NCBI GenBank assembly: GCA_947643165.1
Contig: CANRVB010000009.1
Span: forward strand, 1 to 64,000
DNA: 64,000 nucleotides
Reading direction: 5' to 3'
From: an uncultured Porphyromonadaceae bacterium
GTDB taxonomy: Bacteria; Bacteroidota; Bacteroidia; Bacteroidales; Muribaculaceae
Positions 1 through 64,000 of the stretch are shown one piece after another (position 1 is the stretch's first letter; the number at the start of each line of letters is the position of its first letter). The notes under the pieces were generated by a model. That model did no database searches. It was given only the letters and a program-made list of their open reading frames with translations, and was not told the origin of the DNA. The position numbers and the translations under genes were made by a program.

Positions 1-56
1 AGATAAGATATTGGTAAATGATTGGTATAAAGATAGATTGATAGATTTTGATATTC

Positions 57-98
57 GTCGGCCCTTCTGCGTGATGCAGAGGGGCCGACTCTTTTTTT
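57..98 (+). terminator. Rho-independent terminator of an upstream gene
   Basis: Perfect outer arms GTCGGCCC (57-64) and GGGCCGAC (82-89), with an inner TCTGC/GCAGA pairing, are followed by a run of seven T. The gene it ends lies before the window; bases 1-56 hold nothing else I can support. It separates that gene from the fucose operon. Confidence 0.85.
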
Positions 99-111
99 AC
101 GAAAGTTTTTG

Positions 112-143
112 TTGTAAGTTTCGGTGATAGTGCATATCTTTGC
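112..143 (+). promoter_or_regulatory. Promoter of the fucose operon
   Basis: A TTG at 112-114 and TATCTTTGC at 135-143 are 20 bases apart, matching the Bacteroidetes -33/-7 pattern. It leaves a leader of roughly 90 bases before the fucI ATG at 239 and rules out the in-frame ATG-like codon at 140, which lies inside the -7 box. Confidence 0.65.
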
Positions 144-238
144 ATGACAGTAGTCTGAAACCGGATACTGGCGTGCGTGGACATAGCAACAGATTATGTC
201 TGGAAAACAGAATTCAATACCAAGAAATACTAACATAT

Positions 239-2014
239 ATGGCAAAACATCCTAAAATCGGTATTCGTCCCACCATTGACGGTCGTCAGGGCGGAGTGCG
301 TGAAAGTCTTGAAGAAAAGACAATGAATCTGGCCAACGCAGTGGCCAAGCTGATAAGCGAAAATTTACGTCATGGCGATGGAACACCCGTTGAGTGCGTG
401 ATCGCCGATTCGACAATAGGCCGCGTGGCTGAAAGCGCAGCATGTGCGGAAAAATTTGAGCGCGAAGGCGTGGGTGCCACAATCACAGTGACCTCATGCT
501 GGTGCTATGGCAGTGAGACTATGGATATGAATCCGTATTGGCCCAAGGCAGTATGGGGCTTCAACGGAACAGAGCGTCCCGGAGCCGTATATCTGGCTGC
601 CGTGCTCGCTGCCCATGCTCAGAAAGGCCTTCCCGCATTCGGCATCTACGGCCATGATGTGCAGGATCTTGACGATAACACAGTTCCCGCCGATGTAGCT
701 GAGAAGATACTCCGCTTTGCCCGTGCGGCTGTGGCAGTAGCCGAGATGCGCGGACGTTCATATCTGCAGATGGGCAGCGTATGTATGGGTATCGCCGGCT
801 CGATAGTCGATCCCGACTTCTTCCAGGAATACCTCGGCATGAGAAACGAGTCGGTCGACCTGACAGAGATCATCCGCCGCATGGAAGAGGGTATCTACGA
901 CCATGAGGAGTATGAGCGTGCTATGGCATGGACCGAGCAGCACACCAAGTGCAACGAGGGCGAGGACTTCAAGAACCGTCCCGAAAAGCGCAAGACCCGT
1001 GAGCAGAAAGACAGCGACTGGGAATTTGTGGTCAAGATGACCATCATCATGCGCGACCTTATGATCGGTAATCCCAAACTGCGCGAGCTTGGATTCAAGG
1101 AAGAGGCTCTTGGCCACAACGCTATCGCAGCCGGTTTCCAGGGTCAGCGTCAGTGGACCGACTTCTATCCCAACGGTGATTACACAGAGACACTTCTCAA
1201 TACTTCGTTCGACTGGAACGGCGTGCGTGAGGCCTACATCCTCGCTACCGAAAACGACGCATGCAACGGCATAGCTATGCTGTTCGGCCATCTGCTGTCC
1301 AACCGTCCGCAGCTGTTCTCCGACGTACGCACTTACTGGAGCCCCGAGGCTGTGAAGCGCGTTACCGGCAAGGAACTCAGTGGCCGCGCCGCAGGTGGTA
1401 TGATCCATCTGATCAATTCCGGCGCTACAACCATGGACGCTAACGGCCAGGCTACAGATGCCGAGGGCAATCCCGTGATGAAGCAGCCGTGGGAACTTAC
1501 CGAAGCCGATATTGATGCTATCTGCAAGAATACTACATGGTATCCTGCCGACCGCGATTACTTCCGTGGCGGCGGCTTCTCCACCCACTTCCTTACAAAG
1601 GGCGGCATGCCGATGACAATGTCGCGTCTGAATCTGGTGAAAGGCCTCGGCCCTGTGCTCCAGATAGCAGAAGGCTGGTCGGCCGATATCGATCCGGAGA
1701 TATTCGACAAACTGAACATGCGTACCGACCCGACATGGCCGTCGACATGGTTTGTGCCGCGTCTTACCGAGGCAGCTCCCTTCCGCACCGTATACGATGT
1801 GATGAACAACTGGGGCGCCAACCACGGTGCTATCAGCTACGGACATATCGGTGCCGACCTGATCACACTGGCATCAATGCTCCGCATACCTGTGTGCATG
1901 CACAACGTGCCCGAGGAAAAGATCTTCCGTCCGGCCGCATGGAATGCATTCGGCATGGATAAGGAGGGCGCTGACTACAGAGCCTGCAAGAACTATGGTC
2001 CCATCTATAAGTAA
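239..2014 (+). CDS. fucI: L-fucose isomerase
   Basis: Converts L-fucose to L-fuculose in the cytoplasm, the first committed step of fucose catabolism. The start at 239 ([15 protein letters not shown]) gives 591 residues, the length of the E. coli enzyme, and begins with the family's usual opening; the longer frame back to 140 would start within the promoter. Family stretches seen include the N-terminal [31 protein letters not shown] near residue 170 and [18 protein letters not shown] near 460. It is first in a five-gene operon and is followed after 9 bases by the aldolase. No fucose regulator lies inside the window; one may sit upstream. Confidence 0.97.
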
Positions 2015-2023
2015 TCACCCGGT

Positions 2024-2668
2024 ATGGTAGAAAGATATCAGATAGAAGAATTCGTAAGACAGGCCCACCGTGTGGGCGACGCAGGTCTTACAATATGCTC
2101 ATCGGGTAATCTGTCGTGGCGCGTTGACGGCGAAGATACAGCCCTGATCTCGGGTACCGGATCATGGGTGCCCTCGCTGCGTCAGGATCAGGTGGCCATG
2201 TGCAAGATCTCGACAGGTGAGATTCTCAACGGTGTGAAGCCGTCGATGGAGAGCACATTCCATCTTGGCGTGATGAGAGAGCGCCCGGATGTGAATGTAG
2301 TGCTTCACTTCCAGTCGCCCTACGCAACGGCTGTAGCCTGCATGGCCAACCGTCCCACCGATTTCAATGTTACCGCCGAAATACCCATACATGTAGGTCG
2401 CGAGATACCGGCCATACCTTACTATCGTCCCGGCTCGCCGGAACTTGCCAAGGCCGTTATCGAGGCAATGAAAGATCACAACTCTATCTTCCTGCTGAAG
2501 CATGGCCAAGTGGTGTGCGGAAAGGATTTCGACCAGGCCTTTGAGCGTGCCATGTTCTTTGAGATGGCATGCCGTATCGTCATCAATACAGGCAAGGACC
2601 ACACGGTGCTTACCGATGCCGAAATTGCCAATCTTGACGCTTACATTTTAGGCAAGGTGGCAAAATGA
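2024..2668 (+). CDS. fucA: L-fuculose-1-phosphate aldolase (class II)
   Basis: Splits L-fuculose 1-phosphate into dihydroxyacetone phosphate and L-lactaldehyde. The 214 residues carry the class II aldolase/adducin fold signature: a SSGNLSWR phosphate-binding stretch near residue 27, a conserved Glu in KPSMESTFH near 75, and LLKHGQVVCG near 155 with a metal-ligand His. At the site where E. coli FucA has His-Asn-His, this protein has His-Phe-Gln (LHFQSPYAT), so one expected zinc ligand is Gln; the rest of the site is intact. Its stop overlaps the kinase start by four bases (ATGA), implying translational coupling. Confidence 0.9.
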   Translation: MVERYQIEEFVRQAHRVGDAGLTICSSGNLSWRVDGEDTALISGTGSWVPSLRQDQVAMCKISTGEILNGVKPSMESTFHLGVMRERPDVNVVLHFQSPYATAVACMANRPTDFNVTAEIPIHVGREIPAIPYYRPGSPELAKAVIEAMKDHNSIFLLKHGQVVCGKDFDQAFERAMFFEMACRIVINTGKDHTVLTDAEIANLDAYILGKVAK

Positions 2669-4053
2669 AAGAAGCACTCATAGCGGTTGACTTTGGCGGC
2701 GGAAGCGGCCGGGTCATCGCGGGAACTATCGTCGGGGGTCATCTGACCCTCGACGAAGTTTACCGTTTTAATAATAGGAGAGTTACGCTTGCCGGTACAA
2801 TGTACTGGGATTTCCCGGCGCTGTATGCCGACATGATAGAGGGACTGCGTCGTGCGGCCGTGAAATATCGGCTCCGCTCGGTGGCTGTCGACACATGGGG
2901 GGTTGATTTCGGTCTGATTGATGGGGCCGGCAATCTGATATGCAACCCTGTGTGCTACCGTGATACTGCGGTTAATGGCCTGTCGGATGAATATTTCAGC
3001 GGGCACTCTCGCAGCAGCCACTATGCGGAAGCCGGAATCCAGGTCATGGATATCAACACCATCTACCGGCTTATTGCATATAAGAAGAACCGGCCTGACA
3101 TGCTGTCGATAGCCAGACACCTTCTGTTCATGCCCGATCTGTTCAGTTTCTATCTTACCGGGGTGCCCGACTGCGAATATTCCATAGCCTCGACATCAGA
3201 GCTTATAGAAGCTGAGACACGTCAGTGGAACTATAGGCTTATAGAGTCGCTCGGCCTTGACCGCGATATGTTTCCTCCTATCGTGATGCCTGGAACCGTC
3301 AGGGGTAAGATACAGCCCGACGTGATGAGGCAGATCGGTATCGATTATGATGTTGATGTGATAGCTGTCGGATCTCACGATACGGCCAGTGCTGTCTATG
3401 CAGCCATGTCGTCGGAAAAGGATCCTGATACTACGGCCTATCTTAGCTCAGGAACATGGTCGCTGCTTGGTGTGGAGACCGATATGCCTGTGCTTACCGA
3501 ACAGGCACGTCTTGGCGGATTCACAAACGAAGGTGGTGTGGGAGGCAAGATACGCCTGCTTCAGAATATCACCGGACTGTGGATATTGCAGGAGTTGGTG
3601 TCGGGTTGGAAGAATAGTGGCGAAGATGTGTCATATCCCGAGCTTGTGGGAATGGCCCGCAGCAGCAGCTATGATGAGGTGATCGATGTTGATGACCCCG
3701 TATTTGTCAACACCACGGATATGTCGGCGGAGATAACAGGTTATTGCAGCAGGCACGGCAAGCCGTTGCCTCTGACAAAGGGCGATATGGCACGATGCGT
3801 CATGCTGTCGCTGGCCGACCGCTATCGCAAGGGTATAGAGACACTTGACTCTATGCTGCCGCGCCCGCTGAAGAAACTGAGGATAATAGGCGGTGGATCG
3901 AAAAATCAACTGCTCAACGAACTTACCGCTGCCGCTACCGGACTTGAAGTGGTGGCCGGTCCTGCCGAAGCTACCGCTATCGGAAATATACTGTTGCAAG
4001 GTGTCGCTACCGGTCTGATCGACGATCCTGCGGGTGTGACCATTGCCGATTAA
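2665..4053 (+). CDS. fucK: L-fuculokinase (FGGY family, rhamnulokinase-like)
   Basis: Phosphorylates L-fuculose to L-fuculose 1-phosphate. The 462-residue protein is an FGGY sugar kinase: an N-terminal VDFGGGSGRV phosphate loop, VAVDTWGVDFGLID near residue 75, SHDTASAVYA near 235 and the C-terminal nucleotide-binding stretch LRIIGGGSKNQLLNEL near 410. By sequence alone it resembles the rhamnulokinase branch, which is usual for the fuculokinases of Bacteroidales; the fucI/fucA/fucP neighbours argue for fuculose as the substrate. Start overlaps the fucA stop. A 26-base gap leads to fucP. Confidence 0.88.
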   Translation: MKEALIAVDFGGGSGRVIAGTIVGGHLTLDEVYRFNNRRVTLAGTMYWDFPALYADMIEGLRRAAVKYRLRSVAVDTWGVDFGLIDGAGNLICNPVCYRDTAVNGLSDEYFSGHSRSSHYAEAGIQVMDINTIYRLIAYKKNRPDMLSIARHLLFMPDLFSFYLTGVPDCEYSIASTSELIEAETRQWNYRLIESLGLDRDMFPPIVMPGTVRGKIQPDVMRQIGIDYDVDVIAVGSHDTASAVYAAMSSEKDPDTTAYLSSGTWSLLGVETDMPVLTEQARLGGFTNEGGVGGKIRLLQNITGLWILQELVSGWKNSGEDVSYPELVGMARSSSYDEVIDVDDPVFVNTTDMSAEITGYCSRHGKPLPLTKGDMARCVMLSLADRYRKGIETLDSMLPRPLKKLRIIGGGSKNQLLNELTAAATGLEVVAGPAEATAIGNILLQGVATGLIDDPAGVTIAD

Positions 4054-4079
4054 TATTCATATAATACCTGAATCTAAAC

Positions 4080-5411
4080 ATGACCAACCCCCCTCTGCAA
4101 CCGGGTCGCAGGCCCGCGTTGGTGGAGCGTCGTTATCTCACGACGTTCATACTCATCACATCGCTGTTTGCCCTTTGGGGCTTTGCTAACGATATAACCA
4201 ACCCTATGGTAGCTGCCTTTCAGACTGTTATGAATCTGTCGGCGGCAAAGGCCTCGATGGTGCAGTTTGCATTTTACGGAGGCTATGCGACCATGGCCAT
4301 ACCGGCAGCTCTGTTTATAAGACGCTACAGCTACAAACGGGCCATAATGCTCGGACTGACGCTTTATGCCATCGGTGCATTCATGTTTATTCCGGCTGCC
4401 AATTATCAGCAGTTCTCATATTTCTGTCTGTCACTCTACATCCTCACATTCGGATTGGCATTTCTTGAGACAACGGCCAATCCCTATATCCTGTCGCTTG
4501 GCGACAAGGCCACAGCTACGCGCCGTCTCAATCTTGCTCAGGCGTTCAATCCGATGGGATCGCTGTGCGGAATGGCGGTAGCGTCGTTCATAGTGTTGCC
4601 CGGGCTGTTGAGTGATGCACGTAATGCTGCCGGCGAGATTATTTTCCCGACCCTCAGCGCAGCCGAACAAGCTGAGATAAGAGTGCACGATCTGGCTGTG
4701 ATACGCGATCCATATGTGGCGATCGGTCTGATAGTGCTCGCTCTGCTGATAGTTATAGCAATCACAAAGATGCCCGCCACGGGGAGCCAGGGGCCGAAGG
4801 TAAGTGCCGGTGAGACACTGCGCCGTCTGTGGCGCAATGTCGAATATCGTGAGGGCGTGGTCTCTCAGGTGTTCTACGTAGCTGCGCAGATCATGGTGTG
4901 GACATTCATCATCCAGTATGCCGACAATCTCGGTATAAACAAGGCTGTGGCACAACGTTATAATATTGTGGCGATGGTTATGTTCCTGTCGTGCCGGTTC
5001 CTTGGCACGTACATGATGAAATACATATCGCCCGGACGGCTGCTCTTCTGCTTCGGTATTGGAGCCGCCTTATGTTCGGTCGGAGCCATCTTTATCGTAG
5101 GATTTGCCGGACTCTGCTGTCTGGTTGCGATCAGCGCCTTCATGTCTATAATGTTCCCGAGCATATATGGTATCGCTCTTGACCGTGTGGATGAGCGCGA
5201 CTGCTCGTTGGGTGCGGCATTCCTTGTGATGGCCATTGTCGGAGGTGCGCTTATGCCACCGCTGCAGGGCATGATAATCGACATGGGGACTATAGGTTGG
5301 CTGCCGGCCGTAAATGCCTCGTTCGCATTGCCGCTGATATGCTTCGTGGTAGTGACAATCTACGGTTTCCGTTCATCAGCGAAATTCAATAACCGAAAGT
5401 ATGAAGACTAA
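4080..5411 (+). CDS. fucP: L-fucose:proton symporter (MFS)
   Basis: Inner-membrane major facilitator carrier of 443 residues, predicted to take up L-fucose with protons. The first helix carries the FHS-family signature FALWGFANDITNPM (about residues 30-43), followed by QFAFYGGYATMAIPA in helix 2 and ETTANPYILSLG in helix 4; about twelve hydrophobic segments are visible. Close relatives also carry glucose, galactose or N-acetylglucosamine, so the substrate rests on the operon context. The last 11 bases overlap the mutarotase gene in another frame, as expected for a coupled operon. Confidence 0.92.
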   Translation: MTNPPLQPGRRPALVERRYLTTFILITSLFALWGFANDITNPMVAAFQTVMNLSAAKASMVQFAFYGGYATMAIPAALFIRRYSYKRAIMLGLTLYAIGAFMFIPAANYQQFSYFCLSLYILTFGLAFLETTANPYILSLGDKATATRRLNLAQAFNPMGSLCGMAVASFIVLPGLLSDARNAAGEIIFPTLSAAEQAEIRVHDLAVIRDPYVAIGLIVLALLIVIAITKMPATGSQGPKVSAGETLRRLWRNVEYREGVVSQVFYVAAQIMVWTFIIQYADNLGINKAVAQRYNIVAMVMFLSCRFLGTYMMKYISPGRLLFCFGIGAALCSVGAIFIVGFAGLCCLVAISAFMSIMFPSIYGIALDRVDERDCSLGAAFLVMAIVGGALMPPLQGMIIDMGTIGWLPAVNASFALPLICFVVVTIYGFRSSAKFNNRKYED

Positions 5412-5742
5412 GACTTATATACAGACATTGGATCTTGTAGACGATCCGCAGTTGATAGATTTCTACGTTGACGCTCATCGTTCCGACAAAATCTGGCCCG
5501 AGATAGTAGCCGGTATAAAAGAGGTCGGAATAACGCGTATGGACATTTACCGCGACGGTACCCGTCTTGTCATGGTGCTGGAAATGCCCGAGGATCTCGA
5601 TTATGACGAAGTGTTTGCAAAACTTTCTACCATGCCCCGTCAGCAGGAGTGGGAGGAATATGTAGGCCGTTGTCAGGTTTGTGATCCCAAAGACACATCG
5701 TCAGGCAAGTGGCATACCATGACCAAGATGTTCAATCTCTGA
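5401..5742 (+). CDS. L-rhamnose mutarotase-family protein (DUF718), probable fucose mutarotase
   Basis: A 113-residue protein of the RhaM family, which interconverts the alpha and beta anomers of 6-deoxyhexoses. The catalytic region FYVDAHRSDKIWPEI (residues 21-35) keeps the Tyr and His that align with Tyr18/His22 of E. coli RhaM and the following WPE. The classical fucose mutarotase FucU is a different fold; here a RhaM-type protein sits as the last gene of a fucose operon and overlaps fucP, so I infer that it supplies the anomer used by FucI. A strong terminator follows 36 bases after the stop. Confidence 0.8.
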   Translation: MKTKTYIQTLDLVDDPQLIDFYVDAHRSDKIWPEIVAGIKEVGITRMDIYRDGTRLVMVLEMPEDLDYDEVFAKLSTMPRQQEWEEYVGRCQVCDPKDTSSGKWHTMTKMFNL

Positions 5743-5778
5743 GGATCTGACAAAACCTGATATCGCGGAATAAGAAAA

Positions 5779-5817
5779 GGGCGGTGCCACCAACTGTGCG
5801 GCACCGCCCTTCTTTTA
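5779..5817. terminator. Bidirectional terminator between the fucose operon and the GH18 gene
   Basis: Ten-base perfect arms GGGCGGTGCC (5779-5788) and GGCACCGCCC (5800-5809) are flanked by an A-rich stretch on the left and TTCTTTTATTT on the right, so the hairpin can stop transcription from both converging genes. Confidence 0.9.
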
Positions 5818-5833
5818 TTTCCGGGTTGCGAAA

Positions 5834-6925
5834 TTATTCGGCAGTTTCCGAAGTCTTTGAGGTGACATAGTCGGCACCTTTCTGACCCATCATATAGTCA
5901 GCCACTATGGTGCGGAGATCGCCCTGCTCATTGTCGCAGGTATACTCCCAATACATGGCTCCTAAGATATCGTTGTCGAGGATATATTTGCACTTGATCT
6001 CGATGGCGCGCGGGTCATTGTAGCCCAGTACGAGTTCACCCTTTGAGTTCTCGATGTATGGAACCATGGCCTTTTCATCCCAGACGATCTTGCAGCTGTC
6101 ATATACTGTCAGATCCTTGTAGTCCATATAGTCGGGATATTCCTTGAAGCCGCGGCCATAGAATGGCAGGCCGAGTGTAAGCTTTTCCTTGGGTATGCCG
6201 GCCGCAAGATGAGCTTTCAGAGCCTGATCGGCTGTCAGACGGGTGTGTTCCGACTCATAGAGAGGTGACTGGTGGTAGGGCACAGAACCTATGTCGTAGC
6301 TCATTATATTGATGAAGTCGACATAGGGAAGTATTGCCGGGAAGTCATAGTAACGGGCATTGCCGGGTGTGGCGAGAGTGAGCGACTTGTCAGGACCGAT
6401 CTGTCCGCGGATATCGCGCATGAGAAGGGTGTAGTTCTCAGTGTCGTCGGGCGACGATGAGATGCCCGATGAGGAGCTGGTAGGATACTCCCAGTCTATG
6501 TCTACACCGTCAAGGTTGAATTCTTTTATGACGCGCTGGCAGTCGGCGGCAAAGTTGGCTCGGTTCAGGGAGTCGGCGGCCATCTCGCTGAAGCGTCCGC
6601 TGCCCCAGCCTCCTACCGACAGGATGACCTTGAGGTCCGGATTCTGCTCCTTGAGAGCCGATATCTGGTGCAGACGGTCTGGATTGTCGACATTGATGCC
6701 GTTGAAGGTCTCATTGACGTGGCCGAATGCATAGTTGATGTGGGTCATTGCGTTGGGATCGGGCATCACATCTGATCCGGCGGTCACGTATGCGACTACG
6801 ATGCGTGGTGTCACAGAATCGGTGACATTGGCTTCGGTCGCGGTCTTGCTGCCGCATGACACTTGTGTGAATCCGAAACTCATCAGCGTAGCGCCGAGAA
6901 TGGCGCTTGATAAGAATTTTTTCAT
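5834..6925 (-). CDS. Glycoside hydrolase family 18 lipoprotein
   Basis: A 363-residue secreted protein of the GH18 chitinase/endo-beta-N-acetylglucosaminidase family. The N-terminus MKKFLSSAILGATLMSFG with Cys near residue 24 (QVSCGS) looks like a lipoprotein signal, so the enzyme is probably tethered to an outer-membrane face. The catalytic motif LDGVDIDWEYP (about residues 140-150) provides the DxxDxDxE signature with the acid Glu; VILSVGGWGSG near 100 and the terminal GAMYWEYTCD are also typical. Substrate may be chitin or host N-glycan; no SusC/SusD pair is nearby to decide. Monocistronic; converges on the fucose operon. Confidence 0.9.
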   Translation of the reverse strand: MKKFLSSAILGATLMSFGFTQVSCGSKTATEANVTDSVTPRIVVAYVTAGSDVMPDPNAMTHINYAFGHVNETFNGINVDNPDRLHQISALKEQNPDLKVILSVGGWGSGRFSEMAADSLNRANFAADCQRVIKEFNLDGVDIDWEYPTSSSSGISSSPDDTENYTLLMRDIRGQIGPDKSLTLATPGNARYYDFPAILPYVDFINIMSYDIGSVPYHQSPLYESEHTRLTADQALKAHLAAGIPKEKLTLGLPFYGRGFKEYPDYMDYKDLTVYDSCKIVWDEKAMVPYIENSKGELVLGYNDPRAIEIKCKYILDNDILGAMYWEYTCDNEQGDLRTIVADYMMGQKGADYVTSKTSETAE

Positions 6926-7255
6926 GGAAAAATGGTAATAGTTAGAAATTTAGGCAAATGTACTAAAAAGCTGTCAATAATCCATTGGGTGGCACTGAGC
7001 TAATTTCAGAAAGTCATCAAAAGATAATGAAAAGATCATAAAAAGCAGCTTTGCAGTGGATGTGGCAGATTTGTTGTGGTCTGTAATCCCATATTTTGAC
7101 CGTTTCCGCAAACTCACGCCCCGAAGGTCCTGCAATGCCGCTTTTTGGGGCTAAACTTAGGATCATTTGCTTTTTTGTTATATCTTTGTAGTCGTCCACG
7201 ATATGCCCCCTGGCAATATGTGCGACTATTATTTTCCATACAACAAAACACTCCA
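6926..7255. promoter_or_regulatory. Divergent intergenic region between GH18 and trmB
   Basis: AT-rich 330-base gap between divergent genes. On the minus strand TACATTTG (complement of 6955-6962) is a plausible -7 box for the GH18 gene. On the plus strand TATCTTTG at 7181-7188 is a plausible -7 box for trmB. Neither has a well-spaced -33 element. I see no ORF, tRNA or repeat in the rest. Confidence 0.4.
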
Positions 7256-8032
7256 ATGGGCAAGAACAAACTCCGCAAATTCAGCGAGATGGCCGAGATC
7301 GACTTTGTGTTTCAATATCCTTTTGCTGAATTGCAGAAAGGACCCTTCCCGTTAAAGGGTAAATGGCACGAATTTTTTGGCAACGACAACCCTATCACTC
7401 TTGAACTGGGTTGTGGTAAGGGTGAATATACTGTTGGGTTGGCACGACGCTTCCCGGAGCGTAATTTTATAGGTATCGATATCAAGGGTGCCAGAATGTG
7501 GAGCGGCGCGACTCAGGCCAAGCGTGAAGGTCTCGGCAATGTTGCCTTCCTGCGCACAAGCATTGAGTTGCTCCCGGCATTTTTTGCTGCTGGAGAAGTT
7601 GATGAGATATGGATCACTTTCCCCGATCCGCAGATGCAGAAAGTACGTAAGCGCCTTACATCCACACGCTTTCTTGAATACTATAGGCAAGTGCTCAGAC
7701 CCGAGGGCATGATCCGTCTCAAGACCGATAGCCCGTTCCTGTTCACCTATACCAAGTGTATGATTGAGCACAATGGGATAGCTCCAACAGAGCTTACAGA
7801 CAATCTCTACAGTTCCTCCTGTCTCAGCGACATACTCGGAATACGTACCCACTATGAGCAGCAATGGCTTGACCGTGGACTGACAATTAAATACATATCT
7901 TTCCCTCTCGACCACACCACAGCCCTTTCTGAACCAGAGGTCGAAATCGAATTTGATACTTACAGAAGCTATTCGCGTGGAGTGATACAGCATAACATTC
8001 CCGCACCAGATGATAATATTGACGAAAAATGA
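7256..8032 (+). CDS. trmB: tRNA (guanine-N7-)-methyltransferase
   Basis: Methylates G46 of the tRNA variable loop with SAM. The start at 7256 ([12 protein letters not shown]) lies just after the probable -7 box and gives 258 residues; the longer upstream reading is unlikely. The SAM site is [15 protein letters not shown] (near residue 50), and [20 protein letters not shown] (near residue 122) is the family's FPDP segment in the form common to Bacteroidetes; [12 protein letters not shown] near 163 is also diagnostic. The stop overlaps the mrp start by four bases. Confidence 0.95.
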
Positions 8033-9132
8033 TAACATTATATCCCAATCTCATACTCGATGCCTTGCGCAATGTGCGTTATCCCGGCAATGGTCGTGAT
8101 ATCGTTGATCTCGGTATCGCCGATCCCGATAATCTGCGCATTAACTCCCCTGAGGTATCACTGACTCTGACATTTCCCAAACAGCCCGATCCTTTTGCGC
8201 GTTCGGTGGCGAAGGCCGCCGAGACAGCATTGAAGACTTATATCTCGCCCGAGGTTGAACCAAAGATAGAGATAGCCTATGCGGTTGCCGCACCTGCTGC
8301 CCCCGAAAAGCTGTTGCCTGGCGTAAAGAACATAATCGGAGTATCATCAGGCAAAGGTGGAGTAGGCAAGTCGACCGTAGCCGCCAACCTTGCCGTTGCC
8401 CTTGCCCGCGAAGGCTATAAGGTCGGTCTGCTTGATGCGGATATATTCGGTCCTTCGGTGCCTAAGATGTTTGGTATCGAGGATGAACCGGTGTATCTGA
8501 CTGAGCGCGATGGCAAACAGTTGATCATGCCGGTCGAGCGCTACGGAGTGAAACTGCTGTCTATCGGACTGATGGTCGACAAAAATTCCGCAGTGCTTTG
8601 GCGCGGTGGTATGGCTTCTAACGCCTTGAAGCAGCTGATCGGAGAGGCCGACTGGGGTGAATTGGACTACTTCCTTATCGACATGCCGCCCGGAACGAGC
8701 GACATACATCTTACCCTTGTCCAGACTCTGCCGATTACAGGTGCCGTAATAGTGTCGACGCCTCAGGAGGTTGCTTTGGCTGATGCCCGTAAAGGCATAA
8801 GCATGTTCACAGGCGATAAAGTGGGTGTGCCTATTCTCGGACTTGTTGAGAACATGGCATGGTTCACCCCCGAGCAGCATCCCGATGAGCGCTACTATAT
8901 TTTCGGTCGCGAAGGTGGCGTTAAGTTGGCCAAAGAGCTTGGCGTGAAGCTGTTGGCGCAGATTCCGCTTGTAGGCACAATTTGCGAGCAGGCTGATTGC
9001 GGAGAGCCCATTGCGGCCCGCGATACTGTGGCCGGACACGCCTTCATCCACCTGGCTCATGAGGTAATAGACGCTGTAGATAAGCGCAACAGTCAACTGC
9101 CGCCTACAAATGTTGTCGGACTTAAACATTAA
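8029..9132 (+). CDS. mrp: Mrp/NBP35-family iron-sulfur carrier ATPase
   Basis: A 367-residue protein with an N-terminal MIP18/DUF59-like domain (about 1-85) and a P-loop ATPase domain (about 95-350), thought to deliver Fe-S clusters to apoproteins. The deviant Walker A is [17 protein letters not shown] near residue 105, and the DMPPGTSD switch segment lies near 220. The CxxC pair that binds the bridging cluster in E. coli ApbC is not visible where expected ([10 protein letters not shown] near 285), which I believe is common in this phylum. ATGA overlap with trmB. Confidence 0.92.
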
Positions 9133-9155
9133 CTATCTAAAAATCAGCAGACTTT

Positions 9156-9761
9156 ATGTTTTCAGGAATAGTAGAGGAAGCGGCCAAGGTTGTGGCCGTG
9201 GAGCGCGAAGGTGGCAATCTGCACCTCACGGTTAGTTGCAGTTTTGCCGATGAACTTAATATCGACCAGTCGGTAGCACACAACGGCGTATGTCTTACAG
9301 TAGTATCGTTGCCCGGAGACGGCACATACACGGTTACAGCTATCCAGGAGACCCTTGACCGCAGCAATCTCGGCGATGTGAAGCCCGGTGATCTTGTCAA
9401 TCTGGAACGCTCCATGCGGCTTGACGGCCGTCTTGACGGCCATATCGTGCAGGGGCATGTTGACTGTACAGCTGTGTGCGAGAGTGTTGAGGATGTGGAT
9501 GGTAGCCGCTATTTCAAGTTCCGCTACAATGTCGACAGATCATTGATCGCAAAGGGCTATATGACAGTCGAAAAAGGTTCGGTCACTGTAAATGGCGTGA
9601 GTCTCACGGTGTGCGATTCCGAAGCCGATTCATTCCGTGTGGCCATAATTCCGTATACATTCGAGCATACTAACTTCTGCCGTATCGAGCCCGGTACAAA
9701 AGTCAATCTTGAATTCGACATCCTCGGAAAGTACATAGCGCGTATGCGTGAGCTTATCTGA
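9156..9761 (+). CDS. ribE: Riboflavin synthase, alpha subunit
   Basis: Dismutes two 6,7-dimethyl-8-ribityllumazine molecules into riboflavin and the pyrimidinedione. The 201 residues form two tandem lumazine-binding domains: MFSGIVEEAAKVV opens the first, and LDGRLDGHIVQGHVD (about 90-104) opens the second; VSVNGVSLTV-like segments occur in both halves (HNGVCLTV, VNGVSLTV). Length is normal. It sits 23 bases after mrp and 18 before dgt, so it is probably in one transcript with trmB-mrp-ribE-dgt. Confidence 0.96.
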   Translation: MFSGIVEEAAKVVAVEREGGNLHLTVSCSFADELNIDQSVAHNGVCLTVVSLPGDGTYTVTAIQETLDRSNLGDVKPGDLVNLERSMRLDGRLDGHIVQGHVDCTAVCESVEDVDGSRYFKFRYNVDRSLIAKGYMTVEKGSVTVNGVSLTVCDSEADSFRVAIIPYTFEHTNFCRIEPGTKVNLEFDILGKYIARMRELI

Positions 9762-9779
9762 TCTCTAAGAAGCACACCT

Positions 9780-11123
9780 ATGGAATGGCATAAATTGATA
9801 TCAGACAAGAGGTTCGGCATGGAGGATTACCACGATCCTCTGCGCGGACTGCGTGCGCGCAGCGATTTTCAGCGCGATTTCGACAGGCTTGTATTCTCAT
9901 CGCCATTCCGACGGTTGCAGAACAAGACACAGGTGTTTCCGCTCCCTGGTAGTGTGTTTGTACACAACCGGTTAACGCACTCGATCGAGGTGGCGTCGGT
10001 AGGACGTTCCATGGCTACGGAAACATCCATAGCCCTCCGGCCAAAGTATGCGTCCACTGAAAATGCAGCGGCGATCGACTCGATATGCGAGATTGTCGGG
10101 GCTGCCTGTCTTGCCCACGACCTTGGTAACCCTCCGTTCGGCCACAGTGGCGAGAAGGCCATATCCACATTTTTCAGCGAGGGCCAGGGTGCTGATCTGC
10201 GCGACAGACTTACAGAGGCCCAGTGGGCTGATCTGACGTGCTTTGATGGTAATGCCAATGCTTTCAGGCTGTTGACGCACAGGTTCAATGGGCGGCGTCC
10301 GGGAGGCTTTGCGATGACGTATTCCACCCTGGCATCGATAGTTAAGTATCCATATGACTCGATTCTCGCGGGTGACAAAAATAAATTTGGATTTTTCACG
10401 ACGGAGCGCGATTCGTTTGTCAGAGTGGCCGATGACCTGGGTATGCGCCGTCTTGAATCGAGACCCGGGACTACGCGATATGCACGCTATCCCCTTGTGT
10501 ATCTGGTAGAAGCGGCGGATGATATTTGTTATGAGGTTATGGATATCGAGGATGCCCATAAGCTTGGGATCATTCCGACGGAGCGGGTTATAGAGCGTTT
10601 TCTTGATTTTTTTGATGCTAACGTGCAGATACACAAGCTGGAACGTATGTCGCGAGTGGATGATCCGAACGAGAAGATAGGGTATCTGCGGTCGGCTGTA
10701 ATAGGATCGCTGGTGGAGGCATGCTCGACGGTATTCGTTGAGAATGAGGAGGTTATACTGGCTGGAGAGTTCGAGGGCAGTCTGCTGAAGCATATACCGG
10801 AGAGAATGCGCGAGGCATATGGGAAATGCAGTAGACTGTCGTGCGAACGGATATACCAATCGCCTGATGTAGTGGACATTGAGCTCGCGGGCAACCGGAT
10901 CATATCGTATCTGCTGGGATCGCTGGTGGAGGCGGTGGTGAATCCGACGCTGAATTATTCGCGGTTGTTGCTGAGCAAAGTGCCTGAGCAGTACGATGTC
11001 AGGGCTAAGGATCTGTTCACCCGACTGCAGGCTGTGGTGGATCATGTGTCGGCGATGACAGACGTCTATGCGCTGGATTTGTACCGTCGTCTCAACGGTA
11101 TGAGCCTGAAAATCAATTACTAA
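9780..11123 (+). CDS. dgt: Deoxyguanosinetriphosphate triphosphohydrolase
   Basis: HD-domain dNTPase of 447 residues that releases tripolyphosphate from dGTP. SPFRRLQNKTQVFPL (about 40-54), NRLTHSIEVA with the first metal His (about 62-71) and CLAHDLGNPPFGHSGE (about 110-125) form the dGTPase/HD signature. Full length for the family. The 3' third uses noticeably more G-ending codons than the 5' part, a trend that continues into the genes downstream. Gap of 61 bases to the GH97 gene. Confidence 0.93.
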   Translation: MEWHKLISDKRFGMEDYHDPLRGLRARSDFQRDFDRLVFSSPFRRLQNKTQVFPLPGSVFVHNRLTHSIEVASVGRSMATETSIALRPKYASTENAAAIDSICEIVGAACLAHDLGNPPFGHSGEKAISTFFSEGQGADLRDRLTEAQWADLTCFDGNANAFRLLTHRFNGRRPGGFAMTYSTLASIVKYPYDSILAGDKNKFGFFTTERDSFVRVADDLGMRRLESRPGTTRYARYPLVYLVEAADDICYEVMDIEDAHKLGIIPTERVIERFLDFFDANVQIHKLERMSRVDDPNEKIGYLRSAVIGSLVEACSTVFVENEEVILAGEFEGSLLKHIPERMREAYGKCSRLSCERIYQSPDVVDIELAGNRIISYLLGSLVEAVVNPTLNYSRLLLSKVPEQYDVRAKDLFTRLQAVVDHVSAMTDVYALDLYRRLNGMSLKINY

Positions 11124-11184
11124 GCTCGGAGATCCGGAAGTGGATCGCGAGGTGTTACCGATCAAATCATTCAATTGTCTGAAA

Positions 11185-12747
11185 ATGAACCGTTTGCTAA
11201 TTTTGATGATCGTGCTTGCAGGTGCTATGCCGATCATGTCCCGAGAGCTTGAACTGACATCGCCCGACGGCCGTATAAAAGTCGGAATCGATGCGGGAAA
11301 GGAGACCGTGTACACTGTGAGTCTGGATGGGGATACTGTGATTCCGTCGGCCCAGCTGGGTCTGACTCTTGGCGACGGGAGACATATAGGCCGTGATGTG
11401 AAGGTGACGGGTGTGAAGAGAGGTAGTGCTGACCGGATGGTCGCGTCGCCCTTTTACCGTGCTTCGGAGATCCGGGATAATTACAATGAGCTGTCGTTCG
11501 GCTTGGCGAAGAACTGGCGGGTGACTTTCCGGGCGTACAATGATGGTGTGGCTTACAGGTTCGAGACTACGGAGAGGTCGGCGCAGAAGGTGGTCGACGA
11601 GACGGTGTGTGTTACGTTTGCGGGTGATCCGGAGGCAGTGGTTCCATACGTGATGTCGCGCTCGAAGTCGGCGGAGTCGTTTGAGACGCAGTTTTTCAAT
11701 TCGTTCGAGAATACGTATACGGAGGGCGCGTTGTCGTCGCTTGACAGCAACAGGCTCATATTTCTGCCGGGTATAGTCGAGGCTGTCCCGGGGGTGAAGG
11801 TTTGTTTCACGGAGTCGGATCTGATAGACTATCCGGGTATGTATCTGAATGCTCCGGGCGGGGGCGTGATGCGTGGTGTGTTTGCTCCGCGTCCGAAGAC
11901 TTTCAGTCAGGGTGGTCATAATAATCTGCAGATGCTCGTGACGGAGCGTGAGGATCATATAGCGGAGATACAGGGACCCCGGAGCCTGCCGTGGCGTATA
12001 GCTGTGATAGCCGACGATGATGTGACGCTCGCGTCGACGGACCTGACGTATCTGCTTGCGGCTCCGTCGCGAGTGGATGATATATCGTGGATACGTCCGG
12101 GCAAGGTTGCGTGGGACTGGTGGAACAACTGGAACATAGACGGTGTGAACTTTGAGTCGGGTATCAATAATGATACTTACAAGTATTATATAGATTTTGC
12201 GTCGGCGAACGGGATAGAGTATGTGATACTTGACGAGGGGTGGGCTGTAAACAAGAAGGCTGATCTGATGGCTGTGGTGCCTGAGATAGACTTAGCGGAG
12301 CTTGTGGCTTACGGAAAGGACCGGAATGTGGGAATAATACTGTGGGCGGGCTACCATGCTTTTGACAGGGATATGGAGAATGTGTGCCGTCACTATTCGG
12401 ATATGGGCGTGAAGGGGTTTAAGGTGGACTTTATGGATCATGATGACCAGGTGATGACGGATTTCAACCGTCGGGCGGCGGAGATGTGCGCGCGGTATCA
12501 TCTGATACTGGATCTTCACGGGACGTCGAAGCCTGCGGGTTTGAACCGGACGTATCCGAATGTGCTGAATTTTGAGGGTGTGAACGGACTGGAGCAGATG
12601 AAGTGGGCTCCGGATACGCTGGATCAGGTGAAGTATGATGTGATGATTCCGTATCTGCGTCAGGTTGCGGGTCCGATGGACTATACGCAGGGGCAATGCG
12701 GAATGCGTCGCGTGGAAGTTATTATCCGAGCAACAGTGAGCCGATGA
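11185..12747 (+). CDS. Glycoside hydrolase family 97, C-terminus lost by frameshift
   Basis: Secreted or periplasmic alpha-glycosidase of family GH97. I start at the ATG at 11185 because MNRLLILMIVLAGAMPIMS is a good signal peptide; an earlier in-frame start at 11140 would spoil it. Visible family landmarks are PGKVAWDWWNNWNIDG near residue 307, VILDEGWAV near 350, GFKVDFMDHDDQ near 410 and LNFEGVNGLEQMKWAP near 460. The Asp in KVDFMD matches the nucleophile of the retaining, alpha-galactosidase-like branch (family knowledge). After MDYTQG the frame runs out at 12747; one extra base in the G run at 12690-12693 would join it to the frame that ends at 13172 and give about 662 residues. Confidence 0.88.
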   Translation: MNRLLILMIVLAGAMPIMSRELELTSPDGRIKVGIDAGKETVYTVSLDGDTVIPSAQLGLTLGDGRHIGRDVKVTGVKRGSADRMVASPFYRASEIRDNYNELSFGLAKNWRVTFRAYNDGVAYRFETTERSAQKVVDETVCVTFAGDPEAVVPYVMSRSKSAESFETQFFNSFENTYTEGALSSLDSNRLIFLPGIVEAVPGVKVCFTESDLIDYPGMYLNAPGGGVMRGVFAPRPKTFSQGGHNNLQMLVTEREDHIAEIQGPRSLPWRIAVIADDDVTLASTDLTYLLAAPSRVDDISWIRPGKVAWDWWNNWNIDGVNFESGINNDTYKYYIDFASANGIEYVILDEGWAVNKKADLMAVVPEIDLAELVAYGKDRNVGIILWAGYHAFDRDMENVCRHYSDMGVKGFKVDFMDHDDQVMTDFNRRAAEMCARYHLILDLHGTSKPAGLNRTYPNVLNFEGVNGLEQMKWAPDTLDQVKYDVMIPYLRQVAGPMDYTQGQCGMRRVEVIIRATVSR

Positions 12748-13172
12748 GCCAGGGGACGCGTTGCCGTCAGCTGGCTCTGTATGTTGTGCTTGATTCGCCG
12801 CTGAATATGCTGTGTGACAATCCGTCGAACTATATGCGTGAGCCGGAATCGACTTCGTTTATAGCGGGGATTCCTACGGTGTGGGATGAGACCGTGATAC
12901 TTGACGGTGAGATGGGGCGATATATAGCTGTGGCCCGTCGCAAGGGTGAGAAGTGGTATGTTGGTGGCCTTACGGACTGGACGGCCCGGGATATTGAGGT
13001 TGATCTGTCGAAGCTGGGTCTGAGCGGGGAGCGGCAGGCTGTGTTGCTTCGGGACGGTGCGAATGCTCACAGGAAGGGCTGTGACTACCGGCGTGAGGAG
13101 CTGAGGGTTGATCGGAGCGGCAAGTTGAGGGTGCATCTGGCTCCAGGCGGAGGATTTGTGCTGGAGCTTTAG
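12694..13172 (+). pseudogene. Out-of-frame C-terminal part of the GH97 gene
   Basis: Continues the GH97 protein in the -1 frame: NASRGSYYPSNSEPMSQG, then SPLNMLCDNPSNYM, IPTVWDETVILDGE and the small C-terminal beta domain ending GGGFVLEL. These are normal GH97 C-terminal sequences, so the gene was intact before one base was lost at the G run 12690-12693. As the sequence stands this part is not translated with the catalytic domain unless ribosomes slip there or the run varies in length. Confidence 0.85.
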
Positions 13173-13497
13173 GGAGCTGCTGATAGGGATATGCCGGGGG
13201 GCAATATGGCGGAGGTGATTTAACATGGCGGGGTGATTTAACATGCCAAAGGCATGTCCGTACGATTTTTTGGGGGATTCCATCTCGGCGTTGCTTATAT
13301 GCCGGGGGGGGCGGGCCATGCGATTTTTGGGCGGGAATTATGATGTGCCAATGCGATTCAACATGCCGGAGGCATGTCCGTACGATTTGGGGGGTCCATC
13401 TCGGATTTGGAGGGGATGGTGTGGTGGTGTGGGGCATGCGGCAGAAGTATGGTCTTTGAAACGGGAATACGCGTGTGGGGATGAGATGATAGATTGA
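13173..13497 (+). repeat. REP cluster 1 (two full REP copies plus degenerate ones)
   Basis: Non-coding stretch after the GH97 stop. Full copies have arms ACATGCC and GGCATGT around a three-base loop, then CCGTACGA: hairpins at 13241-13257 (loop AAA) and 13361-13377 (loop GGA). They are 120 bases apart; between them is a degenerate copy (ATGCC...GCCATGCGATTTTT, about 13294-13330). Further decayed pieces precede the first copy. Runs of G and T after each hairpin differ in length between copies. All point the same way. Confidence 0.85.
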
Positions 13498-13549
13498 GGT
13501 TTTTTTGAATTGTTAGTTTTTATATAGATGTGTTAACTATATTAAATTG

Positions 13550-13557
13550 TATATTTG
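13550..13557 (+). promoter_or_regulatory. Candidate -7 box of lipoprotein gene 1
   Basis: TATATTTG lies 24 bases before the ATG at 13581 within an AT-rich leader that is repeated almost exactly before lipoprotein gene 3. No clear -33 element at the usual distance. Confidence 0.4.
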
Positions 13558-13580
13558 AGGCGAAACATAAAACTAAGACC

Positions 13581-14186
13581 ATGAAGAAGATAATGAGACT
13601 TATTGCGGCTATTGGCGCTGTTTGCTGTATTCTGCAAGCACAGGGTTGTCAGAACGATGCAGAGGGGGTTCAGAACCATACGCAGAGTGATCAGAACTAT
13701 ACCCAAATAGTATGTAATGATTCTATAACTCTGCGAATTCGTGCAATAGATAAGAAAACGGGCAAAACAATACTCCATCCACGGTTCTCTGTAGAATATA
13801 TGGATTCGCTTGGAGATCGGAAGATGCTGGACATGGCGAGTCGCGGGGGCGTTAACAACGATGATATTTCGCGGTATTGGATATATGAGGATGAGACGGG
13901 TGAGTATGGTGTGTGGAAAATAGGTCTGCCCTCGGAGGGTGAGTATGATTTGAATATTACCATCGGGTGTTGGAATATATATTCTGACCAGTTCGGTAAT
14001 CTCAGAGATATGCCAAACTACAGGTGGAAGGGTGGAAATGCAAAAGTGAACACGCGCGATCTGAGGGGCAACGCTGAGTACACGCTTGAGGATGTAGTGC
14101 TCGAGCGGACAACAAAGAGGGACCTGGAATCGGAAGATATGAAGGGAGTCATCAAGTTTTTCAAGGAACAATTGGATCTTTGGTGA
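13581..14186 (+). CDS. Small lipoprotein of unknown family, paralogue 1
   Basis: I do not recognise this family. The 201-residue protein starts with MKKIMRLIAAIGAVCCILQ and a probable lipidated Cys (AQGC, residue 23). The mature part looks all-beta: SITLRIRAIDKKTGK, ILHPRFSVEYMDS, SRYWIYEDETGEYGVWKIG, MPNYRWKGGNAKVNTRDLRG, then a charged helix-like end GVIKFFKEQLDLW. A strand pattern of this kind suggests an Ig-like or carboxypeptidase-regulatory-like fold (inference). The leader and first codons match paralogue 3, whereas the 3' third matches paralogue 2, so the gene looks like a recombinant. I start at 13581 because earlier in-frame codons overlap the -7 box. Confidence 0.75.
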   Translation: MKKIMRLIAAIGAVCCILQAQGCQNDAEGVQNHTQSDQNYTQIVCNDSITLRIRAIDKKTGKTILHPRFSVEYMDSLGDRKMLDMASRGGVNNDDISRYWIYEDETGEYGVWKIGLPSEGEYDLNITIGCWNIYSDQFGNLRDMPNYRWKGGNAKVNTRDLRGNAEYTLEDVVLERTTKRDLESEDMKGVIKFFKEQLDLW

Positions 14187-14263
14187 AGTATGATTCCGGG
14201 ATATGGTCCATCTGTATGGATCTGGGATCAATTAGATATGAGGCGAAACATAAAACTAAGACC

Positions 14264-14839
14264 ATGAAAAAGATAATGAGACTTATTGCTGCTATTGTGG
14301 TAGGGGTGGCGGCTATTGGCACCGGGGGCTGTACACATAATGGTCCGGCAGATGCGCCGGAGATAGGTTGTGACTCGGTGACTATACGGGTATGTACGAT
14401 AGACAAGAAAACGCGTAAGGCGATTCTGCATCCGCGGTTCTCGGTTGAATATATAGACTCGGAGGGTAACAGTCGTATATATGACAAGGCAAGCGGTGTG
14501 GCTATTGATGAGCCTTATAATTCACGATATTGGATATATGAGGATGAGACGGGTGAGTATGGTGAGTGGAAAATCGGTCTGCCGAAGAATGGGGACTATG
14601 ATCTGATTGTCAATGTTGCGTGCATGAGTCTTTATACCGATAAGTTCGGACATCTTGGGGAAATGCCTAATTACAGATGGAAAGGTGGAAATGCAAAAGT
14701 GAACACGCGCGATCTGAGGGGCAAGACGGAGTATACGTTCCCTGATGTAGTGCTTGAGCCGACTACAAAGGAGGAGCTTGAGTCGGAAGGTATGAAGGGA
14801 GTCATCAAGTTTTTCAAGGAACAACTGGATCTTTGGTGA
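14264..14839 (+). CDS. Small lipoprotein of unknown family, paralogue 2
   Basis: 191 residues, same unknown family. Signal MKKIMRLIAAIVVGVAAIG with lipobox-like TGGC (Cys 24). Its first 70 codons are almost identical to paralogue 3 (CTHNGPADAPEIGCDSVTIR onward), while its last 60 codons follow paralogue 1 (KGGNAKVNTRDLRG; GVIKFFKEQLDLW). Only the short leader GAGGCGAAACATAAAACT is shared upstream and there is no -7 box, so it is probably co-transcribed with paralogue 1, 77 bases earlier. Its stop codon lies inside the 13-base microhomology at which the second arm of the duplication begins. Confidence 0.75.
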   Translation: MKKIMRLIAAIVVGVAAIGTGGCTHNGPADAPEIGCDSVTIRVCTIDKKTRKAILHPRFSVEYIDSEGNSRIYDKASGVAIDEPYNSRYWIYEDETGEYGEWKIGLPKNGDYDLIVNVACMSLYTDKFGHLGEMPNYRWKGGNAKVNTRDLRGKTEYTFPDVVLEPTTKEELESEGMKGVIKFFKEQLDLW

Positions 14840-15380
14840 AGTATGATGTGATGATTCCGTATCTGCGTCAGGTTGCGGGTCCGATGGACTATACGCAGGG
14901 GCAATGCGGAATGCGTCGCGTGGAAGTTATTATCCGAGCAACAGTGAGCCGATGAGCCAGGGGACGCGTTGCCGTCAGCTGGCTCTGTATGTTGTGCTTG
15001 ATTCGCCGCTGAATATGCTGTGTGACAATCCGTCGAACTATATGCGTGAGCCGGAATCGACTTCGTTTATAGCGGGGATTCCTACGGTGTGGGATGAGAC
15101 CGTGATACTTGACGGTGAGATGGGGCGATATATAGCTGTGGCCCGTCGCAAGGGTGAGAAGTGGTATGTTGGTGGCCTTACGGACTGGACGGCCCGGGAT
15201 ATTGAGGTTGATCTGTCGAAGCTGGGTCTGAGCGGGGAGCGGCAGGCTGTGTTGCTTCGGGACGGTGCGAACGCTCACAGGAAGGGCTGTGACTACCGGC
15301 GTGAGGAGCTGAGGGTTGACCGGAGCGGCAAGTTGAGGGTGCATCTGGCTCCAGGCGGAGGGTTTGTGCTGGAGCTTTAG
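14835..15380 (+). pseudogene. Second copy of the GH97 3' end
   Basis: A 546-base fragment of the GH97 gene placed directly at the end of lipoprotein gene 2. It has no start, signal peptide or catalytic domain and so cannot make an enzyme. It carries the same four-G run (14898-14901) and hence the same frame break as the first copy, while differing elsewhere at a few positions (for example GCGAACGC for GCGAATGC near 15270). This means that the one-base loss is either older than the duplication or was spread by gene conversion, unless both come from the same homopolymer error. Confidence 0.9.
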
Positions 15381-15795
15381 GGAGCTGCTGATAGGGATAT
15401 GCCGGGGGTGGCAACATGGCGGAGGTGATTTAACATGCCGGGGTGATTTAACATGCCAAAGGCATGTCCGTACGATTTTTTTGGGGGGGATTCCATCTCG
15501 GCGTTGCTTATATGCCGGGGGGGCGGCCCATGCGATTTTTGGGCGGAATTATGATGTGCCAATGCGGTTTAACATGCCGGAGGCATGTCCGTACGATTTT
15601 GGGGGGGATTCCATCTCGGCGTTGCTTATATGCCGGGGGCGGGCCATGCGATTTTTGGGCGGAATTATGATGTGCCAATGCGGTTCAACATGCCAGAGGC
15701 ATGTCCGTACGATTTGGGGGGCCATCTCGGATTTGGAGGGGATGGTGTGGTGGCGTGGGGCATGCGGCAGAAGTATGGTCTTTGAAACGGGAATA
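15381..15795 (+). repeat. REP cluster 2 (three full REP copies)
   Basis: Counterpart of REP cluster 1 in the second duplication arm, longer by one unit of about 118 bases. Hairpins lie at 15451-15467 (loop AAA), 15572-15588 (loop GGA) and 15688-15704 (loop AGA), each followed by CCGTACGATTT. The two intervening spacers are nearly identical and each contains the degenerate copy ending CCATGCGATTTTTGGGCGG. No coding capacity is credible here. Confidence 0.88.
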
Positions 15796-15875
15796 CGCGT
15801 GTGGGGATGAGATGATAGATTGAGGTTTTTTTGAATTGTTAGTTTTTATATAGATGTGTTAACTATATTAAATTG

Positions 15876-15883
15876 TATATTTG
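15876..15883 (+). promoter_or_regulatory. Candidate -7 box of lipoprotein gene 3
   Basis: TATATTTG, 24 bases before the ATG at 15907, in a leader that duplicates that of lipoprotein gene 1 (offset 2326). Confidence 0.4.
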
Positions 15884-15906
15884 AGGCGAAACATAAAACT
15901 AAGACC

Positions 15907-16476
15907 ATGAAGAAGATAATGAGACTTTTTGCTGCTATTGTGGTAGGGGTGGCGGCTATTGGCACCGGGGGCTGTACACATAATGGTCCGGCAGATGCGC
16001 CGGAGATAGGTTGTGACTCGGTGACTATACGGGTATGTACGATAGACAAGAAAACGCGTAAGGCGATTCTGCATCCGCGGTTCTCGGTTGAATATATAGA
16101 CTCGGAGGGCAACAGTCGTAGATACGATCTGGCAAGCAGTATTGCGATCAATGATGAGCGTTCACGATATTGGATATATGAGGATGAGACTGGCGAATAT
16201 GGTGAGTGGAAAATCGGTCTGCCGAAGAATGGGGACTATGATCTGTATGTGTATGTGGGTTGCGCAAGTATATATACCGATAAGTTCGGCCATCTGATAG
16301 ATGTGCCAAACTACAGGTGGAAAAGTAACTGGACTAAAAGGGTGAATACGCGCGATCTGCGAGGCAAGAAGGAGTATACGTTCCCGGATGTGGTGCTGGA
16401 GCCGGCTTCAAAGGAGGAGCTTGAGGAGCTGAGTGGCGTTTTCGAGTATATCAGGGAAAAGCTGAATATATTGTAG
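15907..16476 (+). CDS. Small lipoprotein of unknown family, paralogue 3
   Basis: 189 residues, third member of the unknown family. N-terminal MKKIMRLFAAIVVGVAAIG and TGGC lipobox as in paralogue 2. It shares the middle segments SVEYIDSEGNSRRYD and YWIYEDETGEYGEWKIGLP but has a distinct C-terminus (VPNYRWKSNWTKRVNTRDLR, ending EYIREKLNIL). It is the copy next to the transposase and may be the ancestral one, since the sequence downstream is not part of the duplication. Function unknown; a surface or periplasmic lipoprotein is the most that can be inferred. Confidence 0.75.
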   Translation: MKKIMRLFAAIVVGVAAIGTGGCTHNGPADAPEIGCDSVTIRVCTIDKKTRKAILHPRFSVEYIDSEGNSRRYDLASSIAINDERSRYWIYEDETGEYGEWKIGLPKNGDYDLYVYVGCASIYTDKFGHLIDVPNYRWKSNWTKRVNTRDLRGKKEYTFPDVVLEPASKEELEELSGVFEYIREKLNIL

Positions 16477-16757
16477 GGTGGTGAAAGATGTTATTTGTGG
16501 CGGGTTCAGGAGATAAGATGCGGGAGTTGATCCAATCAAATGCGACCAATATGGTCGAGGTGGTTCAACATGCCGGAGGCATGTCCGTACGATTTGGAGG
16601 CGGAATTATGATATGCCAATGCGGTTCAACATGCCGATGCGATTCAACATGCCGGAGGCATGTCCGTACGAGTGGAGGGGCATCTCGGATTTGGAGGGGA
16701 TTCAATCTGGGGATGCCGCTTGCTTTTTTTATTAAAAACGTGATAATTACATAGGAT
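16477..16757 (+). repeat. REP cluster 3, upstream of the transposase
   Basis: Two full REP copies with hairpins at 16568-16584 and 16647-16663 (both loop GGA), each followed by CCGTACGA, plus a truncated half copy (GGTTCAACATGCC, about 16623-16635) that looks like the scar of a nested insertion. The remainder up to the transposase start is AT-rich and empty. Confidence 0.85.
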
Positions 16758-17222
16758 ATGGAGCAGTACAGAAAGTCGCCGCGTGCAAGATTTCTTGAGT
16801 ATGACTCGGGGGATTATTTTATTACTATCTGTACGAGGGGCAGGAGGCACTATTTCGGCGAAATCGCGGGGGCTGAAATGAGGCTGTCGGCAATCGGTGT
16901 TTTTGTGAGTGATCAGCTTGAGAGATGTTCTGAGTTTTGTCCTGATATTTCTATTCCGCTGTTTGTGGTTATGCCTAACCATCTTCATTTTATTGTCTCG
17001 TTAGAGGGGGCGGTGGTTACGAAGGGGTTTGAACAGCGTTCGCCTATTGCGGCGCTGAGGGGGGCGGTGACGAAGTATGCGAGGGCTTCGGGGATCGATT
17101 TCGGGTGGCAATCGCGTTATTATGACCATATGATTCGGGGGGCCAGGGATGGAAATAATATCTGTGAGTATATTCTTAATAATGTTGCCATGTGGCGGGA
17201 GGATTGTTTTAATGGGGGTTGA
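16758..17222 (+). CDS. REP-associated tyrosine transposase (RAYT, Y1/HUH family)
   Basis: A 154-residue single-domain protein of the transposase-IS200-like (Y1) superfamily, of the kind that binds and cuts REP hairpins as single-stranded DNA. The opening RARFLEYDSGDYFITICTRG, the HUH metal motif VMPNHLHFIV near residue 74, and WQSRYYDHMIRG followed by ICEYILNNVAMWRED near the end are the RAYT hallmarks. It has no IS200 ends of its own; instead two REP copies lie on each side in the same orientation. The start at 16758 is followed directly by conserved sequence. Full length for the family, no stop or frameshift, so it may be active. Confidence 0.92.
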   Translation: MEQYRKSPRARFLEYDSGDYFITICTRGRRHYFGEIAGAEMRLSAIGVFVSDQLERCSEFCPDISIPLFVVMPNHLHFIVSLEGAVVTKGFEQRSPIAALRGAVTKYARASGIDFGWQSRYYDHMIRGARDGNNICEYILNNVAMWREDCFNGG

Positions 17223-17436
17223 TATTTCAGGTGGGACAATATGCATTCAACATGCGGGAGCGATTCAACATGCCAGAGGCATGTCCGTACGATTTGGGAG
17301 GGATTCGATAGGGGGTTGGATATATGCCGTGGGTTGGACAACATGCCAGAGGCATGTCCGTACGATTGGGGGGGGATGCAATAGGGTATTGGGGAATGGG
17401 TAATTTGATGTAAATAAATATAATAAATGTTAAATA
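17223..17436 (+). repeat. REP cluster 4, downstream of the transposase
   Basis: Two full copies, hairpins at 17268-17284 and 17341-17357 (both loop AGA), each followed by CCGTACGATT, plus a decayed half copy at about 17246-17256. Same orientation as all others. The cluster ends about 100 bases before the rimP promoter. Confidence 0.85.
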
Positions 17437-17481
17437 GTGGGTGGGGTGGTGTGCGTGGTGCGGTGTGTGTGGGTGGTGGAG

Positions 17482-17513
17482 TTGGTAATTCGGGTAAAAT
17501 TTGCTAACTTTGC
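17482..17513 (+). promoter_or_regulatory. Promoter of rimP-nusA-infB
   Basis: TTG at 17482-17484 and TAACTTTGC at 17505-17513 with 20 bases between them fit the Bacteroidetes consensus closely. Leader of about 50 bases to the rimP start. Confidence 0.65.
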
Positions 17514-17568
17514 AGCACCGTCACGGAGGGGGCATAGGCTTCCTCCATTTTATTTACATGAATATCAA

Positions 17569-18054
17569 ATGATAGACCGACAATTATTGAGCGATACGGT
17601 ATCGGAGGCTCTGAAGATGACTGATGCTTTTATAGTGGACATACGTGTCAGCGCAGATAATGGCATAACTGTCGAGATAGATAGTCCGACAGGTGTGGAT
17701 ATAGATACGTGTGTGAATGTCACGAGGGCGATAGAGTCGAAGTTTGACCGGGATGCCGAGGATTATGATCTGGAGGTAGGTTCGGCGGGTCTGACGTCGC
17801 CGTTCAAGGTGAAAGAGCAGTATGACAAGAATGTCGGAAACAGGATAGAGGTTCTGACGCGCGACGGGCGTAAGCTGCGCGGAGAGCTTGTGGAGGTGGG
17901 AGACCGCCGCGAGGACGGGAGCTTCAAGTTTACAATCCTTGTGCCGGAGAAGGTGAAGGTAGAGGGCAAGAAGCGACCGGAGCTTGTAGAGAAGCCATGC
18001 GAGCTTGACACGACAATGGTGAAGAGCGCATGCTATCTGATAGAGTTCAAGTGA
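17569..18054 (+). CDS. rimP: Ribosome maturation factor
   Basis: Assists 30S subunit assembly. The start at 17569 (MIDRQLLSDTVSEAL) gives 161 residues and follows the promoter; an in-frame extension back to 17437 would cross the promoter and adds G-rich nonsense. The N-terminal RimP domain includes GITVEIDSPTGVDIDTCVNV and the LEVGSAGLTSPFK motif near residue 66; the C-terminal SH3-like part begins at GNRIEVLTRDGRKLRGEL. Gene order rimP-nusA-infB is the standard one. Confidence 0.95.
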   Translation: MIDRQLLSDTVSEALKMTDAFIVDIRVSADNGITVEIDSPTGVDIDTCVNVTRAIESKFDRDAEDYDLEVGSAGLTSPFKVKEQYDKNVGNRIEVLTRDGRKLRGELVEVGDRREDGSFKFTILVPEKVKVEGKKRPELVEKPCELDTTMVKSACYLIEFK

Positions 18055-18106
18055 ATAGAGACAGACGATAAAGAGATATACATATCAATCGCACAAAATA
18101 CTCATT

Positions 18107-19462
18107 ATGGCCAAAAAAGATGATGCGCCCAACATGGTGGAGCGCTTCGCCGAGTTCAAGGAACTGAAAAATATTGACAAGACAACGATGATCAGTGTTC
18201 TTGAGGAATCGTTCAGGAATGTTCTTGCCAAGATGTTTGGCACGGACGAGAATCTTGACGTGATCATGAATCCTGACAAGGGAGACGTCCAGATATTCCA
18301 GAACCTGGAGGTAGTGGAGGATGGAACGGTAACGGATCCGAATCTTCAGATAAGCCTCACGGATGCCCGCGCAGACGGTGACCCGGATGTTGAGATAGGC
18401 GAGGAGCACACTAAAGAGATTATCTTTGCGAACTTCGGACGCCGCGCAATATTGAATCTGCGCCAGACGTTGCAGTCGAAGATACTGGATCTGCAGAAAG
18501 AGGCTATCTATGACAAGTTCAAGGAGATGGAGGGAGAGCTGGTGACCGGCGAGGTGTATCAGACATGGTCGCGCGAGACACTTCTTCTTGATGATGACAA
18601 GAATGAGCTTCTGCTGCCGAAGAGCGAGGCCATACCGGGAGATTTCTTCCGCAAGGGCGAGATGGTAAGGGCTGTTGTGGCGAATGTTGACAACAAGAAC
18701 AACAATCCGAAGATCACAGTGTCGCGGACAAACGAGAATTTCCTTCGCCGTCTGTTTGAGCTCGAGGTGCCTGAGATAGCGGAGGGCCTGATCAATATCA
18801 AGGCTGTGGCGCGTATACCGGGAGAGCGTGCGAAGATAGCGGTAGAGACCTTTGACGAGCGCATAGATCCGATAGGCGCGTGTGTAGGCCCGAAGGGTTC
18901 GCGCATACATGGAATAGTGAGAGAGCTCCATAACGAGAACATAGATGTGATCCACTATACGGCGAATCCGGCATTGTTCATAGAGCGTGCCCTGAGCCCT
19001 GCGCGAGTAAGCTCGATACGCCTTGACGAGGAGGAGAAGAAAGCAGAAGTGTTCCTGCGCCCGGAGGAGGTATCGCTTGCGATCGGCAAGGGAGGCCTGA
19101 ACATAAAGCTGGCCTCGATGCTGACCGGATATGTGATCGATGTGTACCGCGACACAGAGGAAGCATATGAGGAGGATATCTATCTGGATGAGTTCAAGGA
19201 CGAGATAGACGGCTGGGTGATAGATGCTCTGAAGAATATAGGCTGTCTGACAGCGAAGAGCGTACTGAACTCCCCCCGCCAGATGCTTGTAGACCGTGCC
19301 GATCTCGAGGAGGATACGGTAGACAATGTGCTGAGCATACTGAGTGCGGAATTTGAAGATGAAGCGGCAGGTGATGGCGCTGACAGCGCGGTGGCAACCG
19401 AAGATGAGGCTGAGGGAGAAGACCCGGCCGAAGAAGATGCAGCCGCCGAGCCTGAAGCCTGA
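18107..19462 (+). CDS. nusA: Transcription termination/antitermination factor NusA
   Basis: 451-residue RNA-polymerase-binding factor. Domains in order: N-terminal RNAP-binding domain (about 1-130), S1 domain (about 145-210, GELVTGEVYQTWS...), KH1 and KH2 with IGACVGPKGSRIHGIV near 265 and VSLAIGKGGLNIKLAS near 325, then a short helix-rich segment. It ends in a strongly acidic tail of about 35 residues (Glu/Asp/Ala) rather than the acidic repeats of E. coli NusA. 61 bases separate it from infB. Confidence 0.97.
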   Translation: MAKKDDAPNMVERFAEFKELKNIDKTTMISVLEESFRNVLAKMFGTDENLDVIMNPDKGDVQIFQNLEVVEDGTVTDPNLQISLTDARADGDPDVEIGEEHTKEIIFANFGRRAILNLRQTLQSKILDLQKEAIYDKFKEMEGELVTGEVYQTWSRETLLLDDDKNELLLPKSEAIPGDFFRKGEMVRAVVANVDNKNNNPKITVSRTNENFLRRLFELEVPEIAEGLINIKAVARIPGERAKIAVETFDERIDPIGACVGPKGSRIHGIVRELHNENIDVIHYTANPALFIERALSPARVSSIRLDEEEKKAEVFLRPEEVSLAIGKGGLNIKLASMLTGYVIDVYRDTEEAYEEDIYLDEFKDEIDGWVIDALKNIGCLTAKSVLNSPRQMLVDRADLEEDTVDNVLSILSAEFEDEAAGDGADSAVATEDEAEGEDPAEEDAAAEPEA

Positions 19463-19523
19463 TGACTGAAGTCAGCACAAATCTCCTCGAAATAAAGAAA
19501 TAGTAAAAACTCTAAATCAAAAT

Positions 19524-22500
19524 ATGCCTGGACTTAAAATAAGTAAAGTAGCCAAAGACCTGACGATCTCATTGCAGACAATTGTAGAATTTTTAGGCAA
19601 GAAGGGTATCGAAGTTGACGGGAATCCGAATTCCCGTCTGGATGACCATGCCATAAAGCTGCTGATGAGCGAGTTCAAGCCCGCAGGCAAAAGCCCGGCC
19701 GGAGACGCAGGAGTCAAGCCGGCCGCCAAGGCTTCAGCGCCGGAGACGGAAGAGCCGGAACCGAGCGCAACTGTCGGCGACAGCAAGAGTGGAGCCTCTG
19801 TGAAGAATGAGGAAAGAGACTCAGCCGAACCGGAAAAAGTCCAGGCCTCAAAGCCGATAAGCCGTGGTCCGCGAATTCTGGGTCGCATAGAGCTTGACAA
19901 GCATGGAAATCCGGTGGCGTCGAAGCCGAAGGATGAAGAGCCGTCGCCGAAGCCGGAACCCAAGCGTGAACCTAAAAAAGCAGAAGCCGCCCCCAAAGCA
20001 GAACCCAAGCCAGAACCTAAACCCGAACCAAAGCAGGAAGTGAAGCCTGAGCCCGCAGCGAAAGCAGAAGCTGAAGTAGCTCCGAAACCCGAGCGAAAGG
20101 CAGAACCGAAGGCAGAAAAAAAGGCCGAACCTGTGGTTGAAAAGCCTGTGGAAACAAAAGAAATATCGAAAAACGAGCCAGCCCAGACTGCTCAGAACGC
20201 AGCCGGCACAACCCCGTCGGCCGCTACTCCCGAAGGCGAGAGTGCCGCAACAGAACAGGGAAGTGTGTTTAAACTACCGTCGAATCCCGACCGTCCTCAG
20301 CTGAACATCATAGGAAAGATAGACTTGTCGACGATAAACCAGTCGACTCGCCCGAAGAAGAAGAGCAAGGAGGAGAAGCGAAACGAGCGCATAGCCAACG
20401 CCCGCGGTCAGCAGGGCGGAGCAGGCGCCGGAACGGCCAACGGCGACAGGAAGAAGCGCAAGCGTATCGGCAAGGAGAAGGTAGACATAGAGAAGACCTC
20501 GAACCAGATATCGCAGGACCGTCCGCAGGGAGGCCAGCGCCGTCAGGGTGGCGACGGCAACAACAATAACAACCGTGGTCCGAAGGATCAGCAGCGCGGA
20601 GGCCAGGGCCGCGACCGTCGCCGCAACAACAATCATCAGCCTCAGCATACGGAGGTGAATGAGGAGGACGTACAGAAGCAGGTGAAGGAAACACTGGCGC
20701 GTCTGACTCAGAAGGACAAGGGCCAGAAGAAGGGCGTGAAGTGGCGCAAGGAGAAGCGCGAGGCATTCGCATCGCGCGAGCGTGAGGCGCACGAACTTGA
20801 GGAGGCAGAGAGCAAGACGCTGAAACTGACGGAGTTTGTGACGGCCAATGACCTGGCGTCGATGATGAACGTGAATGTGAACAACGTCATAGCCACATGT
20901 ATGAATCTGGGTGTGATGGTGTCGATAAACCAGCGTCTTGACGCCGAGACGATCAATATAGTGGCCGAGGAGTTCGGATATACGACCGAATATGTATCGG
21001 CCGAGGTTGTAGAGGCTATAAGCAACGAAGAGGATAAGGAGGAGGAGCTGGTTTCGCGTCCGCCTATCGTGACGGTGATGGGTCATGTTGACCACGGCAA
21101 AACCTCGCTACTTGACTATATCAGAAATGCGAACGTGATAGCCGGTGAGGCCGGAGGTATCACACAGCATATAGGCGCCTATAATGTGAAACTTCAGGAC
21201 GGACGTCATATAACGTTCCTGGATACTCCGGGCCATGAGGCGTTCACGGCGATGCGTGCGCGTGGCGCGAAGGTGACAGACCTTTGTATCATCATAGTAG
21301 CGGCGGACGACAATGTGATGCCGCAGACGATCGAGGCAATCAATCATGCTTCGGCTGCCGGTGTGCCCATAGTGTTTGCGATAAACAAGATAGATAAGCC
21401 TGCGGCCAATCCTGACAAGATCAAGGAGGAGCTTGCAAACATGAACTACCTTGTAGAGGAATGGGGCGGAAAGTATCAGAGCCAGGATATCTCGGCCAAG
21501 AAGGGTATAGGCGTTGATGAGCTGATGGAGAAGGTGCTTCTGGAGGCAGAAATGCTTGATCTGAAGGCAAATCCGAACCGCCGTGCAGTAGGATCGATCA
21601 TAGAGTCGAGTCTTGACAAGGGCCGTGGCTATGTGGCCACAGTGCTTGTGCAGACGGGAACCCTCAGAGTGGGCGACGTGATACTTGCCGGAACGCATTA
21701 CGGAAAGATCAAGGCTATGTTCAATGAGCGTAACCAGCGAATAACGGAGGCGGGTCCAGCAGAGCCAGCTCTGATACTGGGCCTGAATGGCGCTCCGACG
21801 GCCGGCGATACGTTCAATGTGCTTGAATCGGAATCGGAGGCACGCGAGATAGCCAACAAGCGCGAGCAGCTGCAGCGTGAGCTTGGTCTGCGCACCAAGA
21901 AGATACTGACTCTGGATGATATAGGCCGCCGCCGCGCGATAGGCAACTTCCAGGAGCTGAACCTTATAGTGAAGGGTGACGTGGATGGCTCGATAGAGGC
22001 TCTGAGTGACTCGCTCATCAAGCTGTCGACGCCGGAGATCCAGGTGAATGTGCTCCATAAAGCTGTGGGCCAGATATCGGAAAGCGATGTTACGCTCGCC
22101 GCAGCGTCGGATGCAATCATCATAGGCTTCCAGGTGCGTCCGAGTGTAGCCGCCCGCCGCGCAGCTGAGCGCGATGGCGTTGACATACGTCTGTACAGCG
22201 TGATCTATCAGGCAATCGAGGAGGTGAAGGATGCTATGGAAGGTATGCTTGCCCCCGAGATAAAGGAGGAGGTGATCGGTTCGGCCGAGGTGCTCCAGAC
22301 ATATCATATATCGAAGGTTGGAACAGTGGCCGGATGTATCGTGCGCGAGGGCCGCATAAAGCGGAGCTGCAAGGTAAGGCTGATACGCGACGGCATAGTG
22401 CGCTACACAGGCGAACTCGGCTCGCTGAAGCGCTTCAAGGATGACGTGAAAGAGGTTGTGTCGGGCTACGACTGCGGTCTGAACATAGCCGGCTATAACG

Positions 22501-22562
22501 ACGTTCATGAGGGCGATATGATCGAGGCCTTCGAGGAAGTAGAAGTTAAGAAAACCCTCTGA
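19524..22562 (+). CDS. infB: Translation initiation factor IF-2
   Basis: GTPase that places initiator tRNA on the 30S subunit. At 1012 residues it is long. An IF2_N-like module ([20 protein letters not shown]) is followed by about 300 residues of low complexity: a Lys/Pro/Glu repeat region (about 140-220) and an Asn/Arg/Gly/Gln-rich region (about 325-375). A second IF2_N module lies near 435-490. The GTPase has [14 protein letters not shown] near 520, [15 protein letters not shown] near 570 and NKID near 623, followed by domains II-IV to the end. Third gene of the operon; folK follows after 18 bases. Confidence 0.97.
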
Positions 22563-22580
22563 CGGGGGACGGGTGAGTCG

Positions 22581-23060
22581 ATGGCCACCGCCCACGTCAA
22601 CATAGGATCGAATATAGGCGACCGCCACGCTCATATAGAGCGGGCGGTCGCTTGTATGTCGGCGGCGATAGCTCCGGGTGGGCTGAGGCGGTCGGATTAT
22701 GTGGAATCGGAGGCGTGGGGGTATGAGAGCGAGAATAGGTTTCTGAACTTGGGGGTATGTTTTGAATGGGGTGGAAGCGCGGAGGAGCTGATGGGAAAGC
22801 TGCTGGAGGTGCAGGCCTCGATATGCGCAGATAGCCACAGGGACAGCGAGGGGAATTATGTGGACCGTGTGATAGACATAGATCTGATAGCGGTGGGTGA
22901 GCAGGTGGTGAGGACAGATGGGCTGACGCTGCCACATCCGCGAATGCAGGAGCGGGATTTTGTGCTGCGTCCGATGGCTCAGCTTGATCCAGGCTGGCGG
23001 CATCCGGAATCGGGGCTGACGGTAGTGGAAATGTTGGGACGTCTAAGTGTCGGGAAATGA
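22581..23060 (+). CDS. folK: 2-amino-4-hydroxy-6-hydroxymethyldihydropteridine pyrophosphokinase
   Basis: Transfers pyrophosphate from ATP to 6-hydroxymethyl-dihydropterin in folate synthesis. The 159 residues include HVNIGSNIGDRHAHI at the N-terminus, NRFLNLGVCF near 53, the Mg/ATP-binding DRVIDIDLIAVG near 95 and LPHPRMQERDFVLRP near 118, all diagnostic. It sits at the tail of the rimP-nusA-infB transcript with 18 bases from infB, and is on the edge of a stretch rich in G-ending codons. Confidence 0.95.
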   Translation: MATAHVNIGSNIGDRHAHIERAVACMSAAIAPGGLRRSDYVESEAWGYESENRFLNLGVCFEWGGSAEELMGKLLEVQASICADSHRDSEGNYVDRVIDIDLIAVGEQVVRTDGLTLPHPRMQERDFVLRPMAQLDPGWRHPESGLTVVEMLGRLSVGK

Positions 23061-23074
23061 GAAAATTTTGTAAT

Positions 23075-23088
23075 TTTACGGCCGTAAA
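23075..23088. promoter_or_regulatory. 14-base perfect palindrome before the GH53 gene
   Basis: TTTACGGCCGTAAA lies between the folK stop and the GH53 start and overlaps a weak -7-like TAATTTTA (23071-23078). It could be an operator for a dimeric regulator of the galactanase gene; a single occurrence does not prove it. Confidence 0.3.
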
Positions 23089-23131
23089 GCCGATGTAGAC
23101 GGACTGTTGAAACCTTGAAAAACTTTTGGAA

Positions 23132-24376
23132 ATGAAATTGAGATGTATCATAGCGGCGGCGTTGGCTGCCGTAGCGGTAATGACGGTGAGCGCACAGCGC
23201 TATGTGGGTGGCGATATATCGCTGCTGCCGGAGTATGAGCAGGCCGGAGCGCAGTATAAGGATGCTGACGGGAAGCCGATAGCGGAGGTGCTGCCTTATC
23301 TCCGATCGGTGGGGATGAATGCGATGCGAGTGCGCGTGTTTGTGAATCCGGAAGATTACAGCGGTGCTGATGCGGATAAAAACGCATGCCAGAGCCTGGA
23401 ATACGTATTGCCGCTGTGCAAGCGGATAAAGGAGTGCGGGCTGAGCCTGATGGTTGATTTTCATTATTCGGACACATGGGCCGATCCAGCGAAGCAGTGG
23501 ACTCCTAAGGCCTGGGCTGGTCAGGATGATGAGGAGCTGTGTGAGACGATATATGAGTATACACGTAGGTCGCTCGCGGCACTGAAGGAGGCCGGTGCGA
23601 CGCCTGATTTCGTGCAGCCGGGCAATGAGATAAGCTACGGCATGCTATGGGGGATCGCAGGTACGCCGGAGGCCGAGCTGAAGAAAACCCTGATGGGGAG
23701 CGATGCGAACTGGGCGCGGCTCGGCAACCTTCTGAGAAATGCGATAAAGGCTTGCAGAGAGGAGTGCCCGGAGGCAGGTGTGGTGATCCATACGGAGCGT
23801 GTGGCGCAGGTGGACGTGATGAATAATTTCTATGACAGGATGGAGTCGCTTGGAATAGACTATGATATAATTGGGTTGAGCTATTATCCGTATTTTCATG
23901 GAAATCTGAGGGTGCTCGACGCTGCCCTGAATGACGTGGAGATGAGATACCCGGATAAGCAGATCATGATTGTAGAGACTGGATATCCGTATAAGTGGGA
24001 GGTTCCGGGATCGACAGAGAAGGTGGATTATCCGTATACGGATGCGGGGCAGAATGAGTTTGCGAGCCGTCTGGTTGACCTGTTGCTGAGGCATGAAAGG
24101 GTAGACGGTCTGTTCTGGTGGTGGCTGGAGTATAATGCCTACGGGACGAGTCTGTCGGGATGGTATAACGCGCCGTTGTTTGACAGTACGACTGGCAAAG
24201 CGTGCAGTGCGCTGCGGACAATATGCCGTTTTGGATCGGATACGGGTGGGGTAGAAAAAGCTCCGGCCGATGAGGGTGGCGAAGAGGTGTGGTATGACGT
24301 GAACGGGCGCAGGGTAGTGCGTCCTACGGATCCGGGTATCTATGTGAGCCGGAACCGGAAGATAGTGGTAAGATAA
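23132..24376 (+). CDS. Arabinogalactan endo-beta-1,4-galactanase (GH53)
   Basis: Secreted 414-residue endo-galactanase that cuts beta-1,4-galactan side chains of pectin. I use the ATG at 23132 rather than the TTG two codons earlier. Signal peptide MKLRCIIAAALAAVAVMTVSA; then YVGGDISLLPEYEQAG and NAMRVRVFVNPE, the usual GH53 opening. The acid/base Glu is in VQPGNEISYG (near 155) and the nucleophile Glu in IMIVETGYPYKWE (near 280). The last 35 residues, VWYDVNGRRVVRPTDPGIYV followed by a basic end, resemble a short type IX sorting tail, so export through PorU is possible. Confidence 0.92.
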   Translation: MKLRCIIAAALAAVAVMTVSAQRYVGGDISLLPEYEQAGAQYKDADGKPIAEVLPYLRSVGMNAMRVRVFVNPEDYSGADADKNACQSLEYVLPLCKRIKECGLSLMVDFHYSDTWADPAKQWTPKAWAGQDDEELCETIYEYTRRSLAALKEAGATPDFVQPGNEISYGMLWGIAGTPEAELKKTLMGSDANWARLGNLLRNAIKACREECPEAGVVIHTERVAQVDVMNNFYDRMESLGIDYDIIGLSYYPYFHGNLRVLDAALNDVEMRYPDKQIMIVETGYPYKWEVPGSTEKVDYPYTDAGQNEFASRLVDLLLRHERVDGLFWWWLEYNAYGTSLSGWYNAPLFDSTTGKACSALRTICRFGSDTGGVEKAPADEGGEEVWYDVNGRRVVRPTDPGIYVSRNRKIVVR

Positions 24377-24432
24377 TGGAGTGATGGTCTCAAAACGGCG
24401 ATGAACTGAGTGGGCGAGTATGGGTGCGGTGG

Positions 24433-25350
24433 CTACCGTCGGTCGGCTTGGCTGATGAGGTCGTAGATGCGTGAGGCGAAGTATACGTCGTGCAAGCCAA
24501 TGCCGATGTTGTAGCCGAGTATGCGTTCGTTGTCGGAGGTTCTGCCCTTGTCGCGACCGGACAGGACATCGGTCAGCTCGGCAAAGTGCCTGAAATGGTC
24601 GAAATAGCGGAAGTTGCAGACGTGTGAGCGGTCGTCGGCAAAGACGCGGTCGAAGATGGTGTCGCAGTTCTGAAATCCACGTGTGTGTATGGGCAGGACG
24701 AGAACTCCGGGTTTGAACAGGGTGGTGTCGTCGACCAACAGCCGATCGGCATCGGTGATGGCAGAGATCACGACGTCGGCCCCATCGACAAGTTCGGGGA
24801 TGGTGTCGACAATGGAGAAAGATGCGTCATGCTGATATGGCGGTGCCAACAGTCGGGCTGTTTTGTCGGCCTGGTCCTTGTATCTGAGCAGCCGTACATG
24901 TGTGGGCAGGCCTTTACGGGACTCAAGGATGCATCGAAGGGCTGTATTGCCCACGACACCAAGTCCGATGACGGCGATAGTCTTCGCGCTGCTGACGGCA
25001 AGGGTATTGACTGACAGGGCGGCAACGGCACCGGTGCGCATTGCCGTTATCCAGTCGGCGTCGATCAAGGCCAACATCTGTCCGGTACGGGAGTCGAATA
25101 ACATGAGGTTGCTTCTGAGAGAGGGGTGGTTGCCCTTGATGCGCGAGACAATCTTGCATCCGAAGCGGTGGTACTCGTCGGGGAGGAGGCATGGCATGGC
25201 TGTGAAAAAGTCGTTGCCTTGGGGATGAACGGAGATTTTGGCAGGGAGCTGGCACCGGTCCTTCATCAGGAACGCTTCGTTGACCCATTGGATGGCAGTG
25301 AGCGGAGATATGTCGAGCTGCTCGATGTCGGTTGCAGAAATTAGCTTCAT
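24433..25350 (-). CDS. Ornithine cyclodeaminase / mu-crystallin family protein
   Basis: NAD(P)-dependent enzyme of 305 residues. The family covers ornithine cyclodeaminase, alanine dehydrogenase (archaeal type), ketimine reductases and siderophore-precursor enzymes; substrate cannot be read here. Visible features: PAKISVHPQGNDFFTAMPCL near 37, ALIDADWITAMRTGAVAAL near 94 and the Rossmann loop IAVIGLGVVGNTALRC near 125; HTRGFQNCD near 222. No biosynthetic partner is adjacent. It has its own promoter divergent from lysS and converges on GH53, with no clear terminator in the 56 bases between. Confidence 0.88.
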   Translation of the reverse strand: MKLISATDIEQLDISPLTAIQWVNEAFLMKDRCQLPAKISVHPQGNDFFTAMPCLLPDEYHRFGCKIVSRIKGNHPSLRSNLMLFDSRTGQMLALIDADWITAMRTGAVAALSVNTLAVSSAKTIAVIGLGVVGNTALRCILESRKGLPTHVRLLRYKDQADKTARLLAPPYQHDASFSIVDTIPELVDGADVVISAITDADRLLVDDTTLFKPGVLVLPIHTRGFQNCDTIFDRVFADDRSHVCNFRYFDHFRHFAELTDVLSGRDKGRTSDNERILGYNIGIGLHDVYFASRIYDLISQADRR

Positions 25351-25365
25351 CGCTTATGTTTTCGG

Positions 25366-25396
25366 CAAAGGTAACAACAATCCGCGAGAGTTCAAA
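25366..25396 (-). promoter_or_regulatory. Promoter of the ornithine-cyclodeaminase-family gene
   Basis: On the minus strand TTTG (complement of 25393-25396) and TACCTTTG (complement of 25366-25373) are 19 bases apart. The leader is only about 10 bases. Confidence 0.55.
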
Positions 25397-25536
25397 AAAC
25401 GAAACAGTGAGAGAAGGGAGAGTGGAATCAACGGGACTTATTGCACACTTTGCAAGAGTATGAGCAATATGGGTAGGATAAGTAGGTAAGTGGTGTGATT
25501 TTGAGAGAAGTTTGGCCATGATGGAGGGAGTAAACG

Positions 25537-25569
25537 TTGGGAGGTTTGAAATAAATTGCGTAATTTTGC
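25537..25569 (+). promoter_or_regulatory. Promoter of lysS
   Basis: TTG at 25537-25539 and TAATTTTGC at 25561-25569 with 21 bases between them; start codon 28 bases downstream. Confidence 0.55.
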
Positions 25570-25596
25570 GGAAATTTGCAAAACTATCGACAAGCA

Positions 25597-27345
25597 ATGG
25601 CTATCAATCCACTCGAACTGAGCGAGCAGGAGCTCGTGCGCCGCGCAAGCCTCGACGAGATGCGTGGCCGCGGTATAGATCCATATCCCGCAGCAGAATT
25701 CAAGGTAACAAGTTTTACCGACCAGATTAAGGATACATTTAACGACGATGCTCCCACCCAGCATGTGAGTATTGCCGGCCGCGTAATGGGCCGCCGCGTA
25801 ATGGGCAAGGCCACATTTATAGAGCTACAGGACTCCAGAGGCAGAATCCAGGTTTATGTGAGCCGGGATGACATCTGTCCGGGCGAAGACAAAGATCTGT
25901 ATAATGTAGTAGTGAAGAAGTTGCTTGATATCGGTGACTTTATCGGTGTGGATGGCTTTGTTTTCCGCACCCGAACCGGCGAGATCACAGTACATGCAGA
26001 GCAGATCAAAGTCCTGAGCAAGTCTCTACGTCCGCTTCCTATAGTGAAGCAGAAGGATGGCGTGACATATGATGCTTTTGATGATCCGGAGCTGCGTTAC
26101 CGTCGCCGTTATGTGGATCTTATCGTGAACGATGGTGTGAAGGAAATTTTCATCAAGCGCACCAAGGTGTATAACTCGATGCGTTCATACTTCAACGAGC
26201 ACGGGTATATGGAGGTAGAGACACCAATACTCCAGTCGATACCTGGCGGTGCGAGCGCCCGTCCGTTTATCACGCACCATAATGCACTTGACATACCGTT
26301 GTATCTGCGAATAGCCGATGAGCTTTATCTGAAGCGTCTCATAGTAGGTGGTTTTGAAGGAGTGTATGAGTTCTCGAAGAACTTCCGCAACGAGGGTATG
26401 GACCGCACCCATAATCCGGAGTTCACATGTATGGAGATCTACGTTTCGTACAAGGACTACAACTGGATGATGGAATTCACGGAGCGTATGCTCGAGAAGA
26501 TATGTCTTGATGTCAACGGCACAACAGAGGTGAAAGTCGGAGACAATGTAATAAGCTTCAAGGCTCCGTTCCCTCGTGTAACCATGACTCAGGCTATCCT
26601 TGACCATACGGGCTATGATATAACCGGAATGGGCGAGAAAGAGCTCCGCGAGGTATGCGACAAGCTTGGTATAGAGACGGATGAGTCTATGGGTAAGGGC
26701 AAGCTGATAGATGAGATATTCGGCGAGACATGTGAAGGTACATATATTCAGCCGACATTCATCATAGATTATCCAATAGAGATGTCGCCTCTCACAAAGC
26801 GTCATCGTTCGAATCCGGAACTTACGGAGCGTTTCGAACTTATGGTCAACGGAAAGGAGCTGGCCAATGCCTACTCAGAGCTGAATGATCCGATAGACCA
26901 GTATGAGCGCTTCGTTGAGCAGATGCGTCTGAGCGAGAAGGGTGATGACGAGGCAATGATAATAGACAGTGACTTTATCAGGGCACTTGAGTATGGTATG
27001 CCTCCCACATCCGGCATGGGTATCGGTATGGACCGTCTGGTGATGCTGATGACCGGTCAGACAACTATCCAAGAGGTGCTTTTCTTCCCTCAGATGCGTC
27101 CTGAGAAGACTGTACGCCGTGACAAACCCGAAGCATTTGTCGCTGTAGGAGTACCCGAAGAGTGGGTGGCAGCGGTTCAGAAGGCCGGCGCTCTGACAGT
27201 AGAGGCTCTCGCAGGAATAGAGAGTCCCGGCAAACTGCACCAGAGCTTGTGTGATATCAACAAGAAGTATCGTCTGGAGCTTAAGGCACCATCGCAGGAC
27301 GAAGTGAAGGGCTGGATTGAAGCAGCAGCGTCCAACCTTAATTGA
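25597..27345 (+). CDS. lysS: Lysyl-tRNA synthetase, class II
   Basis: Charges tRNA-Lys. The start at 25597 (MAINPLELSEQELVRR) gives 582 residues; the in-frame codons back to 25576 lie too near the -7 box. An OB-fold anticodon domain (about 55-150, RVMGKATFIELQDSRGRIQV) precedes the class II core with motif 2 in FRNEGMDRTHNPEFTCMEIY (about 265-284) and motif 3 in GMGIGMDRLVMLMTG (about 475). About 70 residues follow motif 3, longer than E. coli LysS and usual for Bacteroidetes. gpsA follows after 76 bases. Confidence 0.97.
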   Translation: MAINPLELSEQELVRRASLDEMRGRGIDPYPAAEFKVTSFTDQIKDTFNDDAPTQHVSIAGRVMGRRVMGKATFIELQDSRGRIQVYVSRDDICPGEDKDLYNVVVKKLLDIGDFIGVDGFVFRTRTGEITVHAEQIKVLSKSLRPLPIVKQKDGVTYDAFDDPELRYRRRYVDLIVNDGVKEIFIKRTKVYNSMRSYFNEHGYMEVETPILQSIPGGASARPFITHHNALDIPLYLRIADELYLKRLIVGGFEGVYEFSKNFRNEGMDRTHNPEFTCMEIYVSYKDYNWMMEFTERMLEKICLDVNGTTEVKVGDNVISFKAPFPRVTMTQAILDHTGYDITGMGEKELREVCDKLGIETDESMGKGKLIDEIFGETCEGTYIQPTFIIDYPIEMSPLTKRHRSNPELTERFELMVNGKELANAYSELNDPIDQYERFVEQMRLSEKGDDEAMIIDSDFIRALEYGMPPTSGMGIGMDRLVMLMTGQTTIQEVLFFPQMRPEKTVRRDKPEAFVAVGVPEEWVAAVQKAGALTVEALAGIESPGKLHQSLCDINKKYRLELKAPSQDEVKGWIEAAASNLN

Positions 27346-27421
27346 TATCCGGACGTTAATACAAAAGGCGCGGAGCGCAAAAGAAACTCTAAACCTCAAC
27401 AATAACTAAAATTCCAGAGCC

Positions 27422-28417
27422 TTGAGCTTTCCAGGAAAAATAGCGGTAATGGGCGGCGGCAGCTGGGCCACAGCATTGGCCAAGCTACTGCTTGCCAATT
27501 GCCCTACGATATATTGGTATATGCGGCGAGATGACCGTATAGCCGATTTCAAAAGGCTGGGACATAATCCGGCCTATCTGACAGACGTGAGCTTTGATAC
27601 GGACCGTATCATATTTTCGAGCGATATAAATTATGTATGCTCGCAGGCCGATACCCTTCTGCTTGCAATGCCGAGTCCTTATTTTAAGGCTCATCTCGAC
27701 AAGCTTGATTGCGATCTGACGTCGAAGTATGTTGTGACTGCGGTCAAAGGTATGGTACCGGATTATAACGAGATCATATCCACATTCATGATAACGCGGT
27801 ATGGCATACGCCGTGACCGTATGCTTGTGGTGAGCGGTCCATGTCATGCCGAAGAAATAGCACTTGGCCGACTGAGTTATCTCACAGTAGGGTGCAATGA
27901 TACATTCCATGCACAGCAGTTTGCAGATTGTCTGCGCGGTAAGTTTCTCCGCACCATCACATCGAGCGATGTGGACGGCATAGAGTATGCTGCTGTCCTT
28001 AAGAATGTATACAGCATAGCTTCCGGCATGGTACATGGTCTGAAGCTGGGCGATAATTTCCAGGCCATGCTTGTGAGCAATGCCATCCGCGAGATGGAAC
28101 GTTTTGTAGATACGGTATGTCCCCGTCCCCGGTGTATATGTGATTCGGTGTATCTCGGCGATCTGCTGGTGACATCGTATTCGCGTTTCAGCCGCAACCA
28201 TAATTTCGGTTCAATGATAGGTAACGGTTACTCGGTCAAGGCTGCCAAAATGGAAATGGAGCAGACTGCCGAGGGCTATTACGGCACCAAGTGCATACAT
28301 GAGATAAATCAGGAGTATGGAGTGTCGATGCCTATCCTTGAGTGTGTCTATGACATATTATACCGAGACGCACGGCCGGCAATGGCTATAAAGCAGCTTG
28401 CCGCCACTTTCACCTGA
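27422..28417 (+). CDS. gpsA: Glycerol-3-phosphate dehydrogenase [NAD(P)+]
   Basis: Makes sn-glycerol 3-phosphate from dihydroxyacetone phosphate for phospholipid synthesis. 331 residues if begun at the TTG at 27422; no ATG lies at a suitable place upstream, and the protein reads SFPGKIAVMGGGSWATAL straight from there, with the NAD-binding glycine loop. VTAVKGMVPDYNE near 100, VVSGPCHAEEIA near 138 and AAVLKNVYSIASGMVHGL with the catalytic Lys near 192 are family signatures. It lies between lysS and pgi in the same direction and is probably co-transcribed with them. Confidence 0.93.
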   Translation: MSFPGKIAVMGGGSWATALAKLLLANCPTIYWYMRRDDRIADFKRLGHNPAYLTDVSFDTDRIIFSSDINYVCSQADTLLLAMPSPYFKAHLDKLDCDLTSKYVVTAVKGMVPDYNEIISTFMITRYGIRRDRMLVVSGPCHAEEIALGRLSYLTVGCNDTFHAQQFADCLRGKFLRTITSSDVDGIEYAAVLKNVYSIASGMVHGLKLGDNFQAMLVSNAIREMERFVDTVCPRPRCICDSVYLGDLLVTSYSRFSRNHNFGSMIGNGYSVKAAKMEMEQTAEGYYGTKCIHEINQEYGVSMPILECVYDILYRDARPAMAIKQLAATFT

Positions 28418-28459
28418 TGTTTATCCTATACTCTCAACCAAAATCAAATCTTCTACACT

Positions 28460-29788
28460 ATGCAACAGATTAAAGTAGATATCTCGGGAGTGTCATCGTT
28501 TATCGATGAAGCTCAACTCAAAGCAGTCCGTCCCGAGGCTGAAGCAGCGCTCCAGACTGTAGATAAGGCTACAGGCGCAGGAAACGATTTTCTGGGCTGG
28601 AACACACTGCCTTCGGAAATAACACCCGCACAGATCGATGATATCAATGCCACCGCAACGAAGCTCCGCAACAATTGTAAAGTAGTTGTATGCATCGGTA
28701 TCGGCGGTTCATATCTCGGCGCCAAGGCCGTAATAGAGGCGCTGGGTGATACTTTTGCCGCCTATCGCAATGACGGCGGTCACTGTCATGTTGTTTTCGC
28801 CGGTCAGAATATCGGTGAGGACTATCTCTTCGAACTGATGAGCTACCTTCATGGCAAGAAATTCGGTATTATAGTAATCTCAAAATCGGGTACCACTACC
28901 GAGCCTGCGATTGCGTTCCGTCTGCTCAAGGATATGCTGGAGCGTCAGGAGGGCAAGAAGTTTGCAGCTGAGCATATAGTGGCCGTTACCGATGCCAAGC
29001 GCGGTGCGCTCCGCACTCTGGCCGATACAGAGGGATACAAGACATTTGTCATTCCCGATAATGTAGGCGGACGATTCTCAGTTCTTACTCCTGTAGGACT
29101 GTTGCCTATCGCTACAGCCGGTTACGACATCAAGGCTCTTGTAGACGGTGCGGTAGCTATGGAGAAAGGTGATCAGTCAGACGCTCTGGTCTATGCCGAG
29201 ACACGCAACGCGCTCTATCGTGCCGGCAAGAAGATAGAGATTCTCGTAAACTACAATCCTAAGCTCCATTACTTCGGAGAATGGTGGAAGCAGCTTTATG
29301 GCGAGAGCGAGGGTAAGGACCACAAGGGTATTTTCCCTGCAAGCGTCGACAACTCTACCGATCTTCACTCGATGGGCCAGTGGATTCAGGATGGCGAGCG
29401 TACAATCTTCGAGACTGTGCTGAGCGTTGAGGCTTCAAAGTATGAGACAATCATACCGTCGGACAATGAGAACCTCGATGGTCTGAACTTCATAGCCGGA
29501 AAGCGCGTAGACAATGTCAACAAGATGGCTGAACTCGGCACCCGCATAGCTCATATAGACGGTGGTGTTCCCAATCTTACCATCACTATCCCGGCTCTGA
29601 CCGAGACTTATCTGGGCCAACTGATCTACTTCTTCGAGAAGGCATGCGGTATAAGCGGATATATGCTCGGAGTGAATCCTTTCAATCAGCCGGGTGTGGA
29701 GGCTTACAAGAAGAATATGTTCGCTCTTCTTGCCAAGCCCGGATATGAGAAGGAAACAGAGGCAATAAAGGCACGCCTGAATAAGTAA
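28460..29788 (+). CDS. pgi: Glucose-6-phosphate isomerase
   Basis: Interconverts glucose 6-phosphate and fructose 6-phosphate. The 442-residue length is the short bacterial (Firmicutes/Bacteroidetes) form. [20 protein letters not shown] (about 75-94), [16 protein letters not shown] (about 140) with the phosphate-binding Ser/Thr, and [20 protein letters not shown] near 273 are conserved. Together with GlgB near the end of the window it belongs to central hexose metabolism. A hairpin follows the stop. Confidence 0.97.
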
Positions 29789-29822
29789 GATATACTGGTA
29801 TATACAGTTTGAATAAGCGGAA

Positions 29823-29865
29823 GGCCGCCGGCAGTCAATACTGTCCGGCGGCCTCCTGTTATTTC
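29823..29865. terminator. Terminator between pgi and the ClC channel gene
   Basis: Arms GGCCGCCGG (29823-29831) and CCGGCGGCC (29845-29853) with an inner CAGT/ACTG pairing. The T tract on the right is poor (TCCTGTTATTTC), but the position between convergent genes fits a shared terminator. Confidence 0.65.
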
Positions 29866-29876
29866 AATTGGTATGA

Positions 29877-31739
29877 TCAATCTTCGCTGTAGTGGCGTAG
29901 AACTCGGCGGTAGCTGTTGAAAATTTTCGACTTGCTGACAAAACCTACGTAAGTGCCGTCTTCTTCAACGACCGGAAGGTTCCAGGCTCCGGTATCGTCG
30001 AAAGTCTTCATCACGCGGTCCATGTTTTCGCCCAGAGTGATACGTCCCGGAGGCATGGCCATGAACTGTGATACAAACATCTTGCGGTAGAGGTCAGGCC
30101 GGAACATGATGTTGCGTATATCATCGAGAAGAACTATGCCTATGAGTTTCCTGTCATTATCGAGGACTGGGAAGAGGTTTCGGTTGCTTTGAGATATAAC
30201 CTGCACCATTTCTTTGAGCGACATATCGGGATTGACCGGCTTGAAATCGGTCTCGATCACATTGTTCACCTTTAATAATGTCAGTACGGCTTTATCCTTA
30301 TGGTGCGTGAGCAGTTCGCCGCGCTGAGCCAGACGCATCGCATAGATGCTGTATGGCAGAAATATCTTGATTGTGACATAACTTAGCCCAGACACAATGA
30401 GAAGCGGCAGGAACAGTTCATAACCACCGGTGAGTTCGGCGGTTAGAAAGATGCCCATCAATGGTGCATGCATCACGCCCGACATCACTCCTGCCATACC
30501 CATGAGTGCGAAGTTTTTTACAGACAGATCAAGTCCGAAGACGTTGTTGAGAAGGTAAGCGAAGAAGAAACCGGACAGGCACCCGACATATAGCGAGGGG
30601 GCGAAAGTTCCTCCCACACCTCCGCCACCGGTTGTGGCAGATGTGGCAAATGCTTTCATAAGTATTATCATTGCTATGAACAGCAGTATGAACCATACAT
30701 TAGACCCTTCGCCATAGAATATGGAGCCATCGGCAATAGCCGATACATTGCCGCTCAGAAGATCAATGATAGTTGTGTAGCCTTCGCCGTAGAGAGGTGG
30801 GAAGATAAATATCAGGATTGCCAAGATAAGTCCGCCAAGCAGCAGTTTCCGCCAGGGGGCGTGCAGATGGCTGAAGATATTTTCCATCATGTTCATGGTC
30901 TTGGTGAAGTAGAGCGATACGAGACCGCAGAACACGCCAAGAAGAGCGGCAAATGGTATTCTTTCGGCTACGAAATTCTCACTCTGGACAAAGAAGAACT
31001 CGGCATCATAGCCAGTGAATATATAGGCAACTGTAGCTCCGGTCACCGATGCGAGCAACAACGGCATCACGCTTACAGTGGTCAGGTCGATCATAAGTAC
31101 CTCGATAGTAAACAGCATTCCGGCTATAGGTGCCTTGAAAATGCCGGCTATACCGGCAGCAGCACCGCACCCTACCATTATCATAAGTACGCGTGGCGAC
31201 ATGCGGAATGCTGATCCGAGAGTGGAGCCTATTGCGGAACCTGTCATTACTATAGGACCTTCGGCTCCCACACTACCTCCGAAACCTATGGTAATTGAGC
31301 TTGAGACGAGCGAGGCCCAAATGTTCTTTTTCTTCAGCCGGCTTTTGTTCTGGCTGATGGCATATAATACGCGCGTGACGCCATGACTTATATTGTCGCG
31401 CACCACGTATCTGACAAACAGTGTGGTAATTATGATGCCTATGAGGGGGTAGACAAGGTATAGCCAGTTGCCTTGAGTGATATTGATGAACGATGTGAGA
31501 AAGTTGGATATATAGTATATCAGCGATCTGAGAAGCATTGCCGCCAGTCCGCCAAGCACACCAACTATCACACTGAGGAGAATCACGAATGTGCGTTCGC
31601 GGATATGCTTTTCACGCCATAATACGAGTGCGAGAAATCCGGATTGCCAAGCTTTGGCAATGGCGCCCATGATATTCCGTCTGTTGCGGCGTTGCCGGGG
31701 AGTGGCTGTTGTTTCGGTAGTATTAACTGTATCTGTCAT
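29877..31739 (-). CDS. ClC-family chloride channel or H+/Cl- antiporter with CBS domains
   Basis: Inner-membrane protein of 620 residues. The ClC core (about 45-440) contains GSVGAEGPIVMTGSAIGS (about 155), with the gating Glu of GxEGP, and GGGGVGGTFAPSLYVG (about 372). Two CBS domains follow (about 475-535 and 545-605), which in the family bind adenine nucleotides. The presence of the gating Glu is compatible with antiport, but the proton Glu cannot be placed by eye. Its start overlaps the stop of the sugar transferase gene by four bases, so it is the last gene of a coupled three-gene operon. Confidence 0.92.
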   Translation of the reverse strand: MTDTVNTTETTATPRQRRNRRNIMGAIAKAWQSGFLALVLWREKHIRERTFVILLSVIVGVLGGLAAMLLRSLIYYISNFLTSFINITQGNWLYLVYPLIGIIITTLFVRYVVRDNISHGVTRVLYAISQNKSRLKKKNIWASLVSSSITIGFGGSVGAEGPIVMTGSAIGSTLGSAFRMSPRVLMIMVGCGAAAGIAGIFKAPIAGMLFTIEVLMIDLTTVSVMPLLLASVTGATVAYIFTGYDAEFFFVQSENFVAERIPFAALLGVFCGLVSLYFTKTMNMMENIFSHLHAPWRKLLLGGLILAILIFIFPPLYGEGYTTIIDLLSGNVSAIADGSIFYGEGSNVWFILLFIAMIILMKAFATSATTGGGGVGGTFAPSLYVGCLSGFFFAYLLNNVFGLDLSVKNFALMGMAGVMSGVMHAPLMGIFLTAELTGGYELFLPLLIVSGLSYVTIKIFLPYSIYAMRLAQRGELLTHHKDKAVLTLLKVNNVIETDFKPVNPDMSLKEMVQVISQSNRNLFPVLDNDRKLIGIVLLDDIRNIMFRPDLYRKMFVSQFMAMPPGRITLGENMDRVMKTFDDTGAWNLPVVEEDGTYVGFVSKSKIFNSYRRVLRHYSED

Positions 31740-33112
31740 AATCCTTTGCCTGATACGACGGTGCCCATCGTGTAAAAAAGAATTTTTAGATCGATTCCAG
31801 GATTGATATTATCGAGGTAGAGGAGATCGTAGTGCAGTCTGTCGGTCATTTGCTCGACACTAGAGGCATAGCCGTATTTGACCATTCCCCAGGATGTGAT
31901 ACCGGGTCTTACAACACGGGTAAGTGCGTATGTCGGTTCGCATGCGAGTATTTTGTCGGCAAACAACTTGCGCTCGGGTCTCGGGCCTACAAGCGACATT
32001 TCGCCTTTGATCACGTTCCATAGTTGTGGAAGTTCGTCCAAATGGTAACGTCGCAGCAGATGTCCGGCCCGGGTGATGCGTATGTCGCCAGGCACTGTCA
32101 GGGTGGGCCCTTCAGTCTCGGCATTTTCGTGCATTGTACGAAGTTTTATCATTTTGAACGGCCGTCCTTTGTTGCCTATGCGCTCCTGGCAATAGAATGC
32201 CGGGCCTTTTGAATCCATTCTGACAATCACAGCCATTATGGCTATGAGTGGTAACATAATGATGAGTGAGGTAGTAGCTATCGAGATGTCAGCGAGCCGT
32301 TTGATGTTCATTATGGAGCCGGAAGCCTTTGGCCGGCTAAGATCGGTAAGGCTATACGATGTAAGCCTTACGGCTCGTTTACCGGTTTTTTGACGCGACA
32401 GAGCGTCGGGAGTCCGGTCGATGTATATGGATCGGTCTTCATTCAATAGTTCAGATAGAATCTCCATCTGCAGAGGTTCCGGCATATCGCGGTCAATCAC
32501 GATGTTATCAGCAGTTCCGGCATGTAAGAGGTGCCGGCAGGTATCGTATGCGGCTTTCCGGTCAGACCTGTTTCCGAGATATATTGTCTCAACCACATCT
32601 ATGTGACCACTCATTCCGGCGCGACTGTCATGATTATCTTTATGAGTGATTAGGACGCATCTGTCGGCAGCCTGGCCAGAGTCGGACAAACGTTGTGTAT
32701 AGAAATCCAAGGCCATACGTGCGGCCCCTACAATACCGGTAACGAGTGTCCACAGTAGAGTTATGAGTATGTAGTCGGTGGCTCGGTCGGCTGTGAGATC
32801 GTTTATAAGAGCAGTCAAGAGGACAATTATGGTTCCGATGAGCGCGCATAAAGCAGTTGATATCAGGTCGTGGGTGAACGATCTGTGGAGAGGATTGCCA
32901 TAGTAGTCGGCGAGCCAGTATATAAGCAACATCAAGACAGGAAATCCGATTTGTCCTATCATGACAGCAGGAGACAGCAGGAATGCCGAGAGGCTATGGA
33001 AATCCCGGCTCAGCAGCGAATAGCGTGCCGAGTTGAAGATAACCAAGGCTATGCTTGTCGATATCCAGTCGGTCAGAATGGTTATTATGCGCAGACGGCC
33101 GGCTACAGTCAA
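31736..33112 (-). CDS. Polyprenyl-phosphate sugar-1-phosphate transferase (bacterial sugar transferase family)
   Basis: 458-residue membrane enzyme expected to load the first sugar phosphate onto undecaprenyl phosphate for exopolysaccharide or capsule. Four hydrophobic segments lie in the first 140 residues, then a soluble region, another membrane segment (TTSLIIMLPLIAIMAVIV, about 275-292) and the catalytic domain: FYCQERIGNKGRPFKMIKLR, RRYHLDELPQLWNVIKGEMS and LVGPRPE, then RPGITSWGMVKYGYASSVEQ. The sugar cannot be predicted. No other polysaccharide genes are adjacent, which is unusual for this enzyme; instead it is coupled to tsaC and clc by ATGA overlaps. Confidence 0.9.
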   Translation of the reverse strand: MTVAGRLRIITILTDWISTSIALVIFNSARYSLLSRDFHSLSAFLLSPAVMIGQIGFPVLMLLIYWLADYYGNPLHRSFTHDLISTALCALIGTIIVLLTALINDLTADRATDYILITLLWTLVTGIVGAARMALDFYTQRLSDSGQAADRCVLITHKDNHDSRAGMSGHIDVVETIYLGNRSDRKAAYDTCRHLLHAGTADNIVIDRDMPEPLQMEILSELLNEDRSIYIDRTPDALSRQKTGKRAVRLTSYSLTDLSRPKASGSIMNIKRLADISIATTSLIIMLPLIAIMAVIVRMDSKGPAFYCQERIGNKGRPFKMIKLRTMHENAETEGPTLTVPGDIRITRAGHLLRRYHLDELPQLWNVIKGEMSLVGPRPERKLFADKILACEPTYALTRVVRPGITSWGMVKYGYASSVEQMTDRLHYDLLYLDNINPGIDLKILFYTMGTVVSGKGL

Positions 33113-33678
33113 TTTCGGATAATTTTAAAAGATGAGTCGTTGCAGAGTTTTATCACAGTTGACGGTTTGCTATCTGCAGGCCCCTGATCCTGGCGTTCGA
33201 TGGCGACGTAGTCGGCAGCCTGCAATATTGACTTATCTATATCGGCGAAACAACGAGGGGTAGGGCAGCCGCTAATGTTGGCTGACGTCGATACAAGCGG
33301 GTGTCGGAGGGCTTTTAGTATTGCCCGGCAAAAAGGATCGGTTGTCACGCGAATGGCGGCACTTCCGTCGTCGGCGAGCAGCTCCGGCGCTAACCCCATA
33401 GGGGAGTCGTAGACGATCGTCATTGGCCTTACGGCCGCTTCAATAAGCTCAAATGCAACCTCGGGAATCGGATTGACCCATCGTTCAAGCATACCAAGAC
33501 TACCGACCAGTGTTATCAGGGCCTTGGAGTCGGCGCGTTGTTTTATCCGGTAGATGCGCTTGACGGCTTCGGAGCATGTGGCATCGCAACCTATCCCCCA
33601 GACAGTGTCGGTGGGATAGACCAATATGCCGCCTTTGCGCAGTATGTTTACGGCTGACTGAACGTCGGATTGTAGCAT
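33109..33678 (-). CDS. tsaC: L-threonylcarbamoyladenylate synthase
   Basis: Sua5/YciO/YrdC-family enzyme (189 residues) that makes threonylcarbamoyl-AMP for the t6A37 tRNA modification. GGILVYPTDTVWGIGCDA (about 16-33), IKQRADSKALITLVG near 45 and the PLVSTSANISGCPTP motif near 130 are diagnostic. Single-domain form, without the Sua5 C-terminal domain. First gene of the operon tsaC-sugar transferase-clc. Confidence 0.94.
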   Translation of the reverse strand: MLQSDVQSAVNILRKGGILVYPTDTVWGIGCDATCSEAVKRIYRIKQRADSKALITLVGSLGMLERWVNPIPEVAFELIEAAVRPMTIVYDSPMGLAPELLADDGSAAIRVTTDPFCRAILKALRHPLVSTSANISGCPTPRCFADIDKSILQAADYVAIERQDQGPADSKPSTVIKLCNDSSFKIIRN

Positions 33679-34041
33679 AAGTATCGAATGAAGTGCTGTT
33701 TTATTTGCAAAAATACTAATTTATCGCAGTTCACAATAACAAGCATGCAAAAATTTTCAAGTATGCGACTTCGTGAAAGGTGGTTGTAAAATATGTTACA
33801 CAACACTTTTGATGTATTTCGATAGATTTTTCATTCAAAAAAATATCATATCTGCGAAATATGTATTAATTTTGTATGTACGATGACACTGTGTATACAC
33901 AATGGTGCAACCTTGTCCCGGTTCAGAGTATTAATTATTATCACATAAACTTTAACCAACTGTTACCTCTTCTCTTATTATCAATCAATTCTAATAGCGC
34001 ATACAGGAGTTAAAATTCCTCTGCCTCAACCTAACATTATT
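33679..34041. promoter_or_regulatory. Divergent promoter region of tsaC and the Lrp-type regulator
   Basis: AT-rich 363-base gap. For tsaC, TATTTTTG on the minus strand (complement of 33708-33715) with a TTG (complement of 33734-33736) 18 bases upstream is a fair promoter. For the regulator, TAATTTTG at 33867-33874 is a possible -7 box without a matching -33; it would give a leader of about 160 bases. I see no ORF, hairpin array or RNA gene. Confidence 0.45.
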
Positions 34042-34506
34042 ATGGAAAAGATCGACAAACTTGACCGTAAGATTCTTGAAATCATCATGAGCAATGCCCG
34101 CATAGCCTCAAAAGATGTGGCTACCGTCTGTGGTGTCAGCCGTGCCGCTATTCATCAACGTATTCAGAGGATGGCAGACATGGGTGTGATAACCGGATCG
34201 GGATATCGGGTAAATCCAAAATCGCTTGGTTACTCCACATGTACTTTCATTGGGGTCAATCTGGAGCGCGGTGCCCTTTACCGTGATGTTGTGCCTGAGC
34301 TTCAGAAAATACCGGAAGTAGTGGATTGCCATTTCACAACCGGGCCTTACACCATACTTGTAAAGGTGTTTGCCCGTGACAATGAACACCTGATGAGTCT
34401 TCTGAATAATTGCATACAGAACATCAGGGGTGTCACCGGTACGGAGACAATGATCTCACTCGACCATAGCATCGAGCGTGAGCTTCCGGTGGATCTTCCC
34501 GAGTGA
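34042..34506 (+). CDS. Lrp/AsnC-family transcriptional regulator
   Basis: 154-residue regulator with an N-terminal winged helix-turn-helix (LDRKILEIIMSNARIASKDV, then VSRAAIHQRIQRMADMGVI) and a C-terminal RAM/ACT-like ligand domain (about 65-145; VVDCHFTTGPYTILVKVFAR). Such proteins sense amino acids and form octamers. Targets cannot be inferred; the gene stands alone with its own leader and terminator. Confidence 0.93.
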   Translation: MEKIDKLDRKILEIIMSNARIASKDVATVCGVSRAAIHQRIQRMADMGVITGSGYRVNPKSLGYSTCTFIGVNLERGALYRDVVPELQKIPEVVDCHFTTGPYTILVKVFARDNEHLMSLLNNCIQNIRGVTGTETMISLDHSIERELPVDLPE

Positions 34507-34548
34507 CGGTATATTTATAACGGTGTAGGGTTTATGCCTTATGCCGGT

Positions 34549-34590
34549 AAGAAAATGTCAGCAGCGTCCTGTCAGATGACAGGGCGCTGC
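34549..34590. terminator. Terminator between the Lrp-type gene and porU
   Basis: Fourteen-base arms GCAGCGTCCTGTCA (34561-34574) and TGACAGGGCGCTGC (34577-34590) with one T-G mismatch. The A-rich flank on the left gives a TTTTCTT tract on the minus strand, so it mainly serves porU and may also end the regulator transcript. Confidence 0.75.
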
Positions 34591-34616
34591 TGCTTGTCAT
34601 GTGAGTGATAAGACGG

Positions 34617-37600
34617 TTAGCGGGCGGTTACTGCTATACGGCCTGATATGCAACCGGGAGCGGTATCGGATCCGGGCTCGTTGACCAATACTTTGTAGAC
34701 GTATATGCCGCGGCCTACGCGTCGTCCGCCCATGTCGCGGAGGTCCCATCCTACGGGAGCGCTTCTGAACATATCGCTGCGATCGGTGGCGGTAGAAGTC
34801 CATACAAGACGTCCCATGAGATCGTATACAGAAACCGTAACTTTGAGGGTGGCATCAGGTCGGTTGTGGTTTACATAGAAGTTGGTTGAGGTTGACGCCG
34901 GGTTTGCATCGGTCCAGACGTTGAAGAGAGTCGGTCGGATACGTTCGTCCACACTGAAGCCAATAGTTCGTTCGGCTGAATTATCAGACGTGTCCCACAC
35001 TTTCAGGGTAAGTGTGTGATTGCCTGGCGCAAGGCTTGACAATGGGTAGGCTATGACGCCTGATGGCGAGCCATCGATAGATGGTGTATAGTATGAAGCC
35101 ACGTTGTCGTATGTGATGCTGTTGCCAGTGTCTTTGTCGAGTGTGAGAGTCATGCGGCGTCCGATTCCTGCTTGCGAAAGATTTATGCCGACATTGTCGG
35201 TTATGCGTGCTATGAACATCGGGTCGGGATTGACAGCGCTACCCTCGGTGAAGGTCTCGTGGTTAAGATAGGCGTACTCTATAGAGGGGGGAGTGGTGTC
35301 ATCGTCAGTTGAATCATCATAGCCATATACGTAGAAGCTTCGGCAGATGCCGGCAGCTTCGTTGCCATCATTGGCCGATCGGGCATACATTGTCAATGCT
35401 GCAGGGCGGTAGTTGTCGGCAACTTCCCGTGGCATAGGTATCTTGATGGTAAACAATCCGTTGACTACCGAGTCACGGCCTGCGAAAAGTTTTTCGCCTT
35501 GTTCCTCAAATGTCACGCGTTCGCCTTCGCCATCAAGTTTTGTTGTGCGGCCCGATGAGGTGGTTGAGTACTCGGCATCGTAGAGCGTCACTGATAGTGA
35601 GCCATTGAAGTTATCAGCAATGTTGCCATGTGTATCTCTTACTGATCCGGTAATCACGGCTGTCTGTCCAGCCTTGATCTCAGGCCATGTTTCAGCCTCG
35701 GGATTGACCGCGGTGCCGTTAATATTATCGAGGAGCATGTCATTGTCAGGCATTGCAAGACGCATTGCCGGGTCGCCGAGAAGTGCATACCGTAGCTTGT
35801 TGGTGTTCGATTGACCATACGGTGAGGCGAGTCTGTTTTTAGTATTCATGTAGGCTTCGCCTATTGTGGGTATGCGTCCGTTGCTGTCGTAGCGGAATAT
35901 CTCATGGCCCAGAGCGTCGGTGAATTTGCCGTTCTCATCGATGAAAACCTCGCGTGTAGCCGATATGACTCCAATTACTCCGCCGGAAGGGTTGAGCGCC
36001 ATGATCTCGCTTCCTGATGGCTGGCTACCGTCCCATCGCATGAACGAACATGTAGCTCCAATGAAAAAAGGCAGATAACGCGGATGCAGATTGGAGATGT
36101 CGGTGTATGTGAGCATATTGTCACCTGTCAGGAAGTTGCGTCCGGCATGTCCGGTGAATGTCCATAGCATGGTGCCGTCGTCAAGAGACTGCATCATACG
36201 TTCGCGAGCCCCTGTGCAAGTCCCACCTGTGATGTCAAAAGCGTCTACGTAGGCTTTGGTATACATCATACGCTGTCCTCCGGGAGTGGATAGCATATTG
36301 GCCGCCATCGATTCGGTTTGTTTCATGTGCCGGCCTGCGTTTCCATCATCAGCCACTATGAGGACGCGGTTCTTCCATTCGCGGCCATCCGAACCTCCGG
36401 CTTCTGAAATATATTTGTGGAGTTTGTCTACGTAGGCTGTGACATCTTGTAGCGTGCCTGCCGGAATTCGTCCCACCGCTATGGAATATCTGTCGGATGA
36501 CATTCTTGCGCCCGATCCATCGTCAAGAAATGCAAGGATATCATCGCTTGTGTATGAATCATACTCCCGCAAGCTCTCATCGCTTTGCCACGTAGGAAGC
36601 CAGGTCTGGCCAGATATGGACATGTCGGGAGTCAGCCTACGGTTGTCGTGTGTAGGCCGCCCTAACAGCAGCGCGTATTTCAGGGACCTTCCTGTAACTT
36701 CCGATCGATCGTATATCATCTTGAGCATTCTACGCAGCGCTCCTATGTCGGCAATACCCGATCCAAATTCATTATAGACTTGTTCAACGGCCACGGTCTG
36801 CACCTGTAGTGGTTGTGTGGTGTCGTTTCGGTGGATATCGGCTATGCGTTCGGCCTGAGAGATCCATGCAGCAGGCGCAAATATCACCATGTCGGGGGAG
36901 CCGTTGCCTGTATAGTGCAGATTCTGGTTGGCGATATCAGTAGCTTTATCGGGTGTGGGAATAGATGCTTTCTCCGACCAAGCCATGTACTTCCTGTCAG
37001 GACCGAAAGATGACCGCCATACGGCATTTCCATCCTTGTCGATGGTATAGGTAACATTGGTCAGATTGAGAGGATCGGTTATGTCCCACAACTGCATGTC
37101 GGATGGTGCTCCGGCAAAAGAGCCTTCGGAGCTGTCGAGTGTGAACTCCAGGTATCCCGACGATGGCATTCTCAATACCCGGGTGTAGTTTATGTCGATA
37201 CAGTCGATATTGGCCTTTCTTACCGTTCCCTGGGCCGATAGGGTTATCTCTATCAAGGTTTTGTCGGATGTCGGTGTGAACGTCGATGCTGAGCTTGTCA
37301 ATGTGCCGTAGGTCATTGCTGATGTAGCTCCGATTCGTGTAGGGCTTCCGATTGTATTTCCGTCGGCCTTAATTACCAGTGTAGCTGTGGCATCGATATC
37401 GGTCACTATCCTTGTCTGAATCCAGGCTTCGCTATCTTTTTCAATGTCGGGCAGATTGAATGTGAACGATCGGACTGGAGTGTAGCGCAAATCTTCACCG
37501 AGCAGCATGTGGCCCGACTCTCCCGGGCTTGTCTGATCAAGTTCGTGGTATATATGTTCGGTGAAGGTTGTGGCCGCATGTCCTGTAGGTGTTATGCCCG

Positions 37601-38057
37601 ATTGTTTGATTTCGCGTCGGTCCATACCGTCGCTATCTGTTATGAAATATCTGGCTTTGGATGCAAAAGGATTGAGAGCGTGCGTGAAGCGGTCGGAGCT
37701 GCCTTTGGTCCATTCTTCGGGCCCGGATGCATAAAACACTATGCCATCGGTCGTCTGCCGGATCTGCACCTGCGGCAAGTCATCGATATAATTGTCAAGG
37801 CTGAGAATATCGTTTATGCGTCTTCCTCCGGCTCCGTATACTTTCACAGTTCCCGGGTCGGGGAACCCCCATTTTCTCAGATTTGATGCCGTCAGTTTAA
37901 CGGGGCCGCTTTTCTCAATCTCTATGCTTACCCATTTGCCATCGGCCAGCACCGAGCGCTCGGCATATGTGCCGGGCACGAATGCTACTATGCGAGCTGG
38001 GGGGAGCGCACATATGGCTGTAATAGCTAAAATAAGTTTGACGCAGAGTCTGTCCAT
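34617..38057 (-). CDS. porU: Type IX secretion system sortase PorU
   Basis: 1146-residue outer-surface cysteine peptidase that removes the C-terminal sorting domain of type IX cargo and attaches the cargo to the cell surface. Signal peptide MDRLCVKLILAITAICALPP; a long beta-rich N-terminal part; the gingipain-type C25 peptidase domain at about 400-780, with RVLIVADDGNAGRHMKQTES near 550, the catalytic His in WTFTGHAGRNFL near 630 and Cys in FIGATCSFMRWDG near 660. A C-terminal FlgD/CTD-like segment (VSVYDLMGRLVW, then RGIYVYKVLV) is present. Length agrees with P. gingivalis PorU. porV is not adjacent. GH25 lies 27 bases upstream and is probably co-transcribed. Confidence 0.92.
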   Translation of the reverse strand: MDRLCVKLILAITAICALPPARIVAFVPGTYAERSVLADGKWVSIEIEKSGPVKLTASNLRKWGFPDPGTVKVYGAGGRRINDILSLDNYIDDLPQVQIRQTTDGIVFYASGPEEWTKGSSDRFTHALNPFASKARYFITDSDGMDRREIKQSGITPTGHAATTFTEHIYHELDQTSPGESGHMLLGEDLRYTPVRSFTFNLPDIEKDSEAWIQTRIVTDIDATATLVIKADGNTIGSPTRIGATSAMTYGTLTSSASTFTPTSDKTLIEITLSAQGTVRKANIDCIDINYTRVLRMPSSGYLEFTLDSSEGSFAGAPSDMQLWDITDPLNLTNVTYTIDKDGNAVWRSSFGPDRKYMAWSEKASIPTPDKATDIANQNLHYTGNGSPDMVIFAPAAWISQAERIADIHRNDTTQPLQVQTVAVEQVYNEFGSGIADIGALRRMLKMIYDRSEVTGRSLKYALLLGRPTHDNRRLTPDMSISGQTWLPTWQSDESLREYDSYTSDDILAFLDDGSGARMSSDRYSIAVGRIPAGTLQDVTAYVDKLHKYISEAGGSDGREWKNRVLIVADDGNAGRHMKQTESMAANMLSTPGGQRMMYTKAYVDAFDITGGTCTGARERMMQSLDDGTMLWTFTGHAGRNFLTGDNMLTYTDISNLHPRYLPFFIGATCSFMRWDGSQPSGSEIMALNPSGGVIGVISATREVFIDENGKFTDALGHEIFRYDSNGRIPTIGEAYMNTKNRLASPYGQSNTNKLRYALLGDPAMRLAMPDNDMLLDNINGTAVNPEAETWPEIKAGQTAVITGSVRDTHGNIADNFNGSLSVTLYDAEYSTTSSGRTTKLDGEGERVTFEEQGEKLFAGRDSVVNGLFTIKIPMPREVADNYRPAALTMYARSANDGNEAAGICRSFYVYGYDDSTDDDTTPPSIEYAYLNHETFTEGSAVNPDPMFIARITDNVGINLSQAGIGRRMTLTLDKDTGNSITYDNVASYYTPSIDGSPSGVIAYPLSSLAPGNHTLTLKVWDTSDNSAERTIGFSVDERIRPTLFNVWTDANPASTSTNFYVNHNRPDATLKVTVSVYDLMGRLVWTSTATDRSDMFRSAPVGWDLRDMGGRRVGRGIYVYKVLVNEPGSDTAPGCISGRIAVTAR

Positions 38058-38084
38058 CTATACTATAACGTAGGCGGCCACTGC

Positions 38085-38843
38085 TTATTGTGGCATATTT
38101 TTGGTTCGGAATGTGTTTTCCGACAGCCATGTGCGCCATCCGGCCGAGTCGCCGGCAAACACATTCAGGTCTATTTTGCCTTCAAGTCCGTCAAGGCGTC
38201 CCCGGTGGCTGTACTGCCAGAACGAGAACCTGTGTTCGGGCATGTCGCTGCTGAGCGAGCAGATCCACAGTGGCATTCTGGGCTCCCTGTTAATGCGACT
38301 CACAATGCGCCGATAGCCTTTTTTGTTAGTATATATCATCGAGTTGATGCCGCGGGCATACAGATAGTCGACGGTCTGTACGATTCGTTTAGCTATAGTG
38401 TCGGGATGGATCCCGGTTGGATTTGTCCACTCCTCGACGTCGATGGCTACCGGCATGTCAGGTTCAATGCCGCGGAGGGTGGAGATGATGTTGAGCGCTT
38501 GCAGTTCCGGTTCGGCATCAAATCTGAAAAAGTGGTACGCACCAACTTTCATGCCAGCCTGACGTGCGCATCTGAAGTTGTGACGGAAATTGCTGTCCTG
38601 CCATTGAGCTCCTTCCGTGGCCTTGATCATGACGAAGCCTATGCCACCGTACTGCCGGAGCTTGTAGAAATCAATCTCACCGTTGTGTGCCGATATATCG
38701 GCTCCTTTCACCGGGAATCCTGACACATCGGCTCCTATCAGCGGATCATCGCTCCAGTATAGCCACCATCCACAGGCTAATAAGACAGCTGTCATTATGG
38801 CTGCAAGAAATGTGCGTCTGATTGTTTTTTTCGATAGCTTCAC
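38085..38843 (-). CDS. GH25 muramidase (lysozyme-like)
   Basis: 252-residue predicted N-acetylmuramidase anchored by one N-terminal transmembrane segment (TFLAAIMTAVLLACGWWLY, about residues 11-29). The GH25 core runs from KGADISAHNGEIDF (about 46) through GFVMIKATEGAQW, GAYHFFRFD to AIDVEEWTNP near 133, which supply the catalytic acidic residues, and ends with FWQYSHRG near 210. In Bacteroidales such proteins may remodel the cell's own wall or act on other bacteria; the context next to porU does not decide. Confidence 0.9.
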   Translation of the reverse strand: MKLSKKTIRRTFLAAIMTAVLLACGWWLYWSDDPLIGADVSGFPVKGADISAHNGEIDFYKLRQYGGIGFVMIKATEGAQWQDSNFRHNFRCARQAGMKVGAYHFFRFDAEPELQALNIISTLRGIEPDMPVAIDVEEWTNPTGIHPDTIAKRIVQTVDYLYARGINSMIYTNKKGYRRIVSRINREPRMPLWICSLSSDMPEHRFSFWQYSHRGRLDGLEGKIDLNVFAGDSAGWRTWLSENTFRTKNMPQ

Positions 38844-38980
38844 TTAACAAAGTTACTACAAAAAAATGAAATGCGGAAAGATATAGTGATAGAATTGAAT
38901 TACAAGGGCTTTGGTTGATGTGGCGATAGTTCGTGAAACCATTGTAATCACAGCAAGTAAGTAGATGTTTTTATAATATG

Positions 38981-39244
38981 ATTGACATTGCAGATATGGC
39001 CGCCCGTGGCAGATTGAGTCGCTGTTCAAACAGATAAAGCAGAACTTTCCGCAATCTACTGCTTTCTGTGCTTCAAAGCTCATTGACGCGCCAGGGGAAC
39101 TTCTCAGGCCTCGCCCCAATGGTAAGAATCATGATGATGTATTACCTGAATCTTGAAAAATACTTAAATCAGCCTGATGCAGACCTAAAAATGATGTTTG
39201 TCGAGGTCTCAGAAGCACCTCCGGAAGTGCCCGAAAATCTATGA
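38981..39244 (+). pseudogene. Decayed IS4-type transposase, C-terminal remnant
   Basis: Within the 511-base gap between GH25 and GH3. In one plus frame from 38995 the sequence reads YGRPWQIESLFKQIKQNF, the Y-R-E-K region of IS4-family DDE transposases with the catalytic Glu. From about 39059 a second frame reads VLQSSLTRQGNFSGLAPMVR and LMYY-like IMMMYYLNLEKYL, ending APPEVPENL at 39244. At least two frameshifts and loss of the N-terminal two thirds make it inactive. An inverted pair ATACCCAAC/GTTGGGTAT at 39269-39302 follows and may be a remnant end or a weak terminator; nothing else is seen up to 39354. Confidence 0.75.
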
Positions 39245-39354
39245 AGGAGCTTGTCTATGCCAATGTTAATACCCAACTTCTATTTTTCAAGAGGTTGGGT
39301 ATGGATGATTTGTGTTGGGACTAACCTGTTCGTGGTTTACGAGTATTTCTGTTT

Positions 39355-41763
39355 TCAGATTCCGGTCAGTTCAAACGATCCTTTCAGACGGATATCCTGT
39401 GAACTGCTGCCAATTTTTACGTCAAACCACCCCGGCTCGACGACCCACTTCATATGTTGGTCAAGTATCTCAAGATCGGAGGGCGTAAGCGTGAATTCGA
39501 CGGTGCGGGTCTCGCCCGGTTGGAGGCTTACGCGTTGGAATCCGCGGAGCTGGCTTTCGTAGGTAGTGACACTACTCAGATGGTCGGTTATATAGAGCTG
39601 TACCACTTCATCTCCGCTGCGTTTGCCGGTATTGGTGACTTGTGCCGATACTCTGATTTCACCGTTCACACCCTGGCGTTCTGGTGCGATCTTCAAATTG
39701 TTATATTCGAATGTTGTGTAGCTAAGTCCGTAGCCGAATGGATATAATTCGCCCGTAACGGCAGTTTTGCCGTAACCGTTGGGCCCGTCACCTGGTTGGC
39801 CGGCATGTGCCCCCGGTTTATAGGGAAAGTTTAGTTCTATCTGTCCCAGTGTTTTGGGGAATGTGACAGGTAGTTTTCCACCGGGGTTATAGGCACCGAA
39901 CAGAGTCTCGGCAATGGCCTGTCCACCACGCACGTTGGGAAACCAACTTTCAAGAATGGCCGGCAAGTAACGGTTTTCCCAGTTGATGGTGAGTGGTTGG
40001 CCGTTTATCAGAACCAGTATGATGGGTTTTCCTGTTGCCTGTAGTGCCTGCAGCAGCTGCAATTGGCGCCCGGGAAGTCCCAGGCCGGTACGTGTTTTGC
40101 TCTCGCCTGTGCGTTGCTCGTCTTCACCTACTACGGCTATGACAACATCGCTTTGTCGGGCGGCAGTTACGGCCGCTTCGATATCTTTGCTCTCCTGCTC
40201 TGTGAGCGGTGTCGGTATGATTTCGCTTTCGGGCCATGTGGCATCGACCACTTGGCAACCTTTTACGTAATCGACCGTAGCCGAATCGCCCACGTAGTTG
40301 CGAATTCCTTCCAAGACATTGGTCACCTGCCGGTTTTGGGGTCCGTAGCGGCTGACGTATGCCGTACGATCTTCGGCAAGCGGACCGGTCACGAGTATGC
40401 GGTTGATGTGTTGGAGGTTGAGCGGCAGGGTCTGGTTGTCATTCTTCAGCAACACTAAAGACTGGCGGGCTATATCGAGTTCGAAATCTTTTGTGTCGGG
40501 AGAGGCTACGATGCGGTCGGCTGCCTTCGTGTCGGTTACGTAGGGGGCATCAAATAGACCGAGTCTGAATTTGATGCGTAGTACGTCAGCCACGTTGCGG
40601 TCGAGTGTTTCCATTGACACTTTACCCTCGGACACCAGTTCGCGCAGAGGCAGTATGAAGTCTTTGGGCTCGGTGAAATTGGTCTTTACGTTTAGTCCGG
40701 CTTCCACAACTTGCCGTACGGCCTCTTTCATGTCGGCCGCCACGTGGTGCTTACTGTACAGGAATTCAACGGCCTCGCTGTCCGATACAATGTAACCGTC
40801 AAAACCGAACTCCCATCGCAACAGTTCTGTCAGGAAATAGTGGCTACCCGACACAGGCACTCCGTCCCAGTCATTGTAACTGCTCATGACGCCCATAGGG
40901 TGGGAACTACGCACGATGTGGCGGTAGGGATACAGATAGAGTTGGTGCATCTCGCGGGGGGCCACGTGGGGATCGGTGCGTGCAAAACCGTCGCGTCCTC
41001 CCTTGGGAATACTGTAAACGGCATAGTGCTTCAGAGTGGAGGCGATACCTTGTGACTGGATACCATCAACCATCTGCCGTCCGAGGGTGGTTACGTGGTA
41101 CGGTTCCTCGCCGTAGCATTCTACCACGCGTCCCCAGCGCGGATCGCGGGCCAGATCGAGTATAGGGGCGTAGACATTGGTGTAGCCCAGAGCCTTGGCT
41201 TCGCGTCCGATGATGGTACCTGCTCGGCGCACCAATGGAGCGTTCCACGTCGACCCCACGGCGATAGGCGAGGGAAGTGAGGTGGCCCGGTCATGGTTCA
41301 GTCCGTGGATTCCTTCGTTAGAGAAGTCAACAGGGATGCCCAGTCGTGTTTCCTCTATAAACCACCGCTGCACGGTGTTGATGGCTTCGGCATGGCGGCT
41401 GAAGGGATATGACCATTCCGTCTTTTTCAGTCCGTTCAGATGCTCGTCAATGTTGGCTATGCCGTCTTTCCATAGCTCCGATTTCCACTCCTCGGTTGGC
41501 AGCTCATCTTTCAACACGCGCCGGTATCCGTAGAGTGTGGCCAGTTGGCATGTCTTTTCATCCACGCTCATCTGGCCGAGTAAATCGGCGATGCGGGCTT
41601 CGACGGGAGCCTGCGGATCTTCGTAGACATCCATACGGCCATTTTTGTTCAGGTCTATCCATCCATTGTGATAAATGTTCCGCACCTTGGCAATGGCTTG
41701 AGGCGGCAGGGCAGTCATGAGGGTTGCCAGCAGTATGACTCCAATAGTCAACTGTTTTTTCAT
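39355..41763 (-). CDS. Glycoside hydrolase family 3 (beta-glucosidase-like)
   Basis: Exported 802-residue GH3 enzyme. The start at 41763 gives the signal peptide MKKQLTIGVILLATLMTALP; the frame upstream of it lacks one. Domain order: (beta/alpha)8 barrel (about 35-370) with FSNEGIHGLNHDRATSLPSP near 140, KHYAVYSIPKGGRDGF near 245 and the nucleophile Asp in YIVSDSEAVEFL near 325; alpha/beta sandwich (about 400-620; VIAVVGEDEQRTGESK); C-terminal fibronectin-III-like domain (about 715-795). Substrate probably a beta-glucoside or beta-xyloside; the linkage cannot be fixed. Transcribed alone, divergent from the DUF4301 gene. Confidence 0.93.
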   Translation of the reverse strand: MKKQLTIGVILLATLMTALPPQAIAKVRNIYHNGWIDLNKNGRMDVYEDPQAPVEARIADLLGQMSVDEKTCQLATLYGYRRVLKDELPTEEWKSELWKDGIANIDEHLNGLKKTEWSYPFSRHAEAINTVQRWFIEETRLGIPVDFSNEGIHGLNHDRATSLPSPIAVGSTWNAPLVRRAGTIIGREAKALGYTNVYAPILDLARDPRWGRVVECYGEEPYHVTTLGRQMVDGIQSQGIASTLKHYAVYSIPKGGRDGFARTDPHVAPREMHQLYLYPYRHIVRSSHPMGVMSSYNDWDGVPVSGSHYFLTELLRWEFGFDGYIVSDSEAVEFLYSKHHVAADMKEAVRQVVEAGLNVKTNFTEPKDFILPLRELVSEGKVSMETLDRNVADVLRIKFRLGLFDAPYVTDTKAADRIVASPDTKDFELDIARQSLVLLKNDNQTLPLNLQHINRILVTGPLAEDRTAYVSRYGPQNRQVTNVLEGIRNYVGDSATVDYVKGCQVVDATWPESEIIPTPLTEQESKDIEAAVTAARQSDVVIAVVGEDEQRTGESKTRTGLGLPGRQLQLLQALQATGKPIILVLINGQPLTINWENRYLPAILESWFPNVRGGQAIAETLFGAYNPGGKLPVTFPKTLGQIELNFPYKPGAHAGQPGDGPNGYGKTAVTGELYPFGYGLSYTTFEYNNLKIAPERQGVNGEIRVSAQVTNTGKRSGDEVVQLYITDHLSSVTTYESQLRGFQRVSLQPGETRTVEFTLTPSDLEILDQHMKWVVEPGWFDVKIGSSSQDIRLKGSFELTGI

Positions 41764-41874
41764 AGTGTCGTCTTTTTGTGAAGGGTTATGATTACAAATA
41801 TACCATATTTTCCGCAATCGTTTGAGAAAAATTTGTTAGATTTGCGAAAACAAAAACTAATTAAATCTTTTATC
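41764..41874. promoter_or_regulatory. Divergent promoter region of GH3 and DUF4301 genes
   Basis: On the minus strand TATATTTG (complement of 41795-41802) is a likely -7 box for GH3. On the plus strand TAGATTTGC at 41837-41845 is a likely -7 box for DUF4301. Both lack a -33 box at the usual distance. Confidence 0.4.
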
Positions 41875-43398
41875 ATGTTCACGGAGATCCAACTACAACA
41901 ACTACGCGACAAGGGTGTCAGCGTAGATCAGGTCAACGCCCAGCTGCAACGTTTCAACGACGGCTTCCCTTTTCTTGAAATCGACAGTACAGCCCGTGCG
42001 GGACATGGCATATCTGTACTCTCGGAGGTAGATCAGGAGGGCGCTTGCAAACGCTGGAATGAATACCTGAACCAGGGTGGCCGCGTTATGAAGTTTGTAC
42101 CCGCATCTGGAGCCGCATCGCGCATGTTCAAGGCCTTGTTTGAGTTTGTTGATGGCCCCGACACAGCCGCCGCTCCCGGATCGCCTGTGGCTAAGCTTCT
42201 TGACAGTCTTGACAGCCTTCCCTTCAAGAAGGATCTTGATGCAGTGTGCATGAAGATTCATGGCGCCGACTCAGCATCGCTGCTGGGAGCCGGCAGAGGC
42301 AAGGATGTAATTGCCGCCATTATCAAACCCGAAGGCTTGAACTATGGCTATCTTCCCAAAGGTCTGCTCAAATTTCACCGCTATTCAGATGATTCGCGCA
42401 CACCTCTCGAGGAGCATCTGATGGAGGGAGCGCAGACAGCAGCCGATGCCAACGGAATAGTGCGTCTTCATTTCACCGTGTCGCCCGATCACCGTAAGCT
42501 TTTTGAGCAGAAGGTTGCCGAAGCTGTCCCTGCTATGGAGCAGAAGACAGGAAAGAAGTTTGAGATATCTTTCAGTGAGCAGAAATCGTCTACCGATACA
42601 GTTGCGGCAAATCCCGATAATACCCCATTCGTAGAAGAGGGCAAGCTCCTGTTCCGTCCAGGTGGACATGGCGCCCTTATCGAAAATCTCAACGATATTG
42701 ATTCGACGGTCGTATTCATCAAGAATATCGACAACGTTGTGCCCGATGCTCTCAGAGAACCAACAGTACTATATAAAAAGGTACTTGCAGGGTATCTTGT
42801 AGAGATCCACGACAAGATCGAGGCTTATTCGCGCACTCTTGCCACTGGTTCTTACGACCGCGAGAAACTTGATGAAATGGCCGGTTTTATGGCCGATGTG
42901 CTGGCTACACGTCCATCTAAAGATGTGTATGAGAGTGATGAACTGCTTGCTGGATGGCTGAGCGGTCGCTTGAATCGTCCGGTACGAGTATGCGGTATGG
43001 TGAAGAACGAGGGTGAGCCTGGTGGCGGTCCGTTCATTATCCGTGAAAGCGATGGCTCTACATCACCTCAGATCCTTGAGAGCCACCAGATAGATCCGTC
43101 GAATGCGGAATATGCGGCAATGATGAGTCAGGCTACACATTTCAATCCTGTGGATCTTGTATGTTGGCTCAATGATGTTGATGGCAATCATTTCGATCTG
43201 ACACGTTATGTTGATAGCGCAACAGGCTTCATATCACATAAATCAAGCCATGGCAAGGAGTTGCTGGCACTTGAACTTCCCGGTCTTTGGAACGGTGCCA
43301 TGAGCAACTGGAACACTGCTTTTGTCGAGGTGCCTGCCCAGACATTCAATCCGGTCAAGACTGTAAACGATCTTCTGCGTCCCGCGCATCAGGGTTGA
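41875..43398 (+). CDS. DUF4301 family protein
   Basis: 507-residue cytoplasmic protein of a family found mainly in Bacteroidetes, function unknown. The start at 41875 (MFTEIQLQQLRDKGVSVDQV) follows the -7 box. Landmarks: MKFVPASGAASRMFKALFEF near 65, AAIIKPEGLNYGYLPKGLLK near 142, LLFRPGGHGALIENLNDID near 260, RVCGMVKNEGEPGGGPFIIR near 370 and VDLVCWLNDVDGNHFDLTRY near 425. The glycine-rich, Lys/Arg-containing stretches would suit nucleotide or phosphate binding (inference). No cysteine- or membrane-rich region. Terminator-like hairpin follows. Confidence 0.88.
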   Translation: MFTEIQLQQLRDKGVSVDQVNAQLQRFNDGFPFLEIDSTARAGHGISVLSEVDQEGACKRWNEYLNQGGRVMKFVPASGAASRMFKALFEFVDGPDTAAAPGSPVAKLLDSLDSLPFKKDLDAVCMKIHGADSASLLGAGRGKDVIAAIIKPEGLNYGYLPKGLLKFHRYSDDSRTPLEEHLMEGAQTAADANGIVRLHFTVSPDHRKLFEQKVAEAVPAMEQKTGKKFEISFSEQKSSTDTVAANPDNTPFVEEGKLLFRPGGHGALIENLNDIDSTVVFIKNIDNVVPDALREPTVLYKKVLAGYLVEIHDKIEAYSRTLATGSYDREKLDEMAGFMADVLATRPSKDVYESDELLAGWLSGRLNRPVRVCGMVKNEGEPGGGPFIIRESDGSTSPQILESHQIDPSNAEYAAMMSQATHFNPVDLVCWLNDVDGNHFDLTRYVDSATGFISHKSSHGKELLALELPGLWNGAMSNWNTAFVEVPAQTFNPVKTVNDLLRPAHQG

Positions 43399-43439
43399 TA
43401 TAGCACCGGTGCATTGTTGAGCACTATGATAATGATACA

Positions 43440-43480
43440 TCCGGAATTGTCTGCTATTTGCAGGCAGTTCCGGATTTTCG
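43440..43480 (+). terminator. Terminator after the DUF4301 gene
   Basis: Arms TCCGGAATTGTCTGC (43440-43454) and GCAGGCAGTTCCGGA (43460-43474) pair with two wobble positions around TATTT, followed by TTTTCG. Confidence 0.75.
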
Positions 43481-43528
43481 CAACACTGTCGTTGCTACAG
43501 ACGTTATCTATAAAAAGATAGATAAGAT

Positions 43529-44617
43529 ATGTCGCTCCGTGATGATATAAAGAAGATATGGCTGGAATCGTTCGACGATTCGCGCGAATATGTCGATATG
43601 TATTTCGACCGCGTTTACAGAGATGTGGATGTTGTGGCCACCATGCTGTCCGGACATGCCGTGAGCAGTCTTTTGCTCCAGCGCTATGTCATGGATTTTC
43701 ATTCCCATGAGGTCGGAGTGTCGTATGTCGCCGGTGCCGCCACGCGCCGTCAGATGCGTGGCAAGGGACTTATGTCGGCCCTGATGACACGTGCTCTTGC
43801 CGAGAGCCTTGAGCGTGGAGATATGATGTGTGCTCTCATACCGGCCTCCGAGTGGCTGTATATGTTCTATGAGCGGTTCGGGTTTGCAACGGTGTTCTAT
43901 GTCGATACACAAAGATACACATCGCTCCATTCCTTTAGTTCGCCGGATCTATCAGAGTCATTTGACTCACGCTACCGGATTGTAGATGATATATTCGATG
44001 AACGTGTGTGGCTTGCATTCGACGGTATGCAGCATCGGCGTCCAGGCATGATACTTCACTCGCATCGGGACTTCCTGAATATTCTTGATGACTTACGTAT
44101 GGATCACGGCCGATTTGTGGCTATTGCCGACACTACCGGAGCAGTTGTGTCAATGGCATGGGCGGTGGCCGATGAGACAGAACCCGATGGCATGGTGGTG
44201 GTCAAGGAGCTCCTTTCTGAAGACTATGAGGCCGGTTTGGCCGCGCTACGCGGTCTGAGAGAGCATTTCCCGGGACGTCCGTTCAAGATTCTGGCATCGG
44301 TAGGCGATGGAAGCCGCAAGTTATATCCTCGCGGAATGGGCCGGATTGTGAATGTGAAGTATTGTCTCGATGTCATAGCTATGGCCAATCCGGAACTACG
44401 GTTGACTGTGAGGGTGTATGATCCGATTCTTGCGGTCAACAACAATACCTTTATTGTTGAAGGCGGTTCTGTCAGGGTTGATCCGTCAGTTGATAAACAT
44501 CTTGATCTTGATATTGATATATCGACATTCACACGATTGGTATTCAGTTCTCCACACATAGGCAATATCATAGGGTTGCCTTCAGAGCGACCTCATATCA
44601 GCCTGATGCTCGACTGA
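43529..44617 (+). CDS. GNAT-family N-acetyltransferase (Eis-like)
   Basis: 362 residues with the Eis arrangement: an N-terminal GNAT domain (about 1-130) whose acetyl-CoA loop is RRQMRGKGLMSALMTRALAE (about 71-90), a second degenerate GNAT-like domain (about 150-270), and a C-terminal SCP2-like domain (about 280-360; LTVRVYDPILAVNNNTFIVE). Mycobacterial Eis acetylates aminoglycosides and other amines, but most members have no known substrate, so only the enzyme class is supported. The frame begins at MSLRDDIKKIWLESF. Confidence 0.85.
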   Translation: MSLRDDIKKIWLESFDDSREYVDMYFDRVYRDVDVVATMLSGHAVSSLLLQRYVMDFHSHEVGVSYVAGAATRRQMRGKGLMSALMTRALAESLERGDMMCALIPASEWLYMFYERFGFATVFYVDTQRYTSLHSFSSPDLSESFDSRYRIVDDIFDERVWLAFDGMQHRRPGMILHSHRDFLNILDDLRMDHGRFVAIADTTGAVVSMAWAVADETEPDGMVVVKELLSEDYEAGLAALRGLREHFPGRPFKILASVGDGSRKLYPRGMGRIVNVKYCLDVIAMANPELRLTVRVYDPILAVNNNTFIVEGGSVRVDPSVDKHLDLDIDISTFTRLVFSSPHIGNIIGLPSERPHISLMLD

Positions 44618-44623
44618 TATGAT

Positions 44624-44675
44624 AAAGCAATCCGCTCCGGTCATTCAGATCGGGGCGGATTGCTTTGCTTACCTT
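44624..44675. terminator. Terminator between the acetyltransferase and the Spy-like gene
   Basis: Arms AAAGCAATCCGCTCCG (44624-44639) and CGGGGCGGATTGCTTT (44651-44666) pair with one wobble. It lies between converging genes and can serve both. Confidence 0.8.
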
Positions 44676-44720
44676 ATTATCTAACTACAGTCGAATTATG
44701 AGATGCGTGTCCTTTTACCG

Positions 44721-45263
44721 TTATGATGCAGTTGTGGTAGCGGGCTTTTGTCCACGTGTTTTACCACCGTTGGCGTGCTTCTTGTTAAGGTCGCCACGAC
44801 GGTTACCTTTGGTGTTTAACTTGCCATTAGGCTGACGTTTGCGGCTTGAAGCATTCACGTAGTTGTTTTCAAGGAACTTGGTATACTGTTCGGGAGTGAG
44901 TATCTGCTTCACTTGACCGAGATATTCCGAGCGCATGGTGCGGCGGTCGGCTATGCGCTGTTTCTGATTGGACTGCTTTGCGCTGTCGCAGTTTTGGTTG
45001 CAGGTAGCCTGGTTGCAGGTGGCGTTCTTTTTTGTGCCACGTTGTGCCTTGTCCGACTTTTTGAGTTCGGCAAGCTTGGTTTGCTGAGCCTCGGATAAGT
45101 TCAGTCCCTCGAAAGGATTGTATTTAGGTTTGTCAGCTGTCTTACGGGGCTGCTTATTTGCTTCGGTGGACTGGACATTGTTTTTGTCCGACTGAGCCAT
45201 CATGGCTATTGGGGTTGCGAATGCGATAGCGGCGATAGCGAGATTGATAATAGTTTTCTTCAT
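44721..45263 (-). CDS. Small periplasmic Spy/DUF4890-like protein
   Basis: 180-residue exported protein. Signal peptide MKKTIINLAIAAIAFATPIA ending near AMMAQ. Two LTxxQ-like segments, LNLSEAQQTKLAELKK (about 54-69) and QILTPEQYTKFLE (about 120-132), point to the Spy/CpxP-like superfamily of helical periplasmic proteins. Between them is a cysteine-rich insert, NATCNQATCNQNCDSA, with three Cys in a repeated TCNQ pattern, and the last 45 residues are very basic (Lys/Arg/Gly/Asn). No zinc- or copper-resistance neighbour. Function unknown; chaperone-like or metal-binding are both possible. Confidence 0.7.
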   Translation of the reverse strand: MKKTIINLAIAAIAFATPIAMMAQSDKNNVQSTEANKQPRKTADKPKYNPFEGLNLSEAQQTKLAELKKSDKAQRGTKKNATCNQATCNQNCDSAKQSNQKQRIADRRTMRSEYLGQVKQILTPEQYTKFLENNYVNASSRKRQPNGKLNTKGNRRGDLNKKHANGGKTRGQKPATTTAS

Positions 45264-45374
45264 AGTGTATAAGTTTCTTTTTTTGTTATTCGTTTTCGTT
45301 TGTTTCTGTAACTATGACTGTGCTAAATCCACTAAGTTTAATTACAATCTGTAATTTATGATCTTTTTAGGTTT

Positions 45375-45429
45375 GTCGTAAAAAGCGTAACCGGAGCCGA
45401 TCCTCTATGTGGATCAGCTCCGGTTACGC
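45375..45429 (-). terminator. Terminator of the dcw cluster
   Basis: Nineteen-base arms (45385-45403 and 45411-45429) with one mismatch; read on the minus strand the hairpin is followed by TTTTTACGAC. It lies just after the ftsZ stop. Confidence 0.85.
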
Positions 45430-45447
45430 AATGTCTCGTGTATGATT

Positions 45448-46767
45448 TCAGAAAGATATCATACCGCCTGTCTTGGGTGAATTGTCAGAAGTGGGGATTG
45501 TATTTACGGTACCTGCAGTAGGTAGTTCCGAACTCTTCCGGTCGCGTGTGAGTGTGGGTGTCTGCTCTATGCGTTCTATCACCACATCATCGTCCATCTG
45601 ATCCGTATTGCTCAGGATTATGTAATTATGGCGCTTTTCGCCATACTCATCCGTGATTTTGGTCTTGGAGCCGGCTACTTTGGCCGAGCTGCTTTCAGCA
45701 TTACCCCAACTTATCTTTTTGCCCTTGGTCGGTACTGTCTGACCGGTCGGCTCGTCATCGCGTATGGTCACTTCAAATCCGGCGGCAAGTATGGTGATCC
45801 TCACTTTCTCGCCGAGTGTGTCATCGAAGGCGACGCCCCAGATTACGTCAACATCCGGATTGATGTCGTTAACGAAATCTGTGATCTCCTGAGCCTCGCT
45901 CATCTTGAACTGCTGCTGTGATTGGCGCGAATAGTATATGTTGAATAGTAGACGCTTCGAGGTCAGGATATCGCGGTTTTTCAGCAGGGGAGAGTGCAGA
46001 GCATCCTGGATTGCCTTAGTGACACGGCTTTCCCCTTCACCGTAGCCCGACGAGATTATAGCAGCTCCGCCATTGCGTAGCGTAGTGTCTACGTCGTTGA
46101 AGTCAAGGTTCATGTATCCGTCGGCCGTTATCAGCTCTGATATTGAACTTGCGGCTGTTGAGAGCGTGTCATCGGCTTTGCCGAAGGCGTTGAGAAAATC
46201 GAGATCGCCATATATTTCTGTAAGGCGTTCATTATTGATGACCAACAGTGCGTCGACGTGCTTAGACATCTCTTCTACACCATCAAGAGCCTTGAGAATC
46301 TTCTTATCACCCTCAAATCTGAATGGTATTGTGACAATACCGACTGTCAGTATGTCGCGTGCTTTAGCTTCGCGGGCTACTACGGGAGCTGCGCCTGTGC
46401 CTGTTCCGCCGCCCATACCTGCGGTTATGAACACCATCTTGGTGTTGTCATCAAGCAACTCGCGTATTTTTTCAATATCGTTTTCAGCTGCCTCACGTGC
46501 GACTTCCGGCTTGTTTCCCGCTCCGAGTCCGTTGCCTATCTGTAGCTTGTCGGGGACAGGAGAGTTCTTTAGAGCCTGGCGGTCGGTGTTGCAGACCACA
46601 AACGATACGTTCTTTATATTTTGTAGAAACATGTGGCTCACGGCATTATTGCCGCCACCGCCCACACCTATCACCTTTATAATAGTGTTATGATGGGCAT
46701 CAGGTATGTCGTTTGATGACTGTGCGAACTGCTCGGTCATCGAGTCTATATCGAGATTTTCGTCCAT
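45448..46767 (-). CDS. ftsZ: Cell division GTPase FtsZ
   Basis: Tubulin homologue that forms the Z ring. 439 residues: GVGGGGNNAVSHMF near 33, the tubulin signature GGGTGTGAAPVVA near 120, NNERLTEIYGDLDFLNAF near 180, and a polymer domain to about 330. A disordered tail of about 100 residues follows; a canonical IPAFLRR-type peptide is not obvious, and VIERIEQTPTLTRDR near 400 is the nearest candidate for the FtsA-binding segment. The protein ends GGMISF. Last gene of the dcw cluster, 40 bases after ftsA, with a strong terminator behind it. Confidence 0.97.
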   Translation of the reverse strand: MDENLDIDSMTEQFAQSSNDIPDAHHNTIIKVIGVGGGGNNAVSHMFLQNIKNVSFVVCNTDRQALKNSPVPDKLQIGNGLGAGNKPEVAREAAENDIEKIRELLDDNTKMVFITAGMGGGTGTGAAPVVAREAKARDILTVGIVTIPFRFEGDKKILKALDGVEEMSKHVDALLVINNERLTEIYGDLDFLNAFGKADDTLSTAASSISELITADGYMNLDFNDVDTTLRNGGAAIISSGYGEGESRVTKAIQDALHSPLLKNRDILTSKRLLFNIYYSRQSQQQFKMSEAQEITDFVNDINPDVDVIWGVAFDDTLGEKVRITILAAGFEVTIRDDEPTGQTVPTKGKKISWGNAESSSAKVAGSKTKITDEYGEKRHNYIILSNTDQMDDDVVIERIEQTPTLTRDRKSSELPTAGTVNTIPTSDNSPKTGGMISF

Positions 46768-46807
46768 ACAGGGTATGTAATATGGTCTGTGTTGTTAATG
46801 TTGGGAT

Positions 46808-48127
46808 TCAGTCATCATCGCGGAGCTCATCGTTGTCGTCATCATCTTCGGGAGCTATGAGCATGCCGGTCATTTTTTCGCGCAAGGAAGCCAGAAATCC
46901 GCGTTTCTTGCGTGTCGGTTGCTGTGGTACGTCTGCCGGATCCGGTGTTTCCTCTGCGGGATCGGGCAGCTCCGGTTCTGGTTCCGGCTCTATTTCCGAC
47001 AGGCATTCCTTTGGACGGTCAGCAGCCACTGCATATAATACCGACATTACGTCGATCATTTCTACCGGATTGATACGTCCGTCGCCTATGCGCAGCGAAA
47101 CATTAGCCATGCCGCTTCTGACTCTCATTCCGGAGAGCTGCTCCAGCCGTTCGCTGAATCCGCCCAGACGTGCTCCGCCACCTATTATGATTATGCCGGC
47201 CGGAAGTTCCTGCGGAGTCAGGTCGGCCAGTTTCATCTGTTCCTTTATGTTGAGTATGATCTCGGTGGCGCGTGCGCTTATGTAATTGTTTATGTCGGTG
47301 AAGTCTACACCTGCTACAATATTCTTTTCGCCGGTTTGTGGTTTGGCGTTGCCACCGGTGTGCTTGAGGGTTTCAGCCTGTTCCTCAAGATAAGCCAGCG
47401 ACATGATGTCGCGGGTTATGAGACGGGAACCCATTGGCAGCGTAGCCATGTATTGCAGTTGGCCGTGGCGATATATGCTGACGGTTGTTGTTTCTGCTCC
47501 GAAATCCACAAACATGCAGCCCAAACGCTTTTCATCCGGACTGACTACGAAATCGGCCTCAGCAATCTGACGCACTACATAGTCATTGATAGTCAGTTCC
47601 AGTTTTTCGCACAGTACCCGCTCTATGTTTTTGCGGAGTTTATCCTGACAGCATATGAGATTGAAACAAGCAGTCACGTTTCTGCCGAATTCGCCTACGG
47701 GCTGAATGGCTGTAGTGCGGTCGATGGTATAGAGTCGGGGAGCGGCGGTTATTACATCCTTGTCGTGCGGTGCCATGGCGAGAGCCTCAAGCTTGAGCTC
47801 GTCTATGAGACGGTTGGTTATCTCACACTCTTCGGGGAGCTGACGCTCAACACAGCGCTCAAGAGAGCAAACCGATCGACCACCTACGCCAACATATACT
47901 GACTTGACAAACCGGGGTGCTATGCGGTTGCTTATCCGTTCGAGTATACGGTCAATGGCATTGGCGACCTTTTCGACATTTCTGATCATGCCGTGGCGAA
48001 CACCGTCTATCAGATCCTCCTGATCGACCGATGTCACAGTGAGAATGCCGTTTGCGTCTATCTTGCCGACGGCTCCTCTTATCTTGGAGCTACCTATTTC
48101 CAGGGCTACTATATGCTTTTCTTCCAT
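46808..48127 (-). CDS. ftsA: Cell division protein FtsA
   Basis: Actin-like protein that ties FtsZ to the membrane. 439 residues with VALEIGSSKIRGAVGKID at the N-terminus, the 1C subdomain near 85-165, CMFVDFGAETTTVSIYRHG (about 203) as phosphate 2 and GIIIIGGGARLGGFSERLEQ (about 315) as the adenosine motif. A linker rich in Pro/Glu (EPEPEPELPDPAEE) leads to RGFLASLREKMTGMLIAPE, a likely membrane-binding amphipathic helix, and unusually an acidic tail (DDDDNDELRDDD) after it. Confidence 0.96.
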   Translation of the reverse strand: MEEKHIVALEIGSSKIRGAVGKIDANGILTVTSVDQEDLIDGVRHGMIRNVEKVANAIDRILERISNRIAPRFVKSVYVGVGGRSVCSLERCVERQLPEECEITNRLIDELKLEALAMAPHDKDVITAAPRLYTIDRTTAIQPVGEFGRNVTACFNLICCQDKLRKNIERVLCEKLELTINDYVVRQIAEADFVVSPDEKRLGCMFVDFGAETTTVSIYRHGQLQYMATLPMGSRLITRDIMSLAYLEEQAETLKHTGGNAKPQTGEKNIVAGVDFTDINNYISARATEIILNIKEQMKLADLTPQELPAGIIIIGGGARLGGFSERLEQLSGMRVRSGMANVSLRIGDGRINPVEMIDVMSVLYAVAADRPKECLSEIEPEPEPELPDPAEETPDPADVPQQPTRKKRGFLASLREKMTGMLIAPEDDDDNDELRDDD

Positions 48128-48166
48128 GTGGATAGTTGGAATGTCTGGGTAGTGATATATTCGTTG

Positions 48167-49039
48167 TTATCTTATGCTTTTTTGTTGTATTCGTGCTGCT
48201 GTCTGACCGGCTATCGAATCGGCCTGGTCGGCGAGCATCGTGTTGAGGTCAACTTCTTCCTCATATTCTTCCAGATGAGCCGGCTGTGGCAGATTCTTAT
48301 GTCGTCGGCTTGCTACAGCTTGACCTCCCCACTTTAGCGAGATGGTGTCGTAAGTTTCCCATCCGCGTGTTGGCAGTACTTTGCTATACATTTTCTGAAG
48401 CCTGTCGAACTTCGAGTCGAGGTTTCTTATGCGACCGAGATTCACTACGTGGCCGCGCACTATAGGTATCAGTAGAACATTTGTCGGTGATTCCACCTTG
48501 ATGGCACTCACCAGATTGTTCCATTTCGGATGATCCTCGAGCCAGTCGAGTAGCGGAATTACGTCCTTTGCGCTAAACAGGCTGTCGTTGTTGAAGTTGC
48601 CTAGTATCACGGGCACATCCATGTGATAGCGGGCGTTGGCGCCTATCCGCTTTCCCTCGCGGTTTATATAGTAGCTACCACCGTCATGTTCGAATACGCG
48701 GGCAACAGGCTCCATGGGGTCAACCTTGATAAGTATGCGGCCGTCGGTCAGTATCATGACGCAACTCTGCTCAATCTTATCGATCTTTGCGAGTTCAGAC
48801 TCTATACTATCTGTGTTGATGTCGCGCAGACGCATGTTTTTGACCCGTTCGGGCAGGTCACCCAACTCCTTGGCCAACTCAGATGCCGTGACAAAGCCAT
48901 GCGACAGACTGTCGCTGACCACTATCTGTATCCCTGCACAATTCTGGGTGCCGGATGCTTTGTAGGTCATCGACAGAGCTACCACCATATAAGCGATGAG
49001 TAGCACGGATGCTATTATCGGGAGTATGCGCTTTATCAT
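48167..49039 (-). CDS. ftsQ: Cell division protein FtsQ
   Basis: 290-residue bitopic division protein. One transmembrane segment (ILPIIASVLLIAYMVVALSM, about residues 5-24) precedes a periplasmic POTRA-like region (about 38-110) and the FtsQ beta domain (about 110-235; YYINREGKRIGANARY, then VPVILGNF). The last 60 residues are charged and disordered. Identified partly by position between murC and ftsA. Confidence 0.9.
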   Translation of the reverse strand: MIKRILPIIASVLLIAYMVVALSMTYKASGTQNCAGIQIVVSDSLSHGFVTASELAKELGDLPERVKNMRLRDINTDSIESELAKIDKIEQSCVMILTDGRILIKVDPMEPVARVFEHDGGSYYINREGKRIGANARYHMDVPVILGNFNNDSLFSAKDVIPLLDWLEDHPKWNNLVSAIKVESPTNVLLIPIVRGHVVNLGRIRNLDSKFDRLQKMYSKVLPTRGWETYDTISLKWGGQAVASRRHKNLPQPAHLEEYEEEVDLNTMLADQADSIAGQTAARIQQKSIR

Positions 49040-49070
49040 TTAGCTCTCTGGATTGCAAGGAATAAGTGAG

Positions 49071-50486
49071 TCAATGGCCTTGGCTTGCCTGCCCGGCCAC
49101 TATCTCCGGAAGTTCAAGGTTGATGTCACCGGCTCCTGCTGTCAGCAATACCTCAAAGTTACTGCTTTTTATGGCTTTTGGCAAATCTTTTTTCGATTTG
49201 AGCAACTTTTTTTCGGTTATTGTGATTTTCTCAAGTATTATTGATGAGTCCACACCTTCAATTGGCTCCTCGCGTGCCGGATAGATAGGTAGCAGCACGA
49301 CTTCGTCGGCATGCGACAGTGCTTCGGCAAACTGGTCTGCGAAATCGCGTGTCCGGCTGTACAGGTGGGGCTGAAATGCAACTGTGAGTTTCCGGTTGGG
49401 ATAGAGTGCCTTGACCGATTTTATTGATGCCCGCAATTCATCGGGGTGATGGGCATAGTCATCTATTATGGCACGCGATGGTGTCTTGTACCAAAATTCG
49501 AAGCGGCGTTTGGGACCTTCGAAGGTTTTCATTGCCGAGCGCATGGATTCGACGTCAAGTTTGCCTGCCTGATCAATAGCTGCTATTGCCGCTATGGCAT
49601 TTTCGATATTGATTTCTACGGGAACTCCAAGCTCTATGTCGGGGATTGAGCCATCAGGAGTCACAAGATCGAATACAATAGTGCCGTTGCCTCGTCGTAT
49701 GTTTGTCGCGTGATAGTCACCGTTATCGCGCGAATACGTCAGAACTCTTACATTCTTGCCAGGACGAGGTTTCAGCTTAAGACCTGTATGCACTATCAGT
49801 GCTCCATCGGGCTTTATCAGTTCCGTGAAGTGAGCGAAGCTTTCCAGATATGCATCCTCGGTGCCGTAAATGTCAAGATGATCAGGATCTGTAGCAGTCA
49901 CTACTGCGACTTCTGGTGAGAGGTGATGAAATGATCGGTCATACTCATCGGCTTCGACAATACATATTTCTGAGCCATTGTCGAGTATGCAGTTTGTGCC
50001 ATAGTTGCGCAAAACTCCGCCCAGGAATGCGGTGCAGCCGCAACTTGAATTGTGCAATATATGGGCCGCCATCGATGATGTCGTTGTCTTGCCGTGAGTG
50101 CCACTGAAACATAGCGACCGGTAATGGTGGGTCAGTAGTCCGAGTACTTGAGCTCGTTTCATCACTGTGAAGCCGTGTTCCCGCAGGTATGTTAGACCAC
50201 GGTGACTGGAAGGAACTGCCGGTGTAAATACTACAAGTGTGTCTTTATCGGCCTTGATGTCATCCGGTATAAGCTCAGGATCATCGGAATAGGTTATCTC
50301 TACGCCTTCGCTCTCCAGAGCGGCTGTAAGTTCTGTTTGTGTTCGGTCGTAACCGGCTACTCTGCAACCTTTGCTCAGAAAGAAACGTTCGAGAGCTGCC
50401 ATTCCGATACCGCCGGCGCCTACAAAATATATACGTTCCGGAAGTTTATGATCAGTGTTGGTGTTGGTCTGAGTTCTGTCTGTCAT
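49071..50486 (-). CDS. murC: UDP-N-acetylmuramate--L-alanine ligase
   Basis: Adds L-Ala to UDP-MurNAc. 471 residues: IYFVGAGGIGMAALERFFLS at the N-terminus binds the uridine nucleotide, CFSGTHGKTTTSSMAAHIL near 127 is the ATP loop, EADEYDRSFHHLSPEVAVVT near 185 carries the metal Glu/His, and DDYAHHPDELRASI near 345 is the C-terminal domain signature. Start overlaps the murG stop by four bases. Confidence 0.97.
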   Translation of the reverse strand: MTDRTQTNTNTDHKLPERIYFVGAGGIGMAALERFFLSKGCRVAGYDRTQTELTAALESEGVEITYSDDPELIPDDIKADKDTLVVFTPAVPSSHRGLTYLREHGFTVMKRAQVLGLLTHHYRSLCFSGTHGKTTTSSMAAHILHNSSCGCTAFLGGVLRNYGTNCILDNGSEICIVEADEYDRSFHHLSPEVAVVTATDPDHLDIYGTEDAYLESFAHFTELIKPDGALIVHTGLKLKPRPGKNVRVLTYSRDNGDYHATNIRRGNGTIVFDLVTPDGSIPDIELGVPVEINIENAIAAIAAIDQAGKLDVESMRSAMKTFEGPKRRFEFWYKTPSRAIIDDYAHHPDELRASIKSVKALYPNRKLTVAFQPHLYSRTRDFADQFAEALSHADEVVLLPIYPAREEPIEGVDSSIILEKITITEKKLLKSKKDLPKAIKSSNFEVLLTAGAGDINLELPEIVAGQASQGH

Positions 50487-51574
50487 TGTTTGTTTGCAAG
50501 CTTGATGATTTCATCTACAATTTTTTCATCGCTTTTCTCAAGTGCCATTTCAGCTACTTTTGCAGCCAGATTGTTGCGCTTTTGTTCATCGTTGATCAAG
50601 GTTGCAATAGTTTGTCCGAGCATGGCTGGAGCTTTGTCATCAGGTATCATCACTGCAGCCCCTATGGTCGAAAGTGCCATGGCGTTCTTGCGCTGGTGAT
50701 CTTCAGCCACGTTGGGCGAAGGTATCAGTATGGCCGGCACACCGAGCAGTTGTAGCTCGCTTATGGTACCCGCTCCGGCACGTGCTACAACAAGGTCGGC
50801 AGCTTTGTAGGCTACATCCATTTCCGACACAAATGGCATGGCCTTGACAAGAGGATAATGTTCTGCAGAAGGGGCACATCGCTCATAATACAGTTTACCT
50901 GTCTGCCACAACAGCTGTATGCCGTTCTCGTCAATGAGTGGCAATGCTGACTGTATGCTTTCGTTAAGGCTTTGAGCACCAAGACTGCCACCCAGACTTA
51001 CAACGAGAGGTTTATCCGCATCAAATCCGAGAGCCTTCTTTGCTTCTTCACGGCTCATAGTGCAGTGTAGCAGATTGGCGCGGACAGGGTTGCCTGTCAT
51101 CACAATCTTTTCGGCCGGGAAAAAGCGTTCCATCCCGTCGTATGCAACACATATCTTACCGGCTTTATGTGCAAGTAGTTTATTGGTAACTCCGGCGTAT
51201 GAGTTCTGCTCCTGCAGGAGGGTTGGAATGTTGCGGCGTTGTGCTGCTTTCAGAATAGGTCCGCTGGCATAGCCTCCAACCCCAACAGCAATGTCTGGTT
51301 TGAAGTCGTTTATTATCCGTCGGGCCTTACGTAGGCTTTTCCATAACTTAAATAGCACAGGTATGTTGCGCCATAGCCGTTTTCTGTCAAATCCGGCTAC
51401 CGGCAGTCCTATTATCTCATATCCTGCGGCCGGAACGCGTTCCATTTCCATTCTGCCTTCTGCGCCTACAAACAGTATGTTGGCGTCTGGCATCCTGCGT
51501 TTCAGTGCATTGGCTATGGACAGTGCGGGAAATATATGACCGCCCGTACCTCCGCCGCTTATCAGTATATTCAT
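50483..51574 (-). CDS. murG: UDP-N-acetylglucosamine--lipid I GlcNAc transferase
   Basis: Converts lipid I to lipid II on the inner face of the membrane. The start at 51574 (MNILISGGGTGGHIFPALSI) gives 363 residues and keeps the 13-base gap to ftsW; a longer reading to 51637 would overlap ftsW and has no family sequence. GVGGYASGPILKAA near 98, LVVSLGGSLGAQSLNESI near 190 and VVARAGAGTISELQLLGVPA near 265 are the GT28 signature segments. Confidence 0.97.
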   Translation of the reverse strand: MNILISGGGTGGHIFPALSIANALKRRMPDANILFVGAEGRMEMERVPAAGYEIIGLPVAGFDRKRLWRNIPVLFKLWKSLRKARRIINDFKPDIAVGVGGYASGPILKAAQRRNIPTLLQEQNSYAGVTNKLLAHKAGKICVAYDGMERFFPAEKIVMTGNPVRANLLHCTMSREEAKKALGFDADKPLVVSLGGSLGAQSLNESIQSALPLIDENGIQLLWQTGKLYYERCAPSAEHYPLVKAMPFVSEMDVAYKAADLVVARAGAGTISELQLLGVPAILIPSPNVAEDHQRKNAMALSTIGAAVMIPDDKAPAMLGQTIATLINDEQKRNNLAAKVAEMALEKSDEKIVDEIIKLANKQ

Positions 51575-51587
51575 CAGGTGTTGTTGT

Positions 51588-52925
51588 TTAGAGTTGGGTT
51601 GGGTTGGCAGTGCGCAGATCTTCGGGCAGTGCGTCAAGCTCGCGTTTTATCTCCTGACGTTTGCCTGTGCGGGCCGTGTGACGGCTCACACTTAGCATTA
51701 CGCCGAATGCTATCGAGGTAATTAGTATCGATGTGCCTCCCTTGGATATAAGTGGAAGGGGTTGGCCGGATACCGGAGCTGCACCTGTCACAATGGCGAT
51801 ATGTATCAATGCCTGCATGACTATCATTACTGCCATACCGAGCACAAGAAGTGCGGGGAAAGCTCGTGTGCATCTTGCCGCTATGGTCGCGGCTCTCGCC
51901 AGAAGCCATAAATATAGCAGAAGCACGAACAAACCGCCTATCAGACCAGTGTCTTCGACTATGATCGAATAGATATAGTCGCTGAACGCCAGCGGCAGAC
52001 GGGCTGCTTCCCGCGAGTTGCCCGGACCGACGCCTATTATGCCGCCATTGGCCTGAGCCATATAGGCATACATCTCCTGACGATTGTTTGCGTTTATCTC
52101 ATGTTCGTATTTTGGGCGCCCGTCACCATTGAAGCGTTGTATGCGTGCCAACCACGTCAGATGGCGCTCGCCGGTGGTGTTGTTCGCTTTGTCTATAGCG
52201 GCACCGTCTACAACTTGTTCGCTTTTAACCGTTTCGCCATCATCGCCCCCCTTGGTGATGACATAGAATCCCAGAAAGCAGACCATGTATACTATCATGA
52301 CTATCAGGAATTTACGCCATTGTACGCCTCCTATCAGAAACATGGCGCAGCTAATGCTCATGAGCAGCAGTGTATTGGTGAGTCCTTGTTTTATTAACAA
52401 CCCACCGAATATCATGACAGCTACGGCCATGATTGTGACACCTGTATCGGTCACTCCGCCACCTTTCATCTGGGTGCGTTGGGCAACAATAGCTGTCAGA
52501 AGTACCGCAGACAGTTTTATGAATTCAGATGGTTGCACTTTCATCACGATGAGGTCAACGTTTCGACGGGCGCCGTTGACAATCTCACCACCGACCAGAC
52601 ACCATATCATCAGTCCTATACTGATCACCACAAATACTACAGATGATGTGTAGAACTTTCGGTAATGGGTGCGTTGCAGGCCGAGCACAATCAGTAGTCC
52701 CGCGATAAGCATGACCGCGTGGCGCACAATTGGGCCGAACACTCCTATTGCCGAGCTCGCAACCTCTCTCGATGATGCACTGTAAAGCTCAATGAGCGAT
52801 ATCAGGCAAAGGGTGATGAAGATACCCCAGATATGTTTGTCGCCGCTCGTCAATGGCTGCGTCAGACCCTGGCGGGTCTGATCACTGCTAAGTGGAGATG
52901 ATGTGGTGGCTGTGTATTCTGCCAT
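51588..52925 (-). CDS. ftsW: Lipid II polymerase FtsW (SEDS family)
   Basis: 445-residue multi-pass SEDS protein that polymerises septal glycan with FtsI. About ten hydrophobic segments; the long extracytoplasmic loop (about 215-290) contains VGPGNSREAARLPLAFSDYI, and VEDTGLIGG near 305 carries the catalytic-site acid region; PLPLISKGGTSILITSIAFG near 385 is the C-terminal SEDS motif. Position between murD and murG is the standard one. Confidence 0.95.
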   Translation of the reverse strand: MAEYTATTSSPLSSDQTRQGLTQPLTSGDKHIWGIFITLCLISLIELYSASSREVASSAIGVFGPIVRHAVMLIAGLLIVLGLQRTHYRKFYTSSVVFVVISIGLMIWCLVGGEIVNGARRNVDLIVMKVQPSEFIKLSAVLLTAIVAQRTQMKGGGVTDTGVTIMAVAVMIFGGLLIKQGLTNTLLLMSISCAMFLIGGVQWRKFLIVMIVYMVCFLGFYVITKGGDDGETVKSEQVVDGAAIDKANNTTGERHLTWLARIQRFNGDGRPKYEHEINANNRQEMYAYMAQANGGIIGVGPGNSREAARLPLAFSDYIYSIIVEDTGLIGGLFVLLLYLWLLARAATIAARCTRAFPALLVLGMAVMIVMQALIHIAIVTGAAPVSGQPLPLISKGGTSILITSIAFGVMLSVSRHTARTGKRQEIKRELDALPEDLRTANPTQL

Positions 52926-52947
52926 TTGAGATATGACTTGTTTTTAA

Positions 52948-54318
52948 TTACTTATTTTCGAGAGCATGCACGCGATCCTTGAACTGACGTCCTCTGTCTT
53001 CATAGCTCTTGAACAGGTCGAAACTTGCACAGCATGGCGACAGCAGTACTGTGTCACCCTCTTTCGATATGCGGGCGCAAGTTTCTACGGCATCATCTAT
53101 CGAATGCGTGTCGTAGATTTCCTTCACCTTACCGCCGAAGTATTCGAGAAGCTTGGTATTATCCTTGCCCATGCATACTATGGCCTTTACTTTACGGTCG
53201 ACCAGATCGGCTATTTCATCATAATCATTGCCTTTATCTTTGCCTCCAAGTATCAGGACTACATTGTCAGTCATGCTTTCGAGGGCATACCAACATGAAT
53301 TTACGTTTGTAGCCTTTGAATCATTGATATAAGTCACACCGTTTATGGTAGATACATATTCCAACCGGTGCTCTACGCCCTCGAAGTTTCCGAGAGCACG
53401 TCGAACGTCATCTTTTTTCACATCCATCAGACATGCTGACAGTCCGGCGGCCATAGAGTTGTACAGGTTATGGAGTCCGTTGAGCGACAGATCGGCTCTG
53501 GGCATACGTAGCGATGTCTCGGTGGTGTTGATGACCAGTTCATCCTCGTCGTCAACGTATGCATGGGTGTCGTTTTCTTCACGACGGGCAAACGGATATA
53601 GCTTTGCCTCAGTGACTATCTGACGTAATTGGGCCTGTATGACGGGATCATCCTGCCAGAATATGAATGCATCGCTGGGAGTCAGGTTGTTGAGTATTCT
53701 GAACTTAGCGTTGATATAATTCTGCATCTTGTAGTCGTAACGGTCAAGATGATCGGGAGTTATATTGAGGATCACCGCAATGTTAGCCTTGAATTCATAC
53801 ATGTTCTCCAGCTGGAAGCTTGACAGTTCGATCACATATACATCGTGGTGCTCGCGGGCTACCTGAAGAGCCAGGCTTCTGCCTACATTACCGGCCAGAC
53901 CTACATTCACGCCCGCATCCTTGAGGATGTGATATGTGAGCAGTGTTGTTGTGGTCTTACCGTTCGAGCCTGTTATGCATATCATTTTGGCATCTGTGTA
54001 GCGTCCGCCGAATTCAATCTCACTGATCACTGGAATTCCTTTTTCCGTGATAGCCTGCATCACAGGTAGGGTTGGGGCTATACCTGGGCTCTTTACCACC
54101 TCGTCGGCCGACAGTATCAGATCCATGGAATGCTGTCCCTCTTCGTATGCGATACCTTCCTTGCGGAGTGTATCAAGATGGTGAGGGGCTATCTTTCCCA
54201 TGTCCGACAAAAATACGTCCATCCCTTTTTCTTTTCCTAAGATGGCGGCTCCAACGCCGCTTTCACCTCCGCCAAGCACTACCAGACGGTGCTTGCGGTA
54301 TTCTTCTGGTTTATACAT
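52948..54318 (-). CDS. murD: UDP-N-acetylmuramoylalanine--D-glutamate ligase
   Basis: Adds D-Glu to UDP-MurNAc-L-Ala. 456 residues: RLVVLGGGESGVGAAILG at the N-terminus, ICITGSNGKTTTTLLTYHIL near 115 as the ATP loop, ELSSFQLENM near 168, ITPDHLDRYD near 187 and YINDSKATNVNSCWYALESM near 325. 22 bases upstream of ftsW. Confidence 0.97.
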   Translation of the reverse strand: MYKPEEYRKHRLVVLGGGESGVGAAILGKEKGMDVFLSDMGKIAPHHLDTLRKEGIAYEEGQHSMDLILSADEVVKSPGIAPTLPVMQAITEKGIPVISEIEFGGRYTDAKMICITGSNGKTTTTLLTYHILKDAGVNVGLAGNVGRSLALQVAREHHDVYVIELSSFQLENMYEFKANIAVILNITPDHLDRYDYKMQNYINAKFRILNNLTPSDAFIFWQDDPVIQAQLRQIVTEAKLYPFARREENDTHAYVDDEDELVINTTETSLRMPRADLSLNGLHNLYNSMAAGLSACLMDVKKDDVRRALGNFEGVEHRLEYVSTINGVTYINDSKATNVNSCWYALESMTDNVVLILGGKDKGNDYDEIADLVDRKVKAIVCMGKDNTKLLEYFGGKVKEIYDTHSIDDAVETCARISKEGDTVLLSPCCASFDLFKSYEDRGRQFKDRVHALENK

Positions 54319-54367
54319 ATGCTGTTGTAGAAGATAAATTCGTAGTAAGTGTAAGTGTGACCTGATG

Positions 54368-55630
54368 TCAGCGTATCTTTAGAGTGGCGAATGTTATTGC
54401 CGCCAGAAATATTCCTATGATCCAGAATCTCACAACTATCTTTGGCTCTGGTATAGCGGCTATAGGGCGTTGTATCAACGCATCTATGCCGGAGTTGCCT
54501 GCTTTCTGATAGTGGTGGTGCAGTGGAGTCATCTTGAATATTCTACGACCGGTACCAGTCGCTTTTTTAGTGAATTTGAAATATGCTACCTGAAGCATCA
54601 CCGACAGATCCTCGGCAAAGAAAATGGCACATAGCAAGGGGATTAGCAGCTCCTTGCGTATGAGCAGCGCGAATACCGCTATGATACCGCCGATGGTAAG
54701 TGATCCGGTGTCGCCCATAAATACTTGAGCCGGAAAAGCGTTGTACCATAGGAAACCTATCAGCGCACCTATGAATGCAGCCATAAATACTACAAGTTCC
54801 TCGCTGCCGGGTATATACATGATGTTGAGATACGATGAATAGATCACAGAACCGCCAAGATATGCCATGATAGCTAACGCAAGACATATCACGGCCGAGG
54901 TTCCGGCGCATAATCCGTCAAGACCGTCTGTCAGATTGGCTCCGTTGCTTGTGGCCGATATGGCTAATATAGCTACCAGTCCAAACGCTATCCAGCCTCC
55001 GGCAGCGGCATAATCGCCCATCCATTCTGTCAGCCATTTATAGTCGAAGTTATTGTTCTTGACAAACGGTATGGTTGTCTGTGGGGCCTTTGTGTTTGCG
55101 TCCGAGTATACTACTTCGGTCTCGTGTGTAGCTACGTTTACCGTGTCTATATTCGACCGCATCACGATATTCGGACTTGTATACATTGTTGCTGCCACTA
55201 TGATTCCGAGGCCTACCTGGCCGATGATCTTGAATTTGCCGCTCATTCCGTCCTTATTGTGGCGCTTCATTTTCAGATAATCGTCCATGAAGCCGAGAAC
55301 GCCGAGCCATAGTGTCGCAAATAGCATCAGTGTCATGTAGATACTGCCAAGATTGCCTACGAGCAGGCATGGTAGCAGCACGCTCACGATTATGATGATA
55401 CCACCCATGGTGGGGGTACCTTGTTTGCGCATCTGCCCCTCCAGACCAAGATTGCGTATGATCTCGCCGATCTGCATTTTCTGAAGGCTGTCAATAATGC
55501 GGCGTCCGGCAAAAATGGCTATGAATAGAGCCAGCAGCAGTGCCATACCTGCGCGAAACGAGATGTAAGTCATCAGTCTGGCGCCGGGTATGTCGGAGTC
55601 CTGTAGCAGTTGAAAAAGGTAGTAGAGCAT
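54368..55630 (-). CDS. mraY: Phospho-N-acetylmuramoyl-pentapeptide transferase
   Basis: Makes lipid I in the inner membrane. 420 residues, about ten membrane segments. KQGTPTMGGIIIIVSVLLP near 70, GFMDDYLKMKRHNKDGMSGK near 112 with the catalytic Asp pair, NGANLTDGLDGLCAGTSAV near 230 and FMGDTGSLTIGGIIA near 305 are conserved. As in other Bacteroidetes the segment between helices 4 and 6 (about 145-215) is longer than in E. coli and includes a predicted periplasmic loop. The Met near the C-terminal MTPLHHHY is part of the HHH motif. Confidence 0.96.
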   Translation of the reverse strand: MLYYLFQLLQDSDIPGARLMTYISFRAGMALLLALFIAIFAGRRIIDSLQKMQIGEIIRNLGLEGQMRKQGTPTMGGIIIIVSVLLPCLLVGNLGSIYMTLMLFATLWLGVLGFMDDYLKMKRHNKDGMSGKFKIIGQVGLGIIVAATMYTSPNIVMRSNIDTVNVATHETEVVYSDANTKAPQTTIPFVKNNNFDYKWLTEWMGDYAAAGGWIAFGLVAILAISATSNGANLTDGLDGLCAGTSAVICLALAIMAYLGGSVIYSSYLNIMYIPGSEELVVFMAAFIGALIGFLWYNAFPAQVFMGDTGSLTIGGIIAVFALLIRKELLIPLLCAIFFAEDLSVMLQVAYFKFTKKATGTGRRIFKMTPLHHHYQKAGNSGIDALIQRPIAAIPEPKIVVRFWIIGIFLAAITFATLKIR

Positions 55631-55694
55631 TCCTGCTTAGATCAATAATGTGGTAATCAATATGTTATTACGATTATGACTTTTATATGGTGGA

Positions 55695-57152
55695 CTACAG
55701 TGCGCCGAGGGCCGATCTAACTTCCTCACGGTCATCGAAATGATGCTTCACACCGTGGATCTCCTGGTAATCCTCATGACCTTTGCCGGCTACCAGAATC
55801 ACGTCGCCTGGTTTTGCGAGAGCGGCGGCTGTGCGTATTGCTTCACGCCGGTCTGTTATGCTCAGGGTTATCTTGCGGGTCTCATCCGTAAGGCCGGCCT
55901 CCATGTCGTGTATGATTTCTTCTGGCACCTCATCGCGGGGATTATCGCTGGTCAGGATGACACGGTTGCTCAGGCGTGCGGCTTCCGCAGCCATTATCGG
56001 TCGTTTGCCTTTGTCGCGGTTGCCACCGGCACCTACGACAGTTATGATATTACCCTTGTCACCGACTACATCGCGTATCGCGTTGAGTACGTTTACGACT
56101 GCGTCAGGAGTATGGGCATAGTCAACTATGCCTGTTATTCCATTGGCTGAGTGGAATGTCTGGAACCGTCCTGCTACAGGTATCAGTTTGCTCATGCGGA
56201 CAAGTACCTCGTCCTGATTCCAGCCCAGAAGTATCGATGCACCGTATACGGCTGTAAGGTTGTATGCGTTGAAGCGCCCGGTGAACAGAACCTCGACCTC
56301 ATGCCCGTTGAGTGACAGTAGTGTGCCGTCAAGACGGCTTTCTACTATGCGCCCTCTGAAGTCAGCCTCGCTGCGCAGTGAGTAAGTGTAACGGCGTGCA
56401 CGCGTATTCTGTACCATCACTTCGCCACACTTGTCATCGATGTTTGTCAGGGCGAAAGCATCTTTCGGGAGCATATCGAAGAACGATTGTTTGGCTTTGA
56501 GATAGTTCTCGAAAGTTTTGTGATAATCAAGGTGATCGCGTGTCAGGTTTGAGAAAATACCTCCGGCAAATGTCAGGCCGGCGATGCGATGTTGGTGAGC
56601 CGCATGGCTGCTGACCTCCATGGCCGCATACTTACATCCGGCTACAACCATACGGTGAAGCAATTCGTTGATAGTGAGAGGATCGGGGGTAGTCTGATTG
56701 GTAGGTACCGCTTCATCGTCAATATAATTGCAAACCGTAGACAACAGACCGGCTTTCGATCCTTCCAGACGGGCCATCTCATATATGAGAGTTGCTGTGG
56801 TAGTCTTACCATTTGTGCCGGTCACGCCAACGAGTTTCAGCTTGCGTGATGGATTGCCCCACCATTGAGAAGCCAGAAATCCAAGCGCTACCGCCGAATT
56901 AGCCACACGTATATAGGTTACTGTCGACTCAAGCCGTTCGGGGAGTTCCTCGCATACTATTGCTGAAGCTCCGGCCAGGGTGACCAGAGGAATGAATTTG
57001 TGGGCATCAACGCTGACGCCTCTTACTGCGACAAACAGGTCGCCGCGGCTCACTTTGCGCGAGTCACACTGGAGCGAACGTATGGGCTTGTCCTCAACTC
57101 CTATTATTTCTTCTACGGCTATGGCCGAGAGCAGTTCTGCGAGTGATCTCAT
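55695..57152 (-). CDS. murE: UDP-MurNAc-L-alanyl-D-glutamate--2,6-diaminopimelate ligase
   Basis: Adds the third residue of the stem peptide. 485 residues; [20 protein letters not shown] near 107 is the ATP loop, [20 protein letters not shown] near 178, and [14 protein letters not shown] near 400 contains the DNPR motif that selects meso-diaminopimelate. 22 bases downstream of ftsI. Confidence 0.96.
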
Positions 57153-57174
57153 GGGGGTATGGTGCTAAGTGTGG

Positions 57175-59256
57175 TTAGTCTGTAAGGGTTAATTCTATTC
57201 TTGTGCCGCGCGGAACTTTTGTTCCGGGAGCTATCGATTGCGAACTGACATATCCTGTGCCGTGCGGACGCACATTGTATCCGGCACTCTCTATGGCAGC
57301 GATTGCATCGCGGAGTCCGTAGCCTTTAACGTCTGGTACTCCGGTATTTGTTTTGGCGGGTGCAGGCAAAACTTTGCGTCGTTCACCCATTTTGAGTGAT
57401 TTCTGCACATTTGCCTGACGGTCTTTGTCTACAGTGGCATAAAATGTCGGGACTGATGGTCCGTTGCTGCCATCACGGTAATCCGACTTATTGTCGAGCA
57501 TGCCACGCGAAAATAGTTTCAGGGCTATATTCTTTACTACCTCACCGCTTGTGCTGGCTGCTCCGAATGCGTTTTGTTTCGGATGACATGTCAGTACAAT
57601 ACAGCTGTATTTAGGATTGTCGGCAGGGAAGAATCCGCAGAATGCCAGACGCTTGCGGGAATCATATCCACCTGTGGGCGAGGTCATGAAGCAAGTTCCG
57701 GTTTTACCGGCAATGCGGACGCGTTCGTCGCGCAGACGGCGTGCCGTGCCGTGATCGCCCCATACAACCGATGTCAGCATCTCGGTCATTATCTTCGCGG
57801 TACGTTCTGAACATATGCGGTCGCGTACGTATGTTACCGGAAATACAGTGTCACACTCTTCATTGCGCATGCCGGCTACAAGTCGAGGACGTACATATTT
57901 GCCTCCATTGGCTATAGCGTTGTATATCGAGAGTGTGTACAGAGGCGGGATCTCCGTTGCATATCCGTAGCATTGGCGGGAAAGTGTGATGCGTCCGCCG
58001 CGGTCGCTCGGGACTGAGTCGAAGCGGGGTGCGCGCTCGCCGGCTATTCCTGTATTGAATGGCTCCAGAAAACCAAGCGATTTGACACGTGAATAGAAAC
58101 CTCCCGGATGTTTGTCGTATTTCTTGGTGATGATGCGGGTCATGCCGATATTGCTTGATTGCTCAATCACCTCCTTTACGGTAAGTGAACTGGTGGCGTG
58201 ACTGTCGCTTATAGGACGCCCTCCGGCGTATGCATAGCGCGCACCGGTGGGGATCACCTCATTAGGTGTCACAATGCCGTCTTCTATAGCTATCATCATC
58301 GACAGGGTCTTGACCACAGATCCCGGCTCAAAGCCGAGCACTGCACGGTTCATGCCCTCGATATATTGTCCCGGACGGCGTGGATTTGATTCCAGGTTGC
58401 TTATAGCCTTTATGTCGCCGGTCTCTACATCCATCAGCACGGCCACTCCCCATTCAGCATTCACATATGTCAAGACTTCGTTGAGTTCGTTCTCTACAAT
58501 ATCCTGTATCTTTACATCGATGGTGGTGGTAATGTCATAGCCGCGTTTTGCGGGAATGTCAGTCCAGGGCACTATGCCTCGTGTCAGAGGAATGCGCTTC
58601 GCCACGCCGGGAACGCCATAGAGGAGGGTGTCGAGAGCTCGCTCAAGTCCTGAAATGCCGTGTATTTCGCGGCACTCACGTGTCTCGCCTACTCCACCTA
58701 CACTACGACGGGCCATGTCTCCGTAAGGGTTCACACGGCGCAGACGATTCTCTACAGTCATACCGTTGCGGTTGGCATTCCTGATGCTGAAAAACGGAAA
58801 TGTCTTGAGACGCTGAAGGTCTGAGTAGGTTATGTTTGCCAATAACGGGAACGCGCGGGGACGCTTGTTGAATGGTTTGTCAAGTGGCCCCGTGATATAT
58901 TTCTCCCATTCGGCGGCAGAGCGGCGTCCGAAATATTTGGCCAGACTGTCGGCAGCGGCAGTAGCGGCCTTGCGCAGGGAGTCGCTCATGAATTTCTCAC
59001 TGCGGTAGTCTATCCTGACGGTATAATATGTCAGGTTGGTGGCAAGAATACTGCCGTCGGCAGCAACTATATTGCCGCGCTCAGGGAGTATGGTCTCCAC
59101 CTTCGACAGCTCTTCATTTGCCTTTGCATTCCATTTGTCCGCCGACACGACAGTTGTGTCTACAAGTTTGTAGACAACCCTCAGGCACACTATGAGAATC
59201 AGGATAGTGATGAGCGTGTAGCGGAACAGAATATTTTTGCGGTTTTCCTTCTTCAT
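57175..59256 (-). CDS. ftsI: Septal peptidoglycan transpeptidase FtsI (PBP3) with PASTA domain
   Basis: 693-residue class B penicillin-binding protein. I start at 59256 (MKKENRKNILFRYTLITILI), which places one transmembrane helix at about residues 10-32. After the pedestal domain the transpeptidase has the active Ser in FEPGSVVKTLSM near 310 (SxxK), SSN near 368 and KTG in RIAGKTGTCF near 510. The C-terminus is a PASTA domain (GVPDVKGYGLRDAIAAIESA onward), common in Bacteroidetes and absent from E. coli FtsI. Works with FtsW; ftsL lies 10 bases upstream. Confidence 0.96.
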   Translation of the reverse strand: MKKENRKNILFRYTLITILILIVCLRVVYKLVDTTVVSADKWNAKANEELSKVETILPERGNIVAADGSILATNLTYYTVRIDYRSEKFMSDSLRKAATAAADSLAKYFGRRSAAEWEKYITGPLDKPFNKRPRAFPLLANITYSDLQRLKTFPFFSIRNANRNGMTVENRLRRVNPYGDMARRSVGGVGETRECREIHGISGLERALDTLLYGVPGVAKRIPLTRGIVPWTDIPAKRGYDITTTIDVKIQDIVENELNEVLTYVNAEWGVAVLMDVETGDIKAISNLESNPRRPGQYIEGMNRAVLGFEPGSVVKTLSMMIAIEDGIVTPNEVIPTGARYAYAGGRPISDSHATSSLTVKEVIEQSSNIGMTRIITKKYDKHPGGFYSRVKSLGFLEPFNTGIAGERAPRFDSVPSDRGGRITLSRQCYGYATEIPPLYTLSIYNAIANGGKYVRPRLVAGMRNEECDTVFPVTYVRDRICSERTAKIMTEMLTSVVWGDHGTARRLRDERVRIAGKTGTCFMTSPTGGYDSRKRLAFCGFFPADNPKYSCIVLTCHPKQNAFGAASTSGEVVKNIALKLFSRGMLDNKSDYRDGSNGPSVPTFYATVDKDRQANVQKSLKMGERRKVLPAPAKTNTGVPDVKGYGLRDAIAAIESAGYNVRPHGTGYVSSQSIAPGTKVPRGTRIELTLTD

Positions 59257-59266
59257 GTCTTCAGGG

Positions 59267-59584
59267 TTATTCTGCCGGTACGCTATATGGCGGACGCTCG
59301 CGTATGGTAAGTCCCAGGCCAAAGGAGTCGACAAGTTCCTGCATTCCGCTCTCACGAATTCGGCTCATGTAGGCCGAACGGACACGTATGCGTTCAGTCT
59401 TCACTATCTGGAGTTCGCGTTTGAGCGATCTAATTTCCTCCATCTTGGTCTGAGTGTTATACTTGTTGGTGATATACATCATGATAAGCACTACTGCAGT
59501 GAGGATCAGCAGCCAGTTCCTTATGAACAGGTCGCTGCTGATGAGTTGTCCGTGCACTATCCGGCTGAATATTGTAGTACTCAT
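59267..59584 (-). CDS. ftsL: Cell division protein FtsL-like
   Basis: 105-residue bitopic protein: a 25-residue cytoplasmic part, one membrane helix (NWLLILTAVVLIMMYITNKY, about 23-42), then a coiled-coil-like stretch (MEEIRSLKRELQIVKTERIR). Sequence similarity to FtsL is low, as usual, so the call relies on this layout and on the rsmH-ftsL-ftsI order. Confidence 0.85.
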   Translation of the reverse strand: MSTTIFSRIVHGQLISSDLFIRNWLLILTAVVLIMMYITNKYNTQTKMEEIRSLKRELQIVKTERIRVRSAYMSRIRESGMQELVDSFGLGLTIRERPPYSVPAE

Positions 59585-59645
59585 TGGAGAGATCTTCTGA
59601 TTGGTGTTATTGCGTTGATTGTTTGATCGGGTAATAATATGTTTT

Positions 59646-60572
59646 TTATTTCTTGACCGCTATTCTCAGCTTGGCGCTGCGTGAGCGGGGATTTCGGGCT
59701 ACCTCATCTTCACTTGGTACGATAGGGCGGCGTGTCACCATCTCGAAAGGTGTTTCCACTTGTCCGTAGAAGTCCGCTTTGCGCTCGCCTTCGATATTGC
59801 CATAGCGCAGGAAGTTCTTGACCAGTCTGTCTTCAAGAGAGTGGTAGGTTATTATCGCGATCCTGCCTCCCGGCTTCAGAATCTGGAGTGACCGGTGGAG
59901 AAATGTAGTCAGAGCATCGAGCTCGCCGTTAACTTCTATGCGCAGAGCCTGAAACGCCATGGCCATGTACTTTTTTTGTGCGGCCTTGGGAATGAACGGT
60001 GTGAGTACTTTTATCAGGTCTTCAATAGTTTTGAACTGTTCGCCGTTTGTGCGTGCCGTGCAGATTGCTCTTGCGATCTGGCGACTGTTGGGCATATCGC
60101 CATACAGCTTGAAGATATCTGCCAGATGTTCGGGGGTCGAGTTCTCAAGCACCCATGCTGCTGTGTGGGTGGCTTTTCGGTTCATTCTCATGTCGAGAGG
60201 TCCGTCATATCGGAATGAAAAACCTCGGTCGGCTGTGTCAAAATGATGGAAAGACACTCCAAGATCGGCCAAAATGCCATCGACGCCATCCACGCCATAG
60301 TAGCGCATGAAGTTGGATATGAACCGGAAGTTGCTGTAAACCATTGTGAAACGCGGATCGTCCATGGCTCCGGAAACGGCATCTTCATCCTGATCAAATC
60401 CATACAGATGGCCACCGGCCGCTTCATCAAGGCGAGCGACTATGGCACGCGAGTGTCCGCCGCCTCCGTATGTGGCATCGACATAGATGCCGTCCGGCTT
60501 GATATTCAGCCCTGTAAGGGCCTCAGGCAGCAGTGCGGGTATGTGGTATACGGTTTCTAAACTGTCGTCCAT
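59646..60572 (-). CDS. rsmH: 16S rRNA (cytosine-1402-N4)-methyltransferase
   Basis: Methylates C1402 of 16S rRNA. 308 residues: HIPALLPEALTGLNIKPDG, then YVDATYGGGGHSRAIVARL (SAM site, about 31-49), GILADLGVSFHHFDTADRGF near 100 and the C-terminal LEDRLVKNFLRYGN near 230. It is the first gene of the dcw cluster here; mraZ, which usually precedes it, is missing. Confidence 0.96.
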   Translation of the reverse strand: MDDSLETVYHIPALLPEALTGLNIKPDGIYVDATYGGGGHSRAIVARLDEAAGGHLYGFDQDEDAVSGAMDDPRFTMVYSNFRFISNFMRYYGVDGVDGILADLGVSFHHFDTADRGFSFRYDGPLDMRMNRKATHTAAWVLENSTPEHLADIFKLYGDMPNSRQIARAICTARTNGEQFKTIEDLIKVLTPFIPKAAQKKYMAMAFQALRIEVNGELDALTTFLHRSLQILKPGGRIAIITYHSLEDRLVKNFLRYGNIEGERKADFYGQVETPFEMVTRRPIVPSEDEVARNPRSRSAKLRIAVKK

Positions 60573-60630
60573 GTATTCCTATGAATTTGATTCGGCTGGT
60601 TACTGATCTGTTACTCTTCTTTTCAGGGTG

Positions 60631-60663
60631 TAAAGTTACGATTTTTGGAGAGTGGTTTGCAAA
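60631..60663 (-). promoter_or_regulatory. Promoter of the dcw cluster
   Basis: On the minus strand TTTG (complement of 60660-60663) and TAACTTTA (complement of 60631-60638) are 21 bases apart. Leader of about 55 bases to rsmH. No repeated MraZ-type operator (spaced TGGGN boxes) is obvious around it. Confidence 0.5.
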
Positions 60664-60710
60664 TTTAAACTCCGGAATTTTTCTATTTTATCAAAGAAGT
60701 TATTAACAAT

Positions 60711-60758
60711 GTGTCAAAATAAATGTCGGGAAGCCATTTTGAGTACTTCCCGACATTT
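60711..60758 (-). terminator. Terminator of the sirtuin gene
   Basis: Thirteen-base perfect arms AAATGTCGGGAAG (60721-60733) and CTTCCCGACATTT (60746-60758); on the minus strand the hairpin runs into ATTTTGACAC. It insulates the sirtuin gene from the dcw promoter. Confidence 0.75.
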
Positions 60759-60782
60759 ACAATTGTAAATTTATCAGTAAAA

Positions 60783-61499
60783 TTATTTATCGGTTTTTCC
60801 TTCGGTAAGGATCTGGGCGAGCTTCCTGACGCCCTTTGTGGCAGGTTCGGCTATCACGTGCACCCACGATGGCACTTTGGCCGGATTCGGGTCAATGTAA
60901 TAGACTGGTACGCCGGGTTTGACGTAGTTTATGAGCCCGGCGGCGGGATAAACGTTCAGGCTCGTGCCTATGACAACAAATACATCGGCCTGGGCGACCG
61001 CTTCGGCTGCAGGCTCGAGCATCGGTACTGCCTCCTGGAAGAATACTATGTGAGGTCTTACCGGATCGCCATAAGGATCGCGTGAATTGATGTCGGTTTC
61101 TGTTGTATAATCTTTAAGTTGATATACGCGTTCCGGATGCTTTGTTGATCGCACTTTTGTCAATTCGCCATGCAAGTGAATTATGTTGCTGCTTCCTGCG
61201 CGTTCGTGCAGATCGTCAACATTTTGTGTGATTACGATTACGTCGTAGTACTTTTCAAGTTCGGCTATGCCGATATGGGCGGAATTGGGCTCGACGGTGG
61301 CAAGCTGGGCTCGGCGCTCGTTGTAAAATTTATGTATCAGCGCTGGATTCCGGCGGAAGCCGTCGGCAGACGCGACATCCATCACCGGATACTGTTCCCA
61401 TAAGCCACCTGCGTCCCGGAATGTGGTGATGCCGCTCTCGGCGCTTATGCCTGCGCCTGTCGATATCACCAGTTTCGGTTTTGATGATTCTGTTGTCAT
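60783..61499 (-). CDS. NAD-dependent protein deacylase, SIR2 family without zinc cysteines
   Basis: 238-residue sirtuin that should remove acyl groups from lysine using NAD. VISTGAGISAESGITTFRD (about 11-29), VIVITQNVDDLHERAG near 88, the catalytic His in HLHGELTKV near 108 and VIGTSLNVYPAAGLI near 183 are the NAD-site signature. FYNERR near 58 has the Tyr-x-x-Arg pair that marks desuccinylase-type (SIRT5/CobB class) sirtuins. The four Cys that normally hold zinc are absent: the small domain (about 115-150) contains no Cys. I believe this is common among Bacteroidales relatives. Single gene with its own promoter and terminator. Confidence 0.9.
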   Translation of the reverse strand: MTTESSKPKLVISTGAGISAESGITTFRDAGGLWEQYPVMDVASADGFRRNPALIHKFYNERRAQLATVEPNSAHIGIAELEKYYDVIVITQNVDDLHERAGSSNIIHLHGELTKVRSTKHPERVYQLKDYTTETDINSRDPYGDPVRPHIVFFQEAVPMLEPAAEAVAQADVFVVIGTSLNVYPAAGLINYVKPGVPVYYIDPNPAKVPSWVHVIAEPATKGVRKLAQILTEGKTDK

Positions 61500-61549
61500 G
61501 GTTAATGGTTTATATCGTTGGTTGTATCACTCATATTTGCGGGTGAATG

Positions 61550-61581
61550 CAAAATTATAATATAACAATCAGATGCACAAA
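61550..61581 (-). promoter_or_regulatory. Promoter of the sirtuin gene
   Basis: Minus-strand TTTG (complement of 61578-61581) and TAATTTTG (complement of 61550-61557) are 20 bases apart. Confidence 0.6.
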
Positions 61582-61613
61582 AAAGTTTAATGCTGATTGA
61601 TAGTGCGTTTCAG

Positions 61614-61647
61614 TTTTGGCGGTCTCCGTTTTTTTTGTTATGTTTGC
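61614..61647 (+). promoter_or_regulatory. Promoter of glgB
   Basis: TTTTG at 61614-61618 and TATGTTTGC at 61639-61647 with 20 bases between them; start codon 30 bases downstream. Confidence 0.65.
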
Positions 61648-61676
61648 ACACATAACCCTCATAATCCTCAATTAAT

Positions 61677-63830
61677 ATGCCAACATCCAAGACTCAAGAT
61701 AAATCGAAAACTACTTCGACCCGCACTTCTTCCCGTAAAGCTACGGCTTCAACAAAGGCCAAACCGGCAGCCGAAAAGCCGGTTAGCAAATTGCATATCG
61801 TGCGCAATGATCCGTGGTTGGCTCCCTATGCAGGAGCTATCGAAGGCCGACATCAGGATGCGATCAAACGCGAGCGTGCTTTGATAGGCGGATCTGCAAA
61901 CAGCCTCCGCGATTTTGCCAACGCCCATCAGTATTTTGGCCTTCACCGTCAGGATGATGGCTCATGGGTGTTCCGTGAATGGGCTCCCAATGCCACTCAG
62001 ATATTCCTTATCGGCGATTTCTCCGGATGGCAAGAGCAGGTGCGCTACGAACTCAAGCCTATTGGCGGTGGTGTCTGGGAGATTGTTCTTCCGGCCGATG
62101 CCATGTCTCATGGCCAGTATTATAAGATGAAAGTCTATTGGCCCGGAGGGCAGGGCGAACGTATGCCGGCCTATGCACAACGTGTGGTGCAGGATTCTGT
62201 GACACACCTGTTCTCGGCTCAAGTATGGGAGCCTGCAGAGCAGTATCAGTGGGAAGTTGAAAAGTTTAAGCCGGACACACGTCCACTCCTTATCTACGAG
62301 TGCCATATAGGTATGGCTCAGGAGAAAGAAGATGTTGGAACTTACGACGAATTCCGCGAGAATATACTGCCACGTATAGCGGCTGACGGCTATAACGCAA
62401 TACAGATCATGGCAATACAGGAGCATCCGTATTACGGATCCTTTGGCTATCATGTGTCGAGTTTCTTTGCCGCTTCAAGCCGTTTCGGAACTCCTGAACA
62501 GCTAAAACGCCTTATAGATGAGGCACATAGACTCGGGGTCGCCGTCATAATGGACATAGTCCACAGCCATGCAGTTAAAAATGAGGTTGAAGGACTAGGG
62601 CGTCTCGACGGATCTCACGATCTCTACTTCTATCCGGATGGCCGTCGGGAACATCCGGCATGGGACTCGCTATGTTTTGACTATGGCAAGACCGAAGTTC
62701 TCCACTTCCTGCTCTCCAATTGCAAGTACTGGCTTGAAGAATATCATTTCGATGGATTCCGCTTTGATGGCGTGACATCCATGCTCTACTGGAATCATGG
62801 CCTCGGACAAGATTTCGGAGGATATGGCGATTATTATAATGGCAATCAGAATACCGATGCTATCGTTTATCTCACACTGGCCAACAAGCTTATCCATCAG
62901 ATAAATCCATCGGCCATAACAATCGCCGAGGAAATGAGCGGTATGCCGGGACTTGCACTCCCGTTCAAGGATGGAGGCATAGGTTTCGATTACCGTATGG
63001 CTATGGGTATCCCCGACTATTGGATCAAGACGCTCAAGGAACGCAAGGATGAGGATTGGCATCCGACATCCATATTCTGGGAGCTGACCAACCGCCGTGC
63101 CGATGAGAAGACCATAAGCTACGTCGAAAGCCATGATCAGGCTCTTGTCGGTGACAAGACAGTGATTTTCCGTCTCATCGATGATCAGATGTACTGGCAT
63201 ATGATGCGCAACGATGACAATATGGCTGTTGCGCGAGGCATAGCGCTTCACAAGATGATACGTCTGGTCACTGCATCAACCATAAATGGCGGCTATCTCA
63301 ACTTCATGGGTAATGAATTCGGACATCCTGAATGGATCGATTTCCCGCGCGAAGGCAATGGCTGGAGCTACAAGTATGCCCGTCGGCAGTGGAGTCTTGT
63401 CGATAGTCCGGATCTGAAGTATGCATGGCTCAACGATTTCGACAACGCTATGATCAGCCTTATCAGTGGAGTCTATAACTTCCAGGCACTTCCCGTACAT
63501 AAGCTATGGGAGAAAGACGATGATCAGGTGCTTGCGTATGGTCGAGGGGATCTGGTGTTTGTGTTCAACTTCAGCCCCACCGACAGCTATTCAGACTATG
63601 GCATCCTGACTCCTCCCGGTGAGTACCAGGTCGTGCTTGATACCGACAACCCGCAGTTTGGAGGTTATGGCAATGTCGACAGCTCCGTGCGACACCTTAC
63701 AATGCCCGATCCATTGTATACGCCCCATGGCGTAGCATGGCTCAAGCTCTATCTGCCCGCTCGCTCCGCACAGGTGTTCCGTCTGGTTCGCCGTCAGCGC
63801 AAGCCAAGACAGCCTAAAGAGCGTAAATAA
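61677..63830 (+). CDS. glgB: 1,4-alpha-glucan (glycogen) branching enzyme
   Basis: Creates alpha-1,6 branches in glycogen. 717 residues, GH13 of the eukaryote-like subfamily. The first 38 residues are an Ala/Lys/Ser/Thr tail (MPTSKTQDKSKTTSTRTSSR...) without a signal peptide. Then comes a CBM48 domain (about 85-175; FREWAPNATQIFLIGDFSGW), and the catalytic barrel with YNAIQIMAIQEHPYYGSFGY near 240, VIMDIVHSHAVKN near 290, the nucleophile Asp in FDGFRFDGVTSMLY near 360, Glu in TIAEEMSGMPGL near 420 and SYVESHDQALVGDKT near 480. Complete. pgi in the same window belongs to the same hexose economy, though they are not linked. Confidence 0.95.
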   Translation: MPTSKTQDKSKTTSTRTSSRKATASTKAKPAAEKPVSKLHIVRNDPWLAPYAGAIEGRHQDAIKRERALIGGSANSLRDFANAHQYFGLHRQDDGSWVFREWAPNATQIFLIGDFSGWQEQVRYELKPIGGGVWEIVLPADAMSHGQYYKMKVYWPGGQGERMPAYAQRVVQDSVTHLFSAQVWEPAEQYQWEVEKFKPDTRPLLIYECHIGMAQEKEDVGTYDEFRENILPRIAADGYNAIQIMAIQEHPYYGSFGYHVSSFFAASSRFGTPEQLKRLIDEAHRLGVAVIMDIVHSHAVKNEVEGLGRLDGSHDLYFYPDGRREHPAWDSLCFDYGKTEVLHFLLSNCKYWLEEYHFDGFRFDGVTSMLYWNHGLGQDFGGYGDYYNGNQNTDAIVYLTLANKLIHQINPSAITIAEEMSGMPGLALPFKDGGIGFDYRMAMGIPDYWIKTLKERKDEDWHPTSIFWELTNRRADEKTISYVESHDQALVGDKTVIFRLIDDQMYWHMMRNDDNMAVARGIALHKMIRLVTASTINGGYLNFMGNEFGHPEWIDFPREGNGWSYKYARRQWSLVDSPDLKYAWLNDFDNAMISLISGVYNFQALPVHKLWEKDDDQVLAYGRGDLVFVFNFSPTDSYSDYGILTPPGEYQVVLDTDNPQFGGYGNVDSSVRHLTMPDPLYTPHGVAWLKLYLPARSAQVFRLVRRQRKPRQPKERK

Positions 63831-63848
63831 GCCCTGCAGCCCTGTGGT

Positions 63849-63881
63849 TTTGGCACATTGAAAAAAAAATCCTATATTTGC
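63849..63881 (+). promoter_or_regulatory. Promoter of the last gene
   Basis: TTTG at 63849-63852 and TATATTTGC at 63873-63881, 20 bases apart, after the glgB stop. Leader of about 60 bases. Confidence 0.6.
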
Positions 63882-63944
63882 AGGATAAAATTTCGATATC
63901 TGTATCGTTGCCGCATATTTTAAATTGAGGCAACTATTCAAGCC

Positions 63945-64000
63945 ATGAGAGTCAAGATTCACCGAGAAGGTACCAACATACTGATCATTCTCTTGCTCAT
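63945..64000 (+). CDS. psd: Probable phosphatidylserine decarboxylase, N-terminal fragment
   Basis: Only 18 codons are inside the window. MRVKIHREGTNILIILLL matches the opening of Bacteroidales phosphatidylserine decarboxylases, which starts with an I/VHREGT motif before the first membrane segment. The product would make phosphatidylethanolamine. The call rests on this short stretch, so it is tentative. Confidence 0.55.
   Translation, partial: MRVKIHREGTNILIILLL

Follow-up and report, generated by a model that had tools for sequence, protein, structure and literature searches.

A probable REPtron in a Muribaculaceae genome whose REP hairpins carry GTAC in place of GTAG

The window, by which we mean the whole 64,000-nucleotide stretch of DNA that was analysed, encodes on its plus strand (16758..17222) a RAYT, a TnpA-REP-like HUH/Y1 transposase of 154 amino acids. 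The protein carries the motifs NHLH and WQSRYYDHMIR and a tyrosine within EYILNN, and H75, H77 and Y138, which make up the HUH pair and the single catalytic tyrosine, are invariant across six aligned proteins. Its predicted fold (mean pLDDT 74.5) has its best PDB match in 4er8 (E 4.7e-6; 4er8 was also matched at E 0.00099), a structure of the E. coli TnpA-REP in complex with a REP hairpin. The likeness to the E. coli enzyme extends to the segment that contacts GTAG, W-Q-..-D/E-H-..-R, but the window protein lacks an equivalent of the C-terminal tail with which the E. coli enzyme touches the final two bases of the foot. The NCBIfam profile NF047646 scored 49.9 bits, below its curated cut-off of 80, and this cut-off was passed in none of the eight related genomes searched. 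The closest RAYT in the six-protein alignment (locus L107, 72%) has GTAGGG-ACATGCC on both sides. The gene had originally been described as complete; the open reading frame stands, but it is without a 20-residue stretch that all five aligned relatives have. This gap hinted at a lost helix and hence a defective RAYT, an idea that was set aside, as the predicted model still forms a helix at residues 96-110.

Within 4.1 kb surrounding the RAYT gene lie nine perfect matches to ACATGCCnnnGGCATGTCCGTACGA, all on the plus strand. Copies 1 and 2 (13241..13265 and 13361..13385) and copies 3 to 5 (15451..15475, 15572..15596 and 15688..15712) precede the gene at some distance, copies 6 and 7 (16568..16592 and 16647..16671) lie immediately upstream, and copies 8 and 9 (17268..17292 and 17341..17365) downstream; pattern matching was complemented by folding for copies 2, 6 and 9 and by repeat comparison for copies 3 to 5. 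Tolerating up to three mismatches yielded the same nine, every one perfect, against zero expected from 100 shuffles. The original prediction of a nine-copy palindrome with perfect arms, loops of AAA, GGA or AGA, a single orientation and two copies on either side of the RAYT is thus confirmed, and the gene is flanked by REP hairpins as in a REPtron. Each copy, exemplified by copy 1, consists of TCGTACGG and a hairpin with a 7-bp stem and a 3-nt loop, so that on the minus strand the order is a GTAC foot, then GG, then the hairpin; this is also the side on which the recognition element had been predicted to lie. The canonical REP tag, GTAG or GTGG 0-2 nt 5' of the stem, is replaced by GTAC in 9/9 copies, and the repeats are therefore a variant rather than canonical REPs.

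The copies are intergenic with respect to likely genes, as judged from ORF coordinates, and fold as single strands (-6.5 kcal/mol), which would suit transcription terminators or RNA-stability elements with no connection to the RAYT. Such elements would hardly account for a strand-specific foot, for a loop that, on the GTAC strand, has T as its first base in 30/30 GTAC copies, for linkage of the hairpin to one RAYT clade (below), or for a stem this weak (z -1.7 to -2.6 for the folded minus-strand copies). We consider this reading very improbable, and rejected termination as the main function on account of the linkage to the RAYT and of a foot specific to one strand.

The five more distant upstream copies are present as originally described, but they are not five independent insertions, because their two clusters are related by a segmental duplication. 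The first segment (12627..13614; repeat families D2 and D7) comprises the 3' end of a GH97 gene, REP copies 1-2 and the start of a lipoprotein-like gene; the second (14835..15940) comprises a GH97 3' end fragment, REP copies 3-5 and again a lipoprotein-like gene start. The two are offset by 2208 bp and share 300 nt at 100% identity, and GGTGAAGTATGAT is found both at the junction of the second and where the first lipoprotein-like gene ends. On the reading favoured below, the local copies have also been multiplied by ordinary tandem duplication. Neighbouring pairs in the window are direct in 5/5 cases, with none of the inverted pairs that define BIMEs and REPINs, whereas 26/34 neighbouring pairs at the other loci fetched are inverted with their tags outside. 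A search for asymmetric GTAC/GTAG inverted pairs serving as left and right ends found no rule in the ACATGCC family (19 GG, 3 CG, 3 CC and 1 GT); four such asymmetric pairs occur in genome G427. The presence of 5/9 window copies in duplicated clusters, the single orientation of all nine and the occurrence of like same-orientation arrays beside the RAYT in G427 and G347 are what would be left behind if one mutated copy had been multiplied near the RAYT by tandem duplication and recombination, with the altered base a functionless founder variant, an account to which we return with the foot counts.

Beyond the window, the host genome (2.64 Mb, 46 contigs, 88.5% complete) holds ten perfect copies, nine of them at the RAYT locus. 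The whole-genome search that had been proposed did find further copies, but only one perfect (contig C9, position 84487, minus strand) and one with three mismatches and a GTAG foot (C9, 85377, minus). In other genomes the hairpin is dispersed (G085, G347 and G330, for example, have 46 to 54 copies each), and the exact REP was found in 38/397 family genomes, so it occurs at other loci too. RAYTs bearing ACATGCC hairpins form one clade with bootstrap 99 in a tree that left out L186, L188, L190 and L205 (broken, partial or too distant) and for which L192 had no match; neighbouring RAYT clades carry other arms, such as ACGGTGC in G300 and ACATCGC in G246. The exact REP is present in 14/15 genomes with a window-clade RAYT vs 24/382 others, where the clade line of 264 bits was set after seeing the data and at most eight RAYT candidates were scored per genome, so that some RAYTs may be missed. 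When the six genomes that supplied the profile are removed, the REP remains in 8/9 RAYT genomes (Fisher 7e-9). The expectation that the repeat would occur only where the RAYT is present did not hold throughout: the link between RAYT and hairpin is strong but not exclusive, because those 24 genomes have the REP without that RAYT. Full rescoring of 16 of the 24 found no intact clade RAYT; in one REP genome, G404, a broken partial copy (L311) resembles the window clade. Several genomes without a clade RAYT are rich in REPs (54 copies in G330, 30 in G107 and 24 in G336), for which loss or assembly gaps are the only explanations we offer. A phage origin was considered and rejected: the REP pattern occurred in one viral stretch, and a single-protein search that reaches close relatives found no RAYT in viral contigs.

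We read the window locus as a REPtron, that is, one RAYT gene with cognate REP hairpins whose foot is a switched GTAG guide, and give this reading a probability of about 0.7. What was observed here in its favour are the RAYT motifs, the predicted fold with its match to 4er8, the linkage of hairpin and clade across genomes and the GTAC foot, together with REP-type hairpins beside most related RAYTs. The original prediction described such systems as best known from gammaproteobacteria, but RAYT/REP systems have already been described in Bacteroidetes (Cornet et al., 2018; PMC6006769). Among these, RAYT subclass 2.4, equivalent to Bertels group 4, also occurs in Bacteroidetes and resembles the window system in its WQ and YIxNN tyrosine motifs and in having REPs that flank the gene (PMC6006769). 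It differs in the HUH motif (NH[IFV]H vs NHLH in the window) and in the end of the tyrosine motif (YIxNNP vs YILNNV), and the window stem has an A-T base with unpaired GG and a GTAC rather than GT[AG]G foot. The hallmark of subclass 2.4, an in-frame REP insertion between the HUH and tyrosine motifs, is absent from the window gene itself but present in its relatives, where 5/5 aligned proteins have RHVP, a peptide derived from a REP. The Marinomonas REPtron Mb shares with the window a short perfect stem, a foot 2 nt off the stem and copies concentrated near the gene (Corneloup et al., 2021; PMC8266576); it belongs to group 3 and has a natural GTAG foot, whereas the window has a natural GTAC and a RAYT that looks closer to another group. 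The repeat had been called unlike enterobacterial ones, and the REPs of E. coli are indeed long and bulged, but the flank is the same tag, GTAG, identically placed and differing by a single base. The natural GTAC foot is what is new here, since GT[AG]G is the form found in relatives and in the literature.

On this reading, GTAG, the canonical guide, has been switched to GTAC in the foot. Across 119 related RAYT loci, recounted by taking the foot nearest the stem and requiring a stem G+C of at least 50%, GTAG is the commonest foot (264 hairpins) and GTAC the next (30); GTAG or GTGG feet occur at 95/119 loci, and at most loci GTAG lies 0-2 nt from the stem. The 13 loci with GTAC feet fall into about nine lineages (9 parsimony changes). 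An earlier sorting had placed L056, L312 and L370 (AT-rich hairpins) in GTAG and L188 among loci with no foot by hand; the G+C rule needs no such moves and arrives at the same 13 GTAC loci, with 84 instead of 85 GTAG loci. For L093-L172 the search pattern demanded a trailing G, which biases the base before GTA. Over 38 genomes the fourth foot base is G 313 times, C 44, T 5 and A 1, and GTAC copies are clustered in particular genomes, from 10/10 in the window's own to 0/46 in G347; GTAC therefore looks like a subtype and not like decay. A functionless founder variant would not be expected to favour C this far over A and T (44 vs 6) or to arise in about nine lineages, and the Gln found at 84/84 GTAG loci is replaced by Asn in three RAYTs whose flanking inverted pairs are GTAC-only. 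We regard the founder account as rather unlikely.

In the mechanism we propose, the RAYT would bind the minus-strand hairpin once it is single-stranded, for example during replication, would read the GTAC foot two bases off the stem, and would cut or join the DNA adjoining the foot, thereby spreading REPs; the activity, the strand used and the cutting itself are all inferred. By the published guide rules, GTAC in place of GTAG would be expected to alter where, or whether, the enzyme cuts, either by placing the cut at G|A or G|T rather than at C|T or C|A or by allowing binding without cutting. Both outcomes have precedents, in that an engineered GTAC foot on the Marinomonas REP-Mb retargeted cutting to GA and GT, whereas GTAC abolished cutting by the S. 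maltophilia TnpA (PMC8266576). The C-to-G switch that this predicts for the 3' flank shows among pooled copies, where any G[TA] within 6 nt on the 3' side of the hairpin is more frequent with GTAC (29/40) than with GTAG (61/146), with P 0.0007 (0.002 without the own genome) for related copies and a test chosen after seeing the data; it does not show inside the one mixed genome, G085, where the counts are 9/11 vs 18/31 (P 0.27).

The S. maltophilia enzyme binds the GTAC hairpin yet does not cut it (PMC8266576), and GTAC copies beside a RAYT could accordingly act as operator-like or locking sites, for self-repression or to block excision. Their placement in some genomes would agree: 9/10 copies in the window's genome are at the RAYT locus; in G473, all 5 GTAC copies are no more than about 3 kb from the RAYT, and 24/25 GTAG copies are elsewhere; and in G311, G106 and G088 every exact GGACGCGA-type copy with GTAC (5/5, GTAC alone counted) is at or inside a RAYT. 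However, GTAC copies of the ACATGCC type are spread over contigs in G039, G085, G311 and G402, which means that they are, or once were, able to spread; of the 14 GTAC copies in G427, just 7 are on the RAYT contig (C45); and most same-clade RAYT loci bear GTAG next to the gene. We judge such a role unlikely.

The RAYT residues that would meet the foot tend to change along with it. In E. coli Q95, H101 and R104 contact GTAG, and residues aligned to any of these are altered at 8/13 GTAC vs 0/84 GTAG loci, or 6/10 vs 0/41 when counted by 60%-identity clusters; L190 and L311 (2 of 119 loci) gave no match covering the contact motif. Changed residues also appear at the footless loci L188 and L381. 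The covariation leaves out the window RAYT, because it retains the equivalents of all three residues; its sole oddity in the contact segment is a Met at the next position, shared with L313, L382 and one GTAG locus (L056). We tentatively propose, at somewhat less than even odds, that Bacteroidales have undergone about nine GTAG-to-GTAC guide switches, with compensating RAYT changes in most lineages (Q95N/L, H101N and R104F in E. coli numbering) and a cut-site shift from C|T or C|A to G|A or G|T, and that the window represents an early stage, a GTAC-only case prior to changes in the protein contacts. On how RAYTs choose their cut site and how RAYT and REP co-evolve, we found one engineered guide-change test (PMC8266576). 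Naturally occurring GTAC systems, several lineages of which show matching changes in the protein, would open the guide model to testing by protein and hairpin swaps. These systems also suggest that surveys that insist on a GTAG or GTGG tag, such as that of Cornet et al. (2018; PMC6006769), miss real REPs. As a separate observation, the L313 locus carries a second RAYT.

Nine perfect copies of ACATGCCnnnGGCATGTCCGTACGA, every one on the plus strand as written, were found by pattern search within 13241-17365 of the window, against 0 expected in shuffled window sequences. All nine lie between likely genes by ORF coordinates, and the RAYT gene itself, an ORF of 154 aa at 16758-17222, is flanked on either side by two of them. 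The coordinates, arms, loops and flank of the repeat in the original prediction are all correct. The whole genome holds one further perfect copy, 67 kb off, and one degenerate copy with a GTAG foot (the tetranucleotide tag 5' of the hairpin on the minus strand). Near the degenerate copy, on contig C9 outside the window (L043, 5781-6659), lies an ORF that, as recognised from its sequence, resembles a TIR-domain protein. No other RAYT-like match occurs in the genome of the window RAYT, which scores 49.9 bits against NCBIfam REP_Tyr_transpos, under the cut-off of 80, and matches Pfam Y1_Tnp weakly. A PDB sequence search gives 4er8, the structure of E. coli TnpA-REP, as the sole plausible relative of this protein (E 0.00099); 4er8 also ranks first, with IS200/IS605 transposases next, in a structure search with an AlphaFold model built from 6 sequences (mean pLDDT 74.5).

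RAYT homologues are present in 84/198 genomes, the window's own included. The density of hairpins bearing a GT[AG][GC] foot around 39 RAYT genes is 1.62 per kb up to 600 bp from the gene vs 0.17 per kb farther out, and 29/39 loci have one within 600 bp. In a tree of 39 RAYTs, the members with ACATGCC hairpins (the window RAYT, L107, L162, L133, L100, L060 and L061) form one group with a bootstrap of 99; four of the seven were found via the repeat and are not independent evidence, while the window RAYT, L060, L061 and a broken gene absent from the tree (L186) were reached through the protein or the window. Among 397 family genomes, scored on at most eight RAYT candidates each, the exact repeat occurs in 14/15 with the RAYT clade vs 24/382 others, the 15 being 13 that score at least 264 bits, a line set only after the data had been seen, plus the window's own genome and one with a broken member (G085). 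The single clade genome lacking the exact repeat is G300. Six of the 15 supplied the RAYT profile, and without them the count is 8/9 (Fisher 7e-9). Full rescoring of 16 of the 24 exceptions yielded a broken clade member in G404 and no intact one in any. The repeat is thus strongly linked to its RAYT, though not exclusively so. On this sequence evidence, the hairpin belongs with this RAYT clade, and a one-base variant, ACGTGCC, adjoins the gene in some further members (G299, G240). Four genomes (G330, G107, G336, G233) hold many window-type REP copies, lack a RAYT from the matching clade, and may represent either orphan REP populations or assembly gaps. The repeat is dispersed in several genomes, predominantly in inverted pairs whose tags lie on the outside, an arrangement found in 26/34 neighbouring pairs at fetched loci outside the window. 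At L045, L048 and L051, RAYT reading frames (ORFs of 239-346 aa) run upstream through REP arrays and encode repeated peptides such as VGTHA and NVGLHP.

On its minus strand the window repeat reads TCGTACGG, then a 7-bp stem whose loop begins with T in 30/30 GTAC copies. This flank, proposed in the original prediction as the likely recognition element, corresponds to the classical GTAG tag with a change in the last base, because relatives mostly have GTAGGG in that place, including the closest, L107, which has it on both sides. Over 38 repeat-bearing family genomes, the copies divide at foot base 4 into 313 with G, 44 with C, 5 with T and 1 with A. The GTAC copies are concentrated by genome and not evenly spread: 10/10 in the window's own genome, 7/8 in G039, 4/4 in G311, 3/4 in G395, 4/7 in G402, 13/46 in G085 and 3/278 in all the remaining genomes.

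The foot was also surveyed at 119 RAYT loci, window included, counting hairpins with stems of at least 50% G+C (L192, without a hit, was dropped, and L335 was left out for overlap). Near or inside the RAYT gene, 384 hairpins have the feet GTAG (264), GTAC (30), GTGG (9), GTGC (8), GTAA (4), GTGA (3), GTAT (3) and GTGT (2); among 113 farther away, 35 have GTAG and 3 GTAC. Over the recognition segment 117 loci could be aligned; thirteen of them have GTAC, and their arms differ: ACATGCC in the window, GGTCGTTCC or GGTCGTTGC at L388-L390 (GTAC only, in inverted flanking pairs), GGACGCGA at L189, L191 and L310, ACGCGGC at L313 and L382, ACGCGCC at L344, GGACGCTTT at L364, GGACGCGCC at L369 and ACGTGCC at L301. 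By parsimony GTAC needs 9 changes (shuffled mean 12.4, minimum 9). The GTAC foot is a recurrent one among RAYT loci. All five GTAC copies of G473 lie no more than about 3 kb from the RAYT, and 24/24 copies elsewhere are GTAG (Fisher 4e-5); in G427 the RAYT contig carries 7/14 GTAC copies. On three G427 contigs (C45, C34, C23), four inverted REP pairs have one GTAC and one GTAG foot, a mixture that recalls IS200/IS605 elements, whose two ends have different guides.

In E. coli TnpA-REP, the contacts to GTAG include Q95, E100, H101 and R104 (Cornet 2018, PMC6006769; Corneloup 2021, PMC8266576). The survey of the equivalent residues postdates the noticing of GTAC, the residues themselves being chosen from these papers. 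All 84 of 84 GTAG loci keep Q at Q95 and R at R104 and have either H or R at the H101 position, and 8/13 GTAC loci depart at one or more of these positions: Q95 becomes Asn at L388-L390 and Leu at L364, R104 becomes Phe at L388, L389 and L369, and H101 becomes Asn at L189, L191 and L310. The five without departure are the window, L301, L313, L382 and L344. Counted by identity clusters, for which 85 GTAG loci were used, departures number 6/10 for GTAC vs 0/72 for GTAG at 70%, 6/10 vs 0/41 at 60% and 3/4 vs 0/10 at 50%. Among the 20 footless loci, departures occur at two: L381, and L188, which is of another class.

TnpA-REP cleaves single-stranded DNA beside the hairpin at C|T, with the tag as guide. 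An engineered GTAC shifted cutting by Marinomonas TnpA to GA and GT; S. maltophilia TnpA given this foot still bound and no longer cut (PMC8266576). Given these two outcomes, a natural GTAC system would either have retargeted cutting or provide a binding site without cutting. The Marinomonas foot, like that of the window, stands 2 nt from a short stem (PMC8266576). A check of the 3' flank for a G to match is significant over the pooled copies and not within the mixed genome G085.

In the portions of the literature covered here, GTAG repeats are described from Proteobacteria, Cyanobacteria, Chloroflexi and the PVC group, with Bacteroidetes listed for CGTC repeats only (Di Nocera 2013, PMC3733652), and every REP treated by Nunvar 2010 (PMC2817692) has a GT(A/G)G head. 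RAYT subclasses 2.4 and 2.6 were already reported from Bacteroidetes, and subclass 2.4 genes contain REP insertions (Cornet 2018, PMC6006769); an insertion of this kind inside the gene is seen in 5/5 relatives of the window RAYT. The REP search of that study required GTAG or GTGG, and its text holds no word beginning GTAC. No report of natural GTAC-tagged REPs was found in the literature searched, which comprised open papers exclusive of supplements and in which GTAC within longer printed sequences was not matchable.

Copies 1-2 and 3-5, two of the upstream clusters, are parts of one duplicated segment with 2208 bp spacing and 100% identity over 300 nt. GGTGAAGTATGAT occurs both at the duplication junction and where the first lipoprotein-like gene ends. 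The shared repeat-bearing segment and this junction point to an ordinary tandem duplication by which part of the locus was multiplied. A GH97 alpha-galactosidase gene at 11140-13172 is split into ORFs 11140-12747 and 12696-13172, which match consecutive stretches of a single family model, and its 3' part recurs at 14904-15380. Between the REP clusters, 13580-16476 holds three paralogous short lipoprotein-like genes; the first, the one scanned, has no Pfam match over cut-off and none in NCBIfam, and the third resembles a recombinant between the other two.
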